Positions 1 through 64,000 of a DNA stretch of 64,000 nt are shown in pieces; the first letter of the stretch is position 1, and the number at the start of each line of letters is the position of its first letter. Source of the DNA: Lachnospiraceae bacterium 10-1. GTDB lineage: Bacteria > Bacillota > Clostridia > Lachnospirales > Lachnospiraceae. The stretch covers positions 1-64,000 of the forward strand of contig KE159819.1 of the NCBI GenBank assembly GCA_000403495.2. Reading direction: 5' to 3'. The notes below the pieces were generated by a model that worked only from the letters and a program-made list of their open reading frames with translations, searched no databases and was not told where the DNA came from. The translations under genes were made by a program, and so were the position numbers.

Positions 1-290
1 AAGTTCAGGCATGCTGTGTAAATAAATCATAGAGTAGTGAGTACGGGAAACTCCCGGACTTTTCCAAAGGAGATACCCTATTATTTAGCGCTTACTGTAT
101 GCTGCATTCCATACGGCATACGGGCAGTCATAACGGTTTCTGTGAGTCTGGGGTGCGGGCTGTTTCTCCGTTGGAAAAAAGGCGCTCCAGTATCGTAGTC
201 GTACTTCACGGATGCACTAATCCATAAGTCGTTAGTTAAGGCGTAGGGTTTGACGTTTACCTTACAACCGTAAGCGCTTACGTATAAAAA
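1..290. other. Unassigned structured non-coding DNA, possible mobile-element end
   Basis: No convincing gene lies in the first 408 bases. The stretch is richer in G+C than the DNA after about 290 and contains several inverted repeats: CGGGA/TCCCG near 48-60, GTATGC/GCATAC near 98-121, and the palindrome CGTAAGCGCTTACG at 269-282. The first bases can be read as the end of a reading frame (...SSGMLCK, stop). A short coding tail followed by a structured end and a sharp change to A+T-rich DNA would fit the right end of an IS200/IS605-type element with its tnpB-associated RNA, but I cannot confirm the family. From 291 to 408 I see only A+T-rich DNA. Confidence 0.25.
269..282. repeat. 14-bp perfect palindrome
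   Basis: CGTAAGCGCTTACG is a perfect palindrome at the boundary between G+C-richer DNA and the A+T-rich leader of the next gene. It could be a protein-binding site or part of a mobile-element end. A related TTTAGCGCTTACTG string occurs near 85. No function can be assigned from sequence alone. Confidence 0.5.
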
Positions 291-408
291 ATGAACTAAA
301 GATAACTTAAAATTACCCCTAATTCATTTTCTAAAAAACATATTATTATTTTACGAAATAGGCAATTAATATTCAATGAGCATAAGTTTTTAATTCCGCT
401 TTTTTTCT

Positions 409-2766
409 TTGCTTAACGTATCTAAAATATGTGCTGGTCTTTTATCTTTTTTAAATATTATCCAGATCACTTGCTCTTTTATTTTTGGGGAAAATTATCC
501 TCTTCCTTCAGTAATTGTTTTACCAATTTTAGGTATGAGCTTGTTGCTGATGATTGCTTTAGCGGCTCAACAGACTCAAAAATATAATGTTGAGTTATTG
601 GAAAAGCTAAATAGTTTAAATGAAGATAAATTAATAGATGTATATGAAAAGCTGGTACAAAAGAAAAGCCTGCTAAAAGAGGAAGGGACTTACTTTATAG
701 AAAATTTTAACAAGCTTGATAAGAATTTCCGCTGTTATGTGATTGCATATTTGAAACATAAAGAATATAAAAAGCAAATTTGGTGTGTTTTTGATTATTT
801 ATTTGAAGACTCTCTCAAAATAGACAGCACAGAAGAGAATGTATTTTATGAATCTTTTGAATTGGTTCCATTAAAGTATGAAGAAAAAGAAGCGATTTAT
901 AAAGAATATAATTTACAAAGAGACATTGCAAAAGAGTATTTAAATTGTATTGGCGTGGATATTTTGTGGGGAAGTAAGACTGATATTGTCGATGGCAGCT
1001 TTAAATTCCATTCTTTGGACTTTATTCAGGGAAAAATCGAAGAAGTTAGAAAAAAACTGGATTCTGACGGCAGCTTGACAAGTGTTTTTTACTGCCTTGT
1101 TTATATGAGTTCTAAATATAAATGCTCCTTTTCTATGGCTCAGATGATATCTTTGATACAAAATGAGGAAATAGTAAATCAGGATTTATATGCGGTAATT
1201 AGTGATGCAGGAAGCAGAATACCTGGCAGCAATGGAAAAAGCAAGGAAGAAATCAGAGCTTTTATAGCCAAAATAACAGATTTGTTGAAGGGATATTATT
1301 TTATTGAGTTTACAAGAAAAGGCGGAAGAAAAATAGAAAAATATAAATTTTCATACGATATTTTAGAGTGCTTTGAGAGAAAAATGAGTGACACTTATCC
1401 GGATGAAGAAACTGTAAAGAGATGGGTTCTTGTAAAACTGGTCAGCAACAATAACATGTTTTTGACAGACAGGTATTTTTTTGACTGTAGCAATTTATTA
1501 GTAATGAGTGATTTCTTGGAGGATAAAGAATTTTGTATATTGTCTTCCTACTTGCTGAGAATAATGGATGCAAATAATTGTTGGGTTTACAATGGGTACA
1601 TTTTGAAAAGACTGCGTTCTGTAGAAGAAAACATTAGAAAACAATGGATGCATACGGAAGCTGTAAAGAGAGCTGCCAGTAGTCACATGTTTTATGTTTC
1701 AGATTATGAAAGTATGCAGTATGGAATATATTTTTTGGCAGGTGAAGAGGACTGTGGCATTCATTTGGATGATTTTGCGTTGGATAGCTATAATGAGTGG
1801 CTGCCTGAAATGGAAAAGTACAGTAGCGCACTGGTGGGATATTTTAAACTTTTGTATAAAGTATTTGGAACGGTTATTACGACTTCTTTTGAATTTGGGA
1901 GAAAATATCAGGATGTTGAAATTGAATCGTTTGCAGAACCACTACCTGAAATTATCAGGCAGTTACTTATGCTTTGTATTTTGTGTCTGAATGAGTATAA
2001 CAGGTATCTGTCACAGGAAATTTTTAATAAGGGTATTGAGAGACTACTTAATCAACTGGTCAAGTTAAGGGCATGTGCAGAAGCAAATGAGTTTGTATCC
2101 ACTGTAGAGGAAATGTTATTGTGGGTAAAAAGTGAACTGGCTGGGGAAAAAGACAGAGTATATAGGAAGATATATACAGGCATGTTGATCGAAACTTCTA
2201 ATTCCAATATGTTATATTTTGTTTATGGGTTATTGAATATGGCATTAGTAAAAGACAGAGAAATAGTTTATAAAAATAGAAATCCTCTGTTAGATTTTAT
2301 CAGCCAGAGTATTTTTTATTTTAAGGTGATAACACAGGCAGAGGGAATTACCAGATATGTAGATGTGTTACTGAAAGGGCAGCACTCAATTGATCTGAAA
2401 TTGAATATAGCAATTAATTTGTTTGTCAGGACAATTCCATGCAGGGAAATTCTGCGTAAGTTTATAGTAGAAAATATGGATAGAGCAGAAACTTTGTTTT
2501 TAAGCCGATTGGAATTTCAGGATACGGAACAAATGGAAAAATATATTGCTTTGCTGTTGTTATATAATGCAAATATGAACAGCGTGGAATTTACAGAGAA
2601 AATTTTGGGACAGGTTTCTGATTATGTAGCGCAATCAGAATGCGTTGATAAAGACAGAATTGCCAAATATCTAGAGGTAATAATAGAGAAAAAATGCCCG
2701 GAGGAAGAAATGCCGGATATTGTTGATGAAATCAACCAGATAGATTCTACTGATTTTGCAGTGTGA
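409..2766 (+). CDS. Unrecognised 785-aa membrane-anchored protein
   Basis: I do not recognise the family. Residues about 6-28 and 33-52 are hydrophobic and would form two membrane segments, followed by a long, mostly helical, charged region. There is no Walker A motif, so it is not an intact P-loop ATPase, although the part near residues 290-335 (a KYKFSYDILECF stretch) has the feel of the winged-helix segment of large NTPase-type proteins. The TTG start used here has no ribosome site and the frame is open to 394, so the true start may be the ATG at 535, or the N-terminus may have been lost to a rearrangement. The next gene follows after 33 bp and is probably co-transcribed. Function unknown; coding status is well supported by length and composition. 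Confidence 0.7.
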   Translation: MLNVSKICAGLLSFLNIIQITCSFIFGENYPLPSVIVLPILGMSLLLMIALAAQQTQKYNVELLEKLNSLNEDKLIDVYEKLVQKKSLLKEEGTYFIENFNKLDKNFRCYVIAYLKHKEYKKQIWCVFDYLFEDSLKIDSTEENVFYESFELVPLKYEEKEAIYKEYNLQRDIAKEYLNCIGVDILWGSKTDIVDGSFKFHSLDFIQGKIEEVRKKLDSDGSLTSVFYCLVYMSSKYKCSFSMAQMISLIQNEEIVNQDLYAVISDAGSRIPGSNGKSKEEIRAFIAKITDLLKGYYFIEFTRKGGRKIEKYKFSYDILECFERKMSDTYPDEETVKRWVLVKLVSNNNMFLTDRYFFDCSNLLVMSDFLEDKEFCILSSYLLRIMDANNCWVYNGYILKRLRSVEENIRKQWMHTEAVKRAASSHMFYVSDYESMQYGIYFLAGEEDCGIHLDDFALDSYNEWLPEMEKYSSALVGYFKLLYKVFGTVITTSFEFGRKYQDVEIESFAEPLPEIIRQLLMLCILCLNEYNRYLSQEIFNKGIERLLNQLVKLRACAEANEFVSTVEEMLLWVKSELAGEKDRVYRKIYTGMLIETSNSNMLYFVYGLLNMALVKDREIVYKNRNPLLDFISQSIFYFKVITQAEGITRYVDVLLKGQHSIDLKLNIAINLFVRTIPCREILRKFIVENMDRAETLFLSRLEFQDTEQMEKYIALLLLYNANMNSVEFTEKILGQVSDYVAQSECVDKDRIAKYLEVIIEKKCPEEEMPDIVDEINQIDSTDFAV

Positions 2767-2799
2767 GTATTATATGGATATTGTGAAATAAAAAAGGAA

Positions 2800-3564
2800 A
2801 TGTTGGAAAGAATACCACAAATTGATTTCAATATATTGATTAAATGTAATAGTAATGTTGGCAGAATTCTGGTGTCAGATTATTTGCTGCAGCATAGTTA
2901 TTATGATTGTGACTTGAAAGTTTTGGAGTTATATTTGAAAATCATGAGAGATTTATTACATCCAAGCGAAGGAGAGATTGCAGCTTATTTGAGTATTCTT
3001 GATAAATATGCAAAAGACAATATAAGCATAAAATATAAGGAAATTGGAACATATAATTATTTATTGTCATTATATTTATTTTATATGGCTGTGAAACTGT
3101 CAGAACAAAGAGAAGTAGATAAAATTTTACTGCAGGAAACAATGAATTTTATGGTGAATTTGATTAAGTGCCTGCAGATGTCAGGTATGAAACGCATTGT
3201 GGAAAATAGTAACTTTAGCTATTTGTTCGAAGAAAACGAGAGAATAACGAGAAGCCAAGAGGCAGATAATCTGGTTATAGAAAAATTTATATATATGGAT
3301 CCTGTCATTTCTGAGAAAGGAGAAATTCATTTATCAGAAGATTATTATTATATGATATTATATATGTACTCTTATCCGGATGTGTGTGCTTCTTTGATTC
3401 GACAGAATGATAAAGACAATATAGAAATTATCAAACAGAAACATTTACTTTATCTTATGAATATTTTGTTAGATCGCACACAAATTAATGGGGTGGGATT
3501 TGACAGGAAAAGCTTATATCGTGTAAGAGATATTTTAAGGGAGAGATATAATGTGAAATATTGA
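2800..3564 (+). CDS. Unrecognised 254-aa helical protein
   Basis: This A+T-rich gene lies 33 bp after the 785-aa protein on the same strand, so the two look like an operon. AAAAGGA stands just before the ATG, with tight spacing. The protein is predicted to be mostly alpha-helical, with many Leu, Tyr and Lys residues and a tail rich in Arg and Lys. There is no signal peptide and no clear transmembrane segment. No catalytic motif is visible. It could be a partner of, or a detached C-terminal part of, the upstream protein, since both share the same helical, repeat-like texture. Function unknown. Confidence 0.65.
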   Translation: MLERIPQIDFNILIKCNSNVGRILVSDYLLQHSYYDCDLKVLELYLKIMRDLLHPSEGEIAAYLSILDKYAKDNISIKYKEIGTYNYLLSLYLFYMAVKLSEQREVDKILLQETMNFMVNLIKCLQMSGMKRIVENSNFSYLFEENERITRSQEADNLVIEKFIYMDPVISEKGEIHLSEDYYYMILYMYSYPDVCASLIRQNDKDNIEIIKQKHLLYLMNILLDRTQINGVGFDRKSLYRVRDILRERYNVKY

Positions 3565-3586
3565 ATAAAATAATTTTGGAAAAACG

Positions 3587-3735
3587 TCAAATCCTGCGCC
3601 TCATAATAAAGTAACGCCGCTTTTCAGCGGCGTAGTTTCCTGTATGCTCCTGATTGAGTTTCAGGACTTCTTCTTTGTAAAATGCGATAGGATCATAAAA
3701 ACGGGAATAGATCTGATTTGGTGCCAGGTGATTAG
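3587..3735 (-). pseudogene. Possible remnant of a coding region on the minus strand
   Basis: In the gap between 3565 and 3987, the minus strand reads open for about 50 codons and ends in a basic tail (EKRRYFIMRRRI, stop at 3587). Composition is more coding-like than the flanks: the region includes the only G+C-rich patch, an ACGCCGC/GCGGCGT inverted repeat at 3614-3633. There is no start codon with a ribosome site and no complete domain, so it may be the tail of a decayed gene such as a transposase. The rest of the gap, to 3987, is A+T-rich and probably holds the promoter of the next gene. Confidence 0.25.
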
Positions 3736-3987
3736 TTTTTATCAATTTTTGAGAACTATAATTCCTGTAACAATAAATTATAATATGGTAGAATGTAAGT
3801 ATTAGAATTTAAGTGGTTTTATAGAAATTCATAACATGGTTAAAATTTGGAGATTTGAGAATTTTATAGACCATATGCTTCAATTTGTGATATAGTAAGA
3901 GTATGCTAAATTGTAAGTTCTATCTAGGATCAGAATGAATAAAATATAATGGATTGTCAATATTATATTCCAAAGAGGGGAAGCATG

Positions 3988-4383
3988 ATGGAGCCTAAAA
4001 TCTTATTTGTAAAACAATTTCTTGCTACTTTGTGTGAAAAAGAAGTCACGACAATACCGATCAATAATAAAAAATTTAAAGATGGAATACAAAGTATGGC
4101 GGATTATTATCATTCTAATGCAGGCAGCTTTGGCCCATATGCTGATGCTTTGGATATGCTTTTTTTGAAGTACTCTACACGCGGGGATTTCAGCCAGTTT
4201 TCAAAGATTATTGAGGGATTTAATGGCAGGATCGTGTCGCTGGAAAATCCTCACTATATCAAAGCCAATTTAAAATTAGAAAAAGATTACATTGAAGATT
4301 TAAAACAGGATAAAGAATTAGGAATCTCTCATGAACAGTTTCAGGTGTTGGCTGACTGCTTTATAAGGGGTGCTGATATGTAA
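3988..4383 (+). CDS. Small protein, partner of HD/PRTase-like protein
   Basis: This 131-aa soluble, acidic protein is not one I recognise. Two ATGs stand together at 3985 and 3988 after GAGGGG at 3975-3980; the second has the better spacing (7 nt). The stop codon is only 19 nt before the ATG of the large HD-domain gene, whose ribosome site lies in the gap, so the two are almost certainly translated together. Small proteins directly upstream of nucleotide-acting effectors are often regulators, sensors or antitoxin-like partners; that role is inferred here, not shown. An ATG at 3949 would add 13 residues but lacks a ribosome site. Confidence 0.75.
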   Translation: MEPKILFVKQFLATLCEKEVTTIPINNKKFKDGIQSMADYYHSNAGSFGPYADALDMLFLKYSTRGDFSQFSKIIEGFNGRIVSLENPHYIKANLKLEKDYIEDLKQDKELGISHEQFQVLADCFIRGADM

Positions 4384-4402
4384 AGATAAGTGGGGGAAGA
4401 TA

Positions 4403-7117
4403 ATGTCGTTTAGAGAACTGTTCGAGGAAAAGGAATTTAAAGCCGCCTTTGATGAAGTTAATCAATTTACCAGCGAAATCTTGCAAAAATATAATGCCAG
4501 ACTCAAAAACATTTCATTAGTTGATGAGAGAAAAGAAATATTTGATGCGGTATGGGGAAACATAGAATTTTGCAGCGGAGAAATCTATATATTAGATTCT
4601 CCGCTGTTGCAACGCTTGAGAAAGATTAAGCAGTTAGGGTTGGCATATTTTGTTTATTGTGGATGCGATTATTCCAGATATTATCATACACTGGGAGTCA
4701 CTTATCTGGCAGATCGGATGGCAGCAGCCATTAACAGATGTGACTTAGGAACTAATGAGGAGAAGAAAAGTTTTTTTAAAGCAATCGTTCGTTTGGCAGC
4801 AATTTTCCATGATACAGGTCATATGTTTTTAAGCCATGTTTCTGAACATTATTTTTCTAAGAGTCCGTTTTATTCCCGCAATAAAATGATTACCACTCTT
4901 TTGGATGAATTTGAAAGAAAGGCAGGTAAAAAGCCTGCTTTACATGAGCTGCTAGGATGTATGATCGTAAATACCGGAGCAGTTCATGAATTATTGGAAA
5001 TAGTTGCGAAAAAAATCAAAGGATTATTATCGGGATGTAATTATACAATTGATGAAATGGTGGAATATATTTCAGCACTAATTGTAGGTGTGCCGGTGGA
5101 CCGGGAAATTTTGCCATATTCCAGTATTGTAAATGGGCCGATTGATGCGGATAAATGTGATTATTTATCCAGAGATTCCCATGTTACCCGCGTGCCGGTT
5201 GCAGTAGATGTTTCCAGAATTACACAAAAATTAAGTGTGGTGGAAAGTAAGGATATTTGCACATCTGAGTTGTGGCATCAGGATGCCGACACAAGCATTA
5301 AATTCTATGAACTTGCAATGAAGGATTCGGCGGAAAAGGCGCTGTTCCAACTTTGCATAGCAAGAACAATTATGTTTGACAGTGTATATTATCATCATAA
5401 GGTTTTGACAGCGGAAACAGAGTTTCGCAATCTTGTTGGAAGATTAGCAAATTTAAAAAAACCGTTTTTCATTAATTTTGTGGAAATACTCCGGCATACG
5501 GATGAAGACTTCAATGACTATTTTTTTGATGCATTAAAAAGTGGCAGAGAGGAAGATGATCGTGGAGAAATTGATGCGATAGAAAAAGAATTTCATAAAA
5601 TATATGAGCGCAATATAGCCAAACGTGTTGTGTGCCTTACTCCAGACTATTTACTAGGACCTCAAAAGTATACGGAGGCTTTTTGGGATTCTGTGATGAC
5701 AGTGTTTGATTCTGAGGAAGAAAAGACTTTCATTTGTGAGATTAAGGAAGAATATGCAAAAATTCAAATGAAGTTAGAAGGAATTGAAATAAGAGAAGAC
5801 CAAGTGCAAATTTTTGCAATTCAGGCACCAACACAAGTATTTGGCCATAGTAAGATACAAGTGCCGATTGATCTAAGGAATGGGAATCAGAGAGATTTTA
5901 AAGGATATGAGTTAGTTAGCAGCAGGGAAACTAGTAGTTCTTCTTCCTACATAGTGACAGATGAAGATGACCGCTTACTGGTGTATCTTGCTACGGAAAA
6001 GATATTTATGAAAAAATATCATATTGAACTAAGAGAAGAGGCCATTACCTGTGGAAAATATAGTCAAAAGGCAATTAATGAAAAAAGAAATAAACTGTTT
6101 TTAAAAGGATATTATGATGACACACCAGAATTAATCAGCGATACCCTGCTATATAATAATTTATCTGATAGTGTAATTGAAAAAATAGTTAAAAAATATA
6201 GAAGTTATGAGGGACCGGAAGGATATAAAGTATCAAAAAAAGAAGTTGAAGGTTTCTTTAAGCAATTAATGTGTGCTTGTAAAGAAAAGCGGAAATGTAA
6301 AAGCCTGCTGAATGGTGTTGCCGGTTTGCTGGAATATGCACTTTTCATTGATAGGGAATTTTTATCGCGTGAATTGGAATTCAAAGTGAAAGAATTAACT
6401 GCAAACGATGAAACTCTATATGTTGTTGCGTTGGGAAGTTTGCGTGATAGTGCAAAACATATCTCCTATTTTTGGAATGATATACAAATACCTGGATTGA
6501 AGATTGAAACGGAAAAAACATTGCAAGAGCTTATAGAATTAGAAGAAGTTGCTAAAATTGTGTTTTTTGATGATGGCTCTTATTCTGGAACACAAATGGT
6601 TTCCATTATGCAGGAGTATATGGGAGTTGAAAAAAGAAAAACAAAGGAAAAGCATGTAAAAAAATTAACGGAAGATGGAATGAAAGCACTTCAAAAGAGG
6701 CAAATACAATTTTTCTTTGTGGCATATAATAAATCAAAAGAAGCTGAGATGCTTGAGGAACTTAAGGAAATAGGTTTGGACAATGTTGGAATTTCCTGTA
6801 TTAAGGATATGAGCAAGAAGTTGTTAGAGAAGAATGATGGAAAATTATTTGAAGATGAAGAGCAGAGAAGTTTGGTCAAAAATGTGCTGGCTGACATCGG
6901 ACGATCTGTCATGAGGTCGACGAAGATGGAAGAGGGAGTCTATAGAGAAGGATGGGATGAGGATCGTGTAAATAATGCGGCATTAGGATATAACGATGCA
7001 CAGCAGATGGTATTTTTAAAGTCAAGTGTTCCTACATATACGATTACAGCTTTTTGGCAGTCTGGCAGATACAATGGCTTTGAATGGAAACCTCTGTTTA
7101 GAAGGACAATAAAATAA
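4403..7117 (+). CDS. HD-domain phosphohydrolase fused to phosphoribosyltransferase-like domain
   Basis: This 904-aa protein begins with a dGTPase/SAMHD1-type HD domain. The metal-binding set is visible as H95, H136-D137 (in IFHDTGH) and D248 within GPIDADKCDYLSRD, the usual second half of this family. Such enzymes remove triphosphate from dNTPs or hydrolyse related nucleotides. Near the C-terminus, residues 720-731 read VFFDDGSYSGTQ, like the PRPP-binding loop of type I phosphoribosyltransferases, and the protein ends with an aromatic FEWKPLF tail seen in PRTase-like domains of predicted conflict systems. The start is set by GGGGGAAG just before ATG 4403; a GTG at 4370 is possible but less likely. 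It follows the small gene by 19 bp. A nucleotide-depleting or nucleotide-modifying defence effector is the best reading; this is inferred from domains. Confidence 0.85.
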   Translation: MSFRELFEEKEFKAAFDEVNQFTSEILQKYNARLKNISLVDERKEIFDAVWGNIEFCSGEIYILDSPLLQRLRKIKQLGLAYFVYCGCDYSRYYHTLGVTYLADRMAAAINRCDLGTNEEKKSFFKAIVRLAAIFHDTGHMFLSHVSEHYFSKSPFYSRNKMITTLLDEFERKAGKKPALHELLGCMIVNTGAVHELLEIVAKKIKGLLSGCNYTIDEMVEYISALIVGVPVDREILPYSSIVNGPIDADKCDYLSRDSHVTRVPVAVDVSRITQKLSVVESKDICTSELWHQDADTSIKFYELAMKDSAEKALFQLCIARTIMFDSVYYHHKVLTAETEFRNLVGRLANLKKPFFINFVEILRHTDEDFNDYFFDALKSGREEDDRGEIDAIEKEFHKIYERNIAKRVVCLTPDYLLGPQKYTEAFWDSVMTVFDSEEEKTFICEIKEEYAKIQMKLEGIEIREDQVQIFAIQAPTQVFGHSKIQVPIDLRNGNQRDFKGYELVSSRETSSSSSYIVTDEDDRLLVYLATEKIFMKKYHIELREEAITCGKYSQKAINEKRNKLFLKGYYDDTPELISDTLLYNNLSDSVIEKIVKKYRSYEGPEGYKVSKKEVEGFFKQLMCACKEKRKCKSLLNGVAGLLEYALFIDREFLSRELEFKVKELTANDETLYVVALGSLRDSAKHISYFWNDIQIPGLKIETEKTLQELIELEEVAKIVFFDDGSYSGTQMVSIMQEYMGVEKRKTKEKHVKKLTEDGMKALQKRQIQFFFVAYNKSKEAEMLEELKEIGLDNVGISCIKDMSKKLLEKNDGKLFEDEEQRSLVKNVLADIGRSVMRSTKMEEGVYREGWDEDRVNNAALGYNDAQQMVFLKSSVPTYTITAFWQSGRYNGFEWKPLFRRTIK

Positions 7118-7140
7118 GAAGAAGTCAACACAAAAATAGT

Positions 7141-7184
7141 CATACTCTTAAGATTACAAAATGCTTGAGAGTATGGCTTTTTTA
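7141..7184 (+). terminator. Rho-independent terminator after HD/PRTase gene
   Basis: CATACTCTTAAG at 7141-7152 pairs with CTTGAGAGTATG at 7164-7175 (one wobble pair), followed by a T-rich run (CTTTTTTATTT). This closes the transcript of the HD/PRTase unit and separates it from the Sel1-repeat gene. The remaining bases to 7353 are A+T-rich and presumably carry the next promoter. Confidence 0.85.
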
Positions 7185-7353
7185 TTTAATAAATTTTATT
7201 TGATTGATTTGAAAAGCTACTTGCAAATATGGAAGGAATATTCGGTATAGAAAAAATGAACTGCTGTGGGTTTGATGTTTGTAGATAAAATTGTAGAATT
7301 TTAGTAGGAAATGTCTAACTATATCATTTCAAAACAGTATGCAATAATAGTGG

Positions 7354-9561
7354 ATGGACATAATTATGGAAATTCTTTCTTTAATTTCAAATATTGTGAC
7401 AATAATATCAGGAGCAATAACTTTTTTTCAATGGATAATAAAAAGAATATGGAAAAATGAGGATAAGCGGCATATTGTAAATCCTTTTTTACCAGATCTG
7501 GATTTGGAAGGTGAGGCTTCCGGTACACGAAAAGGAAAGAAAAAACTGCTTATTTTTATATGTAAAGCTTCGCTGCTTGTTTTCTTATGCTCGGCAACAC
7601 TTTCAATCATTTTATACTTAGTAGGTAATAGACCGCCAGAGGATGAACAGGAAGCGTACATATGGTACTTAGAGCATACGGAAAATGGAGGTTCGCCTAA
7701 AAATTTAAACGCATTAGGAGAATGTTACTTTTTTGGACGAGGTACAGAAGTAAATTTCGATCAGGCCTTTTCCTGTTTTGAAAAAGCTGCCCCTAAGAAC
7801 AGCAGCGCACAGTATAATTTAGCAGTTTGTTATTATTATGGTTATGGAACTGAGATTAATGACGAAAAGGCATTTGAATACTTTCAAAAGGCAGAGGATG
7901 ATGTTGCAGACGCAAAAGCATATGCAGGGCATTACTATTATTGCGGGTGGGGTGGCATAGAAGTTGATAAAGATAAGGCGAACTCTCTGTTTGAGCTGTC
8001 TAAAAGCAAAGGCAGTACTATGGCTTTATACTTTCAGGCTATGTATTATATTTTTGAGGATGAGTCAGAGGATCGCTTCGACAAGGCAATTGAGTTGTGC
8101 CAACAGGTAATTGATGCCGGAGGTGCTAAGGGCTATGGATTGTTAGGACTATGCTATGCGGATGAGAATTCACTGGTGTATGATTATGGGAAGGCTTATG
8201 ATTATTTTATAGCAGGAGAGGAGGAGGGAGATGATTTTGCATTATATGGATTGGGACGATGTTATGAAGAAGGAGAAATTGTAAAAAAGGATGAGGGAAA
8301 GGCTGTTGAATATTATCAAAAGGCGTCAGCTTTGGGAAATCCTTATGCAAATTATTATCTAGGACGCTGCTATTATAATGGTATAGGAACAGAAGCCAGT
8401 TATGAAAATGCCTTGGAATGTTATTCACGTGCAGCGTCCAGGGGACATGCAGCAGCAATAGCCATGCAGGGAATATTTTATGAAAATGGATATGGGTGCG
8501 AGGTAGATGAAAGAGCAGCATTCAGATGCTATGAAAGAGCGGCTGGGCTGGGGGATTTAACTGCAATATATAATCTTGCGTGTTTTTATTATCAGGGAAC
8601 CGCTACTCCTCAGGATTATGAAAAGGCTGTTGAATTGTATATGCAGGCAGCAGAGCAGGATCATGTAAGAGCTCAATATACCTTGGGGGTTTGTTACGAA
8701 AATGGGTATGGGGTTGAAGTAGATGATGAAGAAGCGCAGAAATGGTATGCAAAAGCAGCAGAACAGGAAAATATTTATGCTCAAAGAAATTTGGGATGGA
8801 TGCTATACGAGCAGGAAGAGTATGCAGAAGCTTTTAAATGGTTTTCGGAATCAGGGCATGAAGGGTATGCGAGCTCTCAATATGGCATGGGAGAGTGCTA
8901 TTATTATGGCAAGGGTGTCGGGCAGAATTACGAACAGGCCAAGTTATGGTATGAAAGAGCTGCTGAACAAGAGCATGTAACAGCTACAATACAACTGGGA
9001 AATATTTACTATTATGGACGTTGTGGAGAAATTGATTATATAACAGCTGTTAAATATTATGAAAAGGCAGCCGAGCTGGGATCAGCAGAGGGAGAATACA
9101 AGTTAGGTCGTTGCTATGAGGAAGGAAAAGGCGTAGAACAAAATAATAATAAAGCATTTGAGCATTATAAAAAAGCAGCCGAGCAAAATCATGCAAATGC
9201 ACAAAGCAGCCTGGGCGCTATGTATTATTATGGATCTGGTACTGTAAAAGACTTAAGTGAGGCAATAAAATGGTTTGAAGAGGCAGCCAATAATAATGAT
9301 ACATTTGGAAAGAAGTTTTTAGCATATTGCTATTATTATGGAGATGGTGTTCAAAAAGATGAAAAAAAAGCAGCAAATGATTTTGCAAAACTTGCAGAAG
9401 AAGGCGATGCGTGGTCGCAAATGATGCTTGGAAAGTGTTATTTGTATGGTAAGGGATTGGAACCAGATTTCGATCAGGCAGTTTATTGGTTTCAATGTGC
9501 AGCAGAGCAAGGTGAAACCGCGGCACAAGAACTTTTGGGAGAATGCTATGAAAACGGATGA
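7354..9561 (+). CDS. Membrane-anchored Sel1-repeat protein, C-terminally truncated
   Basis: The 735-aa product has two hydrophobic segments (about residues 8-30 and 66-90) and then roughly fifteen Sel1-like repeats from about residue 115 to the end. The repeat pattern is A-x-x-x-LG-x-CY-x-x-G-x-G-V-x-x-D-x-x-K-A-x-x-(W/Y)-(Y/F)-x-K-A-A. Sel1 repeats are helical-pair solenoids used as protein-interaction scaffolds. The frame stops at a TGA (9559-9561) inside the conserved NG-x-G-VEVD part of a repeat; the same frame carries on as a good Sel1 unit to 9633. A single C-to-T change in CGA would explain this. The ribosome site is weak. It lies beside the HD/PRTase unit but has its own transcript after a terminator. 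Confidence 0.85.
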   Translation: MDIIMEILSLISNIVTIISGAITFFQWIIKRIWKNEDKRHIVNPFLPDLDLEGEASGTRKGKKKLLIFICKASLLVFLCSATLSIILYLVGNRPPEDEQEAYIWYLEHTENGGSPKNLNALGECYFFGRGTEVNFDQAFSCFEKAAPKNSSAQYNLAVCYYYGYGTEINDEKAFEYFQKAEDDVADAKAYAGHYYYCGWGGIEVDKDKANSLFELSKSKGSTMALYFQAMYYIFEDESEDRFDKAIELCQQVIDAGGAKGYGLLGLCYADENSLVYDYGKAYDYFIAGEEEGDDFALYGLGRCYEEGEIVKKDEGKAVEYYQKASALGNPYANYYLGRCYYNGIGTEASYENALECYSRAASRGHAAAIAMQGIFYENGYGCEVDERAAFRCYERAAGLGDLTAIYNLACFYYQGTATPQDYEKAVELYMQAAEQDHVRAQYTLGVCYENGYGVEVDDEEAQKWYAKAAEQENIYAQRNLGWMLYEQEEYAEAFKWFSESGHEGYASSQYGMGECYYYGKGVGQNYEQAKLWYERAAEQEHVTATIQLGNIYYYGRCGEIDYITAVKYYEKAAELGSAEGEYKLGRCYEEGKGVEQNNNKAFEHYKKAAEQNHANAQSSLGAMYYYGSGTVKDLSEAIKWFEEAANNNDTFGKKFLAYCYYYGDGVQKDEKKAANDFAKLAEEGDAWSQMMLGKCYLYGKGLEPDFDQAVYWFQCAAEQGETAAQELLGECYENG

Positions 9562-9633
9562 GGAGTTGAGGTTGATGCGGAAAAAGCAAAGGAATATTAT
9601 AAGTTGGCAGAGGGGAATGGAAGTGAGGAGTAG
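9562..9633 (+). pseudogene. Out-of-protein tail of the Sel1-repeat gene
   Basis: Directly after the TGA the same frame reads GVEVDAEKAKEYYKLAEGNG and then a TAG at 9631-9633. This is an unmistakable final Sel1 repeat, so the TGA is a recent nonsense change or a sequencing error rather than the ancestral end of the gene. From 9634 to 9872 there is no other gene, only A+T-rich DNA and the left arm of an inverted repeat. Confidence 0.75.
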
Positions 9634-9725
9634 ATGCCTGATATTAGTTAACTGTGAGTAGAAACTGAAAATATAAATTTACATTTTAATTTTAGATACT
9701 GTTAATGTGAATTAGAAATAAGCTT

Positions 9726-9813
9726 ATAGATAATTCAGAGTTATCCGTTAAATTTGTTTATCAGCAAACGGAATCAAAGGATAGTACCAGATTATTGATG
9801 ATTAGATGGTATT
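9726..9813. repeat. Left arm of 88-bp perfect inverted repeat
   Basis: These 88 bases are identical, in reverse complement, to 13495-13582. The arm begins ATAGATAATTCAGAG and ends TTAGATGGTATT. The two arms bracket about 3.7 kb of A+T-rich DNA with two convergent genes. Read on the plus strand, the arm is open in the frame that leads into the PLP-enzyme gene and encodes LIDNSELSVKFVYQQTESKD and onwards. The match stops abruptly at both ends. Confidence 0.95.
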
Positions 9814-9872
9814 TGTTATTCTTAATCTTTTTCCAACCCAAATTACAAAAATGCATACGGAGAGACATTTTT

Positions 9873-11144
9873 ATGAAACCAGAATATTTTGAAGATTTAA
9901 TTAATTTATGTACAGGCATTTCTGAACAGGAAAATAAATTATTGCCGTTATGTGCTGCAGAAAATGTAGTTTCTCCATTTAGTAAAATTCCATTAGATAC
10001 ATTTCTCCAAGAAAAATACTTACTGGGAGGTATATTAGAATATCAAGAGCATAGTAACTTTGTTGGAAGTAAAAAATTATACGAAATATATGAATTATTA
10101 GTTCGACAATGCAATAAACTATATGGATGTAAATACGCAGATGCACGAACTTTATCAGGAGTAAATGCAGTTATGACTTTGCTTATGAGCTTATTTTCAG
10201 CTGGCGACACAATTCTTATTTCATCAGAAGAATACGGTGGACATGGATCAATGCCAAAAATTTGTCGTAGGTTAGGAATTAATATAATAGAAATCCCTTA
10301 TAATTATGAAAAATATGATTTTGACTATGAAGAAACTAATAAGATTTTACAATCACAAAAAATTAATGGCATTTTAATATGTCTTTCAGACATCATTAGA
10401 ATGCCGCAGCTAAAAAAATTCGATTTACCCAAAGAGTGTATTTTGATTTTTGATGCAACACAAATATTAGGATTAATAGCAACGAAAAGTATGGAAAATC
10501 CATTGGAATGGTTTCCAGAGGAACAAAAATTTATATTAATGGGGGCTACCCATAAAACATTGCCTGGTCCTACCTGTGGGCTAATAATGACAAACAGCCT
10601 AGAACTCGCACACCGATTTGATACTTTGATAAACCCAGACTATTTGAGAAACAGCCAGTTGCATCATATATTCAGTCTCATATTATCTTTAATGGAATTG
10701 GAAATATATGGGCAACAGTATTGTTCTGCAATCATAAATAATGCAAATATTCTTGCTGATACATTAACCAAATATAACTTCGATGTTTTGAAAGCTTCGC
10801 CCCAATATACATATACGCATCAGCTTTTTATATCCATGCCAGAGAATGATGCAAAGAAGTTTTATAATAAATGTTTAGATTATGGGATAAGTATCAATTT
10901 TAGGAATAAACGTTTGTACAAAACATGTGGATTGCGCATTGGAACACAGAAAATCTCGAGATATGGGTGGCAAGATAGTGAAATGCAGTCTATCGCGAAA
11001 ATATTAAGAGACATCCGGAGTTACAACCAATTCTCCCAAGATATCTCTAACAGAATAAATAAACTTTCGGCAAATAAAAAAATAAGATATACTTTTGGAA
11101 GTGATTATTATGATATTATTTATACTAAATTACATCACAGTTAA
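9873..11144 (+). CDS. Serine hydroxymethyltransferase-like PLP enzyme
   Basis: A 423-aa fold-type I PLP enzyme. The SHMT family marks are visible: AAENVVSP near the N-terminus, a Gly-Val-Asn-Ala segment at the cofactor-phosphate site, FDATQILG with the cofactor-binding aspartate, and GATHKTLPGPTCG with K228 as the Schiff-base lysine (the SHMT signature is THKTLRGPRGG). GGAGAG at 9859-9864 sets the ATG at 9873; the frame is open further upstream into the inverted repeat. It is divergent from housekeeping glyA and sits beside a membrane ATPase, so a side role (aldol or transaldol chemistry on an unknown substrate) is more likely than one-carbon metabolism. Its 3' end overlaps the convergent ATPase gene by 15 bp. 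Low G+C suggests horizontal acquisition. Confidence 0.8.
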   Translation: MKPEYFEDLINLCTGISEQENKLLPLCAAENVVSPFSKIPLDTFLQEKYLLGGILEYQEHSNFVGSKKLYEIYELLVRQCNKLYGCKYADARTLSGVNAVMTLLMSLFSAGDTILISSEEYGGHGSMPKICRRLGINIIEIPYNYEKYDFDYEETNKILQSQKINGILICLSDIIRMPQLKKFDLPKECILIFDATQILGLIATKSMENPLEWFPEEQKFILMGATHKTLPGPTCGLIMTNSLELAHRFDTLINPDYLRNSQLHHIFSLILSLMELEIYGQQYCSAIINNANILADTLTKYNFDVLKASPQYTYTHQLFISMPENDAKKFYNKCLDYGISINFRNKRLYKTCGLRIGTQKISRYGWQDSEMQSIAKILRDIRSYNQFSQDISNRINKLSANKKIRYTFGSDYYDIIYTKLHHS

Positions 11145-13454
11145 TTTAAGATTGTAATATTCAGACTTGCTTTTGTGTAATATAGAGAGCATATCTGAGT
11201 ATTGCATTTCCTCCCAATACGATATTGCTTCTTCCGGAATACACTCAGAATTTGTTAGATAATTTATATATATAGCATAATTATAGTTAATGTTTAAGCT
11301 AAAATCATATGTTGTAGAAATAATTGATTTCAGGATATCAGTATTTATTTCATAACCATGCTTGATTTTTAAAAGCATGATGCCTAATTGAGAGGTGCTT
11401 TGCAAATTATAATCATGTGCACGTTCTGCATATTGAAGGGCTTCTGAATAATAACTGATACTTGTTTCATAGCCTTTTGAAGAATTATCCCAGATTCTAT
11501 ATATCTCACCCAGTTCAAAATATATATCATATTTAATACGTAACGAAGTTACTTCCAATAACTTCATTGTTGATTGCAATATTTGTTCTGCTTTTTCAAA
11601 ATTTTCACATATTTTATACTCGTAAATAGCTTTATGCCTAGCAACATATGGTTTCCAAATTTCATTCTTTTCATCTTGATATATAATTTGCTCTATTTTA
11701 TCAAATGCATCTTCATATAAATAATTCAAATCACCCTGAAACATTTTAATAGATGCAGCAGAATAAATAGAGCGTATTCTTATTTTATCATTTTTATAAT
11801 CCATATCATTAATTAGATTTACAAAAACCGTGTATGCTTGATTCAAATCTACCCCTATGTGTCTTAAGCAATGTGCATATAAATATTGGCATTTAACCAT
11901 TTGTTCCTTGGTCAAAGCCTTTTGGGATAATGCATATGAAAAGGTGACAGCATTTTGTAAATAATTTGTAAGATGGTCTAAATCAACTAGTAAATATTGG
12001 TATTCAAAATCTATATCACTACTTATATTCAATAGATTAAGTTGGTTATCGTAATTATCAACCACTTTCCTTGCCTTATCATATAATCCCAGTTCGAGAA
12101 GTGATTTCAAATAATAAAATCTAACATAAGTCCAACATTCTTTATCTTCTCTTAAGTGTGGATTTATTTGTCCATTAGCCTCAAAATCACCAATATCAAT
12201 TAGCAAAGGAAAATTATTATCTGCATATTGCCTATGTAAAATATCTGCCATCAGGGCATAGTCATATTCAAAATCAGATTTTAGTGCTGCCATTAAAGCT
12301 ATGTGCTCGGCATTTGGCATTCTCTTATAATACTGATAAATCTTTTTATAACTTTCAGTACTGTATTCAGATAAGAAATCTATACATTTAAGCGCAATAA
12401 GTTTGTCAGTATATATTTTATTCTTATACGAATTAATTAACGAAAATGTTAATAGTTTTTTAGTAATTGGCGGTGCTATGCAATTGTTTATACCATAAAT
12501 AATTTTAGTCTCAACCCCATCTTGTAACAATTGGCAAAGACAAATTATCAATGATAAAGAAACTTTTTCAAGATTGTTTAAAGAATTAATTAATTCTTCA
12601 ATGTAATTTTCAAGATTATTATAATCAATAATTTTAATTCCCTTGGTATATGCTTCAACACTATAACGAGCATACACAGGGTATCCATTAGACAATTTTG
12701 ATATGTCATCTCTTTCAGATTGCTTAATCTCTATATCATAGCTTTGCGCAAGTAATTTTATTTCATTTTCACCGAATCTACATGGACATATATGAAATGT
12801 ATCATTATTACTATCAATTGCAATCACAACTTGATTATACTTGCTACAGTTTATAAATGCTTTTGCAAACTCTGTACATTCTATCGAGTCCCTCTCATAA
12901 ATATTGTCAATGAATAAAATACTATTCTTTTTTAATGTAGAGTTATTAAGTTGCTTGCTTATGTCTGATACAGAAGCGTTCGAATATTTACAAAACTTAT
13001 TTGATAAAGCCTGTGTTATGCTCTTGGTATGGTTATTATTGTAGTAAAAAGCAGCATATGACTTCCATTTTTTTTTATCCGTATAATTAATTCGATCACA
13101 TGACATTTTCAAAAACAATGTTTTTCCCATACCGATGTTACCGCTAATATATATTATTCTGTCTTGAGCATTCTGTATTAAATCCAATAATTTCGCGTAT
13201 TCAATATCTCTGCCTACAAAATGCTCGTCATTTAAATATCTCTCAATTAAGGTATCCTTTTGAAATCTACTAAATATAAATGTCCAAAGTGCTATACAAA
13301 TAGTAAGTGGGATTCCTATCAATGTTGCAAAAACCCCTGCGGTTCCTGAATTATTTTTATAAAGAAAAAACATGGTGCTTCCAGAAAATATCACACAGAG
13401 TAGAGTCAATATAATAGCAAGACTTATTTGGAAATATAATTTATTTTTTTTCAT
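11130..13454 (-). CDS. Membrane-anchored P-loop ATPase with TPR-like C-terminus (STAND-like)
   Basis: The 774-aa product has two transmembrane segments (about 9-31 and 41-63), then a conserved FVGRD entry motif and Walker A GNIGMGKT at 105-112. A Walker B-like ILFIDNIYERD follows at 179-189. The remaining ~450 residues are helical and look like degenerate TPR units. This order (VGR motif, P-loop, helical repeats) is typical of STAND/NB-ARC-type signalling ATPases, many of which act in bacterial defence. AAAGAGG lies 7 nt before the ATG. It starts just inside the right inverted-repeat arm, in an ATGA overlap with a short upstream frame, and converges with the PLP-enzyme gene. Very A+T-rich, consistent with transfer. 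Confidence 0.8.
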   Translation of the reverse strand: MKKNKLYFQISLAIILTLLCVIFSGSTMFFLYKNNSGTAGVFATLIGIPLTICIALWTFIFSRFQKDTLIERYLNDEHFVGRDIEYAKLLDLIQNAQDRIIYISGNIGMGKTLFLKMSCDRINYTDKKKWKSYAAFYYNNNHTKSITQALSNKFCKYSNASVSDISKQLNNSTLKKNSILFIDNIYERDSIECTEFAKAFINCSKYNQVVIAIDSNNDTFHICPCRFGENEIKLLAQSYDIEIKQSERDDISKLSNGYPVYARYSVEAYTKGIKIIDYNNLENYIEELINSLNNLEKVSLSLIICLCQLLQDGVETKIIYGINNCIAPPITKKLLTFSLINSYKNKIYTDKLIALKCIDFLSEYSTESYKKIYQYYKRMPNAEHIALMAALKSDFEYDYALMADILHRQYADNNFPLLIDIGDFEANGQINPHLREDKECWTYVRFYYLKSLLELGLYDKARKVVDNYDNQLNLLNISSDIDFEYQYLLVDLDHLTNYLQNAVTFSYALSQKALTKEQMVKCQYLYAHCLRHIGVDLNQAYTVFVNLINDMDYKNDKIRIRSIYSAASIKMFQGDLNYLYEDAFDKIEQIIYQDEKNEIWKPYVARHKAIYEYKICENFEKAEQILQSTMKLLEVTSLRIKYDIYFELGEIYRIWDNSSKGYETSISYYSEALQYAERAHDYNLQSTSQLGIMLLKIKHGYEINTDILKSIISTTYDFSLNINYNYAIYINYLTNSECIPEEAISYWEEMQYSDMLSILHKSKSEYYNLKLTVM

Positions 13455-13663
13455 AGAACATCCTCTTTATAGAATAATTTTAATGTATTCAGCGAATACC
13501 ATCTAATCATCAATAATCTGGTACTATCCTTTGATTCCGTTTGCTGATAAACAAATTTAACGGATAACTCTGAATTATCTATCAAATACCTGTCCGTAAA
13601 AAAATCGCCCCCAACAGGAACAAACATTAATAAATATCGGATTTTATCCGATATACAAATCAA
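13451..13663 (-). CDS. Doubtful 70-aa frame upstream of the ATPase
   Basis: An ATG at 13661-13663 opens a 70-codon frame that runs through the right inverted-repeat arm and ends in an ATGA overlap with the ATPase start. The overlap would suit translational coupling. Against a real gene: the start lies inside the operator/leader of the divergent blaI-like gene, there is no clear domain, and part of the peptide is simply the coding content of the repeat arm (also present at the left arm). It may be a gene fragment carried by the repeat. Confidence 0.25.
   Translation of the reverse strand: MICISDKIRYLLMFVPVGGDFFTDRYLIDNSELSVKFVYQQTESKDSTRLLMIRWYSLNTLKLFYKEDVL
13495..13582. repeat. Right arm of 88-bp perfect inverted repeat
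   Basis: Reverse complement of 9726-13813's left counterpart at 9726-9813, with all 88 positions matching. It lies between the ATPase start (13454) and the promoter of the blaI-like gene (13678). Such long identical arms are either recently duplicated or kept identical by recombination, and could let the 3.7-kb interval invert. Confidence 0.95.
13634..13654. promoter_or_regulatory. Palindromic operator upstream of blaI-like gene
   Basis: ATATCGGAT, three T residues, then ATCCGATAT form a perfect 9-3-9 inverted repeat ending nine bases before the ribosome site of the repressor gene. BlaI/MecI repressors bind short dyads over their own promoters, so this is a good candidate for autoregulation. 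The sequence differs from the classical TACA/TGTA blaI operator. Confidence 0.6.
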
Positions 13664-13677
13664 AGGAGGAAAAACAC

Positions 13678-14136
13678 ATGGAAAGAGAAACGACTCCCAG
13701 TCAAAGTGAATGGCTGATCATGGAAGTATTCTGGGCAAGTTCTGCATCCCTGACAGCCAGAGAAGTCATTAGAAAAATACAAGATAAAGCAGACATGTCG
13801 CCCCGAATGGTACGAGTGTTGATCAACCGCCTGTGCCAGAAGGGGGTTTTAGGATATACGGTCGATGAAAATGACTTACAGGTTTATCACTATTTTGTTC
13901 TGAAATCAAAGGAAGACTGCCAGAAAGAAAAAAGCCGGAAGTTTGTAGACAGCTATTTTGGAGGAAGCCGGAAGAATGCAATGGCCGCGCTGCTGAAAAG
14001 CACAGATTTGACAGAAGAACAATTTACGGAATTGGAAGGGATTTTAGGGCAATGCATGGAGAAGCATGGTTCTGCAAAGAAAGAATGCTTTTTGCAGGAG
14101 AAAACCATCAGAACAGCGAATGATACCTTAAAATAG
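13678..14136 (+). CDS. BlaI/MecI/CopY family transcriptional repressor
   Basis: A 152-aa winged-helix protein. The N-terminus reads TPSQSEWLIMEVFW, followed by TAREVIRKI and a recognition helix region SPRMVRVLINRLCQKG, all typical of the BlaI/MecI family. The second half is the helical dimerisation region where these repressors are cut by their metalloprotease partner. AAAGGAGGA at 13663-13671 gives a strong ribosome site. It is followed after 19 bp by the M56 peptidase gene, the usual repressor-sensor pair. No beta-lactamase or penicillin-binding-protein gene is nearby, so the signal is unlikely to be a beta-lactam. Confidence 0.93.
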   Translation: MERETTPSQSEWLIMEVFWASSASLTAREVIRKIQDKADMSPRMVRVLINRLCQKGVLGYTVDENDLQVYHYFVLKSKEDCQKEKSRKFVDSYFGGSRKNAMAALLKSTDLTEEQFTELEGILGQCMEKHGSAKKECFLQEKTIRTANDTLK

Positions 14137-14155
14137 GTAGTGAAAAGGAGTAAAG

Positions 14156-15403
14156 ATGCCGGAATTTTTGGATAGAGGAATCAGTTTTTTAAATATATGT
14201 GCGATCTATTATGTGATACAGCTTATAAGGTGCGCTATAGTTTCTCTTGTGCCATTTGCATTTGTTTTTCTTTTACGGAAAACATTGTTGAAAAACAGGG
14301 TGTTTTTAAAGGGTGCACTATGGAGTTTATTTATTCCGGTTTTCTTTGCAGGCAAGATGAAGTTTTTTTATGAAAACACAGTAGGAGTTATTCTTTTTAC
14401 GTGGTGGACCGTATTATTAACAAAGCATGTATGGATTAACTGGTTGTATTTGTGTGTGGCATTTATCTTTGGGGCTCGATTAATTTGTGGAAGAAGAAAG
14501 CTGAAAAAACTGGTTGCAGGCATGGAAAAACGGAACCTGGATGGTAACACAGTCTATGTTGCAAAAATGCCTGTTACACCTTCAGCTATAGGGGTGCTGC
14601 GGCCAAAGATTATAATGCCTGCACTAATGTGGAAAGAATATGATAAAAAGGAGCTTCAGACAATCCTGCTTCATGAAAAGACTCACATTAGGCTGGGGCA
14701 TTTATTATTTTATTTTTTGTGGGATGTGTCAAGGGTACTGCTTTGGGTTAATCCTCTGTTTACTATGAGTGTAAAGCTTTTACGGGAAGACATGGAAGAA
14801 ATCTGCGATTGGGCAACCATGCAGCAAAGTGAAGAAAAAGCGTATGTTTACGGAAAGCTTTTATTAAAGAGCATGAGAGTGCTACAGGTAGAAAGTAAAA
14901 ATTTCAATATGTTTGCTGCTTTTTCAGGTGATAAGGAATACACAAATATTCGGCAGAGGGTGACACAAATTTCTCAATACAGGCCTTATAAACGGATTGC
15001 GGTAGTCAGTATTCTGACAGCTGTTATGCTGTGTATAATGGGCTTGGTAGTTTGGATTCAGAGTAGCTCTTATGATCGGTATAATGAAAATGACACTATG
15101 TTTATATATGGATATGACGGGAAAGAAGTTACTTTTTTTGAGGACAGCGATCTTTTACGCCAGATGATTTCCTATGATGATACTTACGTTTATGTGGGGA
15201 AGGAAGCCTTTGAGGATTTTTTACAAAAAATCAATGCAACCGGAGACGTATTTATTGTTTTTGGAGGCTTTTATAAATTGCCTGGATTTGTAGGCACTGG
15301 GTATTCCTGCTATTATGAGTCCGGCAGCGAGGAACCGGTGGTAAGGATTCTCTATGAAAAGCCTACGGATGACTGGCTGGTAGCATTGGTAAAAGTGTTG
15401 TAG
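14156..15403 (+). CDS. BlaR1/MecR1-like M56 membrane metallopeptidase
   Basis: The 415-aa membrane protein has several N-terminal transmembrane segments, then the zinc-protease motif HEKTH (H173, E174, H177) in an LLHEKTHIRLGHLL context, followed by WVNPLF and EDMEEICDWA, all M56 family marks. One more transmembrane segment lies near residue 285-300. The remaining outer domain of about 110 residues is short and has no penicillin-binding SxxK-type sensor, so what it senses is unknown. It probably cleaves the repressor encoded just upstream when triggered. Ribosome site AAAAGGAG, spacing about 5 nt. The next gene follows after 9 bp. Confidence 0.9.
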   Translation: MPEFLDRGISFLNICAIYYVIQLIRCAIVSLVPFAFVFLLRKTLLKNRVFLKGALWSLFIPVFFAGKMKFFYENTVGVILFTWWTVLLTKHVWINWLYLCVAFIFGARLICGRRKLKKLVAGMEKRNLDGNTVYVAKMPVTPSAIGVLRPKIIMPALMWKEYDKKELQTILLHEKTHIRLGHLLFYFLWDVSRVLLWVNPLFTMSVKLLREDMEEICDWATMQQSEEKAYVYGKLLLKSMRVLQVESKNFNMFAAFSGDKEYTNIRQRVTQISQYRPYKRIAVVSILTAVMLCIMGLVVWIQSSSYDRYNENDTMFIYGYDGKEVTFFEDSDLLRQMISYDDTYVYVGKEAFEDFLQKINATGDVFIVFGGFYKLPGFVGTGYSCYYESGSEEPVVRILYEKPTDDWLVALVKVL

Positions 15404-15412
15404 GAGGATATT

Positions 15413-15961
15413 ATGGCATTGGGGATTGAAAATGATTATGGTTATTTTACCATGCAGGGCTTATCAGGGCATAGTGCATCCGGTTACATACAAAACAAGG
15501 AAAGAGAAAAAATACCGGCAATAGCAAATAACAGCAATACAAAAACCAAAGAGCAATATGTAAAAGAGCTGGCAAAGCTTGTGCCAAGTGTGGAATTTAA
15601 AGTTGGAAATACTTTTTCATCATTTAAAAATCGTAAAACATTAGCGATCAGCCCGGCACTTGTGGAAAAAATGCGGAATGATCCAGAGCAGGAGAGGGAA
15701 ACTAAAGAACTGCTTAAGGGTGTTGAGTTTATGACAAAAATGGTAGACGGCATCTATAAAGGCAGTGGATGGAAGGTAGTGTTCCGCCGAAGCTACATAG
15801 ATGAAAATGGAAAATTTTCTTCTATTTCCTGCGTTAAAAATGAATTTGGCTATAAATTAAGCATCAAGCTTCGGGCGGAAAGACGAAAAAATTCTGAAAG
15901 ACTGATTCAAAGAATAAGACAAAAGGCAAAGACAGGCACAAAGCTTGATATGCGGATATAA
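15413..15961 (+). CDS. DUF6033-like protein
   Basis: A 182-aa soluble, basic protein that starts MALGIENDYGYF with a good GTAGGAGG ribosome site, 9 bp after the peptidase gene. It resembles the DUF6033 family found in Clostridia: a low-complexity N-terminus, a central EFKVGNTF block, and a basic C-terminus ending in RIRQKAKTGTKLDMRI. That family has no known function. Being the third gene of the BlaI/BlaR-like transcript, it is a candidate target or output of that sensor pair. The family assignment is from memory of the motif pattern and is moderate. Confidence 0.7.
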   Translation: MALGIENDYGYFTMQGLSGHSASGYIQNKEREKIPAIANNSNTKTKEQYVKELAKLVPSVEFKVGNTFSSFKNRKTLAISPALVEKMRNDPEQERETKELLKGVEFMTKMVDGIYKGSGWKVVFRRSYIDENGKFSSISCVKNEFGYKLSIKLRAERRKNSERLIQRIRQKAKTGTKLDMRI

Positions 15962-15981
15962 AAGGAAGGCATAGCAATCCA

Positions 15982-16902
15982 TCAAATACAAAAGTCTTTC
16001 CGCGGATGCTTTGCTGTTAGAATATCCCTTTGCTTCGCCATAGCCACGTGCGTATAAATTTCAGTAATATTGATAGAACTATGCCCTAGCATTTCCTGGA
16101 TATAGCGTATATCTACATCTGCCTCCAGCAGGCTTGTGGCGAAGGTGTGGCGGAACATATGCGGGGTGATATGCAGCTCTATGGCGGCAAGAGAGGTATA
16201 TTTATTGATCATTCTGCGGATGGACTGGTCCGATAGGGGCTTTCCGGACTGACTGGCAAAAAAGTGATTACATTCTTTTATCTGTTCAGAAAAAATATTT
16301 TTGTATTCTTTCAGCACATGAAGAACATCTTCGTTTCCAATTTGTATTCTTCTTTCTTTGGAACCCTTCCCGTAAATTAATATAGTTCTGTCATACAAAT
16401 TCACGCTGCCTGCTTTTAGGGAGCATAGTTCTGAAATTCTCATTCCGGTGGCGAAAAGTAATTCAATCACAGCCATATCTCTGAGAGTACATTTCTTCTG
16501 GTATTCTGTGCGGGCCTTCCTGTGCTGCTGATAGATAGCAGCTAAGAAAATCTCAACTGTATGAAGGGGGATTATCTTTGGGAGAATAACCGGTTCGCGG
16601 AATTTTATATGTATTTTGTTAAAAGGATTTTTTTCGATCATTTCTTTGTATTCAAAATAGTGAAAAAGAGCCTTCAGGGATGCTATTTTCCTCTTTACAG
16701 TTTTGGGCTTATATTTTTGATGGAGGTCAGAAATGTAATTTTCCAATACCGCAGGGGTTATCTCTATAATATCAGTAGAAGACAGTGCGGCATGGAATTG
16801 AGCCAAGTCGATACGGTAGGCTTTCAGGGTTTTTTCATCCAGTCTTTTTTGATTTCGGCAATATTTTAAGTAATCATTTGTAAGCTGCTGTAAGGTGTTC
16901 AT
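15982..16902 (-). CDS. Tyrosine recombinase / integrase (XerC/D-like)
   Basis: A 306-aa site-specific recombinase. It has an N-terminal SAM-like core-binding domain (residues about 3-90) and a catalytic domain with the full set of residues: R155 (ATGMRISEL), K179, H248 and R251 (HMFRHTF), H274 (LGHSS) and the nucleophile Y283 (IYTHV). AGAGGAAA precedes the ATG. The length is that of Xer-type or small mobile-element integrases. It is convergent with the DUF6033-like gene and lies in an accessory region, so it may move the island, or invert DNA such as the 88-bp-repeat cassette; neither is shown by sequence. No attachment site was identified. Confidence 0.93.
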   Translation of the reverse strand: MNTLQQLTNDYLKYCRNQKRLDEKTLKAYRIDLAQFHAALSSTDIIEITPAVLENYISDLHQKYKPKTVKRKIASLKALFHYFEYKEMIEKNPFNKIHIKFREPVILPKIIPLHTVEIFLAAIYQQHRKARTEYQKKCTLRDMAVIELLFATGMRISELCSLKAGSVNLYDRTILIYGKGSKERRIQIGNEDVLHVLKEYKNIFSEQIKECNHFFASQSGKPLSDQSIRRMINKYTSLAAIELHITPHMFRHTFATSLLEADVDIRYIQEMLGHSSINITEIYTHVAMAKQRDILTAKHPRKDFCI

Positions 16903-17016
16903 ACGATTTCCTCTCTGATTTTATATTGTACCATAGTTGGTAGCTGACTAGAATTATTATACACTTAAAAAGGAATATTAGGACGTTTTTAGAATAAGAT
17001 AATCGTTGTTTAATTT

Positions 17017-17610
17017 ATGCATAAGTATAAAAATTTTCTGACAATTTCAGAATTCAAAAGAGAAAGGAGAAATTATATACCAATACAAAGGATTTTAATC
17101 AGAACGAATAGACGTGATATGGGAATGATGCCTTCCGCAGGTTCCCCAACTTATTCGCCGGATATTATCTGTTACCAGCAGGGGATTTTGACACCAAAGG
17201 ATGCGGCAAGTACTTATGACAAGTACATATGTAAATCATTTTGGCAGGACAGTATTAATAATATTTATATCCGCGTGAAGAACTATTCCGATAACACCCT
17301 TGCCGGAAAAGCAAAGGCATATTATGCACCGCTGAATATGCTGTATATGCCGCCACGGTGGACTGCCATGTATTCCAATGGGCAGACAGAAGTAGAGCTG
17401 GTGGATATGTCGTATAGCACTTTGACGGATAAGTCCGCTTATCAGGGGATTCCAAAAGGAGAAGTGGGATGTAGTAAATCTGCATTTAATCTGATTTCAG
17501 TACCGGATCCCAATATGCATCACTGTATGATGGGATTGATTACAAGTCCTGATGGAAGCTATATTGATTTACCGGAGAGTTTTGGGATAACGGATTGTGG
17601 AAGTTTTTAA
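17017..17610 (+). CDS. N-terminal part of a frameshifted protein of unknown function
   Basis: This 197-codon frame and the next (17595-18152) together look like one protein of about 375 residues. Here the sequence reads PTYSPDIICYQQG, then NNIYIRVKNYSD near residue 90, two features of a beta-sandwich-like domain seen in large surface or secreted proteins, but I cannot name the family. The frame ends in GITDCGSF, while the -1 frame continues as LWKFLSNNPQIAYNN. An AAAGGAGA box lies inside the frame near 17063, so the true start may be downstream (ATG 17119) or the 5' end may also be disturbed. It precedes the LamG/transglutaminase-like gene and is probably its operon partner. Confidence 0.6.
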   Translation: MHKYKNFLTISEFKRERRNYIPIQRILIRTNRRDMGMMPSAGSPTYSPDIICYQQGILTPKDAASTYDKYICKSFWQDSINNIYIRVKNYSDNTLAGKAKAYYAPLNMLYMPPRWTAMYSNGQTEVELVDMSYSTLTDKSAYQGIPKGEVGCSKSAFNLISVPDPNMHHCMMGLITSPDGSYIDLPESFGITDCGSF

Positions 17611-18152
17611 GCAATAATCCCCAGATTGCCTATAACAATATTGTAATTGAGCAGCCTTACAGCCATACGATTATGAAAAATGTAGAAATTGGAAATTTAG
17701 ATGCTTCCACCCGCAAGTATGTTATGAATGTGCCCATAGATGCGGGAGTGGAGACGTTGAAAAACAGCAAGTTAATTTTACAGTCAACAAATCAGGACTG
17801 TCCGTTTAGCTATCAAATGATCATTGACGGAGTAACGACAGAGTATACATTCCCAGGAACGAACCTGCCGGACAGCTATTGCGGTATAATGAATTTTGCT
17901 TTAATTTTAGACAATTATGAAGCGGCGAATGCAATGATTCATGTGGAGAATTTTGCAGTAAATAAAAATAGCGATGAGATGGAGCCTGATGCCAATATTG
18001 CCTATGCCAGCCGCACCAGAGAGCTTGAGACTGGGACCATGCTTGGCGATTTTTATATTTATCTTGGAAACTACCGAAATGGTTTTCAGGATACGTCGAA
18101 GAAAACCGTAAGGACAACGACTGCAATGAGAACACTATTGATTCATGATTAA
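17595..18152 (+). CDS. C-terminal part of the frameshifted protein
   Basis: The 185-codon frame has no proper start (only a TTG with no ribosome site) and overlaps the previous frame by 16 bp, as expected when one gene is broken by loss of a single base near 17596. The product is a beta-rich domain with SYQMIIDGVTTEYTFPG and an immunoglobulin-like spacing of hydrophobics. A T-run and stop (TTTTTAA at 17604-17610) sit at the junction, so -1 ribosomal slippage is an alternative to a mutation. The stop precedes the ATG of the large LamG-type gene by only about 10 bp, so the two are linked. Confidence 0.6.
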   Translation: MWKFLSNNPQIAYNNIVIEQPYSHTIMKNVEIGNLDASTRKYVMNVPIDAGVETLKNSKLILQSTNQDCPFSYQMIIDGVTTEYTFPGTNLPDSYCGIMNFALILDNYEAANAMIHVENFAVNKNSDEMEPDANIAYASRTRELETGTMLGDFYIYLGNYRNGFQDTSKKTVRTTTAMRTLLIHD

Positions 18153-18162
18153 GGAGGTGCCT

Positions 18163-21100
18163 ATGACATACCCTTTTCAGTATTTTTATTTAGAAAAAAG
18201 CGGTAATGACACGATTACCATGCCAATACCATCTGGTGTTTCCTTTGATTCGGGAGGAGAATTTACAATAGATGCGTGGATTAAAATTCCTGATGTTACC
18301 ACAAATAAATGTATTTTAAGCCAGGAAAACGTATTTTCATTTTTTGTATGTGACGGAAAACTGCAATTTTGCATGAACGGGTATTCGAAGGTGGCAGAAA
18401 ATCCTGAGAAATTAAACCCTGATGAATGGTACTATGTGGCGGTGACCTGTTATCACAATGTGTTTTCACTTTTTGTAGATGCTGTTGAGCCGGTGGATAC
18501 TGTTCTGTCAGGTACATATAAAGGTTCCTCGGCCCCACTCTTACTGGGAAAAGACTTTTTCGGGGAAATCAGACAGATACATGTTTATTCCTATTCATTG
18601 ACTTTTGATGAAGTGAAACAAATGCATTATCAGATGGAACTCACAGAAGCGATGAGCGCATGTTATGATTTTACATGCTTCCCGGCAAAAGAACAGAAAA
18701 CTAAAAAAACAATTGATGTAGGGGTTAATTCCTCCATTTTGTTTAGTGCGCCCTCTGCTGTTTACACACCGGGAGATTTCCTTGCAATGGAGAAAAAGGG
18801 CAGCATAGAAGTTAATCCCGGAGGTGCGCTGGATGCAGCCTGTACAGTGCAGCAGTGGTTCTTTTTTAAGCCTGAGCAGGAGGGCAATTTGTATACTCTT
18901 TTTTCAAATACAGATACATTTTATACTTCGGGAATGGAAATCAGTCTGTTCAGGAAGGACAATGCATATTATTTGAAAACCGTTTTTGCAAACTTTCAGG
19001 AAGAAAGCAATGTGGTGATTTCCAAGGAGGCTGTGCTGGAACATCAGTGGGTGAATGCAGCAGTTACTTTTGAAAATGGAGTTCTCAGCATTTATCTAAA
19101 TGGTACCCTCAGTGCCAGAAAAACAGACTTGAAAAAGGCAAAGCAGCCATTGGTTCATAAGGTGACACAGATTGGTGCCGGATTTTCTTCCGGAGGAAAT
19201 GGAAGCGACTGGTTTTCAGGATGCATTTCCCGCACAGATGTATGGAATAAGGCATTATCTGTTTCGGAAATAAAAAAGTATATGATGGAAGAACCTTTGC
19301 CACAGGATAGCTTGTGTGCTTCCTGGTCCATGTTTATGAGGACGGTGGTAAATTCCTGCGATTTTTCACCTCTTATGCGGGTAAATGAACTGCACATAGC
19401 GGATCAGGTGGAAGAAGCTGTCGCTATGTGTGGGGAAAATCATCAGCCGCTGTTAAGGGAATGCCTGCCGGAGCCTTTAAGTCAGGAAGAGCTGCAACAG
19501 TGCAGGGAGAAGTTTCTTTCTCAGATCCACTGTATGGATTGTGAGAATATTGAAAGTATTTTAGCGCAGCCGATAGTAGGCTCATATAGAAAAGAAGAAA
19601 TGGTTTATTTTATTGTCCATCAAAAAGAGTGCTCATACACAGTTTCTTCCATTTCTGCTGACAGGCTTGGAGATGAATTGGATGAATGGAGAATAGAGGT
19701 TATTTTAAATATCATAAGTTCGCTGCTGGACCTTCTGCTTTCGATTCATATTGCGTACAATCCCCGGATTGCAGTCTTTATTTTGGACAGTATTCTCTCA
19801 CTGGCAGCAGTCAGGGCGGCCTTTGCGGTAGTAAAAGACAATGATAAATCATCTGCGGTTTCGTTTATTTTTAATTTGATAAAGATTTTATTTTCCGAAA
19901 ACAGAATTATAACTCTGATTAAGCTGGCAGTTCAAATTTCATTTTGGGGACTGCTTACCATGATTGCAAAGCTGACTGCCAAAATGGTAAATCCCTGGGT
20001 TTATCTTGCAGTATGGGGGGCGAATCTTTCGGCGGTTATTCTTGTACTATTTTTACGAAAGCCAAGGCCAAACCCCAAGATATCTATTGAATCAATTGCT
20101 TTTCATCATGGGATACCGGGTTACATTGATGCGATTGATATCAGAAAAAATGACTCTCAGCAATGGCTGTGGCCGGAATGGTATGCAGGAATCCCTGTTG
20201 CAAGTCCGGCTGTATACAGGATTTCTTCTTTTGCTGCAGCGGGCAGCAGGCCGGCAGTTGTAGTAAAGCTTGCAGGGACAAGAGATTTAAATGGTACATT
20301 TTCTGTCAGGGGAGTGATGCTCACGTCAGGCAGCAATCTGCTTGGCAGCACTGCAACGGTACAGGCGGCTTTTGTGAATGGCAATCTGGTTGGAGAAATG
20401 TTAATGTTTGAGCTGCCAAATCACAGGATGAACCAAAGCGGGATTCAAAAGGAACAGATTCAGTGGCGCTGGGAGTACTTCGATCCTGCCAGCGGTACAT
20501 GGCTGACCATGCGGACTACCTCACACACCATTTACACTATTCTTGGCAGCGTACATCTTCCCTGGCGCAGCAGTGATGATCCGGCGTTGAAATTCAGCCG
20601 TCCATGGACGGATGTTCTTGATATGTTGATTCCTTATGTGAGAGGATTACTTACACAGGGAGCGGTTATGGATGCGATTGTAGATATGATTTACAATCAT
20701 TTGGGATTTGTTTACAGAGGAAATGCCAGCTGGGCGCCTTTTATCGATCGTGCTACGCCTTCTCAAATGTTCTTTATACATGATTTTATGACGCGGCCGG
20801 CTGGAAGTACAGTAAACTGTCAGGATTGTGCTACGCTTACCGTCGTATTTGCCAATATACTGGGGTGCGATATGCGTGTTCAGGCAATTGCTCCAAATAC
20901 TGGCGGTGCATATCGTACTGGAAGAGTACTTTTGATTGGCGAAGGGGCATGGCGCTATCCTAATTCCGAACATAGTGGGCCAGGTTTTTTTGACTATCAT
21001 TTTGTTGCAGTTCCTAATATTCCAGGCCCTGTTGCCAATAAAACGACTTATGTTTATGATGCCTGCTTGAAATTTAATGATTCAATAGATCCCTGGGAAG

Positions 21101-21297
21101 CCAATCCTACCAACCCGCAGCTTGCATGCGGCGTAGTTTTTTCACAGTACCCAGACTTTCCAGCAACACCGCTTCAGACACCAATTATAGGAAATTCTTA
21201 TAGAGAACATACCTGTGCAAATACACAGGATGGAATTGAGAATTGTGTGCTTAAGAACAGGTATGTGGTATCGCTGTGGTATCAGGAAAATGTATAG
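18163..21297 (+). CDS. LamG-type / membrane / transglutaminase-like multidomain protein
   Basis: A 1044-aa protein starting at ATG 18163 after AAGGAGG. Residues about 15-150 and 215-370 are two LamG/concanavalin-like jelly-roll domains (FTIDAWIKI, WYYVAVTCYHN, then WVNAAVTFENGVLSIYLNG). A hydrophobic stretch at about 520-630 has several membrane-like helices. The C-terminus holds a Cys protease/transglutaminase-like triad: C889 in NCQDCATL, H946 in DYHFVAV and D966 in YVYDAC. There is no N-terminal signal peptide, which is odd for a surface lectin. It may be delivered by another system or anchored by the central helices. Its partner is the frameshifted gene just upstream; a terminator follows. 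Substrate unknown. Confidence 0.8.
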   Translation: MTYPFQYFYLEKSGNDTITMPIPSGVSFDSGGEFTIDAWIKIPDVTTNKCILSQENVFSFFVCDGKLQFCMNGYSKVAENPEKLNPDEWYYVAVTCYHNVFSLFVDAVEPVDTVLSGTYKGSSAPLLLGKDFFGEIRQIHVYSYSLTFDEVKQMHYQMELTEAMSACYDFTCFPAKEQKTKKTIDVGVNSSILFSAPSAVYTPGDFLAMEKKGSIEVNPGGALDAACTVQQWFFFKPEQEGNLYTLFSNTDTFYTSGMEISLFRKDNAYYLKTVFANFQEESNVVISKEAVLEHQWVNAAVTFENGVLSIYLNGTLSARKTDLKKAKQPLVHKVTQIGAGFSSGGNGSDWFSGCISRTDVWNKALSVSEIKKYMMEEPLPQDSLCASWSMFMRTVVNSCDFSPLMRVNELHIADQVEEAVAMCGENHQPLLRECLPEPLSQEELQQCREKFLSQIHCMDCENIESILAQPIVGSYRKEEMVYFIVHQKECSYTVSSISADRLGDELDEWRIEVILNIISSLLDLLLSIHIAYNPRIAVFILDSILSLAAVRAAFAVVKDNDKSSAVSFIFNLIKILFSENRIITLIKLAVQISFWGLLTMIAKLTAKMVNPWVYLAVWGANLSAVILVLFLRKPRPNPKISIESIAFHHGIPGYIDAIDIRKNDSQQWLWPEWYAGIPVASPAVYRISSFAAAGSRPAVVVKLAGTRDLNGTFSVRGVMLTSGSNLLGSTATVQAAFVNGNLVGEMLMFELPNHRMNQSGIQKEQIQWRWEYFDPASGTWLTMRTTSHTIYTILGSVHLPWRSSDDPALKFSRPWTDVLDMLIPYVRGLLTQGAVMDAIVDMIYNHLGFVYRGNASWAPFIDRATPSQMFFIHDFMTRPAGSTVNCQDCATLTVVFANILGCDMRVQAIAPNTGGAYRTGRVLLIGEGAWRYPNSEHSGPGFFDYHFVAVPNIPGPVANKTTYVYDACLKFNDSIDPWEANPTNPQLACGVVFSQYPDFPATPLQTPIIGNSYREHTCANTQDGIENCVLKNRYVVSLWYQENV

Positions 21298-21337
21298 GTG
21301 CTTTCCGTAATTTAACTGTTGGCACGAGTATGCGTAA

Positions 21338-21380
21338 TGCTGGCAAAATGATATGGATTCATTTTGCCAGCACATTTTAT
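21338..21380 (+). terminator. Terminator after the LamG/transglutaminase-like gene
   Basis: TGCTGGCAAAATGA (21338-21351) pairs perfectly with TCATTTTGCCAGCA (21359-21372) across a 7-nt loop and is followed by CATTTTAT. A strong 14-bp hairpin 41 bases after the stop codon. The stretch from 21380 to about 21700 contains no gene that I can support. Confidence 0.85.
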
Positions 21381-21846
21381 ACGTAAAGATAGGGGGGATA
21401 ATCTTAGTAAATGCAACTCTCCCATTATAGGATAAGTGAATATTCATAGTTAGCCTGTGCTTTATTTTCATTATAAATAAGGCTCCATAAATTCCATCAA
21501 AAAAGATAATACCTTCTGTATGTTAAAGGAATCAAACAAAAAATATTACAGTTATAATTGAAAATGTTATATAAAGGACAATGTTGTTTTTATTTTTATG
21601 GTAATACTTTTCGTTATAGGCGTCAAATAACTATTCAAATGGTAGAATTTGTGGTATAAATATAAATAACTTAAAAGAAAGTGAGACTAACTATTAGAAG
21701 TCAAGTATAAAATGAAAAATTATTAAATTTTTGAATGAATTGCAGAAATGCACTTCAGATATATTTGAACCTTGAAAACTGCATGACAAACGGAGCGTCA
21801 TTGCCGGCGTTCTAAAAAAGAGATATTTACAGAACCAGTTAAGTTG

Positions 21847-22230
21847 TTGGTATGTATCCTGCCCTGATTTTTCCATTGTGTAGATTGCTCTTATAAGTTT
21901 CTTAGCTGCGTGTAACAAAACAACATTTTACTTTATCGAAACGGTAATGAGTAAGTGACTTTAATTTCTCATTGTGGTAAAATGTGTGAGTAAATCCCAG
22001 AAGATTGTAACTGTAATGTCCGGTGGCTTGCAGTCCTGCTTTTACATTTGTAAAATTATCTGATACAGATTCCATTCTTTGAAACAAGGCTTCAAAACCT
22101 TCACAATTGGTTGGTAAAGGACTTAAATAATACCTCACTATCTGAGCTGGTGATAAAGCCGTCATGCGGTATCTAACTGATTAGCAAATGAACAAAGAGG
22201 CTGTGGCTATAGTCTCACTTAAACCATCTG
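21847..22230 (-). pseudogene. Decayed IS110-family transposase
   Basis: Pieces of an IS110-type DEDD transposase are readable on the minus strand in different frames. In order they are: a frame with HDGFITSSDSEVLFKSFT, a shifted frame with NCEGFEALFQRMES and NVKAGLQATGHYSYNL (the family's GLEATGHY block), then a jump to AAKKLIRAIYTMEKSGQ, which is the C-terminal helix of the family. The middle of the gene, including most of the transposase core, is missing and at least one frameshift is present, so it is dead. Bases 21700-21846 are non-coding leftovers. Confidence 0.75.
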
Positions 22231-22257
22231 AGTGGTAGGTGAAAAAACAATCCACAG
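22201..22257. ncRNA. Candidate structured RNA or leader next to the IS110 remnant
   Basis: CTGTGG (22201-22206) pairs with CCACAG (22252-22257). Inside it TCACTT pairs with AGGTGA, and inside that ACCA pairs with TGGT around a TCTGAG loop. A further hairpin, AGTCCTT-GGAG-AAGGACT, lies at 22280-22297. The block is just upstream of the transposase remnant (minus strand), the place where IS110 elements encode their bridge RNA, and also upstream of the next plus-strand gene. Either a relic of the element's RNA or a leader of the polysaccharide operon is possible. Confidence 0.35.
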
Positions 22258-22337
22258 TATCTCCAATAACAAAGCATACAGTCCTTGGAGAAGGACTATA
22301 AACAATTACTACTATGATAATATGAGGTCAATAATAA

Positions 22338-23819
22338 ATGGCACAGTCTGAAAAGCAATTAACATTAAAACATAAATATCCGTTCTATATTGCAGGTGCT
22401 TTTTTATTGCTTATGGGAATAATACCATATGTAATAGCGTTAGTTTATGCTTTGCCAGCAGCAGATGATTTTTGTTATGCACTTGAAATTGCAAATGCTG
22501 GAGGCCATAATCCGATTGGTATTTTTAGAATGATAAAAGTGTATTATTTGAGTCGCCAGGGAGTTTATTTTAGTGTGGCTTTGGAGGAAGGAATTGATCC
22601 GATCCGTAGAATGGGATTTTTGGGAATTAATATAGTATTGATTTTAACAATGATGCTAAGTGTTATCATAATAGGAGCGTTGATTTACAGATTTTGCAGG
22701 TTGCATTTTACGACAAGAGAATGTGGATTTTTGTTTGTAATTGCTGTTTTGTGGGGATGCTTTAACACAAGAATATTAAGTGAGCTGATCTGTTGGTATG
22801 GTGGTGTATGTAATTATACAATTCCTTTAGTAACTGGAGTACTTGGAATAATCTGTTTAGTCAAGGCAGTAAAGAACGTTGACCATAAAGGGAAAGCGAG
22901 AAATTATTGTCTATTAAGCATGATTTTGGGGTTTCTTTCCTGTGGTGGTTCATTGCAGGTTACAGGATATATATGTTGGATATATTTATTGTTTTTAGGT
23001 TGGAGCATTTTGGAAAAAAAATGCTGGAAAATAACGTTAACAACTTTTGGAATGACTCTTTTTGGTGCACTCATTAATGTTGCAGCTCCAGGAAATTATG
23101 CCAGACAAAGTAGAAGCTATGGAGAAATTTCTCTTATAAAAGCAGCTTATTATACATTCATTGCCATCATAAATGAGATAAAATATATTTTTTCACAAAC
23201 ATATATTCCCTGGCTTTTGCTGTTGCTTATGATTATAGCTTTCTTTTTTTTGAAACCAGTGAAAAATAAGCTGTATCATCCAGTATTTGTTGGAGGTGCA
23301 GTGTTCATGAGTTGGTTGATTTCCACTTTTCCAGTATGCTATGGATATGCAGACAGTACATTAGCTTTAAGAGGATATGAAACGCTGGATATTTATATAA
23401 TAATAGGTTTATTCCTGTTTATAAACAGTTTGGTTAATTGGATGAAGTTAAAGGAAATGTTTTTGTCTAAAGAAATTGTTCTGGCGATGAGTATTCTGGT
23501 TATTATCAATATAGGGTATCTTCAAAGCTCAGTGCCAGTTTCTAGTATACCGGGGATGAAGTGCTGGCAGCAGATTTTTTCAGGGGAACTAAAACGTTAT
23601 CATGATGAGTGGATTGAGGTTTTTAACACAATTGAAAGAAGTGAAGATGATATTGTAGAAGTTCCTGTTAGTAGATGGGCATATGAGGCAGATTTAGTAA
23701 TAATGAGGCCGGGGATGTCGGAAAATTTTGAAAATTGGGTAAATAATGGAATTGCAACCTACTATGGAAAAGAAAAGGTCCGCGTAATTGTAGAAGATGA
23801 AATTGAAAATGATAAATAA
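22338..23819 (+). CDS. Polytopic membrane protein, DUF6056/GtrII-like
   Basis: The 493-aa product has about ten to twelve transmembrane helices. After the first helix comes ALPAADDFCYALE in an outer loop; an Asp-Asp in the first outer loop is usual in membrane glycosyltransferases of the GT-C type and in the DUF6056 group, which this resembles. The C-terminal ~60 residues are outside the membrane. It is the first gene of the polysaccharide block and overlaps the WecG/TagA-type gene by 23 bp. The donor would be a polyprenyl-phosphate sugar, supplied perhaps by the antisense GT2 gene at 31084-32013. Confidence 0.7.
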   Translation: MAQSEKQLTLKHKYPFYIAGAFLLLMGIIPYVIALVYALPAADDFCYALEIANAGGHNPIGIFRMIKVYYLSRQGVYFSVALEEGIDPIRRMGFLGINIVLILTMMLSVIIIGALIYRFCRLHFTTRECGFLFVIAVLWGCFNTRILSELICWYGGVCNYTIPLVTGVLGIICLVKAVKNVDHKGKARNYCLLSMILGFLSCGGSLQVTGYICWIYLLFLGWSILEKKCWKITLTTFGMTLFGALINVAAPGNYARQSRSYGEISLIKAAYYTFIAIINEIKYIFSQTYIPWLLLLLMIIAFFFLKPVKNKLYHPVFVGGAVFMSWLISTFPVCYGYADSTLALRGYETLDIYIIIGLFLFINSLVNWMKLKEMFLSKEIVLAMSILVIINIGYLQSSVPVSSIPGMKCWQQIFSGELKRYHDEWIEVFNTIERSEDDIVEVPVSRWAYEADLVIMRPGMSENFENWVNNGIATYYGKEKVRVIVEDEIENDK

Positions 23820-24576
23820 AATAAATTTGCTAAAGCAACAGAATATAGAAACATGCAATATATTGGGGGTAAATATTGTTATTTCAAATATGACAGAAAT
23901 AAGTCGTCTTTTTTTTGAAAAGATGGAGGAGATAAGGGGAGAGTATGTGTGCATATCTAATGTTCACACCACTGTTATGGCTTCAGAGGATGAACAGTAT
24001 AGAAGGGTTCAGAACGAAGCATTTTTGGCTCTTCCTGATGGAAAACCGCTTGTGCTTGCCTGTAGAAAAAAAGGCTTTAAAAATGCGGAAAGGATTGCTG
24101 GCCCGGATCTGATGCCAGAAATTTTAAATATATCGCAGAAATATGGCTGCACCCATTATTTTTATGGCAGTACAGAAGAAACATTGGGACTTTTGAAAGA
24201 AAAATTTTTGAAAAGATATCCTGATCTTAAAATAGCCGGCATGTATGCACCGCCTTTCAGACCGCTTACAAAAGAAGAAGATGAAGCGGTTATTAACCGG
24301 ATTAATGAAGTAAAACCTGATTTTATTTGGGTAGGATTAGGGGCACCTAAGCAGGAAAATTGGATGAACTCTCATAAAGGAAGATTAAGTGGGATTATGT
24401 TTGGGGTTGGTGCCGCCTTTGATTTTCATGCAGGTACTGTTAAGAGAGCACCAAGATGGATGCAGGAGTGGTGTCTTGAATGGCTGTACCGATTATGTCA
24501 GGATCCCAAGCGCTTATTCAAAAGATATTTAGAGACAAATACGAAATTTATATGGAGAATTTTGTTTAAGGAATAA
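23797..24576 (+). CDS. WecG/TagA/CpsF family glycosyltransferase
   Basis: A 259-aa GT26 enzyme. The marks are VHTTVMASEDEQYR, the LPDGKPLV catalytic-aspartate motif, the ERIAGPDLMPEIL block, GLGAPKQENWM, and the membrane-associating tail RAPRWMQEWCLEWLYRLCQDPKRLFKRY. These enzymes add ManNAc-type sugars to polyprenyl-linked GlcNAc at the inner face of the membrane, an early step of teichoic acid or surface-polysaccharide synthesis. It overlaps the end of the upstream membrane protein by 23 bp and so is likely coupled to it. Full length for the family. Confidence 0.93.
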   Translation: MKLKMINKINLLKQQNIETCNILGVNIVISNMTEISRLFFEKMEEIRGEYVCISNVHTTVMASEDEQYRRVQNEAFLALPDGKPLVLACRKKGFKNAERIAGPDLMPEILNISQKYGCTHYFYGSTEETLGLLKEKFLKRYPDLKIAGMYAPPFRPLTKEEDEAVINRINEVKPDFIWVGLGAPKQENWMNSHKGRLSGIMFGVGAAFDFHAGTVKRAPRWMQEWCLEWLYRLCQDPKRLFKRYLETNTKFIWRILFKE

Positions 24577-24592
24577 ATGAAAGGCTAAAAAG

Positions 24593-26494
24593 ATGATAAT
24601 AGGTTTGTTACTGCTGTCTGCTATATTTTATCAGAAAGATCAGGATAAGCTATACGCTTATATTAAGGCAATGCTGTCTATGATGGCAATAATGTATGTA
24701 TCATTGGAGCTTTTATCGATTGTAAATCTGATATCAGTTTTGACATGCAGAGTTTTGTGGCTGATAATTGATGTGGTTTTACTGATTGTATTTATCAAAA
24801 AAGTAAAAGGGAAAAGGATTGAGAAGAAAAGCTTTAGCTTAAAAGGAGCTTTTGACTGGTCAGATGTTTTACTGGCAGGCATTGGGCTATTAACTATGTT
24901 TTTTGCATTAAAGACCGTACCGAATAATTTCGATTCCATGACATATCATTTGCCACGTATTATGCATTGGGCACAGAATGGTTCTGTGGCTCATTATGCC
25001 AGCAGGGTAGTGAGACAAATTACTAGTCCGGTATTGGCGGAGTTCATTAATTTGCACGTATATTTGCTGTGCGGAAAAAAAGATATTTTTTTCAATGTGC
25101 CACAGTGGGGAGCGTTTATTACCAATACTTTTTTGGTTATGGGGATCGCCAGGAAATTAAAATGTAACCGAATTACATGCAGAATATGCGGGCTTTTGTT
25201 TATGACCATGCCAATAGCTTTTGCAGAGTCAATGACTACTCAAAACGATTTGCTGGCGGCAATGTGGTATTTGGCATTGGTTTATGTGATTCTTGATATG
25301 TATATTTGTGATAAACTGTTATTTTCAGGAAAAATGATTGAAAGAACAATTGTAATGAGCCTTTGTGCTGCATTTGGTTATCTTACAAAACCTTCTGGTA
25401 TGTTTCTGGTGGTGATATTTGGGGCTGGATTGCTTCTGGTTTGTATTAGGAGAAGAGATGCACTGGGGAATTTGGCTAAGCTGTTGTTTGTAGCGGTGGG
25501 GAGCATTGCAATTACATTACTACCTGAATTGATTAGAAATTTTCAAACATTTCATGCTTTTTCCGATCCTAGTGCAGGCATGCGGCAATTGGCGGCTACT
25601 TTAAATATAAAATATCTTTTTATAAATTTTTTAAAAAATTTCTTTTTTAATGCACCAAATGCATACCTTGATATCGCTTCTTTGATAGAACACTGTATTT
25701 ATTATATGGCTTATTTGATGGGGGTTGACATTAATGATCCCAGTATAGCTGAAGATGGTGCTGTTTTTGTAATGAACCCAATAAGAAGCTATCACCATGA
25801 TACGGCTGTCAATCCTGTTATATTTTGGGGATGTATGATAGGATGTATTTGCTTTTGCATTTTATTGGTAAAGAAGAAGATAGATAAGCTCAGTGCATTG
25901 TATGTTATATTATCAATTTCTTCTATGGCGATTTTTTGTGTATTTTTAAGGTGGGAACGTTTTATTGAAAGATATACGATTACATATTTGGCATTATTTT
26001 GCCCGATAATAGCACTTTTGGTTAACAACCTTTATGAGACTGGTAAAGAAAAATATGGTGATATGATAGTTGGTATGTTACTCTTTGTATCGTTAGCTGA
26101 ACTGGCTCATATGTTTCCGTACCATTATATTGAAAGCACTTGGGGGGAAAAACGAAGTGTTGAATATTTTCATAACTGGAAAGAGGAAAAATATGGGGTA
26201 TATGAAGAAGCTGCTTCATATATAATATCGGAAGAATATTCTACAGTGGGATTAGCCATAAGTGAGAATTCTTACGAATACCCATTGTGGGCGCTTTTGT
26301 CTGGGACAAATGTAATTCTGAAAGGGATTGATGTAGAAAATATAACAGCAGTATATGAGGATCCCGATTTTATGCCTGAGTGTATTTTTGTGGATAAAGA
26401 AGCGGGAATTGAAGAATATGAGTACCATGGTGTAAAGTATGTGAATGCAGGTGTAGGGGATGATTACACATACTTACTTATCAGGCAGAATTAA
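24593..26494 (+). CDS. Large polytopic membrane glycosyltransferase-like protein
   Basis: The 633-aa protein has a dozen or so membrane helices. Between helices 2 and 3 is FDSMTYHLPRIMHWAQNGSV, with an acidic residue and a His-Leu-Pro-Arg motif of the kind found in GT39/GT-C type bacterial membrane mannosyltransferase-like proteins. A soluble tail of about 110 residues follows the last helix. AAAGG precedes the ATG, and the gene begins 16 bp after the WecG-type gene, so they share a transcript. The sugar transferred is unknown. Confidence 0.75.
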   Translation: MIIGLLLLSAIFYQKDQDKLYAYIKAMLSMMAIMYVSLELLSIVNLISVLTCRVLWLIIDVVLLIVFIKKVKGKRIEKKSFSLKGAFDWSDVLLAGIGLLTMFFALKTVPNNFDSMTYHLPRIMHWAQNGSVAHYASRVVRQITSPVLAEFINLHVYLLCGKKDIFFNVPQWGAFITNTFLVMGIARKLKCNRITCRICGLLFMTMPIAFAESMTTQNDLLAAMWYLALVYVILDMYICDKLLFSGKMIERTIVMSLCAAFGYLTKPSGMFLVVIFGAGLLLVCIRRRDALGNLAKLLFVAVGSIAITLLPELIRNFQTFHAFSDPSAGMRQLAATLNIKYLFINFLKNFFFNAPNAYLDIASLIEHCIYYMAYLMGVDINDPSIAEDGAVFVMNPIRSYHHDTAVNPVIFWGCMIGCICFCILLVKKKIDKLSALYVILSISSMAIFCVFLRWERFIERYTITYLALFCPIIALLVNNLYETGKEKYGDMIVGMLLFVSLAELAHMFPYHYIESTWGEKRSVEYFHNWKEEKYGVYEEAASYIISEEYSTVGLAISENSYEYPLWALLSGTNVILKGIDVENITAVYEDPDFMPECIFVDKEAGIEEYEYHGVKYVNAGVGDDYTYLLIRQN

Positions 26495-26528
26495 AGGAGT
26501 ACTTTTGAAAGATTAAAAAAGCAAAATT

Positions 26529-26545
26529 TGTCCTGTAACAGGACA
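26529..26545. promoter_or_regulatory. 17-bp operator dyad before the XRE-type regulator
   Basis: TGTCCTG-TAA-CAGGACA is a perfect 7-3-7 inverted repeat. It lies just upstream of a TATAAT box at 26561-26566, overlapping the position expected for the -35 element. The gene it precedes is a small helix-turn-helix protein, so this is a likely autoregulatory operator. Confidence 0.65.
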
Positions 26546-26560
26546 GAAAAAATGAAATAG

Positions 26561-26566
26561 TATAAT
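26561..26566 (+). promoter_or_regulatory. -10 box (TATAAT) of the XRE-regulator gene
   Basis: A consensus TATAAT 36 bp before the ATG, with no good -35 match at 17-bp spacing (ACAGGA is there, inside the dyad). This suggests a weak promoter or one that depends on the protein binding the adjacent dyad. Confidence 0.6.
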
Positions 26567-26601
26567 AAGATATTCGTGTCAAATGTGAATGGAGAATAAT
26601 T

Positions 26602-26850
26602 ATGGCACGAATCATTGATTATGAAGCGCAAAATGTAGTAGGAGAAAAGGTTAAAAAATTCAGGGAGGAAAGAAATTTAAGTCAAAAAGCCTTTTCAGAA
26701 AAGTTAGAGACCAAGGCGATTTATATTTGCAGAGGATCTATTTCAAGAATAGAAAGCCATGAAAGAACAGTTACTGATTTTGAACTGCGAGCAATGGCAC
26801 AAATCTTAAGGGTGTCTGTTGAAGAATTATTTGAAGAAATGTCAGTTTAA
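26602..26850 (+). CDS. XRE-family helix-turn-helix regulator
   Basis: The 82-aa protein is a single Cro/C1-type DNA-binding domain: VKKFREERNLSQKAFSEKL, then a recognition helix region ending in ISRIESHERTVTDFELRAMAQIL. A stretch KAIYICRGSISRIE between helices is slightly longer than usual. GGAG precedes the ATG by 8 nt. It is embedded in the polysaccharide block with its own promoter and dyad, so it may control the neighbouring secreted protein and glycosyltransferase genes downstream. Confidence 0.9.
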   Translation: MARIIDYEAQNVVGEKVKKFREERNLSQKAFSEKLETKAIYICRGSISRIESHERTVTDFELRAMAQILRVSVEELFEEMSV

Positions 26851-26894
26851 TTAAATGCCTCCATCACAGCAAAAATAAGAAAGGATGGAAACAA

Positions 26895-27779
26895 ATGAGA
26901 AAAACAGGATTGGGCAGGAAATTGCTGACAGCGGTAACAGGAATTATTATGGTCATGGAGGTTTTGACGGGAACTACTATTAAGGCGCAGGCTGCCGTAG
27001 AGCCGGTGGTTACCCAATTGGAAGTAGCGGTATCTTCAGATAATTCAGGAATTGTTGCCAGATGCAGTTATCAGAATTATACGGATAAAAGCGGGTATGA
27101 AATGAAACTGTATTTGTATAGAATAGAGTCTGATGGAGAATTTATTGAAAGTCAGAAAGAACTTGCCTATGGGGATGCGGGAAATGGAAGTACGGAACCA
27201 AAGCAGGTGAAGGAAGGCACTTATCGGGCATCTGTTACAATTGATGATGGAATAGGCATGAAGCAGATTAATTCTGAAACCCATTATCAAGTCAGATGGA
27301 TAGACGGAAATTATATCTTAACAAATGAAAATAAACAGGAAGAGGAAATAAGGGATTGCAGCGGAACGGGGAAAGAATCTTCGTGCAGCCATATTTTTGA
27401 GTATTTTTTGGTGCAGCAGGCAACGCCTGTAAAGGATGCCGTACAAGCATATCAATGTGAAAAATGTGGTATGGTTATAGATTACATAGACGTTCCCAAT
27501 TCTGCATATGCCGTTTTCTTAAAAGAAACAGCAGAGAGGATTCAAAACACCCAGGAGAAAGAGGTAACTATTTGCACGGACCGCTGGCTGAGCTTTGACA
27601 GAAAGGTGTTTGAGGCAATAGAAAGCAGACCTGATGTGGCAGTGGAGGTTAACTATCAATATCAGGGGGAACGGTATTTATTGCTTATACCGGCAGGAGC
27701 AGACATAGAACTGCTTATGGATGAAAATGGATTCAGCGGGTTCAGATATATGAATGATAAGCTGTTTGAAAACAAATGA
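26895..27779 (+). CDS. Secreted protein of unknown function
   Basis: The 294-aa product starts with a Sec signal peptide (basic MRKTGLGRK, a hydrophobic run, and a likely cut after IKAQA). The mature part has a beta-rich N-terminal half and then CSHIF and a CEKC pair (residues near 160-195), which could bind a metal or form disulphides, followed by a C-terminal alpha/beta portion. AAAGGATGG precedes the ATG. It lies 44 bp after the XRE-type regulator gene and 28 bp before a GT2 gene. No family is recognised; an exported role in the surface polymer or cell wall is inferred from position. Confidence 0.75.
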   Translation: MRKTGLGRKLLTAVTGIIMVMEVLTGTTIKAQAAVEPVVTQLEVAVSSDNSGIVARCSYQNYTDKSGYEMKLYLYRIESDGEFIESQKELAYGDAGNGSTEPKQVKEGTYRASVTIDDGIGMKQINSETHYQVRWIDGNYILTNENKQEEEIRDCSGTGKESSCSHIFEYFLVQQATPVKDAVQAYQCEKCGMVIDYIDVPNSAYAVFLKETAERIQNTQEKEVTICTDRWLSFDRKVFEAIESRPDVAVEVNYQYQGERYLLLIPAGADIELLMDENGFSGFRYMNDKLFENK

Positions 27780-27807
27780 TATAAATTTATAAGGGAAATA
27801 AAAATAT

Positions 27808-28560
27808 ATGAAAACTGTATCTTTAATACTTACTACCTATAACAGCGAAAAAAATCTTGAAAAAACCCTAAAAAGTATAGAAAAGCAGGATTATCCGTCA
27901 ATTGAGGTTTTAATTAAAGATGGAGGCTCTACAGATGGAACGCTCCATATGATTGATGTTTATTCAAAAGTCAGTAAATATGTAGTAAAATGGTGTACTG
28001 GTACAGATAATGGAATATATGATGCCATGAATCAGGGTTATGCAATGGCAGCAGGTAATATCATTGTTTTTATTAATGATTTATTTCAGGAAACCACAGT
28101 GGTATCCAAAATGGTTCAGCTGATAGAGGACAACCCGGAGTGTGTAGGGGCACATGCTGATCTGGTGTATGCAACAGATGAAAAAGTGGTAAGATATTGG
28201 AAAATGGGACCACAGAAAAGCCTATATTCAGGGTGGATGCCGGGGCATCCCACTTTGTTTTTGAAAAGGGAAATATATGAGAAATATGGCCTTTACAATC
28301 CGGAGTATCGTATTGCAGCAGATTATGAATTTATGATTCGGTTTTTAAAGGATAAAGAAAATCAGCTGGCTTATCTGCCCCAGGTAATTATTAGAATGTA
28401 TTATGGCGGAACCAGCACAGGTAGTACGGGAAGCTATTTGCTGTCATTAAAAGAAGGGCATAGGGCATTAAAAGACAATGGAATTAAAGGCGCATTTGTT
28501 ATTGATATTTTGCGCACATGCAGAGTGCTTTTGCAGTTTTTGGTAAAAGAAAGGAAATAA
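27808..28560 (+). CDS. GT2 family glycosyltransferase
   Basis: A 250-aa soluble GT-A fold transferase. The N-terminus has SLILTTYNSEKNLEKTL, the nucleotide-binding DGGSTDGT, and TDNGIYDAMNQGYAMA, which is the pattern of GT2 enzymes related to colanic-acid and capsule transferases. The usual DxD appears as INDL. HPTLFLKREIYEKYGLYN and AADYEFMIRF are the acceptor-side motifs. It adds one sugar to the lipid-linked repeat unit at the cytoplasmic face. It ends 3 bp before the epimerase start, so the two are co-translated. Confidence 0.92.
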   Translation: MKTVSLILTTYNSEKNLEKTLKSIEKQDYPSIEVLIKDGGSTDGTLHMIDVYSKVSKYVVKWCTGTDNGIYDAMNQGYAMAAGNIIVFINDLFQETTVVSKMVQLIEDNPECVGAHADLVYATDEKVVRYWKMGPQKSLYSGWMPGHPTLFLKREIYEKYGLYNPEYRIAADYEFMIRFLKDKENQLAYLPQVIIRMYYGGTSTGSTGSYLLSLKEGHRALKDNGIKGAFVIDILRTCRVLLQFLVKERK

Positions 28561-28563
28561 AAA

Positions 28564-29565
28564 ATGAAAGAACTGGATTCATCCAAACGTTATCTTATTA
28601 CCGGAGGAGCCGGATTTATAGGCTTCTATTTATCCAAGGCTCTTTTGGAAAAAGGAGCGGAGGTAGCAGGTCTTGATAATTTAAATGATTATTATGAAGT
28701 TTCTCTTAAGGAGGACAGGCTTGCTATTCTTAAGGAAAATCCTAAATACCGCTTTGTGAAGGCTGATCTTGCAGATAAAGAAGCGGTATTCAATATGTTT
28801 AAAGAGTTTCAGCCACAGATCGTAGTCAATTTGGCCGCCCAGGCTGGTGTGCGGTACAGTATTGATAACCCGGATGCTTATATTCAATCTAATATTGTGG
28901 GATTTTTTCATGTATTAGAGGCCTGCCGGCATTACCCGGTGGAACATTTAGTATTTGCTTCTTCCAGTTCTGTATATGGGGGGAATAAAAAAATTCCATT
29001 TTCCACCAGGGATCAAGTTGACCAGCCGGTAAGTTTGTATGCAGCGACCAAGAAATCCAATGAACTAATGGCATATTCCTATAGCAAATTGTATCAGATT
29101 CCTCTTACCGGACTCCGTTTCTTTACGGTATACGGCCCTATGGGCAGACCGGATATGGCATATTTTAAATTTGCAAAGAAAATCATGGAGAATGAACCAA
29201 TTCAGGTTTATAATAATGGAGATATGCTTCGTGACTTTACCTACATTGATGATATTGTAAAGGGAATTGAGAATATTCTTTGCAATGCGCCAATGGAGGA
29301 TGAAAATGGAGCGGCTTATAAAATATATAATATTGGTAATAACAAGCCGGAAAAGCTGATGGATTATATTGCAGTTTTAGAAAAATGTCTTGGCAGAAGG
29401 GCAAGGAAAGAATACCTGCCCATGCAGCCGGGGGATGTGTACGAAACCTATGCGGATGTGCAGGAATTGATGAATGATTACGGGTTTAAGCCTTCCACTA
29501 CAATTGAAGAGGGGCTTGGCAGATTTGCAGAATGGTTTCTTTCCTATTATCAATATAAAAACTGA
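28564..29565 (+). CDS. UDP-glucuronate 4-epimerase-like NAD-dependent epimerase
   Basis: A 333-aa extended short-chain dehydrogenase/reductase. TGGAGFIG at residues 13-20 binds NAD; Y159 and K163 (YAATKKS) with the upstream SSSSVYGG serine form the catalytic set. LDNLNDYYEVSLKEDRL and the RFFTVYGPMGRPDMA block match UDP-glucuronate 4-epimerases, which make UDP-galacturonate. This agrees with the UDP-glucose dehydrogenase that follows and that would supply UDP-glucuronate. AGGAAA precedes the ATG. A 179-bp leader with two repeat motifs separates it from the next gene. Confidence 0.92.
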   Translation: MKELDSSKRYLITGGAGFIGFYLSKALLEKGAEVAGLDNLNDYYEVSLKEDRLAILKENPKYRFVKADLADKEAVFNMFKEFQPQIVVNLAAQAGVRYSIDNPDAYIQSNIVGFFHVLEACRHYPVEHLVFASSSSVYGGNKKIPFSTRDQVDQPVSLYAATKKSNELMAYSYSKLYQIPLTGLRFFTVYGPMGRPDMAYFKFAKKIMENEPIQVYNNGDMLRDFTYIDDIVKGIENILCNAPMEDENGAAYKIYNIGNNKPEKLMDYIAVLEKCLGRRARKEYLPMQPGDVYETYADVQELMNDYGFKPSTTIEEGLGRFAEWFLSYYQYKN

Positions 29566-29574
29566 GTGCCGCTT

Positions 29575-29592
29575 AAGCAGGCGGATGAGAGC
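29575..29592 (+). repeat. Copy 1 of the recurring AAGCAGGCGGATG leader motif
   Basis: AAGCAGGCGGATG followed by AGAGC lies just after the epimerase gene and upstream of the UDP-glucose dehydrogenase. CCGC (29569-29572) can pair with GCGG (29581-29584). The same 13 bases recur at 41428 and 49736 and in diverged form near 38516-38530, each time shortly before a gene start. Confidence 0.7.
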
Positions 29593-29657
29593 AGGGCTGA
29601 ATAAAAATGTGTATTCAACCTATTGATTTAAATGTGTGTCGCAACACGCAGATGGGT

Positions 29658-29747
29658 ATAAGGTTGAAAGAAACTTTCAACCTTACGTATTTGGGCCTAT
29701 TCCCACTTGGGAGAAGCCCAAGCGGGAAAGGCATGGGTATAAAGATG
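29658..29747 (+). repeat. 90-bp structured leader repeat, copy 1
   Basis: Nearly identical (88 of 90 positions) to 36724-36813. It contains an 11-bp hairpin (29660-29670 with 29674-29684; AAGGTTGAAAG, AAA loop, CTTTCAACCTT). A second nested hairpin follows: TTGGGC/GCCCAA (29691-29696 with 29716-29721) around TCCC-ACTT-GGGA. Both copies end exactly on the ATG of a gene. The length is 30 codons, open in frame with that gene in both copies, so the repeat may be read as an N-terminal extension or act as an RNA leader. Confidence 0.9.
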
Positions 29748-31055
29748 AAAATAGCAGTGGCAGGAACAGGATATGTTGGCTTGGTAGCAGGGGTTTGCTT
29801 TGCAGAAAAAGGATATAATGTAACCTGTGTGGATGTGGATCAAAAGAAAGTGGAGATTATGCGCCAGGGGATTTCTCCTATTTATGAGGAAGGATTAGAG
29901 GCGCTGATGCAGAAAAATAATGCAGAGGGAAGGCTCCATTATACCACAGACTACAGGGAAGCATATAGGGATGCTGATGTAATTTTTATTGGCGTGGGAA
30001 CACCAGAAATGCCGGATGGAAGTGCAAATTTAAGTTACATTGCTACCGTATCCAGACAGATTGCAGAAACCATAGAGAAGGACTGCCTTGTGGTAGTGAA
30101 ATCCACAGTACCTGTTGGAACCAATGATAAGGTAGAACAGTTCATTAAAGATTTTCTGATACATAAGGTTAAGGTAGAAGTAGCATCTAATCCTGAATTT
30201 TTGGCACAGGGGACAGCAGTACATGATACACTTCATGCTGCCAGAATTATAATTGGGACGGAAAGCAAGGAAGCGGAAGAACTGCTTAAGAAGATTTATG
30301 AACCCTTTGGACTTCCAATTGTTTCCGTAAAGAGACGTTCAGCAGAGATGATTAAGTATGCATGTAATGACTTTTTAGCATTAAAGATTTCTTATATGAA
30401 TGATATTGCCAATTTATGTGAGCTGGTTGGAGCTGACATTACTGATGTGGCAAAGGGCATGAGTTATGATGAGCGAATTGGCGCCAGATTTTTAAATGCA
30501 GGGATTGGGTTTGGCGGAAGCTGTTTTCCAAAGGATACCAAGGCGCTTAAGTTTTTGGCAAAAGAACATGGCTACCAGTTAAAAACAGTGGAAGCGTGTG
30601 TGGATGTGAACAGTGCACAAAAAACCAGATTGTTTGAGAAAGCAAAAGAGAGAATGATTTCATTTAGCGGCTTGAAGGCAGCAGTATTGGGACTTACTTT
30701 TAAGGCGGGTACAGATGATCTTAGAGAGGCCCCTTCTATTGATAACTTAAAACTACTTTTAGATGCCGGCGCAGATATTTATGCTTACGATCCTAAAGGA
30801 GTGGAGCGTTCCAAGCAGCTTTTTCCGGAGGGAAAAATTGGGCAGGGCTCCATGAATTACGTAGATTCTCTGGAACAGGCGCTGGATAAGGCTAACATAT
30901 GCTTTGTATTTACGGAATGGCCGGAAATTAAGGAAATCGCACCGGAAAAATTTAAAACGAAAATGCATACACCTCTTGTGTATGATGGAAGAAATTTATA
31001 CAACCCTTCTGAAATGAAAAAAGAGGGTGTTGAGTATTATAGCATTGGACGATGA
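29745..31055 (+). CDS. ugd: UDP-glucose 6-dehydrogenase
   Basis: A 436-aa enzyme that oxidises UDP-glucose to UDP-glucuronate with two NAD. It has the N-terminal Rossmann motif AGTGYVGLVAG, the catalytic cysteine C260 in FGGSCFPKD, the KYACNDFLALKISYMND helix, and the C-terminal FKAGTDDLREAPS block; full length for the family. I place the start at ATG 29745, where homology begins. The frame is open upstream to an ATG at 29607 through the 90-bp repeat and there is no ribosome site close to 29745, so a longer N-terminus is possible. Together with the epimerase it would give UDP-GlcA and UDP-GalA for the polymer. Confidence 0.93.
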   Translation: MKIAVAGTGYVGLVAGVCFAEKGYNVTCVDVDQKKVEIMRQGISPIYEEGLEALMQKNNAEGRLHYTTDYREAYRDADVIFIGVGTPEMPDGSANLSYIATVSRQIAETIEKDCLVVVKSTVPVGTNDKVEQFIKDFLIHKVKVEVASNPEFLAQGTAVHDTLHAARIIIGTESKEAEELLKKIYEPFGLPIVSVKRRSAEMIKYACNDFLALKISYMNDIANLCELVGADITDVAKGMSYDERIGARFLNAGIGFGGSCFPKDTKALKFLAKEHGYQLKTVEACVDVNSAQKTRLFEKAKERMISFSGLKAAVLGLTFKAGTDDLREAPSIDNLKLLLDAGADIYAYDPKGVERSKQLFPEGKIGQGSMNYVDSLEQALDKANICFVFTEWPEIKEIAPEKFKTKMHTPLVYDGRNLYNPSEMKKEGVEYYSIGR

Positions 31056-31060
31056 AAATA

Positions 31061-31103
31061 AAGGATGCGGTTGCTGAATAAATCTAACAGCCGCATCTTT
31101 TAC
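31061..31103. terminator. Bidirectional terminator between convergent genes
   Basis: GATGCGG (31064-31070) pairs with CCGCATC (31091-31097), with A-rich DNA before and TTTTA after, so it can work in both directions. It stops the plus-strand UDP-glucose dehydrogenase transcript and overlaps the last codons of the minus-strand glycosyltransferase. Confidence 0.75.
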
Positions 31104-32013
31104 TTATAATATATCTTGGCCTTGCTTTAATTTCGTTATAAATTCGTGATATATAGTGACCAATGATTCCCAGACTTATCATCAGAACACTTCCAATGAT
31201 AAGCTGGAGAAGAATCACCGTGGTAAATCCTTCCAGTGCATTACCAGAAAAATATTTATACAACGATTGGATTCCCAGGGCGATGGAAGCAAAAAACATA
31301 ATCCATCCCATCAGACTTACAAACTGCATGGGTGCTCCGGAAAAGGATGTAATATTTTGAATTGCATATTTGGTAAGGCTCCAAACAGACCACTTCGAAG
31401 TGCCGATGGCACGTTCCTGGACTTCAAAGGGAATGGCAATCGATTTAAAGCCTATCCAGGAGGAAAGTGCGCGAAAAAAAGGAGCGCGTTCGGGCATGAA
31501 AAGAAGTGCATCCATTGCCTTGCGGTCTATCAGCTTAAAGTCAGAAGCTTTGGACATATCAATGCCGGTTGCCTTGCTTATAATGCGATAAAAGCTGTTA
31601 GCGCAGAATGTGTGCAAGGGGTTTTCCTTTCCCCGGGATGCTTTGACACCTTCCACAATTTCATACCCATCCTGCCAGAGACGATACATTTCCGGCAGCA
31701 GGGAAACAGGATGCTGCAGGTCACAGTCCATTACCACGCAGCAGGCACCGCAGGCAGCTTCGAGTCCGGCAAAAATGGCCGCTTCTTTGCCAAAATTTCT
31801 GGAAAAGGAAAGGCCTTTTACTTCCGGATTTTTTTGGGAAAGTTCCAAAATATGAATGTAGGTTAAGTCTTTGGAACCATCATCTATAAAAATGACCTCA
31901 AAGGGAATAGTTTCCTGCTTTAATAGCATATTTATAGCTTGAAAAGTCCTTTCTATATTATCCTGTTCATTGAAAGAAGGAATAATGATAGAAAGAGTTT
32001 GATTTTCCTGCAT
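31084..32013 (-). CDS. Polyprenyl-phosphate glycosyltransferase, GT2 (GtrB/DPM1-like)
   Basis: The 309-aa product has a GT2 domain (SIIIPSFNEQDNIERTF, IDDGSKDLT, and the DCDLQHP metal motif) and two C-terminal transmembrane helices (about 225-250 and 262-290). This is the layout of undecaprenyl-phosphate glucose/mannose transferases that load a lipid carrier for GT-C-type membrane transferases. Several such membrane proteins are encoded on the other strand nearby (22338, 24593, 33408, 35105, 36730), which this enzyme may supply. AAGGAG lies 10 nt before the ATG. It is the only minus-strand gene in this block. Confidence 0.92.
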   Translation of the reverse strand: MQENQTLSIIIPSFNEQDNIERTFQAINMLLKQETIPFEVIFIDDGSKDLTYIHILELSQKNPEVKGLSFSRNFGKEAAIFAGLEAACGACCVVMDCDLQHPVSLLPEMYRLWQDGYEIVEGVKASRGKENPLHTFCANSFYRIISKATGIDMSKASDFKLIDRKAMDALLFMPERAPFFRALSSWIGFKSIAIPFEVQERAIGTSKWSVWSLTKYAIQNITSFSGAPMQFVSLMGWIMFFASIALGIQSLYKYFSGNALEGFTTVILLQLIIGSVLMISLGIIGHYISRIYNEIKARPRYIISKRCGC

Positions 32014-32272
32014 GAATTTTAAACTCCTTATCTACACAAAACACAAATTTTGTAAACTTAAGTATATATGAAAAAACCAGCTTTTGCAATGTGATTAGCA
32101 ACAGTTTTGTAATATTCATTATAGAATTGAATAAAATATATTAAACGAAAGTTATTAAGAAATTTTTAAGGTTAGCATAAAAAATATTAAAATACATCTG
32201 AAAACATGTTTTAAAGTTTAAAATGTGTTATTCTATAAAAATAAAAAGTAGCAAAAGTGAGGAGTTTTGAAT

Positions 32273-33301
32273 ATGAGAAAGGTAAAATTATTTAAATTGT
32301 CTGCCTTTTTAATCTGGGTTATGATGGCAGCTTTGCTGCTGAATGGGTGCAGCAAACAAACGGAAGAGAAGAGTGTGGGAGAAGATGTTGTATCGGATGA
32401 CGTGATTTTAACAGAAACCGGTGAGGCAATTGAAAAGGAGCAGCCAACACCTGAAGCAGTGCCGACTCCGGTGCTGGAAAATGCAAATATAGATCCGGCA
32501 TTACTTGTTGAGCCGGAAGTGGAGAAAGGCGAAGTGCAGGAAGAGGCTATAGAATATGATGATGGGAAACTGCAGATAGTGTTTCTTGGAGACAGTATCT
32601 TTGATAATAACAGGGATGGCACAGGTGTTCCGGGCAGAACAGCAGCACAATGTGATGCCAATGGTTATAATCTGGCAATCGGAGGAACTTCAGCATCAGT
32701 TGAATGGGATGAACATACTGGCTATGATGACTGGACGTCAAGAAGTCTCGTGGGAGTAGTGAACGCAATTGCCAAAAACATTCCTACGGATATTTTTGTA
32801 AATGATACTGCAACTAAAACGATTTTAGATGATCCCAATATAGATTTTTCCAAGACAGACTATTTTGTGGTGGAGTATGGGATGAATGATTTTCTTAATA
32901 CGCATCCTATGACAATACAAGACGCTCCATCAGGCACGAAATCTTATGTGGGTGCACTGAATTATTCCGTAGTAACATTAAAATCTATAGCGCCTGACGC
33001 AACCATTATCCTGTGCTCTCCTACTTATGCACAGTTTTACAATGGAGACTGGATGATTGGAGATGGAAACAGTATCAATAATGGCTATGGAACCTTATTT
33101 GACTATAAAGGAAGCTGTGAATATGTTGCAAATGATCAGCAGGTGTTGTTTTTTAACGCGTATCAGGATCTGGGGATAGATGGCTATACGGCAGATGAAT
33201 ATTTGGAGGATGGAATTCATCTGACAGACAAAGGAAGACAGCTTTATGCAGATGCACTTACTAAAATAATATTGAAATATGAGGAAACAAAGAATAATTA
33301 A
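32273..33301 (+). CDS. SGNH/GDSL-hydrolase lipoprotein
   Basis: The 342-aa protein has a lipoprotein signal ending in LLLNGC, then an acidic, Pro/Thr-rich linker of about 70 residues, then an SGNH hydrolase domain: block I GDSIFD with nucleophile S108, a Gly in NLAIGG, block III EYGMND, and block V DGIHLTDKG with D313 and H316. It would sit on the outer face of the membrane and remove or transfer acyl (for example O-acetyl) groups on a surface polymer. The ATG at 32273 follows GAGGAG by 8 nt. It has its own 5' region (259 bp, divergent from the GT2 gene) and its own terminator, so it is monocistronic. Confidence 0.88.
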   Translation: MRKVKLFKLSAFLIWVMMAALLLNGCSKQTEEKSVGEDVVSDDVILTETGEAIEKEQPTPEAVPTPVLENANIDPALLVEPEVEKGEVQEEAIEYDDGKLQIVFLGDSIFDNNRDGTGVPGRTAAQCDANGYNLAIGGTSASVEWDEHTGYDDWTSRSLVGVVNAIAKNIPTDIFVNDTATKTILDDPNIDFSKTDYFVVEYGMNDFLNTHPMTIQDAPSGTKSYVGALNYSVVTLKSIAPDATIILCSPTYAQFYNGDWMIGDGNSINNGYGTLFDYKGSCEYVANDQQVLFFNAYQDLGIDGYTADEYLEDGIHLTDKGRQLYADALTKIILKYEETKNN

Positions 33302-33314
33302 CCGGATAAAGATG

Positions 33315-33345
33315 TGCCAATGCGCTTTGCGTGTTGGCATTTTTG
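33315..33345 (+). terminator. Terminator after the SGNH lipoprotein gene
   Basis: TGCCAATGCGC (33315-33325) pairs with GCGTGTTGGCA (33329-33339) through a TTT loop, including two wobble pairs, followed by TTTTTG. The 11-bp stem sits 13 bases after the stop codon. Confidence 0.88.
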
Positions 33346-33407
33346 TGCTATTATAGTAACGTATTTGCAATTTAAGCCACCGAAAGTGAAAAGTGGGAGT
33401 AGTGAAA

Positions 33408-34943
33408 ATGACTGAAAAGAAGAAACGATTATATTTATACATTGAGATAATATTATTGTTATGGTTTGCAATTTTTACATTTTTAAATGGCGATGTACAA
33501 TCTTTATGGGCAGATGAATTGTCATCTATAGGATATATTAAAAATGGGCTTAGTCTGCGGGAAATGTTTGAAACATATTTGTACTTGGATACTAACCTGC
33601 CGCTGTATTCAGTAATATTATATTTCTGGTATCGGATTGTGCCATACGGCGAGCAATTTTTGCTGATCCCATCTATCTTGTTCTGCATGGGGGGGATTAT
33701 TTTTCTGGCAGCAGCAGTTAAAAAGCTTTTAGGTGAAAGAGCCAGTCTAATCGCGTTTTGTTTAGGATGCAGTTCCAATGCGGTAATATGGCAGGGAGCA
33801 TGGGAGGTTAGATGCTACAGTTTGGTATTTTTTCTATCGGCATTTTCTATATGGGCATATATTGAAAAGACATTGCATGAAAACAAAAAAACGCTGTTTA
33901 TTTATGGTGCGGCAGTGACATTGTTTTTGTGGACACATTGGTTTGCCTGTGTTTTGCTGGCTTTTTATGGTCTGGCAGATTTGTGCTTTATTATTGGTAA
34001 AAAATGTTCGTGGAAGGTGCTGCTATGCTATCCGTTAGGATTACTGGCATATTGTCCCTGGCTTATTGTTTCCTTTGCAAGTAAGTCAAGTGAATTACAG
34101 GATTTTTGGGCAGAGGTTCCCCAATGGAAAAATATGCTCTGGACAATTTTATTCTTTTTAAGTGGAAGGAGTATCTTATGGTATGTTTGTCTTGCAGCAG
34201 GGGGGGCATTATGTATTAAAACGGTTATTAGCTTTTTTTATAAGCATATGGAACGAAATGCAATTATTAATTTAGGATTCATATGCACCCTGTCAATTGG
34301 ATGGGTGATTGGCCTGGTATTTCTTTATAGTGCTTATCTTAATCCGGAAGGTTCTTTATATGTAGAGCGTTACTTTATGGTGATTGCACCACAAATATTA
34401 ATGATAACGGCATGGGGAATTGAATATTTAATTGTTTTTTCTGAAAAAATAGCCCAGTATTTGAAGGCTGGGTGGTTGAAAAAAAGCTTTCCTGTCATAG
34501 TAAGGAGCGGCATAGCATTAGCGCTGTGCTTCTATTTCCTGATTTGCTACAAGGAAGCATATATCAGTATAAGGAAGCCGCGTCAGGAGTTTAGATATTT
34601 GTCAGAATATTTAATTGGGGAAGGAAAATTATGGAATGATGATACTGCATTGGTAGGCTCTAACAGATACTGTGCACTGGATGGATTTATAGATTATTAT
34701 TTTGTGAAAAGAGGCGTGGAAGCACCTGCAAATATTATTGATGGGAAAATTAATGAGAAAGAGGAAAGCAGATTTTATAAAAATTATGACCAGTGGACCG
34801 AGGAAGAACTGCTTAATTTTAACAGGATATACTGCTTGAAAATCCATATGGGGTATGATGATGCACTAAAGGAATTTTTAGAAGGAAATTATCAGCTTGT
34901 TCTGGCGGATTATGATTTGGGATTAGAAATATGGGAAAAATAG
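33408..34943 (+). CDS. GT39-like polytopic membrane glycosyltransferase
   Basis: A 511-aa protein with about eleven membrane helices. The first outer loop contains SLWADELSSIGYIKNG, the acidic-residue motif (DE) of ArnT/PMT-type GT-C transferases that take sugar from a polyprenyl-phosphate donor. A C-terminal soluble part of about 110 residues ends near ADYDLGLEIWEK. GGGAG precedes the ATG at 33408; a GTG at 33393 is in frame but lies inside the ribosome site. It starts after a terminator, so it has its own promoter. Acceptor unknown. Confidence 0.78.
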   Translation: MTEKKKRLYLYIEIILLLWFAIFTFLNGDVQSLWADELSSIGYIKNGLSLREMFETYLYLDTNLPLYSVILYFWYRIVPYGEQFLLIPSILFCMGGIIFLAAAVKKLLGERASLIAFCLGCSSNAVIWQGAWEVRCYSLVFFLSAFSIWAYIEKTLHENKKTLFIYGAAVTLFLWTHWFACVLLAFYGLADLCFIIGKKCSWKVLLCYPLGLLAYCPWLIVSFASKSSELQDFWAEVPQWKNMLWTILFFLSGRSILWYVCLAAGGALCIKTVISFFYKHMERNAIINLGFICTLSIGWVIGLVFLYSAYLNPEGSLYVERYFMVIAPQILMITAWGIEYLIVFSEKIAQYLKAGWLKKSFPVIVRSGIALALCFYFLICYKEAYISIRKPRQEFRYLSEYLIGEGKLWNDDTALVGSNRYCALDGFIDYYFVKRGVEAPANIIDGKINEKEESRFYKNYDQWTEEELLNFNRIYCLKIHMGYDDALKEFLEGNYQLVLADYDLGLEIWEK

Positions 34944-35104
34944 AAGTCGGCGTTTGACCAGGAAGCTTGTATGTTTGATGTTTGTTTGTTATAATTTTTA
35001 AGTATGTCATAATGATCATGTTTATTCACATTGGATTGATTTTTTTCAAGCTGTGCAAAAATGGTTAGGATTGACGGAAAAATAAAACAAATGGGTAAAT
35101 AAAT

Positions 35105-36685
35105 ATGGATAGGCACATAAAAGTAAATAGAGTGGCAGAATTATTATTGACAATAGGAATAATTACATTTCTGCTGCTTATCATATGTACCAATATTTTT
35201 CACTTTAATTATATGATGAATGCAGACCTTGCATCAGATACTGTTTTGGCGAAGCTGATTTGGACAAGCAAGGAAATTATTCCGGACTCATGGTTCATTG
35301 CTGCTGAAACAAGAATCATTGGAACGCCTAATTTTGGAGCATTATTTTATGGCCTGACTGGAAATATGGCATTATCGGAAGGACTGGCCTGCTGCCTTAT
35401 GACGTTCTTTATATTGGCAGGCATCTTTTATTTTGGGAAAAAAGCAAAACTGAAAAAGACAGAGACAATGCTGCTTGCATTTTTAGGACTGGCTCTTTCT
35501 GCGAATATGGCTATCTTAGAGCTGCTTTATCTGTTTGCCAGCTATTATGCCATTCATACGGCTGTTTTGTTTTTTACACTGGGTATTTACGTAGAAGGAA
35601 TCCGGGAAAAAAGGCTGAAACTGGCGCCTGTTATTTTTAGTATTGCACTCGCCCTGTGTTTGGGAATACAGGGGGTAAGAGGGATTTTGGTAATTTACGG
35701 GCCGCTGTTTGGGATGGAAATTATTAGAGTAATTTACCGGGGAATCAGCCTAAAGACAGTGACGGGGGGTCATATACTTAAGTCATGGATTGATGGAGTA
35801 AAAGGAGAAAAAGCTGACTGGGTACTAAGCCTTTGGGTGACTGCGCTATTGGTGTTCAGCTTTATTGGGACCTGTTTTCCATTTTCGGTGGGGCAGACGT
35901 TTTCCAGAAATATCAGAAACGGGATGAAAAAACTGATTACGGTGGTGCTGCCTAATATGAGAAAGGCGGCTTCCTTTGATCAGGTAAATTTATTCGGAAA
36001 AGTTTGTCTGGTGATACTGTTTCTGATGGTTTTTTATCTGCTGACAAATGTTTTATACCGTATGTGGAAAAAGAAAGACATTGAAGCAGCAGAGTGGGGA
36101 TTTCTGGTGATTTGTGCATCGCCAGTGGTAACAGCATTGATCGTATCCTTTACCACATTTGATGATACGGAGAGATATTACTTTCTTTTAGTTTATGCAA
36201 TGGCTTTTGGGGTAGTTTTGGCTGGGCGCAGGTTAAAACAGGAATGGAAAGTAATAGGAGGATTTTTGATTGCAGCTTTTGTGGCGGCAAATATTAATAC
36301 GGTATATCTGCCGATTATCCGGTCACAGGAACCGCCGGCTTCAGAACTGCATGAAGTGGGAAATTATTTGATTGAAAATGATTATCATACTGCATATGCA
36401 ACCTTTGAAAATGCAAATACTCTTACCGTATTGACAAATGGAAAAGTGCAGGTTTCAGCGGTGGCATCGGTAGAAAAAATGGATATTTGCAAATGGATGT
36501 CCAGTACGGACTGGTATGTGCCAAACATGCCTTTTGAGGATAAAACAGCCTATATTATTACGAAAGCAGAGGCAGAAAGCTTTGCGGTGTTTCTTGAAAC
36601 ACATAAAGAGGAAGTGGAGTTTGCAGCATCTATTGGCAAATATTCCATCTACACCTCCAACTATAATTTTTCCGTGTTAGAGTAA
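35105..36685 (+). CDS. Polytopic membrane protein of the polysaccharide locus
   Basis: The 526-aa product has about ten to twelve predicted membrane helices. An outer loop after helix 1 holds NADLASDTVLAKLIW, with acidic residues where GT-C enzymes place theirs. A C-terminal extracellular part of about 120 residues follows. I do not recognise a named family with certainty; a membrane glycosyltransferase or polymer-modifying role is inferred from topology and neighbours. The ribosome site is weak (ATGGG, then AAATAAAT before the ATG). It lies 161 bp after the GT39-like gene and 44 bp before a further membrane-protein gene. Confidence 0.68.
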   Translation: MDRHIKVNRVAELLLTIGIITFLLLIICTNIFHFNYMMNADLASDTVLAKLIWTSKEIIPDSWFIAAETRIIGTPNFGALFYGLTGNMALSEGLACCLMTFFILAGIFYFGKKAKLKKTETMLLAFLGLALSANMAILELLYLFASYYAIHTAVLFFTLGIYVEGIREKRLKLAPVIFSIALALCLGIQGVRGILVIYGPLFGMEIIRVIYRGISLKTVTGGHILKSWIDGVKGEKADWVLSLWVTALLVFSFIGTCFPFSVGQTFSRNIRNGMKKLITVVLPNMRKAASFDQVNLFGKVCLVILFLMVFYLLTNVLYRMWKKKDIEAAEWGFLVICASPVVTALIVSFTTFDDTERYYFLLVYAMAFGVVLAGRRLKQEWKVIGGFLIAAFVAANINTVYLPIIRSQEPPASELHEVGNYLIENDYHTAYATFENANTLTVLTNGKVQVSAVASVEKMDICKWMSSTDWYVPNMPFEDKTAYIITKAEAESFAVFLETHKEEVEFAASIGKYSIYTSNYNFSVLE

Positions 36686-36723
36686 TGAAGATGTTGGGAA
36701 CAGGTGTGTAATTTAAGGAGAGC

Positions 36724-36813
36724 ATAAGGTTGAAAGAAACTTTCAACCTTACGTATTTGGGCCTATTCCCACTTGGGAGGAGCCCAAGCGGGAAAGGCAT
36801 GGGTATAAAAATG
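36724..36813 (+). repeat. 90-bp structured leader repeat, copy 2
   Basis: Second copy of the element at 29658-29747, differing at two positions. The same 11-bp hairpin and nested TTGGGC/GCCCAA hairpin are intact. Here AAGGAG at 36715-36720 lies 9 bases before a TTG at 36730 that opens the repeat as codons (KETFNLTYLGLFPLG and so on), leading in frame into the membrane-protein gene. This raises the chance that the repeat is translated. Confidence 0.9.
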
Positions 36814-38481
36814 GCAGCAGTAATTTTAAGCTGGATCTATCTATTTTTTATATGTCTGTTAGTTGGGACAGGCATTTTAGGCTTATATAAGGATAAAAAA
36901 TTCACTATTGTACAGTATCTTGCAGCGGGAATCGTTGGAATTACTGTGTATGCAGAGTTTTTCAGTCTCGTTGGAAAGATTGGATGTATTGCTCATTTTA
37001 TAATGCTGGCAGCAGCGTTTTTGTCTGGCTATTTTCAAAGGAAGAGATTGGCCGGGCTTTGGAAGGAATATAAACCTGTTTTGTTTTCATGGGAAGGTTT
37101 TTTCTATCTTTGCTTTCTTGTTTTGATTGCATTTTTCACATCCAGGGGTACTTTTCATACGGATACCAATATTTATCATGCCCAGGCAATCAGACTGTAT
37201 GAAGAATATGGACTGATCAAGGGAATGGGAAATCTCCAGCTTCATTTTGCGTACAACAGCGCGTATTTTGCGTTTGCATCCATTTTTAGTTTAAACTGGC
37301 TGCTTGGACAATCTCTTCATACTACCACAGGGTTTATAGAGGTGGTTATGTGTTTGTATGCATTTCACGGGTTAAAAGCGTTTAAAACCCATAAGAGCCA
37401 TATTGCAGATATGATGCGGGTGGCAGTTTTATTTTATGCATTAGTTAATTTGACAGGAAGCATATCGCCGGCATCCGATTACGCCACTATGTATTTTGTA
37501 CTGTTTATTATTACTGCCTGGTGTGAGAATATGGAGAATGACAAGGATTTGGAAATATATTGCCTGCTGAGTGCCGGGGCAGTATTTGTAGCCACATTAA
37601 AATTTTCAGCCTGTCTGCTTGCACTGATCGTTATTTATCCTGCAGTGTTTCTTGTAAGGGAAAAACGCTGGAAGGAAACAGGAATTTATTTGGGCAGCGG
37701 GCTGGTGATACTGCTTCCTTTTTTAATCAGGAATTTTTTGATTTCCGGCTGGCTTTTGTATCCTTTTAATGGAATTGACCTTTTTCAGGTGGAGTGGAAG
37801 ATTCCGGAAGAGTATTTGCTGGTTGATGCCAACCAGATTAAGGTGTGGGGAAGATGCTTGTATGATGTGAACAAAATAGACTGGCCTATATCAAAATGGT
37901 TTCCTCTCTGGTGGGAAGGACAGGAACGTTATGAAAAGATGCTGCTTGGAGCAGTGTGTCTTGGAGGGGTATTGCTTGTAATCCAGTGGATGAGAAAGCT
38001 TTTGAAGCATAAAAAAATAAGATGGGATTTATTTACTTTGGAAGTGGTAGTGATTGGCTGTCTTGCCGCCTGGTTTTTCATGGCGCCTTTTATCCGTTAT
38101 GGCCTTGCATTTTTATTTGCAATAATTATGTTTGCAGCAGGTGAATGGCTGAGTGAGGAAAAGAGAGGACTTTATAGTATCATAACAGGCAGCCTGCTCT
38201 TTTGCATTTTGGTATCAGTGAGCCCTTACTGGGATCGTTATATTACGGATGCCGGTGTATTTGTGAAGCAAAATATAACACAGCCCTTTTATTTGGCACA
38301 GAAGGATTATGACAGGGCGGAAGTTGGAAGCTGTGAGATAAACGGGAATCTTATTTATTTCCCGGAGAATGGGGAGATTAATGACTATCATGTTTTTCCG
38401 GGAACATGCTATAAATTTATGCTGGATAGAAGTACGCTGATGGGGAATGAGATTAAGGACGGATTTAAGGCGAAAGAGTGA
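36730..38481 (+). CDS. Polytopic membrane protein (LIC_10190-like)
   Basis: 583 residues if translation begins at TTG 36730 (good AAGGAG box), 556 if it begins at ATG 36811, where the 90-bp repeat ends. The body has about twelve membrane helices; an outer loop carries HTDTNIYHAQAIRLYEEYGLIKG, resembling the D-x-x-x-YH motif of the LIC_10190-type membrane proteins found in polysaccharide loci. The C-terminal ~90 residues are outside the membrane. Function likely transfer or polymerisation of lipid-linked sugars, not proven. The first 27 codons would be encoded entirely by the repeat and are shared with the frame upstream of the UDP-glucose dehydrogenase. Confidence 0.72.
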   Translation: MKETFNLTYLGLFPLGRSPSGKGMGIKMAAVILSWIYLFFICLLVGTGILGLYKDKKFTIVQYLAAGIVGITVYAEFFSLVGKIGCIAHFIMLAAAFLSGYFQRKRLAGLWKEYKPVLFSWEGFFYLCFLVLIAFFTSRGTFHTDTNIYHAQAIRLYEEYGLIKGMGNLQLHFAYNSAYFAFASIFSLNWLLGQSLHTTTGFIEVVMCLYAFHGLKAFKTHKSHIADMMRVAVLFYALVNLTGSISPASDYATMYFVLFIITAWCENMENDKDLEIYCLLSAGAVFVATLKFSACLLALIVIYPAVFLVREKRWKETGIYLGSGLVILLPFLIRNFLISGWLLYPFNGIDLFQVEWKIPEEYLLVDANQIKVWGRCLYDVNKIDWPISKWFPLWWEGQERYEKMLLGAVCLGGVLLVIQWMRKLLKHKKIRWDLFTLEVVVIGCLAAWFFMAPFIRYGLAFLFAIIMFAAGEWLSEEKRGLYSIITGSLLFCILVSVSPYWDRYITDAGVFVKQNITQPFYLAQKDYDRAEVGSCEINGNLIYFPENGEINDYHVFPGTCYKFMLDRSTLMGNEIKDGFKAKE

Positions 38482-38490
38482 AAAAATGAT

Positions 38491-38540
38491 GTCCACTTTC
38501 CAGAGCTGAGTGTTTGCCAAAGTGGACGGATGAGAACAGA
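38491..38540 (+). repeat. Leader hairpin with diverged copy of the GGATG motif
   Basis: GTCCACTTT (38491-38499) pairs with AAAGTGGAC (38519-38527). There is no T-run, so it is not a standard terminator. TGCCAAAGTGGACGGATG and GAGAACAG follow, a diverged form of the TGCC-AAAGCAGGCGGATG motif found before other genes. The next ATG is at 38562. Confidence 0.55.
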
Positions 38541-38561
38541 ACAGAGAAGGAACGGTAACAT

Positions 38562-39701
38562 ATGATTAGTGGTTATGATAAAATTATTATAGGCGCCGGC
38601 CTGTACGGATTATATGCTGCTTCTTTCTGCGCGGTGAAAGGGCAGAAAGTGCTTGTTTTGGAATATGATGCGGCACCTTTTAAACGGGCGACTTACATCA
38701 ACCAGGCAAGAGTGCATATGGGATATCATTATCCACGAAGCCTTACTACCGCAGTGAAATCTGCCGGATATTTCAGGCGGTTTGTGGAGGACTTTGGTTT
38801 TTGTATTCATGATAAGTTTGAGCAGATTTATGCAACTTCAGATAAATTTTCCTGGACCAGTGCCAGACAATTTCAAGAATTTTGCAGTGCGGCAGAAATT
38901 AAATGTGAAGAGGCGCCTGTTTCAAAATACTTTAATCCGGGAATGTGTGACGGAGCATTTTTAACCCAGGAATATACTTATGATGCGAAAATACTGCGGA
39001 AGTTTTATGAGGAAAGCCTTACAGATAACCCAAATGTGGACATGCTGTTTTGCGCCCGCATTAAAAAAATTGTGAAACAGGAGAAGAACTTCGTAGTGGA
39101 AATGGAGGATGGCAGCGTTTATGAGACACCTTATGTGCTGAATGCATCCTATGCTTCCGTGAACCAGATTCTTGATAAAGTGGACGGAATGGAAAAAGAG
39201 TTATTTCCCATTAAATATGAGCTGTGTGAGATTATTTTATGTAAACCATCGGATAAACTGAAAAATACAGGCATTACCGTTATGGATGGCCCGTTTTTTT
39301 CGATTATGCCCTTTGGAAAGACCGGGCTGCATTCTTTAACCTCAGTAACTTTTACGCCTCATATGACCTGCTACGACCAAAAGCCGGTATTTTCCTGTCA
39401 GAATCTTGCAGGTGCCGGTTACTGTACCTCTCAAAACCTTGGGAACTGCAGCGAATGCGCTCAAAAGCCGGATTCCGCATGGCCCTACATGTCCCACTTG
39501 GCCGACAAATACATGAAACCGGAATACGCATATTCCTATGTGGAATCCCTGTATTCCATGAAACCTATTTTAAAAGCCTCGGAAGTGGACGATTCGCGCC
39601 CTACTGCAATCAAAGTAATGAGTAAAGAACCAACTTTTATCAGTGTCCTGTCTGGAAAAATTAATACCGTGTATGATTTAGACGAGTACTTGCTTTTGTA
39701 A
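38562..39701 (+). CDS. FAD-dependent oxidoreductase
   Basis: A 379-aa flavoprotein of the DAO/amine-oxidase-like fold. The N-terminal dinucleotide-binding motif is IIIGAGLYGLYAA (G11, G13, G16), with an acidic residue at the end of the second strand (VLEYD). RVHMGYHYPRS, a second FAD-contacting block, follows. A Cys-rich patch near residues 285-305 is unusual. The substrate is unknown; in polysaccharide loci such enzymes often act on sugar or amino-sugar intermediates. It precedes two GT2 genes and a DegT aminotransferase. GAAGGAAC precedes the ATG. Confidence 0.82.
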   Translation: MISGYDKIIIGAGLYGLYAASFCAVKGQKVLVLEYDAAPFKRATYINQARVHMGYHYPRSLTTAVKSAGYFRRFVEDFGFCIHDKFEQIYATSDKFSWTSARQFQEFCSAAEIKCEEAPVSKYFNPGMCDGAFLTQEYTYDAKILRKFYEESLTDNPNVDMLFCARIKKIVKQEKNFVVEMEDGSVYETPYVLNASYASVNQILDKVDGMEKELFPIKYELCEIILCKPSDKLKNTGITVMDGPFFSIMPFGKTGLHSLTSVTFTPHMTCYDQKPVFSCQNLAGAGYCTSQNLGNCSECAQKPDSAWPYMSHLADKYMKPEYAYSYVESLYSMKPILKASEVDDSRPTAIKVMSKEPTFISVLSGKINTVYDLDEYLLL

Positions 39702-39705
39702 ACGT

Positions 39706-39729
39706 AACTTTCCCGAAAAGTTCTTTTTT
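39706..39729 (+). terminator. Weak terminator after the FAD oxidoreductase gene
   Basis: AACTTT (39706-39711) and AAAGTT (39717-39722) form a short A+T-rich stem around CCCGA, followed by CTTTTTT. Likely a partial terminator or attenuator before the next glycosyltransferase. Confidence 0.45.
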
Positions 39730-39759
39730 ATAATTATTTTTATTGAGAAAGGTAAAAAC

Positions 39760-40698
39760 ATGGAAAAAAAATTTATTTCTATTGTAATATATCTTCATAA
39801 TGCAGCAGCATATCTGAAATTTTTCTTAGATACAGTCCTCCCGGTATATGAGAAAAACTTTGAGCAGTTTGAGCTGGTCTGTGTGGATGACGCCTGCAGT
39901 GATGGAACGGTGGAGACATTAAAAAGTTATGTGGAGGCAAAGCAGATAAAGGCTATGGTCAGTGTGGTGCACATGGGATTTTTTCACGGGCTGGAAGGAG
40001 CCATGAATGCGGGGCGGGATATTGCAATTGGAGATTTTGTCTATGAATTTGATGATATTTTTGTGGACTATGAGCCGGAAGTAATTATGGAGGTCTACCA
40101 TAAGCTGATTGAAGGAAATGATATTGTGGCGGCCAGCAGTAAAGGAAAGCTGCGTTTAACCTCCCGTGTTTTTTATTCCCTTTATAACAGAACCAGCAGA
40201 GGCAAGGGGAAGATCGGGCCGGAGACTTTTAGAATTGTGTCCCGGCGGGCGATCAACAGAATTAAGTCAATGGGACAATATATTCCATACAGGAAAGCTG
40301 TTTACATGAATTGCGGATTAAATACGTCAACAATCTGCTATAATAGTAAAGATGTAAATGTAAGGATAAAAAATAAAACAGTGGCATCGGAGCGGACTAC
40401 GCTGGCACTGGACTCTTTTATTTATTTTACCAATGCGTTGGAGCGCATTTCGGCCATTATGTGCGGGATATTTTTATTTCTTACCATGGGAATGGGAATT
40501 TATATAGCTTTTGATATATTTAATGGTACCAATACGGTGGAAGGCTGGCTTTCAACTATGAGCTTTCTGGCATTTGGATTTTTTGGCGTATTTGCGCTTC
40601 TCACAATTATATTAAAATATTTATCTGTTTTGCTGAACTTGATTTTCAGGCAGCAGAGATATCTGGTTTCGGATATAGAAAAGGTGGTAAAAAATTGA
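39760..40698 (+). CDS. Membrane-anchored GT2 glycosyltransferase
   Basis: The 312-aa protein begins with a GT2 domain (SIVIYLHNAAAYL, CVDDACSDGT, and YEFDDIFVDY in place of the usual DxD block) and ends with two transmembrane helices (about 230-255 and 265-290). This is the layout of polyprenyl-phosphate transferases, though the motif region is diverged. Its last 4 bp overlap the next GT2 gene (TTGA), implying coupled translation. Probable role: loading or extending a lipid-linked sugar. Confidence 0.85.
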   Translation: MEKKFISIVIYLHNAAAYLKFFLDTVLPVYEKNFEQFELVCVDDACSDGTVETLKSYVEAKQIKAMVSVVHMGFFHGLEGAMNAGRDIAIGDFVYEFDDIFVDYEPEVIMEVYHKLIEGNDIVAASSKGKLRLTSRVFYSLYNRTSRGKGKIGPETFRIVSRRAINRIKSMGQYIPYRKAVYMNCGLNTSTICYNSKDVNVRIKNKTVASERTTLALDSFIYFTNALERISAIMCGIFLFLTMGMGIYIAFDIFNGTNTVEGWLSTMSFLAFGFFGVFALLTIILKYLSVLLNLIFRQQRYLVSDIEKVVKN

Positions 40699-41456
40699 GC
40701 AGAGAATTATCCATTCATTTATTATTTCCGGTGTTAAACGAGCGCTTAAGACTACAAAGCGGAATTGACCGGACCATGAATTATTTGAAAGAAAATGTTT
40801 TCATTCCGTATCAGCTTACAATTTTAGACAACGGTTCGGAGGATGAAACGCCCGAAATTGGAATGGCACTTTCGGAAAAGTATCCGGAAGTTTCCTATGT
40901 AAGGGTGGGAGAGCGGGGAGTAGGAGTTGCTTTCCGCAAAGGAATCGAGATCAATGAATGTGCGCTGGTGGGATATATGGATATTGACCTGTCTACGGAT
41001 ATTAAATATTTGGGACATACCATAGAGCTGTTTCAAACCAGGCCAGAGCTTGAATATGTAAATGGAAGCAGATTTGCCAAAGAATCTGACACAAAAGGGC
41101 GGAAATGGTATCGTAAGATTACCTCTATGGGACTGGTGTTTTTGCTGAAAGCAGTCTTCCATATGAAGGCGACAGATGCGGTCTGCGGATTTACATTTTT
41201 AAGGAAGGAGACAGCAGAGCGGCTGGTTAAGGCGTGCGGCAGGGACAACGGCTGGTTTTATACCATAGAATTTCTGCTCCGGGCGGAGAGAATGGGAGTT
41301 AAGATCTACGATATGCCGGTGGAATGGCAGGAGGACTATAACACTACCGTAAAGGTTTGGAAAACAATAAAAAATTATCTGGTACAGATTTACAGGCTTC
41401 GAAAGACATTTAAGGAAGAAAGTGCCAAAGCAGGCGGATGGAGGAGAAAATGCTGA
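40695..41456 (+). CDS. GT2 family glycosyltransferase (DPM1/GtrB-type domain)
   Basis: The 253-aa product starts at a TTG overlapping the upstream stop, with AAGGTGG before it. The GT2 marks are LLFPVLNERLRLQ, ILDNGSEDETPE and MDIDLSTDI as the metal-binding block. DAVCGFTFLRKETAERLV and GWFYTIEFLLRAERMG are the acceptor-side blocks of dolichyl-phosphate-glucose-type transferases. No membrane helix is present, so it may work with the membrane-anchored partner just upstream. Its tail contains a copy of the AAGCAGGCGGATG motif and overlaps the next gene by 7 bp. Confidence 0.88.
   Translation: MSRELSIHLLFPVLNERLRLQSGIDRTMNYLKENVFIPYQLTILDNGSEDETPEIGMALSEKYPEVSYVRVGERGVGVAFRKGIEINECALVGYMDIDLSTDIKYLGHTIELFQTRPELEYVNGSRFAKESDTKGRKWYRKITSMGLVFLLKAVFHMKATDAVCGFTFLRKETAERLVKACGRDNGWFYTIEFLLRAERMGVKIYDMPVEWQEDYNTTVKVWKTIKNYLVQIYRLRKTFKEESAKAGGWRRKC
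41428..41440 (+). repeat. AAGCAGGCGGATG motif, copy 2
   Basis: The same 13 bases as at 29575 and 49736, here inside the last codons of the glycosyltransferase gene and 10 bases before the next ATG. The following GAGGAG serves as that gene's ribosome site. Confidence 0.7.
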
Positions 41457-42547
41457 AAAGAATAGATTTATCAAGGGATTTTCAAAAGCACAAAAGGGAA
41501 TATTTAAAGGCAATTGAGGCAGTTTGTGAGGAAACTGCCTTTTCGGGCGGCAGGTTTGCCGATCAGTTTGATAAGGAATTTGCGGACTTTTGCGGTGTCC
41601 CTTATGCAGCGGGCGTTAACAATGGAACCAGTGCGCTGCACTGCGCAATGATGGCCCTTGGAATTGGCCCGGGGGATGAAGTGATTGTTCCGGCCAATAC
41701 CTACATAGCAACAGCCTGGGGAGTTACTTATACAGGTGCAGTTCCAGTGTTTGTGGACTGTACAAAGGACACCTGGGAAATTGATCCGGACAAAGTCGAG
41801 GAAAAGATTACTGACAGAACGAAAGCCATTTTAGGGGTTCATTTATATGGACAGCCTTTTGAATTTAAAAAGGTAAAGGAAATTGCAGATAAGCATGGTC
41901 TTTATGTGGTTGAAGACTGTGCACAGGCGCATGGAGCTTATTATGAGGGAAAAATGGTAGGAAGTTTAGGGGAATTAGGGTGTTTTAGCTTTTATCCCGG
42001 AAAGAACTTATATGCGTTTGGAGAGGGAGGCAGCGTCACCTGCTATAAAAAAGAATACTTTGATGCAATTACAACTATAAAAAATCAGGGGTGTCAGGTA
42101 CGGTACTATCATGATGTAGTAGGGTATAACTATCGCCTGGAAGGGATTCAGGGAGCGGTCTTAAGTGTGAGCCTGGGCTTTTTGCCGGAATGGACCAGCA
42201 GGCGCAGGCAGATTGGAAGCCGCTATATCAGTGAAATAAAAAATCCATTAATTACCATGCAGGCGCATCCGGAAAATACAGATCCGGTTTTCCATTTATT
42301 TGTGATTACGACAAAAGATCCTGATCATTTTATAGCCTATATGGACAAGAAAGGAATGGAATGCAACAAGCATTATCCGGTGCCCTGCCATTTGCAGAAA
42401 GCATATGCTGATTTAGGCTATAAAGAAGGAGACTGCCCTAATGCGGAATATCTGGCAGGTCATTGCGTAACACTGCCTTTGTTCCCTGAGATGACGCAGG
42501 AAGAAATTATGATGGTGATTGATGCATGTAATGCTTATACTTTATAA
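41450..42547 (+). CDS. DegT/DnrJ/EryC1 family sugar aminotransferase
   Basis: A 365-aa PLP enzyme. GVNNGTSALHCAMMALG binds the cofactor phosphate, VEDCAQAHGA holds the cofactor-contacting Asp, and K185 in FYPGKNLYAFGEGG is the Schiff-base lysine. GYNYRLEGIQGAV is the C-terminal active-site block. Members transaminate keto-sugar nucleotides (for example 3- or 4-keto-6-deoxy sugars). It may act with the FAD oxidoreductase at 38562. The ATG at 41450 follows GGAGGAG; an upstream ATG at 41438 lies within that box. A strong terminator follows, ending the polysaccharide block. Confidence 0.93.
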   Translation: MLKRIDLSRDFQKHKREYLKAIEAVCEETAFSGGRFADQFDKEFADFCGVPYAAGVNNGTSALHCAMMALGIGPGDEVIVPANTYIATAWGVTYTGAVPVFVDCTKDTWEIDPDKVEEKITDRTKAILGVHLYGQPFEFKKVKEIADKHGLYVVEDCAQAHGAYYEGKMVGSLGELGCFSFYPGKNLYAFGEGGSVTCYKKEYFDAITTIKNQGCQVRYYHDVVGYNYRLEGIQGAVLSVSLGFLPEWTSRRRQIGSRYISEIKNPLITMQAHPENTDPVFHLFVITTKDPDHFIAYMDKKGMECNKHYPVPCHLQKAYADLGYKEGDCPNAEYLAGHCVTLPLFPEMTQEEIMMVIDACNAYTL

Positions 42548-42591
42548 TTCATGAGAGAACAAACTTAATAGATTAATAACTATAATTTTGG

Positions 42592-42627
42592 CGGGATTAG
42601 CGATAATAGCTGATCCCGTTTTTTTAT
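42592..42627 (+). terminator. Terminator ending the polysaccharide block
   Basis: CGGGATTAGC (42592-42601) pairs with GCTGATCCCG (42609-42618) across GATAATA, followed by TTTTTTTATTTT. A strong factor-independent terminator. Confidence 0.92.
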
Positions 42628-42654
42628 TTTCTTTGAAATATTATGACATAATAG

Positions 42655-42740
42655 TGATTAATTATGATCGAAACATCAAAATAATCACATAATAATCAAA
42701 ATAAATGATCAGAAAGTGATTGACAAATGATTAAAGTGAG
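42655..42740. promoter_or_regulatory. Array of TGATT/AATCA half-sites upstream of the catabolic operon
   Basis: This stretch holds at least seven TGATT(A/G)-like or complementary (T)AATCA elements, including GTGATTAATTATGATCG, ATAATCACATAATAATCA, the palindrome TGATCA, and GTGATTGACAAATGATTA over the -35 box. Repeated short sites are usual for DeoR-type repressors. The last element recurs at the promoter of the DeoR operon near 55549, supporting control by the repressor encoded at 56585-57331. Confidence 0.6.
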
Positions 42741-42748
42741 CGTATAGT
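42720..42748 (+). promoter_or_regulatory. Sigma-A promoter of the catabolic operon
   Basis: TTGACA (42720-42725), a 17-bp spacer, then TATAGT (42743-42748). This close match to consensus stands 57 bp before the first gene's ATG and is overlapped by the half-site array. Confidence 0.82.
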
Positions 42749-42804
42749 GATGATATAGAAAAAGCAAACAAAAGGAATCATAGATACCGGAAGGAGGAAG
42801 TAAG

Positions 42805-44016
42805 ATGCCTGCAAAGAATTCGACCACAAATTCAGTGACCATTGGAGGAATCAAGCTGCTGATTGGTAATGGCGCATCAGGCGCTGTGGGTTTAGAAGCG
42901 GCGGCCAGAAGATGGAACAAGGTATTTCTTGTAACAGATTCGGAGATTGTAAGACTTGAACTCCATAAAAAGGTGATAGAGTCTTTAGAAGAATATAAAG
43001 TGGAATATGATCTGTTCGATCAGGTTCCCAGCGATCCGCCTACAGCTGTTGTTGAAAAGGGGACACAGCTTTTAAGGCAGGGGCATTATGATGGCGTAGT
43101 TGCAATTGGCGGGGGCAGTGTGATGGATGCGGCAAAGGCAATGAACATCATGCAGTTCCACGAGGGAGAGGTTTTGGACTATGATAACAGCCCGTCCGGA
43201 GGAAAGAAGTTCAGCCGCCCGGGGCTTCCTTTGTTTTCTATTCCCACCACGTCAGGAACCGGAAGTGAAGTAACACAATATGCGGTAATTACCAGTGAGA
43301 AAGAAAATCGGAAAGCAACCATTGGGGATCCCATGCTGGTAAGCAGTGAAGTATTCCTTGATCCTGAGCTGACCATCGGCCTGCCCAAAAGAATTACTGC
43401 CGCTACCGGAATAGATGCAATTGCTCATGCCATTGAAGCATATACCTCAAACCGCGTGCTGAATGTGCCGGGATCATCAGTTTTTTCTGATACATACGCA
43501 TTGCAGGCAGTGAGGATGATTGGAGCAAATCTGTGTCAGGCAGTTAAGGAAGGCGCTGATTTAGAGGCAAGAAAACAGGTAATGCTGGGAGCTGCTATGG
43601 CAGGATTTGTGTCCCAGGCAGGTTCAGGCGGAGCACATGGCATGGGAACGCCCTTAGGCGCCCGTTATCATGTACCTCACGGGACTGCGGTGGGAATCAT
43701 GCTGCCTTATGTGATGGAGTTTAATGCATCTATCTGCCCGGAACGAATGAAGGAGATTGCAAAGGCACTGGGATGTGAGGTGGAAGGAATGACACTTGGT
43801 GAAGGGGCACTTTCCGCTTCCAAAAAGATGATGCAGCTATTAAAAGAAATTGATTTTCCTACATTGACAGAGTACGTAAAAACGCAGGAGGAATTACAGC
43901 TTTTATCAGAAGATGCGGTAAAGGATAAATGCTGTATGCTGAATGCCAAGGCATTGAATGTGGAAGAAATCCTTGCCTTGTATCAGGCAGCATGGAAGGG
44001 AGAAGTCAGGGAATGA
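42805..44016 (+). CDS. Iron-containing alcohol dehydrogenase
   Basis: A 403-aa group III (Fe-type) dehydrogenase. It has the NAD(P) loop AIGGGSVMDAAKAM, SIPTTSGTGSEVTQYAVIT, and the metal-ligand blocks GIDAIAHAIEAYTS and HGMGTPLGARYHVPHG. These enzymes interconvert alcohols, polyols or lactaldehyde-type carbonyls with NAD(P). It heads the catabolic operon (ribosome site GGAAGGAGGAAG) and overlaps the second dehydrogenase gene by 4 bp (ATGA). Two related but clearly different copies in tandem suggest sequential oxidation or reduction steps, or a hetero-oligomer. Confidence 0.93.
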   Translation: MPAKNSTTNSVTIGGIKLLIGNGASGAVGLEAAARRWNKVFLVTDSEIVRLELHKKVIESLEEYKVEYDLFDQVPSDPPTAVVEKGTQLLRQGHYDGVVAIGGGSVMDAAKAMNIMQFHEGEVLDYDNSPSGGKKFSRPGLPLFSIPTTSGTGSEVTQYAVITSEKENRKATIGDPMLVSSEVFLDPELTIGLPKRITAATGIDAIAHAIEAYTSNRVLNVPGSSVFSDTYALQAVRMIGANLCQAVKEGADLEARKQVMLGAAMAGFVSQAGSGGAHGMGTPLGARYHVPHGTAVGIMLPYVMEFNASICPERMKEIAKALGCEVEGMTLGEGALSASKKMMQLLKEIDFPTLTEYVKTQEELQLLSEDAVKDKCCMLNAKALNVEEILALYQAAWKGEVRE

Positions 44017-45206
44017 ATGAGGTTTTAACATTTTCTTTTGGAAATACACAAGTTTTGTCTGGCATGTATGCGTCAAAGCATGTGGCAGAGCGTCTGGCAA
44101 ATAAAAACAGGAAAAAAGTACTTGTTGTTACAGATAAGGGATTATCGGGAATAGAAAGCGTGCAGGAATTTCTTAAAAGTCTCCAGGAAGCTGGTCTTGA
44201 AATGGTTCTTTATGCAGGTGTTACTGCAAATCCTAAGGACTATGAGGTGATGGAAGGAGCAGGGCTTTATAAAGAAAAATGCTGTGACGTGGTAGTGGGA
44301 GTAGGAGGCGGAAGTTCTTTAGATACTGCCAAATGCATTTCTGCTATGGTACGCCATGAAGGGGATATTATGGATTATGGCAGAAGCACTCCTAACCGGA
44401 AATATTTTACAAATGGCAGGGAGATGCTGGTACTGATTCCTACTACATCGGGAACCGGAAGCGAAATAAGTCCCCATGCAGTGATTACAAATACAAAACT
44501 TGGACGCAAGTCAGACGTACAGGAGAGTTTGTTTTATTGCGATTTAATTGTTTTGGACGCGGTATTTACTCTTACCATGCCGGAGGAAATTACAAAGGAT
44601 ACCGGTATTGATGCGCTGACACATTTGATTGATTCTTACATGAACAAAAAAATGCTTTTTAGCAGGTCGCCTTTTCATGATGCGGTGGCCCTTGAGGGAA
44701 TCCGTCTGGTTTCTGAAAACTTAAGAGCTGCCGTGCAAAAAGGAGAGGGAAACGAAAAAGCCCGGGAAAATATGATGTGGGCGGCAATGATGGGAGGATT
44801 TGTCCTTGCGCTGGATGCCTGCAGTATTCATGGACTGGCCGGAATGCTGCAAAAGTACCGTCCGGAGATGACACATGGGCAGTCTGTGGGAATCATGATG
44901 CCGGCATGTATGCGGCATAACATCCCTGCTTTTCCTGAACGGTTCCAGAAGATTGCAGAGGCGATGGGAGTAAATACAAAAGGAATGAATGCGGAAGAGG
45001 CAGCGGAAGCCGGGATTATGGAAATTGAAAAGCTGCTTCATGATATTCATTTTAAGAGAATGCAGGATTTTAATTTTACAGAGGAAGAAATTGAAGAATT
45101 TTATCAGGCAGGAGCAGATAACAGCTGCATGAAAAATAACCCGTTTACGCTTTCTGCCGGAGAAGTTAAGGAAATTTATCTTGAAACACTAAAAGAACGC
45201 TGGTAG
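44013..45206 (+). CDS. Second iron-containing alcohol dehydrogenase
   Basis: The 397-aa product belongs to the same family as the gene before it: GVGGGSSLDTAKCIS, LIPTTSGTGSEISPHAVIT, GIDALTHLIDSY, and SIHGLAGMLQKYRPEMTHGQSVGIMMP. The first metal aspartate and the histidines are present. The ATG overlaps the previous stop (ATGA), so translation is coupled. The frame is open further upstream, but homology and the overlap support 44013. Substrate unknown; co-expression with a glycosidase, a flavin reductase and sugar kinases suggests a polyol or an aglycone aldehyde/alcohol. Confidence 0.93.
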   Translation: MNEVLTFSFGNTQVLSGMYASKHVAERLANKNRKKVLVVTDKGLSGIESVQEFLKSLQEAGLEMVLYAGVTANPKDYEVMEGAGLYKEKCCDVVVGVGGGSSLDTAKCISAMVRHEGDIMDYGRSTPNRKYFTNGREMLVLIPTTSGTGSEISPHAVITNTKLGRKSDVQESLFYCDLIVLDAVFTLTMPEEITKDTGIDALTHLIDSYMNKKMLFSRSPFHDAVALEGIRLVSENLRAAVQKGEGNEKARENMMWAAMMGGFVLALDACSIHGLAGMLQKYRPEMTHGQSVGIMMPACMRHNIPAFPERFQKIAEAMGVNTKGMNAEEAAEAGIMEIEKLLHDIHFKRMQDFNFTEEEIEEFYQAGADNSCMKNNPFTLSAGEVKEIYLETLKERW

Positions 45207-45221
45207 AAGGGTAGGAAAATT

Positions 45222-48600
<3,379 letters not shown>

Positions 48601-48612
48601 CGAGGATGACAT

Positions 48613-49722
48613 ATGGATGGAACGAAGGACGACAGAAAAAATATTTTGATTGCGGGTGAAGTGATTCTGGATATTGCTCCTGCCTTTTTAGGAGAACCGG
48701 TGAGAAGGCTGGAAGAGAGGCTGATCCCGGGCAGGGCAATGCTGATGGGAAAATGCTCTATTTATGCAGGGGCTATGGGAAATACGGCTCTTGCAGTAAA
48801 ACGCTTAGGAGGCAGTCCAATTTTAGCCGGAAGGATAGGGGATGATTTGTTTGGAAAAGTGTTCCTTAAGCTTATGGAAGAGCAGCAGGTGGAAAGTGCA
48901 CTGACAGTAGATCAAAAAGCAGATACGCCTTACAGCATTGGATTGTCCGTTCCGGGAATTGACAGGATGTTTTTGTATTATCCCGATGCGGCATGGCGGT
49001 TTACCGGGCAGGAGGTAAGCGATGAGCTGCTTGAAGAAGCCTGTATTCTTCACTTTGGGTATCCAATGGCAATGAAAAGGATGTATGAGGAAGCGGGAAA
49101 GAAAACTACTGCGCTTTTAAGAAGGGGAAAGCAGCAGGGAGCAGTAACCAGCATGGACTTTTGCTTTATTGATGAAATGGAGGAAGGGCCGCATCAGGAC
49201 TGGAGGGCAATTTTGGAAAATGCAGGACCGTATCTTGATATTTTTGCTCCCAGCATTGAGGAACTGATGTATTACATTGACCGGGAAAATTATAAACGCT
49301 TTATGGAAGGTGAAGGGGAGTTTTTAGATAAAATAGATTTTGAGAAAGATGTAGAGCCTCTGGCAGATTACCTGTTGGGGATTGGAATTAAAATTGTGGT
49401 GATTAAATGTGGAATCAAAGGGATTTATCTTAAGACAGCCCCTTTCGAAGCTATCCGGCAGATGGCAGAAAGACTTCCCATTTCTGAAATAGAATGGGGC
49501 GGACAGAGGTTATTACAGCCGGCCTATCCGGTTAAGCAGGTGGTATCAGCGGCAGGGGCGGGGGATGTAACGATTGCAGCTTTTCTTCTGGCACTGGAAA
49601 AAGGACTTGATCCTGAAACGTCGCTTAAGCTGGCAGCAAGAGCGGGAGCAAGGTGTGTAATGTCTGTTGACTCTTATAGTAATTTGATTCCGTTAGAGGA
49701 ACTGTTAAAGGAAATAGATTAA
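48613..49722 (+). CDS. PfkB-family carbohydrate kinase
   Basis: The 369-aa product has the ribokinase fold: GAMGNTALAVKRLGG and the IGDDLFGK near the N-terminus, and the ATP-site/anion-hole motif SAAGAGDVTIAAFL with the catalytic Asp (GAGD). It is longer than the usual ~310-330 residues because of inserts near residues 30-45 and 280-300. It lies 12 bp after the GH1 gene and probably phosphorylates the sugar released. A second PfkB kinase is encoded at 55604, so the pathway may use two different sugars or two phosphorylation steps. Confidence 0.9.
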   Translation: MDGTKDDRKNILIAGEVILDIAPAFLGEPVRRLEERLIPGRAMLMGKCSIYAGAMGNTALAVKRLGGSPILAGRIGDDLFGKVFLKLMEEQQVESALTVDQKADTPYSIGLSVPGIDRMFLYYPDAAWRFTGQEVSDELLEEACILHFGYPMAMKRMYEEAGKKTTALLRRGKQQGAVTSMDFCFIDEMEEGPHQDWRAILENAGPYLDIFAPSIEELMYYIDRENYKRFMEGEGEFLDKIDFEKDVEPLADYLLGIGIKIVVIKCGIKGIYLKTAPFEAIRQMAERLPISEIEWGGQRLLQPAYPVKQVVSAAGAGDVTIAAFLLALEKGLDPETSLKLAARAGARCVMSVDSYSNLIPLEELLKEID

Positions 49723-49727
49723 AAAAT

Positions 49728-49748
49728 GCCTGCGAAAGCAGGCGGATG
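49728..49748 (+). repeat. Hairpin with AAGCAGGCGGATG motif, copy 3
   Basis: GCCTGC-GAAA-GCAGGC (49728-49743) is a perfect 6-bp stem with a GNRA tetraloop, six bases after the kinase stop codon. It is followed by GGATGGGAGCGAAA and the next ATG at 49758. The downstream half shares AAGCAGGCGGATG with 29575 and 41428. No T-run follows, so this is more likely an mRNA processing or stability element than a terminator. Confidence 0.75.
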
Positions 49749-49757
49749 GGAGCGAAA

Positions 49758-50729
49758 ATGGCAAGAAAGGATTATGAAGAAATCAAAGAAACATTTCAAA
49801 AATTTGTACAGGCATGGAAGACCAGGGATACAGATCTTTTGGGAGAATGCTTTGTAAAGGAGGCTGCGTGTAATTTAAGTACAGTTGCCAAGTACCCTTG
49901 CGGCGGACAGCATGGAATTTATGGAATCAGAGATTTTGTTATGGAAGTTCCGTCTCCTGACTTCTTTTATTCCCAGGTCTGTAACTTTGTTGCCCGTATC
50001 AATAAAGACAGGGCATATCAGACAGCTACAGTGGTGTGTCTGACAGGAGTACATGAAGAAGATCAGGTAAGAACGATGGAATTCAGCGCACTCTTTGCCA
50101 ATGGATGGGTACGATGTGAGGAAGGCTGGAGAATCAGTGAAATGCGCATGGACATCACGGAATATGCAGGAGATTATCAGGAATTTATTGATAAGTGGTA
50201 TTTTGAAAAGCCGGAACTGAAATACTATTTTGGAATTCATCTTCCCTGTGTGTCGGGAGAAACAGATAACCCCTGGTTTCGGATTCCGGAAGAAGAGGAC
50301 GTTAAAAGTGATGAGGAAAAGATATTGGAGACATTTTCCAGATATGCTTATGGAATTGACACCTTGAATTTTGACCTGCTGCCTGAGGCACTTTCTGATG
50401 ATTTGGTGGTGAATATGGCTCCTTGGGGAGCAATGGATAAAAGAGAGTTTATGGCAACTTTGAAGTTCAAACGAATGGCGGCAAGGTACTGGAATCATCC
50501 GGCAAGGCTGGAAGATGTGTCGGTGGAGGGGGACAAGGCGTTTTTACGTCTGCACCGCATGGCTGGTCATAAACAAAGCGATCATCCGGTGATTCTTACA
50601 AAGGAGAACGTGGATAGGGTACATGCCTGTGCCCGCTATGAGATCATAATGAAAAAGGAAAATGACTGCTGGAGAATTGCCCGCATGGATTATTTCCTTG
50701 GAACTATTGATTTGGAAAAACAGAGCTGA
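49758..50729 (+). CDS. Tandem NTF2/SnoaL-like domain protein
   Basis: The 323-aa protein consists of two SnoaL-like alpha+beta barrels, residues about 3-135 and 175-310, each starting with a helix of the type EIKETFQKFVQAWKTRD or KILETFSRYAYGIDTLN and ending with a W-RI-x-x-M(R/D) strand. NTF2-like enzymes include dehydratases and isomerases, for example the bile acid 7-alpha-dehydratase BaiE and scytalone dehydratase. Catalytic residues cannot be fixed here, and one half may be non-catalytic. GGGAG sets the ATG at 49758. Position between sugar kinase and importer genes suggests a dehydration or isomerisation step. Confidence 0.8.
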   Translation: MARKDYEEIKETFQKFVQAWKTRDTDLLGECFVKEAACNLSTVAKYPCGGQHGIYGIRDFVMEVPSPDFFYSQVCNFVARINKDRAYQTATVVCLTGVHEEDQVRTMEFSALFANGWVRCEEGWRISEMRMDITEYAGDYQEFIDKWYFEKPELKYYFGIHLPCVSGETDNPWFRIPEEEDVKSDEEKILETFSRYAYGIDTLNFDLLPEALSDDLVVNMAPWGAMDKREFMATLKFKRMAARYWNHPARLEDVSVEGDKAFLRLHRMAGHKQSDHPVILTKENVDRVHACARYEIIMKKENDCWRIARMDYFLGTIDLEKQS

Positions 50730-50746
50730 AAAAATCGGAGAAGGGA

Positions 50747-52264
50747 GTGAGGAAAGGGATGGAGAGGAAGAGCGATGTACTGCTGCAGGCAGATCATATG
50801 CGCAAGGAATTTGGAATTACAAAAGCAGTCAAGGACATTGATCTGACCATCTATCGGGGGGAAGTAAGAACGCTCATCGGTGAAAACGGTTCAGGTAAGT
50901 CTACCTTGTCTAATATGTTCGCAGGGGTGTATATGCCTACGGAGGGAACAATGACATTAAGAGGAGAGCCCTACAAGCCGGAAAATATTATTGACGCCCG
51001 TATGAAAGGAATCGGTCTTGTGGTTCAGGAAGTAGGAACCATTGATGGACTGACCGTGGCGGAAAATATGTTTATGGGAAGGGAAAAGAGATTTTGCTCT
51101 TGCGGGCTGGTGAACCGCAGAAAGATGATGGAAGCGGCAGATAAAGCATTGGCGGATAATGGAATTGATCATTTTCACGGGGCTGATTTAATTGACAAAT
51201 TAACTTTTGAAGACCGCAAGCTGGTAGAAGTGATCATGGTGATGGAGGCAGATCCGGATATTATGATCTTTGATGAAAGCACAACGGCGTTATCAAGAAA
51301 AGGGCGTGACCTGATTTATAAGATTATGGAGATGCAGAAAAAGAAAGGAAAATCCATTATTTTTATTTCCCATGATCTTGATGAGGTGACTATGGTAAGC
51401 GACCGGGTAACTGTCATGAGGGATGGGGACTATATTGCAACCTTGGAGAAAGAAGAAATCACCCCGGAACGGATGCGGAATCTGATGATCGGGCGGGAGT
51501 TGACAGATAATTATTACCGTACGGATTATGAATGCACTTGCGGGGATGTAGTTCTGCAGGTGAAAGATTTGACAAAAGAAGGCATGTTTGAGGATGTATC
51601 TTTTGATATTCATGAAGGGGAAATCGTAGGAATTGGCGGACTTACCGAATGTGGAATGCATGAGCTGTGTAAAGCGGTTTTTGGGATATACAGTGTTGAT
51701 AAGGGAGAAATTTATCATGTAGGTGCAGGCAGGAAGATTAAAAGCACATTAGATGCACTGGAAAGCAAAATGGGATATCTGTCCAAAAACAGAGAAGTAG
51801 AGGCAATGATGCCTTCAGCCAGTATCCGGGATAATATTATGTTAACCTGTTATGACAAGGCAAAAAAGGGAATGATCTTAAGTCCGCGGAAGGAAAAGGA
51901 AATCACCCGTCAGCAGAAAGATAAGCTTTCCATCAAATGCCGGGATATGGAACAGTGGGGCAGAGAGCTAAGCGGAGGCAATAAGCAGAAGGTGGTAATT
52001 GCAAAATGGCTGGCAAATGATTCGGAGATCCTTATTATGGACTGTCCTACAAGGGGAATCGATATTGGCGTCAAGGCGGCCATATATGAGCTTATGAATG
52101 AACTGAAAAAACAAAAGAAGGCAATTATTATGGTTTCGGAAGAGCTGCCGGAGCTGATTGGAATGTCGGATGTGATTTATATCATGAAGGATGGAAAAAT
52201 CACAGGTTCTTTTCAGAGGAATGAAATGGTGACAGAGCATGATGTGATCAAGCACATGATATAG
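50747..52264 (+). CDS. Sugar ABC transporter ATPase (RbsA/MglA-like)
   Basis: A 505-aa protein with two fused ABC domains. The first has Walker A GENGSGKST near residue 43, a signature-equivalent KLTFEDRKLVEV and Walker B IMIFDESTTAL. The second has a degenerate P-loop (GGLTECGMHELCK), as is usual in this family, but a good LSGGNKQKVVIAKWL signature and LIMDCPTRGID. It powers the two permeases encoded downstream. Translation may start at GTG 50747 or ATG 50759; both have purine-rich boxes just upstream. It is 17 bp after the SnoaL-like gene. Confidence 0.95.
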   Translation: MRKGMERKSDVLLQADHMRKEFGITKAVKDIDLTIYRGEVRTLIGENGSGKSTLSNMFAGVYMPTEGTMTLRGEPYKPENIIDARMKGIGLVVQEVGTIDGLTVAENMFMGREKRFCSCGLVNRRKMMEAADKALADNGIDHFHGADLIDKLTFEDRKLVEVIMVMEADPDIMIFDESTTALSRKGRDLIYKIMEMQKKKGKSIIFISHDLDEVTMVSDRVTVMRDGDYIATLEKEEITPERMRNLMIGRELTDNYYRTDYECTCGDVVLQVKDLTKEGMFEDVSFDIHEGEIVGIGGLTECGMHELCKAVFGIYSVDKGEIYHVGAGRKIKSTLDALESKMGYLSKNREVEAMMPSASIRDNIMLTCYDKAKKGMILSPRKEKEITRQQKDKLSIKCRDMEQWGRELSGGNKQKVVIAKWLANDSEILIMDCPTRGIDIGVKAAIYELMNELKKQKKAIIMVSEELPELIGMSDVIYIMKDGKITGSFQRNEMVTEHDVIKHMI

Positions 52265-52276
52265 GAGGAGAAAAGG

Positions 52277-53221
52277 TTGAACAGGGAAATAAAAAAAATA
52301 AATGGGGATAAGGTAAAAGAATATCTCCCTGCTGCCGGTCTGGTGGTGGTAATTTTGCTGTTTACAGCTCTGACCGGAGGGAGAATGATTGCACCCACAA
52401 ATCTTTTGCTTATTATGAAACAGTCAGCCATGCAGATTATTGCGTGTGTAGGGGTAACATTTGTCCTGGCACATGGCAATCTGGATTTTTCATTTGGGGC
52501 CAATATAGCGATTTCCTGTGCGGCAGGCGCCATTGTGGGAGCTAATGTTTCTTATTTGCTGTTTCTTCCGGTATGTATTTTGACAGGAATATTATTGGAA
52601 GTGTTTATGTGTTTTATCCATTTGTCCTGCAAGGTACCGGCGATTGTTGTTTCCTGGGCGCTTATGTTTTTTGACCAGGGTATTATGACTACCTTAGTGG
52701 GAAAGTTTCCCATGAAGCTGCCTGAGGAACTGGTATTTATGGATCATACATGGTTTTACATTATTATGGCAGTGGCGGTATGCCTGATTGGATGGTACCT
52801 TTTGGACTACACCAGACTTGGAAAATATAATAAAGCGATTGGTTCTAACATTGTTAACGCCAGATTCAGCGGTATTCCTGTCAATAAATTCAAATATCTT
52901 GCTTATGTGGTGAGCGGAGTGAGTGTAGGAATCTGCGCCATCATCTGTATGGCAAGGGGAAGAACCGCATCCACCCTTACGGCGTCAGGTGCAGCCATAG
53001 ATGTTTTGATCGCGGTTGTCTTAGGCGGAATGTCTTTAGGAGGCGGTACCAAAACCAGAATTTCAGCAGGTATTATCGGTACGTTAATGCTGGAGTTTCT
53101 CACAAACGGACTTACGATGGTAGGCGCGGACAATAATTTGATCGGAATGGTAAAAGGGCTTATTTTCCTGACAGCAGTCATTATCACCTTTGACAGGAAA
53201 GCTGTTCAGGTAGTTATTTAA
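52277..53221 (+). CDS. Sugar ABC transporter permease (RbsC-like), first
   Basis: The 314-aa protein has about nine to ten membrane helices and the LAHGNLDFSFGANIAISCAAGA block of the BPD_transp_2 (ribose/galactose-type) permease family, with AIDVLIAVVLGGMSLGGG near the C-terminus as the family's coupling segment. The start is TTG after AGGAGGAGAAAAGG. It lies 12 bp after the ATPase gene. A second, different permease is encoded after the binding protein, so the channel is probably a heterodimer. Confidence 0.93.
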   Translation: MNREIKKINGDKVKEYLPAAGLVVVILLFTALTGGRMIAPTNLLLIMKQSAMQIIACVGVTFVLAHGNLDFSFGANIAISCAAGAIVGANVSYLLFLPVCILTGILLEVFMCFIHLSCKVPAIVVSWALMFFDQGIMTTLVGKFPMKLPEELVFMDHTWFYIIMAVAVCLIGWYLLDYTRLGKYNKAIGSNIVNARFSGIPVNKFKYLAYVVSGVSVGICAIICMARGRTASTLTASGAAIDVLIAVVLGGMSLGGGTKTRISAGIIGTLMLEFLTNGLTMVGADNNLIGMVKGLIFLTAVIITFDRKAVQVVI

Positions 53222-53260
53222 TCAAATGCAACTATAAAAAACAAAAAAGGAGAAAAAAGA

Positions 53261-54472
53261 ATGAAAAAAGGCAAAAAAATTTTATCTGTTGTAATGGCTG
53301 TATGCATCATGGCAGCATCTGTTATGGGATGCTCCGGAAAGACACCTGCGGATGAGCAAACACCTGCGGATGCAAAGACACAGGATGAAACACCTGCAGA
53401 AATCACAACTGAGGAAACAACACAAGAAACTGCACAGGATACAACAGCAGGCACAGACAGCTACAAGGTTGGACTGGAAATTTGGAGTACAGATGACGCT
53501 TTGGGAGGACATACAAAGCAGATTATTGAAGAGTTTGGAAAGCTTTGGAATATGGAACTGATTGTACATACATCAGATTATGCTTCCGAAGCACAAATTA
53601 AAAGTATTGAAGATTTTATTGCGGCAGAAGTTGACGGAATCATTGCAGTACCTTGTGATGAGGATACCACAGTGTTAATGGCTGAAAAATGCCAGGAAGC
53701 AGGAATTCCTTTGGTGCTGGCATACAGAAATGTGGTGGATGAAGGTAACATTGCCAAATTAGAAGGAAACACTTCTTTTATTGCAGAGATTGAAAACGGT
53801 GATTATATGATGGGATATAATATGGTTCAGCAGATCATTGATGATGGCTATACCAAGATTGCCCTGATTGATACACCAAAGGGAAATGCAAATGACATCC
53901 GTGAAAATGGTATGCGGGATGCAATGGCGGACAATAATTTGGAATTTGTGGCAGTTTCCACTCTTTCTGACAGCTATGAAGCAATTGAAGGCACTAACCT
54001 GACGGAAAATATTTTAAATGTGTACCCTGATACTGAAATTATTGTATTATCCTGTGGTTCTAACGGAATCGTGGATGCAGCACTGGCAAAGGTAGCAACT
54101 ATGGGTATGTCTGAGACATGTTCTATTGCGACGGTAGATGCACCGGATGCAGCAGAGGATTATATTAATGCAGGCACTTTATATTGTGTAGGCGGTTTGA
54201 TCTATAACAGCGCTTACTATGGTGCGGTTATTCTGGCAAATTATCTGCAGGGAAATCCTCTTGCAGAAGGAAGAGTTGCATATCCTCAGGTACAGCCTAT
54301 AATTTATGGTGCTGAAGATGCAGGGTTAAATCAGAAATATATGATTGATGCGCTTCCGTACACACAGGAGGAAATGAAGAATATGCTTGTTTCCGTAAAT
54401 CCTGATTTTACTTTTGAGCAGCTCATGGAGGAAGGAAATACTTTCTCACTTGCAGATCTGGCAAACAAATAA
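53261..54472 (+). CDS. Sugar-binding lipoprotein of ABC transporter
   Basis: A 403-aa exported lipoprotein. The signal ends in ASVMGCSG (lipid on the Cys), followed by a Thr/Gln/Glu-rich spacer up to about residue 65 and then a Peripla_BP_4 type-I fold: YKVGLEIWSTDDALGGH, VDGIIAVPCDEDTTVLMAEKCQEAGIPLVL, and an ELAYPQVQPIIYG-like hinge near the end. It captures the substrate outside the cell and passes it to the two permeases. AAAAAGGAG lies before the ATG. Highest expression in such operons is usual for this gene; no attenuator is visible. Confidence 0.93.
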   Translation: MKKGKKILSVVMAVCIMAASVMGCSGKTPADEQTPADAKTQDETPAEITTEETTQETAQDTTAGTDSYKVGLEIWSTDDALGGHTKQIIEEFGKLWNMELIVHTSDYASEAQIKSIEDFIAAEVDGIIAVPCDEDTTVLMAEKCQEAGIPLVLAYRNVVDEGNIAKLEGNTSFIAEIENGDYMMGYNMVQQIIDDGYTKIALIDTPKGNANDIRENGMRDAMADNNLEFVAVSTLSDSYEAIEGTNLTENILNVYPDTEIIVLSCGSNGIVDAALAKVATMGMSETCSIATVDAPDAAEDYINAGTLYCVGGLIYNSAYYGAVILANYLQGNPLAEGRVAYPQVQPIIYGAEDAGLNQKYMIDALPYTQEEMKNMLVSVNPDFTFEQLMEEGNTFSLADLANK

Positions 54473-54491
54473 TTAGAAACGAGGAAAAGTG

Positions 54492-55472
54492 ATGAGTGAT
54501 AGTTTGAAAAAGTCTTTGAGAGGAATCGGGATCGCAGTGGGAATCCCAGTTGCCGCATTTGTGATTGTAAAGCTGATAGCTCCGGATTTAGTAAGGCTGT
54601 CACAGTTTAAATCCATGCTGATTCAGGCAATCTTTCCTGCAATACTGGCATGGGGGGTTATGTGTGAATTAAAATCCGGTATCTGGGACTTTTCTGTTGG
54701 GGCAAATGTACTTATTTGTGAAATTATTGGAGGAAATCTGGCAAAAAGCCTTGGGCTGGGAGTTCCCGGCGTGATATTTTTCAGTGCAGTGATAGGAACA
54801 CTGATCGGATATTTAATAGGCAAAATATTTATTATGGCTAAAATTCCGTCTATCATTGTTTCCGTAGGAGCGATGCTCTTGCTGGAAAGTTTAAGCTGTA
54901 TTTTATATGAAGGAAATGGAATCAGATTCGGCCCTTCGATTTTGATTATGAGCACAGCACCTTATAATGTTATTTTTGGAATCGTATGTGCGCTGATAGC
55001 CTGGCTTTTATATACCAAACGTCCTTTTGGATTTCACGTAAGATTAATTGGAAGCAGTATCAATATTGCCCGGCAGAATGGAATTGATATTGATAAAACC
55101 AGAATAAAAATCTTTATGATGACCGGCCTGTTTTGTGGTTTCTATGGAGTGATGGAGCTGGGAAGCTCCGGTGTTGTAACCTCGAAATCTAATATGGCCA
55201 GCATGGGAATTATATTTAGTGCAATTATCTGCGTGTTTATTGCCATGACAATAGAAAAATGGGTGAATCTGGTGGTAGGAATTTACGTGGGGGCTGTTGT
55301 AGCCAGCATAATCCGGTTGACAATTCTTGTGACCGGAGGATCTAACGCATTCCAGCAGGTGATTATGGCATCTATTTTAATCATAGTATTTGCTGTGCAG
55401 AATAACCTCCCTAAACTGCTGGAAAAAAGAAGAAAAGGTCCGCTGATTCAGGCAGAAAGAAGTAAAACATAA
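54492..55472 (+). CDS. Sugar ABC transporter permease (RbsC-like), second
   Basis: The 326-aa protein has eight to ten membrane helices and a variant of the family block, SGIWDFSVGANVLICEIIGGN. Its C-terminal part (MGIIFSAIICVFIAMTIEKWVNLVVG) departs from the standard LGG-x-S-x-x-GG segment of the first permease, consistent with an asymmetric heterodimer. GAGG precedes the ATG at 54492 (GTG at 54489 is less likely). It is the last gene before a strong terminator. Confidence 0.9.
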   Translation: MSDSLKKSLRGIGIAVGIPVAAFVIVKLIAPDLVRLSQFKSMLIQAIFPAILAWGVMCELKSGIWDFSVGANVLICEIIGGNLAKSLGLGVPGVIFFSAVIGTLIGYLIGKIFIMAKIPSIIVSVGAMLLLESLSCILYEGNGIRFGPSILIMSTAPYNVIFGIVCALIAWLLYTKRPFGFHVRLIGSSINIARQNGIDIDKTRIKIFMMTGLFCGFYGVMELGSSGVVTSKSNMASMGIIFSAIICVFIAMTIEKWVNLVVGIYVGAVVASIIRLTILVTGGSNAFQQVIMASILIIVFAVQNNLPKLLEKRRKGPLIQAERSKT

Positions 55473-55499
55473 TAAGGCGGACACAGAAGCGGCGGGAAG

Positions 55500-55529
55500 G
55501 CCATCGGCAGTTATGCCGGTGGCTTTTTT
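55500..55529 (+). terminator. Terminator at the end of the catabolic operon
   Basis: GCCATCGGCA (55500-55509) pairs with TGCCGGTGGC (55514-55523) over a GTTA loop, followed by six T. A strong factor-independent terminator 28 bases after the stop codon. Confidence 0.93.
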
Positions 55530-55540
55530 GCAAGTCAGCA

Positions 55541-55578
55541 GAAAATGTGATTGACAAGTGATTGGAAAATGATAGAAT
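55541..55578 (+). promoter_or_regulatory. Promoter and operator of the PfkB-DeoR unit
   Basis: TTGACA (55551-55556) and TAGAAT (55573-55578) with a 16-bp spacer form a sigma-A-type promoter. GTGATTGACAAGTGATT covers the -35 box and matches GTGATTGACAAATGATT at the first catabolic promoter (42718 onwards) at all but one base; ATGATA and ATGATTG follow. Shared sites point to one regulator for both promoters. Confidence 0.75.
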
Positions 55579-55603
55579 ATGATTGAAAGGTGTAAAAATA
55601 AAG

Positions 55604-56563
55604 ATGAAGAAAATACTTTGCGCAGGGATTATTACCTGTGATACAATGCTTCGGGGGATTTCCCATATGCCGGCACCAGGAGATGCGGTGGGACTTACAG
55701 GGGTAGAGGTGCATGTGGGAGGCTGCGGGGGAAATTTTGCCATTGATTTGGCAAGACTTGGGATTCCGGTTATGCTCAGCGCCAGAATCGGAAAGGACCG
55801 ATATGGCGATATGGTTATGGAAATTCTTGGAGAATATAAAGATTTAATTGATATGCGCAGCCTGGTAAGGGATTCTGAGCAGGGAACTACTTTTTCGGCG
55901 GTTTGTATTTTTGAAAACGGAGAACGCTCTATTTTATGCAATATGGGAAGCACCTTGAGGTTTTCCAGGGAAGATATCATGGAGGAATGCATTAGGGACT
56001 GTGATATTTTTTTTGTGGCAGGAAGCTTATTACTAAATGAATTTGAAAAAAATGGGGAAGCAGAGCTTTTAAAACGTCTTCAGTCGGAAGGAAAATTTAC
56101 GGCTATGGATACCTGCTATGACGTGGAGGAAGTATGGCTGCCTAAGATAAAAGATGCAATTCCTCATTTGGACTTGTTTATGCCCAGTTATAACGAAGCA
56201 GCCCGGTTAAGTGGTCTTGAAAATGTAGATGAGATTGCAGATTTTTTCCTACAGATGGGAGCCGGAAATGTGATTTTAAAAATGGGAAGCAAGGGGGTAT
56301 ATATGTGCTGTAAAGGTAAGCCCAGACATTATATACCTGCGATTTTAAATGAAAATGTGGTGGACACCACCGGAGCAGGAGATTCCTTTTGCGCCGGATT
56401 TATGGCAGGATTGGCTTTGGGATGGGATTTTGACCGGTGTGCCATGCTGGGGAATGCAATGGGATATTGCTGTGTGGGAAGTATGGGACCACAGGCTGGA
56501 ATAAGGCCATTAAATGAAATGCTGCCTTTAGTGGAACAGCAGGAGAAGGCAGCAGTAGGATAA
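55604..56563 (+). CDS. PfkB-family carbohydrate kinase, second
   Basis: A 319-aa ribokinase-type enzyme starting MKKILCAGIITCDTMLRG. VGGCGGNFAIDLARLGIPV and RIGKDRYGD are the N-terminal family blocks and VDTTGAGDSFCAGFMAG is the ATP/catalytic block with GAGD. Length is normal for the family. AAAGGTG precedes ATG 55604; TTG 55583 is in frame but less likely. It is co-transcribed with the DeoR gene 21 bp downstream from a promoter sharing operators with the main operon, so its substrate (or product) may be the inducer's precursor. Confidence 0.92.
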   Translation: MKKILCAGIITCDTMLRGISHMPAPGDAVGLTGVEVHVGGCGGNFAIDLARLGIPVMLSARIGKDRYGDMVMEILGEYKDLIDMRSLVRDSEQGTTFSAVCIFENGERSILCNMGSTLRFSREDIMEECIRDCDIFFVAGSLLLNEFEKNGEAELLKRLQSEGKFTAMDTCYDVEEVWLPKIKDAIPHLDLFMPSYNEAARLSGLENVDEIADFFLQMGAGNVILKMGSKGVYMCCKGKPRHYIPAILNENVVDTTGAGDSFCAGFMAGLALGWDFDRCAMLGNAMGYCCVGSMGPQAGIRPLNEMLPLVEQQEKAAVG

Positions 56564-56584
56564 GAAGAATAGGGGGATAAAAGG

Positions 56585-57331
56585 ATGAGCGTGCTGGAGC
56601 GCTGGAGACACATTTCTAATATGGTGGAAAATGAGGATTATGTTACGGTGGAGGAATTTTGCACCCGCCTTGGCGTTTCGGAGGCTACGATCCGGCGGGA
56701 TCTGACAGCTATGGAAGGAAGAGGAATGCTGGAAAGATTTCGGGGAGGTGCGCAGAAGGTAAAAGCAATCTATATACCGGAGCATAGCGCAGGGGAAATT
56801 TCCCACCGCCTGATGGAACGAAGAGATGAAAAAATTAAGATAGCCAGACGGGCAGCGGAAATGATCGGGGATGGAGATTACGTGTTTATCGACAGCTCAT
56901 CCACCACTTATTTTATGATTGATTTTATTATGGCAAAGGACGTAACAATCCTTACAAACAGCATATTGATCATGCCAAAGCTTTTAGAAAAAAACATGCG
57001 GGGATATATTACCGGAGGATTTATTGACAAATGTTCGGAATCGGTGATACCGGATGACTATACGGTGGCTATGCAGAGTATGAATTTTAACAAGACTTTT
57101 ATCGGTACCTATGGAATCAGCGAAAAAACCGGTTATACTACTTATGGAACAGCAGAGGGAAATTTCAAGAGAAATATCATAGCACAGTCAGAACAAACCT
57201 TTGTACTTGCTGACATGAGCAAATTTGACAGAAGCGCCTTTTTTTCCTATGCATCGCTGGATGCCTGCACGCTGATCACTGATGGAAGGAACAGTATCAC
57301 AGATAACATGGAAAAGGTAATTATCTGCTGA
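56585..57331 (+). CDS. DeoR-family transcriptional regulator
   Basis: A 248-aa repressor with the DeoR N-terminal helix-turn-helix (DYVTVEEFCTRLGVSEATIRRDLTAME) and a C-terminal DeoRC sensor domain (DYVFIDSSSTTYFMI, LTNSILIM, FIGTYGISEKTGYTTY, LADMSKFDRSAFF). This sensor binds sugar phosphates. The neighbouring kinases would make such a ligand, which would relieve repression at the two promoters with GTGATTGACAA-RTGATT elements. Ribosome site: AGGGGGATAAAAGG before the ATG. Confidence 0.94.
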   Translation: MSVLERWRHISNMVENEDYVTVEEFCTRLGVSEATIRRDLTAMEGRGMLERFRGGAQKVKAIYIPEHSAGEISHRLMERRDEKIKIARRAAEMIGDGDYVFIDSSSTTYFMIDFIMAKDVTILTNSILIMPKLLEKNMRGYITGGFIDKCSESVIPDDYTVAMQSMNFNKTFIGTYGISEKTGYTTYGTAEGNFKRNIIAQSEQTFVLADMSKFDRSAFFSYASLDACTLITDGRNSITDNMEKVIIC

Positions 57332-57435
57332 AAGGCATAGAAACGGTACAGTTTCCTAACGAAAACATAGACAAACTTAAGGGAGAGGTGTTAGAATAAA
57401 AGAACTGATGTATTTGCAAAGAGAGGATCATAATC

Positions 57436-59250
57436 TTGCGGGAATTGGAATATCCATTTGACAGTGATTATATTTTAAAAAAGTCCAAACGCATCCGTCG
57501 GGAATTGCTTGCGGGCAGGGATGCCGCAGCAGGCGGGAAGAAGTTTTTAAAGAAAAAGATAGCAGTTCTTGGAGGCAGCACCACTCATGATATTATCCGT
57601 ATTTTGGATTTATTTTTATTAGATCAGGGAATTGAAGGGGAATTTTATGAGTCTGAGTATGTCCAATACTGGCAGGATGCCATGTTTGACAACGGAGAAC
57701 TTAGAGAATTTGCACCTGATCTGATCTATATTCATACCACCAGCCGGAACATTACCATGTATCCGGCTTTTGATGATGGAAGAGAGCAGGTACAGGACAA
57801 GCTGAACAGTCAATACCGGCATTTTGAGGTAATGTGGGATAAGCTGGCAAAGGACTATCACTGCCCTGTTATTCAGAATAATTTTGAGTACCCTGCATAC
57901 CGCCTTATGGGAAACCGGGAAGCGGTGGATTTTCACGGGAAAATTTCATTTATAAACAAGTTGAATTTGATGTTTGCAGAGTATGCGGAATGCCATGAAA
58001 ACTTTTATTTAAGTGATATTAATTACGCGGCGGCTTCCTACGGACTGGACCGGTGGGCGGATTCTTCTTACTGGCATATGTATAAGTACGCTATGAGTAT
58101 GCAGGCGATTCCTGAATTTTCTTATAATTTAAGCCACATGATTAAGGCTGTTTTTGGTAAAAATAAAAAGGCTTTCGTATTGGATTTGGATAATACCTTA
58201 TGGGGAGGCATTGTGGGAGATGACGGGGCGGAAAACCTTGAGCTTGGCCAGGAAACTCCTATGGGGCAGGTTTATCAGGAATTCCAGTCTTATATTAAGG
58301 CTCATAAGGATCTGGGAATTATACTGAATGTGAATTCCAAAAATGAGGAAGAAAACGCTATTGCAGGTTTAAATCACCCAGATGGAATATTAAAGCCGGA
58401 AGATTTTATTGTAATCAAGGCAAATTGGGAGCCAAAAAGCCAAAACATGGCGGAAATTGCTTCTACCCTTAATATAGGAAAAGATGCGCTTGTCTTTGTA
58501 GATGATAACCCCAGAGAGCGGGAGATTGTAAGAGTGCAGGTGCCGGAGGCGGCAGTTCCGGAAATCACCCGGGGCGAAGAACTTGCGCCGGATAAGTTTA
58601 TAAAAATTTTAGATAAAAATGGTTACTTTGAGGTAATCAGCCTTTCCGAGGACGATAAAAAACGGAATGAAATGTATAAGGCAAATGCCCTTAGAAAAAC
58701 CCAGGAGGAGAGCTTTGGAGATTACAGGGAATTTTTGAAATCTCTGGAGATGAAGGCGGTAATTGCAGGCTTTGATCCGGTACATTTTTCAAGGATTGCC
58801 CAGCTTACCAATAAAAGCAATCAGTTTAATTTAACTACCAGGCGGTTTACCCAGGCGGAAATTGAGAAGATTGCAGAAGATCCTGCGTATATTACCTTGT
58901 ATGGAAAACTTACGGATAAGTTTGGGGATAATGGCGTGGTATCTTTGGTGATCGGGCGGATAGAAGGAAATATCCTGCATGTAGAGCTGTGGCTGATGAG
59001 CTGCCGGGTGCTGAAACGGGATATGGAATTTGCCATGATGGATGCGCTGGTGGAAGCCGGAGAGGAAAAAGAAATCTCGAAGATTATGGGTTATTATTAC
59101 CCAACACCTAAAAATGCCATGGTTAAGAATTTCTATGAAATTCAGGGTTTTACAAGGGTGGAAGAGGATAAAGAGGGCAATACGGTATGGCAGTTTGAAA
59201 TAAAAGAGGATTACAAAAAGAAAAATGGTGTAATTTTAGTAAATGAATAA
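57436..59250 (+). CDS. FkbH-like HAD-family acyl-ACP-loading protein
   Basis: The 604-aa protein begins at a TTG (LRELEYPFDSDYILKKSKRIRRELL, typical of the family N-terminus) after AGAGAGG. An SGNH-like N-terminal part comes first (LGGSTTHDIIRILD), then the HAD domain with LDLDNTLWGGIVGDDG (D250, D252) and a C-terminal GNAT-like domain (FNLTTRRFTQAEIEKI, GDNGVVSLVIG). FkbH proteins take a glyceryl unit from 1,3-bisphosphoglycerate, dephosphorylate it and load it onto an acyl carrier protein. The ACP is encoded 63 bp downstream and an MBOAT acyltransferase after that, so a glyceryl- or related acyl-ACP for decorating a polysaccharide is likely. Start codon TTG is unusual. Confidence 0.93.
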   Translation: MRELEYPFDSDYILKKSKRIRRELLAGRDAAAGGKKFLKKKIAVLGGSTTHDIIRILDLFLLDQGIEGEFYESEYVQYWQDAMFDNGELREFAPDLIYIHTTSRNITMYPAFDDGREQVQDKLNSQYRHFEVMWDKLAKDYHCPVIQNNFEYPAYRLMGNREAVDFHGKISFINKLNLMFAEYAECHENFYLSDINYAAASYGLDRWADSSYWHMYKYAMSMQAIPEFSYNLSHMIKAVFGKNKKAFVLDLDNTLWGGIVGDDGAENLELGQETPMGQVYQEFQSYIKAHKDLGIILNVNSKNEEENAIAGLNHPDGILKPEDFIVIKANWEPKSQNMAEIASTLNIGKDALVFVDDNPREREIVRVQVPEAAVPEITRGEELAPDKFIKILDKNGYFEVISLSEDDKKRNEMYKANALRKTQEESFGDYREFLKSLEMKAVIAGFDPVHFSRIAQLTNKSNQFNLTTRRFTQAEIEKIAEDPAYITLYGKLTDKFGDNGVVSLVIGRIEGNILHVELWLMSCRVLKRDMEFAMMDALVEAGEEKEISKIMGYYYPTPKNAMVKNFYEIQGFTRVEEDKEGNTVWQFEIKEDYKKKNGVILVNE

Positions 59251-59313
59251 ATGGCGGGAATCTTCAGCTGCAGTATCATTCATTAAAAATATTAAGAGTA
59301 AGAAAGGATGGAA

Positions 59314-59559
59314 ATGAGGATGACAAGGGAAGAAGTGTATGCAACTTTAAATGAGGTGTTTCAGGATGTGTTTGATGATGAGAGTATTGAAGTAAATGAT
59401 GAAACAACCTCAGATGATATTGAGGATTGGGATTCATTAGAGCATATCAATCTGATTGCGGCGGTTGAACAGGAATTTGGCATGAAATTTAACATGGGAC
59501 AGGTTGTCACCATGAAAAATGTGGGAGAGATGGTGGATATTATTTTAAGCCAGATCTAG
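59314..59559 (+). CDS. Acyl carrier protein
   Basis: An 81-aa acidic, helical protein with the phosphopantetheine site serine S41 in DWDSLEHINLIAAVEQEF, the ACP signature. Three ATGs stand close together (59308, 59314, 59320); AGAAAGG at 59301-59307 best fits 59314. It is the dedicated partner of the FkbH-like protein rather than the fatty-acid ACP, judging from its position. Its last 4 bp overlap the tail of the antisense VOC gene. Confidence 0.93.
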   Translation: MRMTREEVYATLNEVFQDVFDDESIEVNDETTSDDIEDWDSLEHINLIAAVEQEFGMKFNMGQVVTMKNVGEMVDIILSQI

Positions 59560-59957
59560 GGCTTTTTTAAAAGCTCTATCATACCAAGCTTTGCATTCAC
59601 CAGGAATACTACCGGAAGTGAGTTAATTGCAGGAGCCGGAGCAGGAAGATCAATTGCTGTATATCCTTCTTCCTGAAGTCTTGCAAAATCTTCCTCAAAG
59701 TGTTCGGTTTCATAGCAGATATGATAGGGGCTGTTTTTGTGTTTTTTCAAAAGGCCTGCTACTACGGAGGTATCGTCTGTAGGAGAGACCAGTTCTATGG
59801 TATAGCCATCTTTTTCAAGAAAACAAATATTAACTTTGCGGTAGTTATCATAGGTGATGTCCTGGATTAGGGTAAATCCAAGATGTTCAAATTCCTTTAC
59901 TGCCGCATTTATTTTTTTGACTAAATAGCCAATATGGTGTATTTTTAAAGTATTCAT
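59556..59957 (-). CDS. VOC-family protein (glyoxalase/methylmalonyl-CoA epimerase-like)
   Basis: A 133-aa vicinal-oxygen-chelate protein: HHIGYLVKKINAAVKEFEHLGF with the first metal-type His, CFLEKDGYTIELVSP with the Glu, then HICYETEHFEEDFARLQEEGY and a final GMIELL strand. These resemble the metal ligands of methylmalonyl-CoA epimerases. The gene runs against its neighbours and overlaps the ACP gene end by 4 bp. AAGGAG precedes its ATG; the 63 bp to 60020 must hold divergent promoters. It could act on the acyl group carried by the ACP (racemisation) or on a metabolite; unproven. Confidence 0.88.
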   Translation of the reverse strand: MNTLKIHHIGYLVKKINAAVKEFEHLGFTLIQDITYDNYRKVNICFLEKDGYTIELVSPTDDTSVVAGLLKKHKNSPYHICYETEHFEEDFARLQEEGYTAIDLPAPAPAINSLPVVFLVNAKLGMIELLKKP

Positions 59958-60020
59958 TGAAATCTCCTTATGGGTTAAATGCCCGGTGTACTTATAAATT
60001 TTTAAGAAAGGGTTCCACTT

Positions 60021-61559
60021 ATGGGAGCTACATTTACATCCTTTTACTTTTTATGTTTTTATGTGTGTCTGCTTTTTTTGTACTATCTTGTACCTAAAAA
60101 GATACGGTGGTGTGTGCTTCTTTTTTCAAGTATAGCATATTATCTGCTTTCAGGAAACGGAATACTTATTTTGTACCCCCTTGTTTCCTGTTTATCTGCT
60201 TATATTGGAATCCGCATTATGGGCGAAGAAGGAAAAACCAGCAAAAGAAAAGCCGCCCTTATAATGGTTATTGTTTTGCAGATTGGCATTTTATTTGTGC
60301 TGAAGTATGTGAACTTTGGAATTAATACCATAAATGGACTGTCAAAACTTTTTGGAGGGACGAAGGATGTGGTTGACGGTTTACATTTTATGGTGCCGCT
60401 GGGGATTTCCTTTTATACTTTTTCTATTCTTGGGTATGTGGCAGATGTGTACAATGGCATTGCAGTTCCACAAAAAAATTTTTTAAAGCTGGCATTGTAT
60501 GGAATGTACTTTCCGGTTATCTTGTCGGGGCCGATTATGCGTTATCGGGAAGACGGAGAGCAGTTTTTTGCCCCCCATGGGTTTGATTACAAGCAGGTTA
60601 CTTTTGGAATGCAGCGTATGCTGTGGGGTTTTTTTAAGACGCTGGTAATATCCGAAAGAATGAATCTTGTGGTGAATACGGTTTATGGAAACCATGTACA
60701 ATATGGCGGAATTTACTTATGGTTTGCAACGATTTGTTTTGCCTTTCAGCTTTATACAAATTTTTCCGGCAGCATGGATATTGTGCTTGGCATGTCCCAG
60801 ACATTTGGACTGAAAATGCCGGAAAACTTTGAAACGCCTTATTTTTCAAAGAACATCTCCGAATATTGGAGAAGATGGCATATGACTCTTGGTGTATGGA
60901 TGAAGGAGTATATTTTTTATCCGCTGCTTCGGACAAGCGCATTTACCAGGTTAGGAAAAAATTTAAAAAAGCGTTTGGGAAAGAAAAGAGGAAAGCAGCT
61001 TACCACTTTTCTTGCCATGTTTATTTTATGGTTTACGGTAGGAATATGGCATGGGGGAGACTGGAAGTATGTAATTGGTTCCGGTCTGCTTCACTGGTTT
61101 TATATTGTAATGGGTGAATTGTTAATGCCTTTCTTTCAAACCTTTATGGAAAAATGCCACATCAATCCTAAGAGCAGGTGGGTGGATGGTTTTAGAATAG
61201 TAAGAACTTTTTTCCTTGTTAATATTGGGTTTGTATTCTTTCGGGCAGACAACGTTGGCATGGCGGTGTCCGTGCTGAGAAGCATGTTTACTTCTTTTCA
61301 TTTGGGAGCGGTTTTTGATGGCAGCCTTTTTACTTTAGGACTTGACTGGGTGGAGATGATCATTGCAGTGGTTTCACTGGGGATTTTACTTACGGTTTCT
61401 ATTTTGCAGGAAAAAGGAATTAAAATAAGGGAAAGCATTAGCCAAAGAAAGCTGCCAATCAGGTGGATGATCTGGTATGCCCTTTTATTTTATACGATCC
61501 TGCTTGGATATTATGGGCCGGGATACAGTGCGGCAGAGTTTATTTACCAGGGCTTTTAG
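60021..61559 (+). CDS. MBOAT-family O-acyltransferase (DltB/AlgI-like)
   Basis: A 512-aa membrane protein with about eleven helices, the family's early GISFYTFSILGYVADVY block, ENFETPYFSKNISEYWRRWHMTLG, and the catalytic histidine H344 in FTVGIWHGGDWKYV. These enzymes move an acyl group from an intracellular carrier to a polymer outside the membrane. Here the donor is probably the acyl-ACP made by the FkbH-like protein and the ACP. AAAGGG precedes the ATG. No DltD-type or AlgJ-type partner lies next to it within the window; the SGNH lipoprotein at 32273 is a distant candidate. Confidence 0.94.
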   Translation: MGATFTSFYFLCFYVCLLFLYYLVPKKIRWCVLLFSSIAYYLLSGNGILILYPLVSCLSAYIGIRIMGEEGKTSKRKAALIMVIVLQIGILFVLKYVNFGINTINGLSKLFGGTKDVVDGLHFMVPLGISFYTFSILGYVADVYNGIAVPQKNFLKLALYGMYFPVILSGPIMRYREDGEQFFAPHGFDYKQVTFGMQRMLWGFFKTLVISERMNLVVNTVYGNHVQYGGIYLWFATICFAFQLYTNFSGSMDIVLGMSQTFGLKMPENFETPYFSKNISEYWRRWHMTLGVWMKEYIFYPLLRTSAFTRLGKNLKKRLGKKRGKQLTTFLAMFILWFTVGIWHGGDWKYVIGSGLLHWFYIVMGELLMPFFQTFMEKCHINPKSRWVDGFRIVRTFFLVNIGFVFFRADNVGMAVSVLRSMFTSFHLGAVFDGSLFTLGLDWVEMIIAVVSLGILLTVSILQEKGIKIRESISQRKLPIRWMIWYALLFYTILLGYYGPGYSAAEFIYQGF

Positions 61560-61573
61560 GAAAGGTATGGGAA

Positions 61574-63106
61574 ATGAGAATTAAAAATTCCATTATCAAT
61601 TTAATATATATATGGGGTTCGGCTCTTTTGATTGCAGTGCTCAGTCTGGTGACAAGGCGCCTTTTTCTGGATTCCCTGAAAATAGATTATCTGGGGTATG
61701 ACGGGCTGTTTACCTCTATTTTTTCTTTTTTAACCCTTTCTGAAATGGGAATTGCGGGCATTATCACTTACCATATGTACAGTGAGATTGCAACAGATAA
61801 CAAGGCACAGATCTGCAGGCTGCTTTATATGTACAAGCTGATCTACAAAGTGGTGGGAGCTTTTGTTCTGGCGGCAGGAATTGTGGTCAGTTTTTTTCTT
61901 CCGGTAATCTTAAAAGACAATACGGAAAAATGGGAGTTTATCTATACAATTTATTTTTTGCAGCTTATGACCACCCTATGTACTTATTTCTTTGCATACC
62001 GCAGGATTCTTTTCGTTACCTATCAGAAAATTTATTTTTGTACTATGGTGGATACGATTATGACCATCATTTCCACTTGCTGTAAAATGGTAGTTTTGGT
62101 GGTTGGGAAAAGTTATATAGCATATCTTGTTGTGGGAATTTTAAACAATGTTATTTCTAATTTGATTATTGCATGGCGGTCGAAAAAAAGCTTTCCGGAT
62201 ATTGTGAAAACAAAGGTGACAAAGGAAGATTTTAAGAAATTAAATCTCTGGTATGATGTAAAAAATATGATGGCAACTAAGATTGCAGGCACTATTTATG
62301 GAAGCTCTGACAGTATTATTATCACAGCGGTTTTAGGAGTAGGAGTTGTTGGATTAGTTAACAATTATCAGATGATATCCTCCAAAATACAGGAGTTTAT
62401 CCTTTCAATTTTTCAGGCTTTGCAGGCTGGTATTGGAAATATGGTGTACGATAAGGATGCCAAAAAAGGAATCAGTTTCTTTTATGCTCTAGATCTGGTG
62501 GGATTTTATTTGGGGCTGACAGCAGCAGTGGGGATGGTGGTAGTAGGGCAGGATTTCATTTTAGTATGGCTGAAAAACAGGGATTTTCATCTGCCCTTTT
62601 TGTTTTTATTCCTTCTTTCCCTGAATGTGTTTGTGTCTATCTGCAATAATCCAATGAATTATTTTAGAAATACTCTGGGGCATTTTGAAAGCGATAGAAA
62701 TTATATGATTGCTGCAGCAGTGGTAAATGTAGCATTCACTCTTTTACTTGCAAAGCCTATGGGTGTGGCGGGCGTTATGGTGGGAACGGTGGCAGGACAC
62801 CTTTTGATCTTTATGGGAAGAACGGTAGTGGTTTACAAGCATTATACAAAAAAATCCCCAGTGGAGTATTATATCCGTTTCGCCCTGCGCCTTGGCATTT
62901 TCTCCTGTATTTCCTTAGGAACTGCATTTTTATCAGGTTTTATCGGCGTTGGCGGAGTGGCAGGTGTTTTAATCAAGGGAATAATCAGTGTATTGGTCTC
63001 CGGAGTGGTATTTTTGATCTACAGCTTTAAGCGGGAAGAATTTCAGGTGCTTTTGTCTTATGGAAGGACAGTGGCTTTAATGGTAATAAGAAAAGGGAAA
63101 GATTGA
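61574..63106 (+). CDS. Oligosaccharide flippase (Wzx/MATE-like)
   Basis: The 510-aa product has about fourteen membrane helices and the usual polysaccharide-export N-terminus: a Lys/Arg start, a long first helix, then RRLFLDSLKIDYLGYDGLFTSI and SLTLSEMGIAG-type sequence, close to the Wzx group of Firmicutes. It moves the lipid-linked repeat unit to the outer face. AAAGG precedes ATG 61574, 14 bp after the MBOAT gene. Together with the polymerase-like gene next it forms a Wzx/Wzy-type export and polymerisation set. Confidence 0.92.
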   Translation: MRIKNSIINLIYIWGSALLIAVLSLVTRRLFLDSLKIDYLGYDGLFTSIFSFLTLSEMGIAGIITYHMYSEIATDNKAQICRLLYMYKLIYKVVGAFVLAAGIVVSFFLPVILKDNTEKWEFIYTIYFLQLMTTLCTYFFAYRRILFVTYQKIYFCTMVDTIMTIISTCCKMVVLVVGKSYIAYLVVGILNNVISNLIIAWRSKKSFPDIVKTKVTKEDFKKLNLWYDVKNMMATKIAGTIYGSSDSIIITAVLGVGVVGLVNNYQMISSKIQEFILSIFQALQAGIGNMVYDKDAKKGISFFYALDLVGFYLGLTAAVGMVVVGQDFILVWLKNRDFHLPFLFLFLLSLNVFVSICNNPMNYFRNTLGHFESDRNYMIAAAVVNVAFTLLLAKPMGVAGVMVGTVAGHLLIFMGRTVVVYKHYTKKSPVEYYIRFALRLGIFSCISLGTAFLSGFIGVGGVAGVLIKGIISVLVSGVVFLIYSFKREEFQVLLSYGRTVALMVIRKGKD

Positions 63107-63157
63107 AATTAAAATTTTCAATCAGGAGCCGTACCTTGAAAGGAGCATGGTTGCAGA

Positions 63158-64000
63158 ATGGCACAGCAGACAAAAAAGAATGTGTTGGTTTTGAATGTAG
63201 CGGAAATTGTATACTATTTTTACTTTTTTATTATGGCTTTTGCGAAAGGAATGGGGCTGTATGATGGGATGTGGCCTTATACGGCAGCATTACTTCTTGG
63301 AGGGCTGCTGATTGTGTGCAAGCTGGCTCTTACGGAGCATACCCTGGTGGAGTGGCTGTTCGTTCTTGGGATGCTGGCTCTCGGTATATTGGTTTGGCAT
63401 AACTCAGGTGAAAAGGGAGCTTTGATTTATATTGCTATGATTGTGGCAATGAAAAATGTACCGGTGAAGCGGGTGTTTTCCGTAGGTCTGGCAGTGTGGG
63501 GGATTACTTTCATTGCACAGGTCATTTTGACATTGACAGGTATCAGGCAGGATATTTTTGTGATACATGCCAAGCTGGGACTGGGGTATATTATCCGCTG
63601 GTCTTTGGGACAGCCCCACCCTAATGTGCTGCAGATTACGTCCATGATGTTATGCGCTTTTATTTTATACCTGGCAGATTGGAAAGGGAAAAAATTAATC
63701 TATGCAACTGTGCTTATGCTGATTGGAAATCTATATATCTTCTTTTATTCTGTCAGCTATACGGGGCTGATTGTAGTGGTGGTTTACCTGTTTGGAAATT
63801 TATATCTTTCTTTTCGAAAGGAGCTGAATAAGCTGGAAAAGCTGCTTGTAATGCTGGTCTTTCCCATGTGTGCGGCATTTTCCATACTGGGGCCTTTAAC
63901 TTTTCCAGAGCGGCTTTGGGAGATTTGTAATAAGGTGCTGAACACCCGGTTTAACATTGCAAGAATCCATATGACTACGGATCCCATTACATTATTTGGT
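63158..64000 (+). CDS. O-antigen polymerase-like (Wzy) protein, cut by window end
   Basis: The frame from ATG 63158 stays open to the last base (281 codons) with no stop. Seven or eight membrane helices are visible, and RWSLGQPHPNVLQ matches the GH-PN motif of Wzy/O-antigen-ligase proteins. AAAGGAG lies 12 nt before the ATG, a somewhat long spacing. It follows the flippase gene by 51 bp. Polymerisation of the exported repeat units is the likely role; family membership is inferred from topology and this motif, as Wzy proteins vary greatly. Confidence 0.82.
   Translation, partial: MAQQTKKNVLVLNVAEIVYYFYFFIMAFAKGMGLYDGMWPYTAALLLGGLLIVCKLALTEHTLVEWLFVLGMLALGILVWHNSGEKGALIYIAMIVAMKNVPVKRVFSVGLAVWGITFIAQVILTLTGIRQDIFVIHAKLGLGYIIRWSLGQPHPNVLQITSMMLCAFILYLADWKGKKLIYATVLMLIGNLYIFFYSVSYTGLIVVVVYLFGNLYLSFRKELNKLEKLLVMLVFPMCAAFSILGPLTFPERLWEICNKVLNTRFNIARIHMTTDPITLFG

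Follow-up and report, generated by a model that had tools for sequence, protein, structure and literature searches.

The systems closest to the locus described here are type III-A retrons, DprA-PRTase and Clover, together with the enzyme SAMHD1. PRTase/WH effector genes are typical of III-A1 retrons (PMC12548924), and DprA-PRTase gives protection against T7 and lambda (PMC9122126). Clover consists of two genes, encoding the dNTPase CloA and the nucleotidyltransferase CloB (PMC12265719), and SAMHD1 regulates dNTP pools (PMC7311409). The locus was found in a window of 64,000 nucleotides (the whole stretch of DNA that was analysed) from Lachnospiraceae bacterium 10-1, and comprises a small gene followed by a large gene whose product combines a SAMHD1-like HD domain with a C-terminal PRTase-CE domain. 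These parts are of known kinds, and the pair fails the defining features of retrons and Clover. On balance, we favour reading the pair as a conflict module, most likely one directed against phages, made up of a winged-helix-like partner, a dNTP-hydrolysing HD enzyme and an exchangeable second effector.

The PRTase effector is common to the window and type III-A retrons, the C-terminal domain matching the PADLOC model of the retron III-A effector, PRTase_III-A (E = 3.6e-12), which was the only strong match of the gene pair against PADLOC-DB 2.0.0. A retron reading was rejected: the seven local proteins scanned include no reverse transcriptase (RT), Rfam gave nothing at gathering level in the window, and the genome's three RT matches lie elsewhere, on contigs C1 and C11 (the window is on C20). 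DprA-PRTase likewise contains a PRTase, possibly of the PRTase-CE family, but no DprA was present among the seven local proteins, and in contrast to both systems the PRTase of the window forms a fusion with an HD enzyme. Clover resembles the window pair in having two genes, an HD motif with an HE dyad, and a partner gene; the CloA dyad H126/E129 follows the HD motif at the same spacing as H145/E148 of the window protein, in which the position of SAMHD1 D218 is a Glu, as in the CloA dyad (PMC12265719). However, the Clover HD enzyme is of the dGTPase type, a label rejected for the window protein in favour of SAMHD1-like because it scored 15.7 bits on TIGR01353 against a cut-off of 152.35, and the Clover partner is the nucleotidyltransferase CloB, whereas that of the window is a winged-helix-like protein of 131 amino acids with no NTase family match. 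A C-terminal PRTase or nuclease is not described for CloA in the available part of the Clover report (PMC12265719). SAMHD1 has its fold and most substrate-pocket residues in common with the window HD domain; the window protein differs from it in having no SAM domain match (Pfam), an extra C-terminal effector and a small upstream partner gene. No description of an HD/PRTase-CE fusion with a small partner was found in the literature searched, although one may be in print.

The small gene (3988..4383, + strand) encodes 131 amino acids and the large gene (4403..7117, + strand), supported by its ORF, Pfam matches and relatives, 904 amino acids, with a middle region between the HD and PRTase-CE domains. 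The coordinates, lengths and 19-nt gap given for both genes in the preliminary description were correct, and the terminator it had placed behind them was borne out by RNA folding, which identified an intrinsic terminator hairpin with a T-rich tail at ~7133..7183 (+ strand; −21.9 kcal/mol, z −5.95, with 0 of 200 shuffles equally good); this hairpin was absent from the list produced by a simple terminator scan of the window. The two genes appear to form an operon that ends at a strong hairpin terminator. Compared with their counterparts in two relatives (L009 and L001), both have pN values of 0.17–0.26 and pS values of 0.75–0.83, the latter near saturation, and since non-synonymous changes are far fewer than synonymous ones both look like proteins under selection.

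The HD domain (4529..5614, + strand; residues 43–404) was matched by Pfam HD with an E-value of 1.1e-7, and the N-terminal part of the large protein matched the SAMHD1 catalytic core in both sequence and fold. H95, H136-D137 and D248, previously proposed as the metal set, were found at these residues, but the third ligand is better assigned to D250: in the HMMER alignment the metal-binding Asp311 of SAMHD1 corresponds to D250 and D248 falls on Asp309, both aspartates being invariant in the 22 sequences compared. SAMHD1 numbering, which we put by hand on the aligned letters, gave the pocket equivalents Arg164 = R92, His167 = H95, Gln149 = Q77, Leu150 = L78, His206/Asp207 = H136/D137, His210 = H140, His215 = H145, Asp218 = E148, Asp311 = D250, Lys312 = K251, residue 319 = D258, Arg366 = R321 and Tyr374 = Y329; H181 presumably corresponds to His233, where the printed alignment has a gap. 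The roles of SAMHD1 residues used for this comparison were those given in PMC7311409. Residues R92, H95, H136, D137, H140, H145, E148, D250, D258 and Y329 were kept in 22 of 22 sequences, with partial conservation of Q77 (21), Y254 (21), K251 (20, Arg in two), R321 (18), L78 (17) and H181 (17, with Ser in all five rows of the nuclease type described below). Because metal, catalytic and most pocket residues are conserved, the HD site of the large protein looks catalytic and dNTPase activity is predicted for it. A Cas3 HD label was also rejected in favour of SAMHD1-like, its matches being weak only; five relatives gave weak PADLOC matches to dGTPase or Cas3 models (best dGTPase match 3.7e-8). 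A viral contig (L044, 4951–7551) encodes a protein of 866 amino acids, apparently a fusion of a protein kinase and a SAMHD1-like HD domain, and genes for proteins of ~170 amino acids with a common WYLRGPYC-like motif, for which no Pfam family was found above cut-off, lie beside two other SAMHD1-like HD genes in L047 (950–1462) and L048 (3047–3571).

The PRTase-CE domain (6341..7105, + strand; residues 647–901) matched PF24390 with an E-value of 5.6e-27 (95.6 bits against a gathering cut-off of 27), which together with the Pfam HD match indicates that the HD and PRTase motifs are not due to chance. The proposal of a C-terminal PRTase therefore stood as a family match by sequence, but the fold was only weakly matched: the model of the large protein had a pLDDT of 63.5, its list of structural matches was taken up by SAMHD1, and the PRTase part compared with OPRT 4fym gave a weak match (E = 0.22). 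Profile searching of the PDB for this part returned chance-level matches only. The PRPP-loop-like motif noted near residue 720, VFFDDGSYSGTQ, begins at residue 720; we delimit the PRPP-loop-type motif as IVFFDDGSYSGTQ (6557..6595, + strand; residues 719–731), in which DD-x3-SG-x-Q did not vary across the 11 PRTase-CE rows compared (nine from this HD family and two stand-alone PRTase-CE proteins). The usual PRPP loop ends in Thr or Ser, and Gln holds that place in the PRTase-CE rows. A PRPP loop would fit between a predicted strand (718–723) and the helix that follows (729–739). The aromatic C-terminal tail noted earlier is real and lies inside the PRTase-CE alignment.

Stand-alone PRTase-CE genes were seen on plasmids of Sinorhizobium meliloti (L122), Rhizobium beringeri (L121) and Moraxella osloensis (L123) and in L075 (G273); no stand-alone relatives were found in phages. 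DNA methyltransferase genes adjoin them in L122 and L123 and, by inspection of the sequence, in L075, and PF24389 ORC-CDC6-like genes in L122 and L121, with ThyX also in L122. Stand-alone PRTase-CE with methyltransferase or ORC-CDC6-like genes is possibly a DNA-modification-linked conflict system. A Burkholderia contaminans plasmid (L120, 4858–6705) encodes a protein of 615 amino acids in which an unassigned N-terminal half precedes a C-terminal PRTase-CE domain; a tyrosine recombinase is encoded nearby, and 34 Burkholderia plasmid records matched the PRTase part of the window protein.

The HD subfamily comprises 24 distinct loci including the window, with L003/L111 (no difference in the 12,000 bases that were compared), L009/L095, L010/L030/L114, L011/L096/L115 and L046/L116 each counted once, and with other HD matches (generic SAMHD1-like proteins, mostly partial) and the outgroups L117 and L037 left out. 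Eleven loci are of the PRTase-CE type (window, L001–L007, L009, L106 and L114), L106 having a match to PADLOC PRTase_III-A; L006 is broken into two ORFs, L007 has an internal deletion and L114 is split into two genes. The nuclease type is represented by L038, L039, L040 and L043, plus the truncated L042, which breaks off short of its C-terminus next to an IS6 transposase and was placed here by the tree. An HD domain alone is accompanied by a small gene in L108, L109, L110, L112 and L113, as well as in L116, a broken locus with an end that does not allow a judgement, and stands without a small gene in L107 and L115. In the C-termini of L038, L039, L040 and L043, E23, D53, E63-K65 and Q83 were invariant (4/4) and in the right order for E-D-ExK-Q, which we take to be the PD-(D/E)XK nuclease motif. 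The only family match was a sub-threshold one to PF18741 REase (0.064) in L038, and no PDB relative was found; judged by these residues, the C-terminus is probably a nuclease.

Mapped on an HD tree of 22 rows and two outgroups, the four C-terminus labels required three changes, which is the minimum (mean after shuffling 10.8). The outgroup branches are very long, long branches meet where the HD-only group adjoins the PRTase group, and L039, L040, L042 and L115 have an odd composition, so that the branching order among the main groups is unsettled. L107 and L115 fall inside the PRTase group and have therefore probably lost effector and partner. As relatives swap the PRTase for a probable nuclease or lack it, the HD and PRTase parts look separable; in the preliminary description they had been proposed to act as one effector that both hydrolyses nucleotides and ribosylates or salvages them. 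This exchange of C-termini, while HD domain and small gene stay constant, speaks for the chief rival explanation, namely that the HD domain is mainly a dNTP sensor which switches on the fused C-terminal effector, with the winged-helix-like protein as adaptor. Effector swapping on a constant sensor is common among defence systems and SAMHD1 is activated by nucleotides, both in keeping with such a sensor; however, all 22 sequences retain the metal ligands as well as the H145/E148 dyad, and a fused effector is absent from five intact loci; we consider this explanation rather unlikely. Somewhat wider is the tentative idea of a SAMHD1-like receptor chassis, in which the HD domain would read infection-altered dNTP pools and, with its winged-helix partner, gate the PRTase-CE or nuclease besides or instead of hydrolysis. 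If true, this possibility would make the module a defence family of its own; none of the models in PADLOC-DB 2.0.0 was matched by the small proteins tested.

The structure model of the small protein was confident (pLDDT 90.8), and its structural matches were mostly winged-helix domains, but weak. No Pfam family above cut-off, NCBIfam or PADLOC match was found for the small protein of the window, nor a PADLOC match for the small proteins of four relatives (PADLOC-DB 2.0.0). Among 16 aligned small proteins the only invariant residues were N87-P88, an NP pair between two predicted strands. The expected conserved pairing held, a small gene lying directly upstream of the HD gene in 22 of 24 loci. 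Eighteen of these 22 small genes were profile-backed, although most of the 18 sit in the profiles themselves, those outside being L106, L108, L112 and L043 (SMALL_A matches of 4.6e-37, 6.5e-4, 4.4e-4 and 7.2e-4, respectively); L109, L110, L113 and L116 were assigned by position, length and NP motif only, and were not among the SMALL_A matches listed. The small families A1 and A2 were aligned by hhalign with 2.8% (E = 0.016), and, once more rows were used, A1 and A6 with 52% (E = 1.4e-4), linking window-type and plasmid-type small proteins. A further small-family protein was seen on a Rhizobium leguminosarum plasmid (L041, 8001–8351), a record not among the 22 with an HD match. Spacing between small and HD gene ranged from a 14-nt overlap to a 73-nt gap (21 loci measured). 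This tight coupling to a small upstream gene, including the overlaps in L108 and L113, the winged-helix-like matches and the presence of loci on plasmids would suit a toxin-antitoxin arrangement, with the winged-helix-like protein as antitoxin and autorepressor and the HD-effector protein as toxin; we regard this as unlikely.

Defence genes were sought among ten neighbouring proteins picked by eye at L002, L004, L038, L039, L040 and L042. Known defence genes were found beside four loci: L038 adjoins NucC, an oligonucleotide cyclase and an E1-E2 protein, L004 adjoins ThsB and a TIR-SLOG protein, and L039 and L040 each adjoin PtuA. The neighbours picked at L042 had no defence match and those at L002 weaker matches only (REase_II 4e-13). 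A defence-like setting is thus supported for some relatives, as homologues are not confined to housekeeping contexts, but L107 and L115, which have neither small gene nor effector, are next to housekeeping genes. L043 sits between phage head-closure and tail genes. For 81 neighbours of eight PRTase loci, strong PADLOC matches were to candidate or broad models among the matches listed (25 of 57 families), these being PDC-S01 (L114), Fic/SoFic and PDC-S04 (L003), a kinase (L007) and PDC-M03A (L001), and the 50 neighbours of L043 and of five HD-only loci matched no more than four PADLOC models (best 8.2e-17). The five proteins flanking the pair in the window had no strong PADLOC match, a weak one to PtuA (5.5e-4) coming from a repeat protein. 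Downstream of the module lie genes for a Sel1-repeat protein (7354–9558, + strand) and a STAND/AAA-type NTPase that seems to carry a membrane segment at its N-terminus (11133–13454, − strand). A 90-nt repeat with 98% identity, at 29658–29747 and 36724–36813 (7,066 bases apart), forms the starts of two different ORFs. The upstream gene of 785 amino acids had no match in the 36 other genomes of the genus, and no empty site was readable.

The distribution of the HD family is patchy. Of 392 genomes of the order, 10 had HD matches at 1e-45 (that in G143 being a generic HD), as had 6 of 291 genomes of the class, the organism's own genome included; of 398 genomes of the phylum, three had PRTase-CE above cut-off. 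A housekeeping dNTP-pool regulator that acquired a salvage-type PRTase domain would accord with dNTP-pool regulation by SAMHD1 (PMC7311409) and with the housekeeping neighbours of L107 and L115, but given this patchiness, neighbours that differ from locus to locus (judged by eye) and members on plasmids and in a phage contig, it is very improbable.

In the conflict module that we favour, the conserved core would be the small winged-helix-like protein and the SAMHD1-like HD enzyme. Infection, probably perceived as altered DNA or dNTP pools, would be read by the small protein and/or the nucleotide sites of the HD domain, and the HD enzyme would split dNTPs to deoxynucleosides and triphosphate, starving phage replication. 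Depletion of dNTPs on infection is suggested because the constant core unites a winged-helix-like partner with an HD domain whose catalytic residues are intact. The small partner may either act as a DNA sensor or hold the enzyme in check. The second effector of the window protein would be a PRTase-CE as in type III-A retrons, with a presumed reaction, and its place in relatives would be taken by a probable nuclease or by nothing. The defence role of the module is inferred; its architecture, conserved pairing, intact HD metal and catalytic residues, PRTase-CE membership by sequence and, in some relatives, defence neighbours were observed.

The regulation of dNTPase effectors is just emerging with Clover (PMC12265719), and the mode of action of PRTase effectors has been called unknown (PMC9122126). 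If the proposed function is true, the module would link dNTPase effectors and PRTase effectors, two poorly understood parts of bacterial immunity, and the natural series of PRTase, probable nuclease and no effector opens a direct route to asking which part is responsible.
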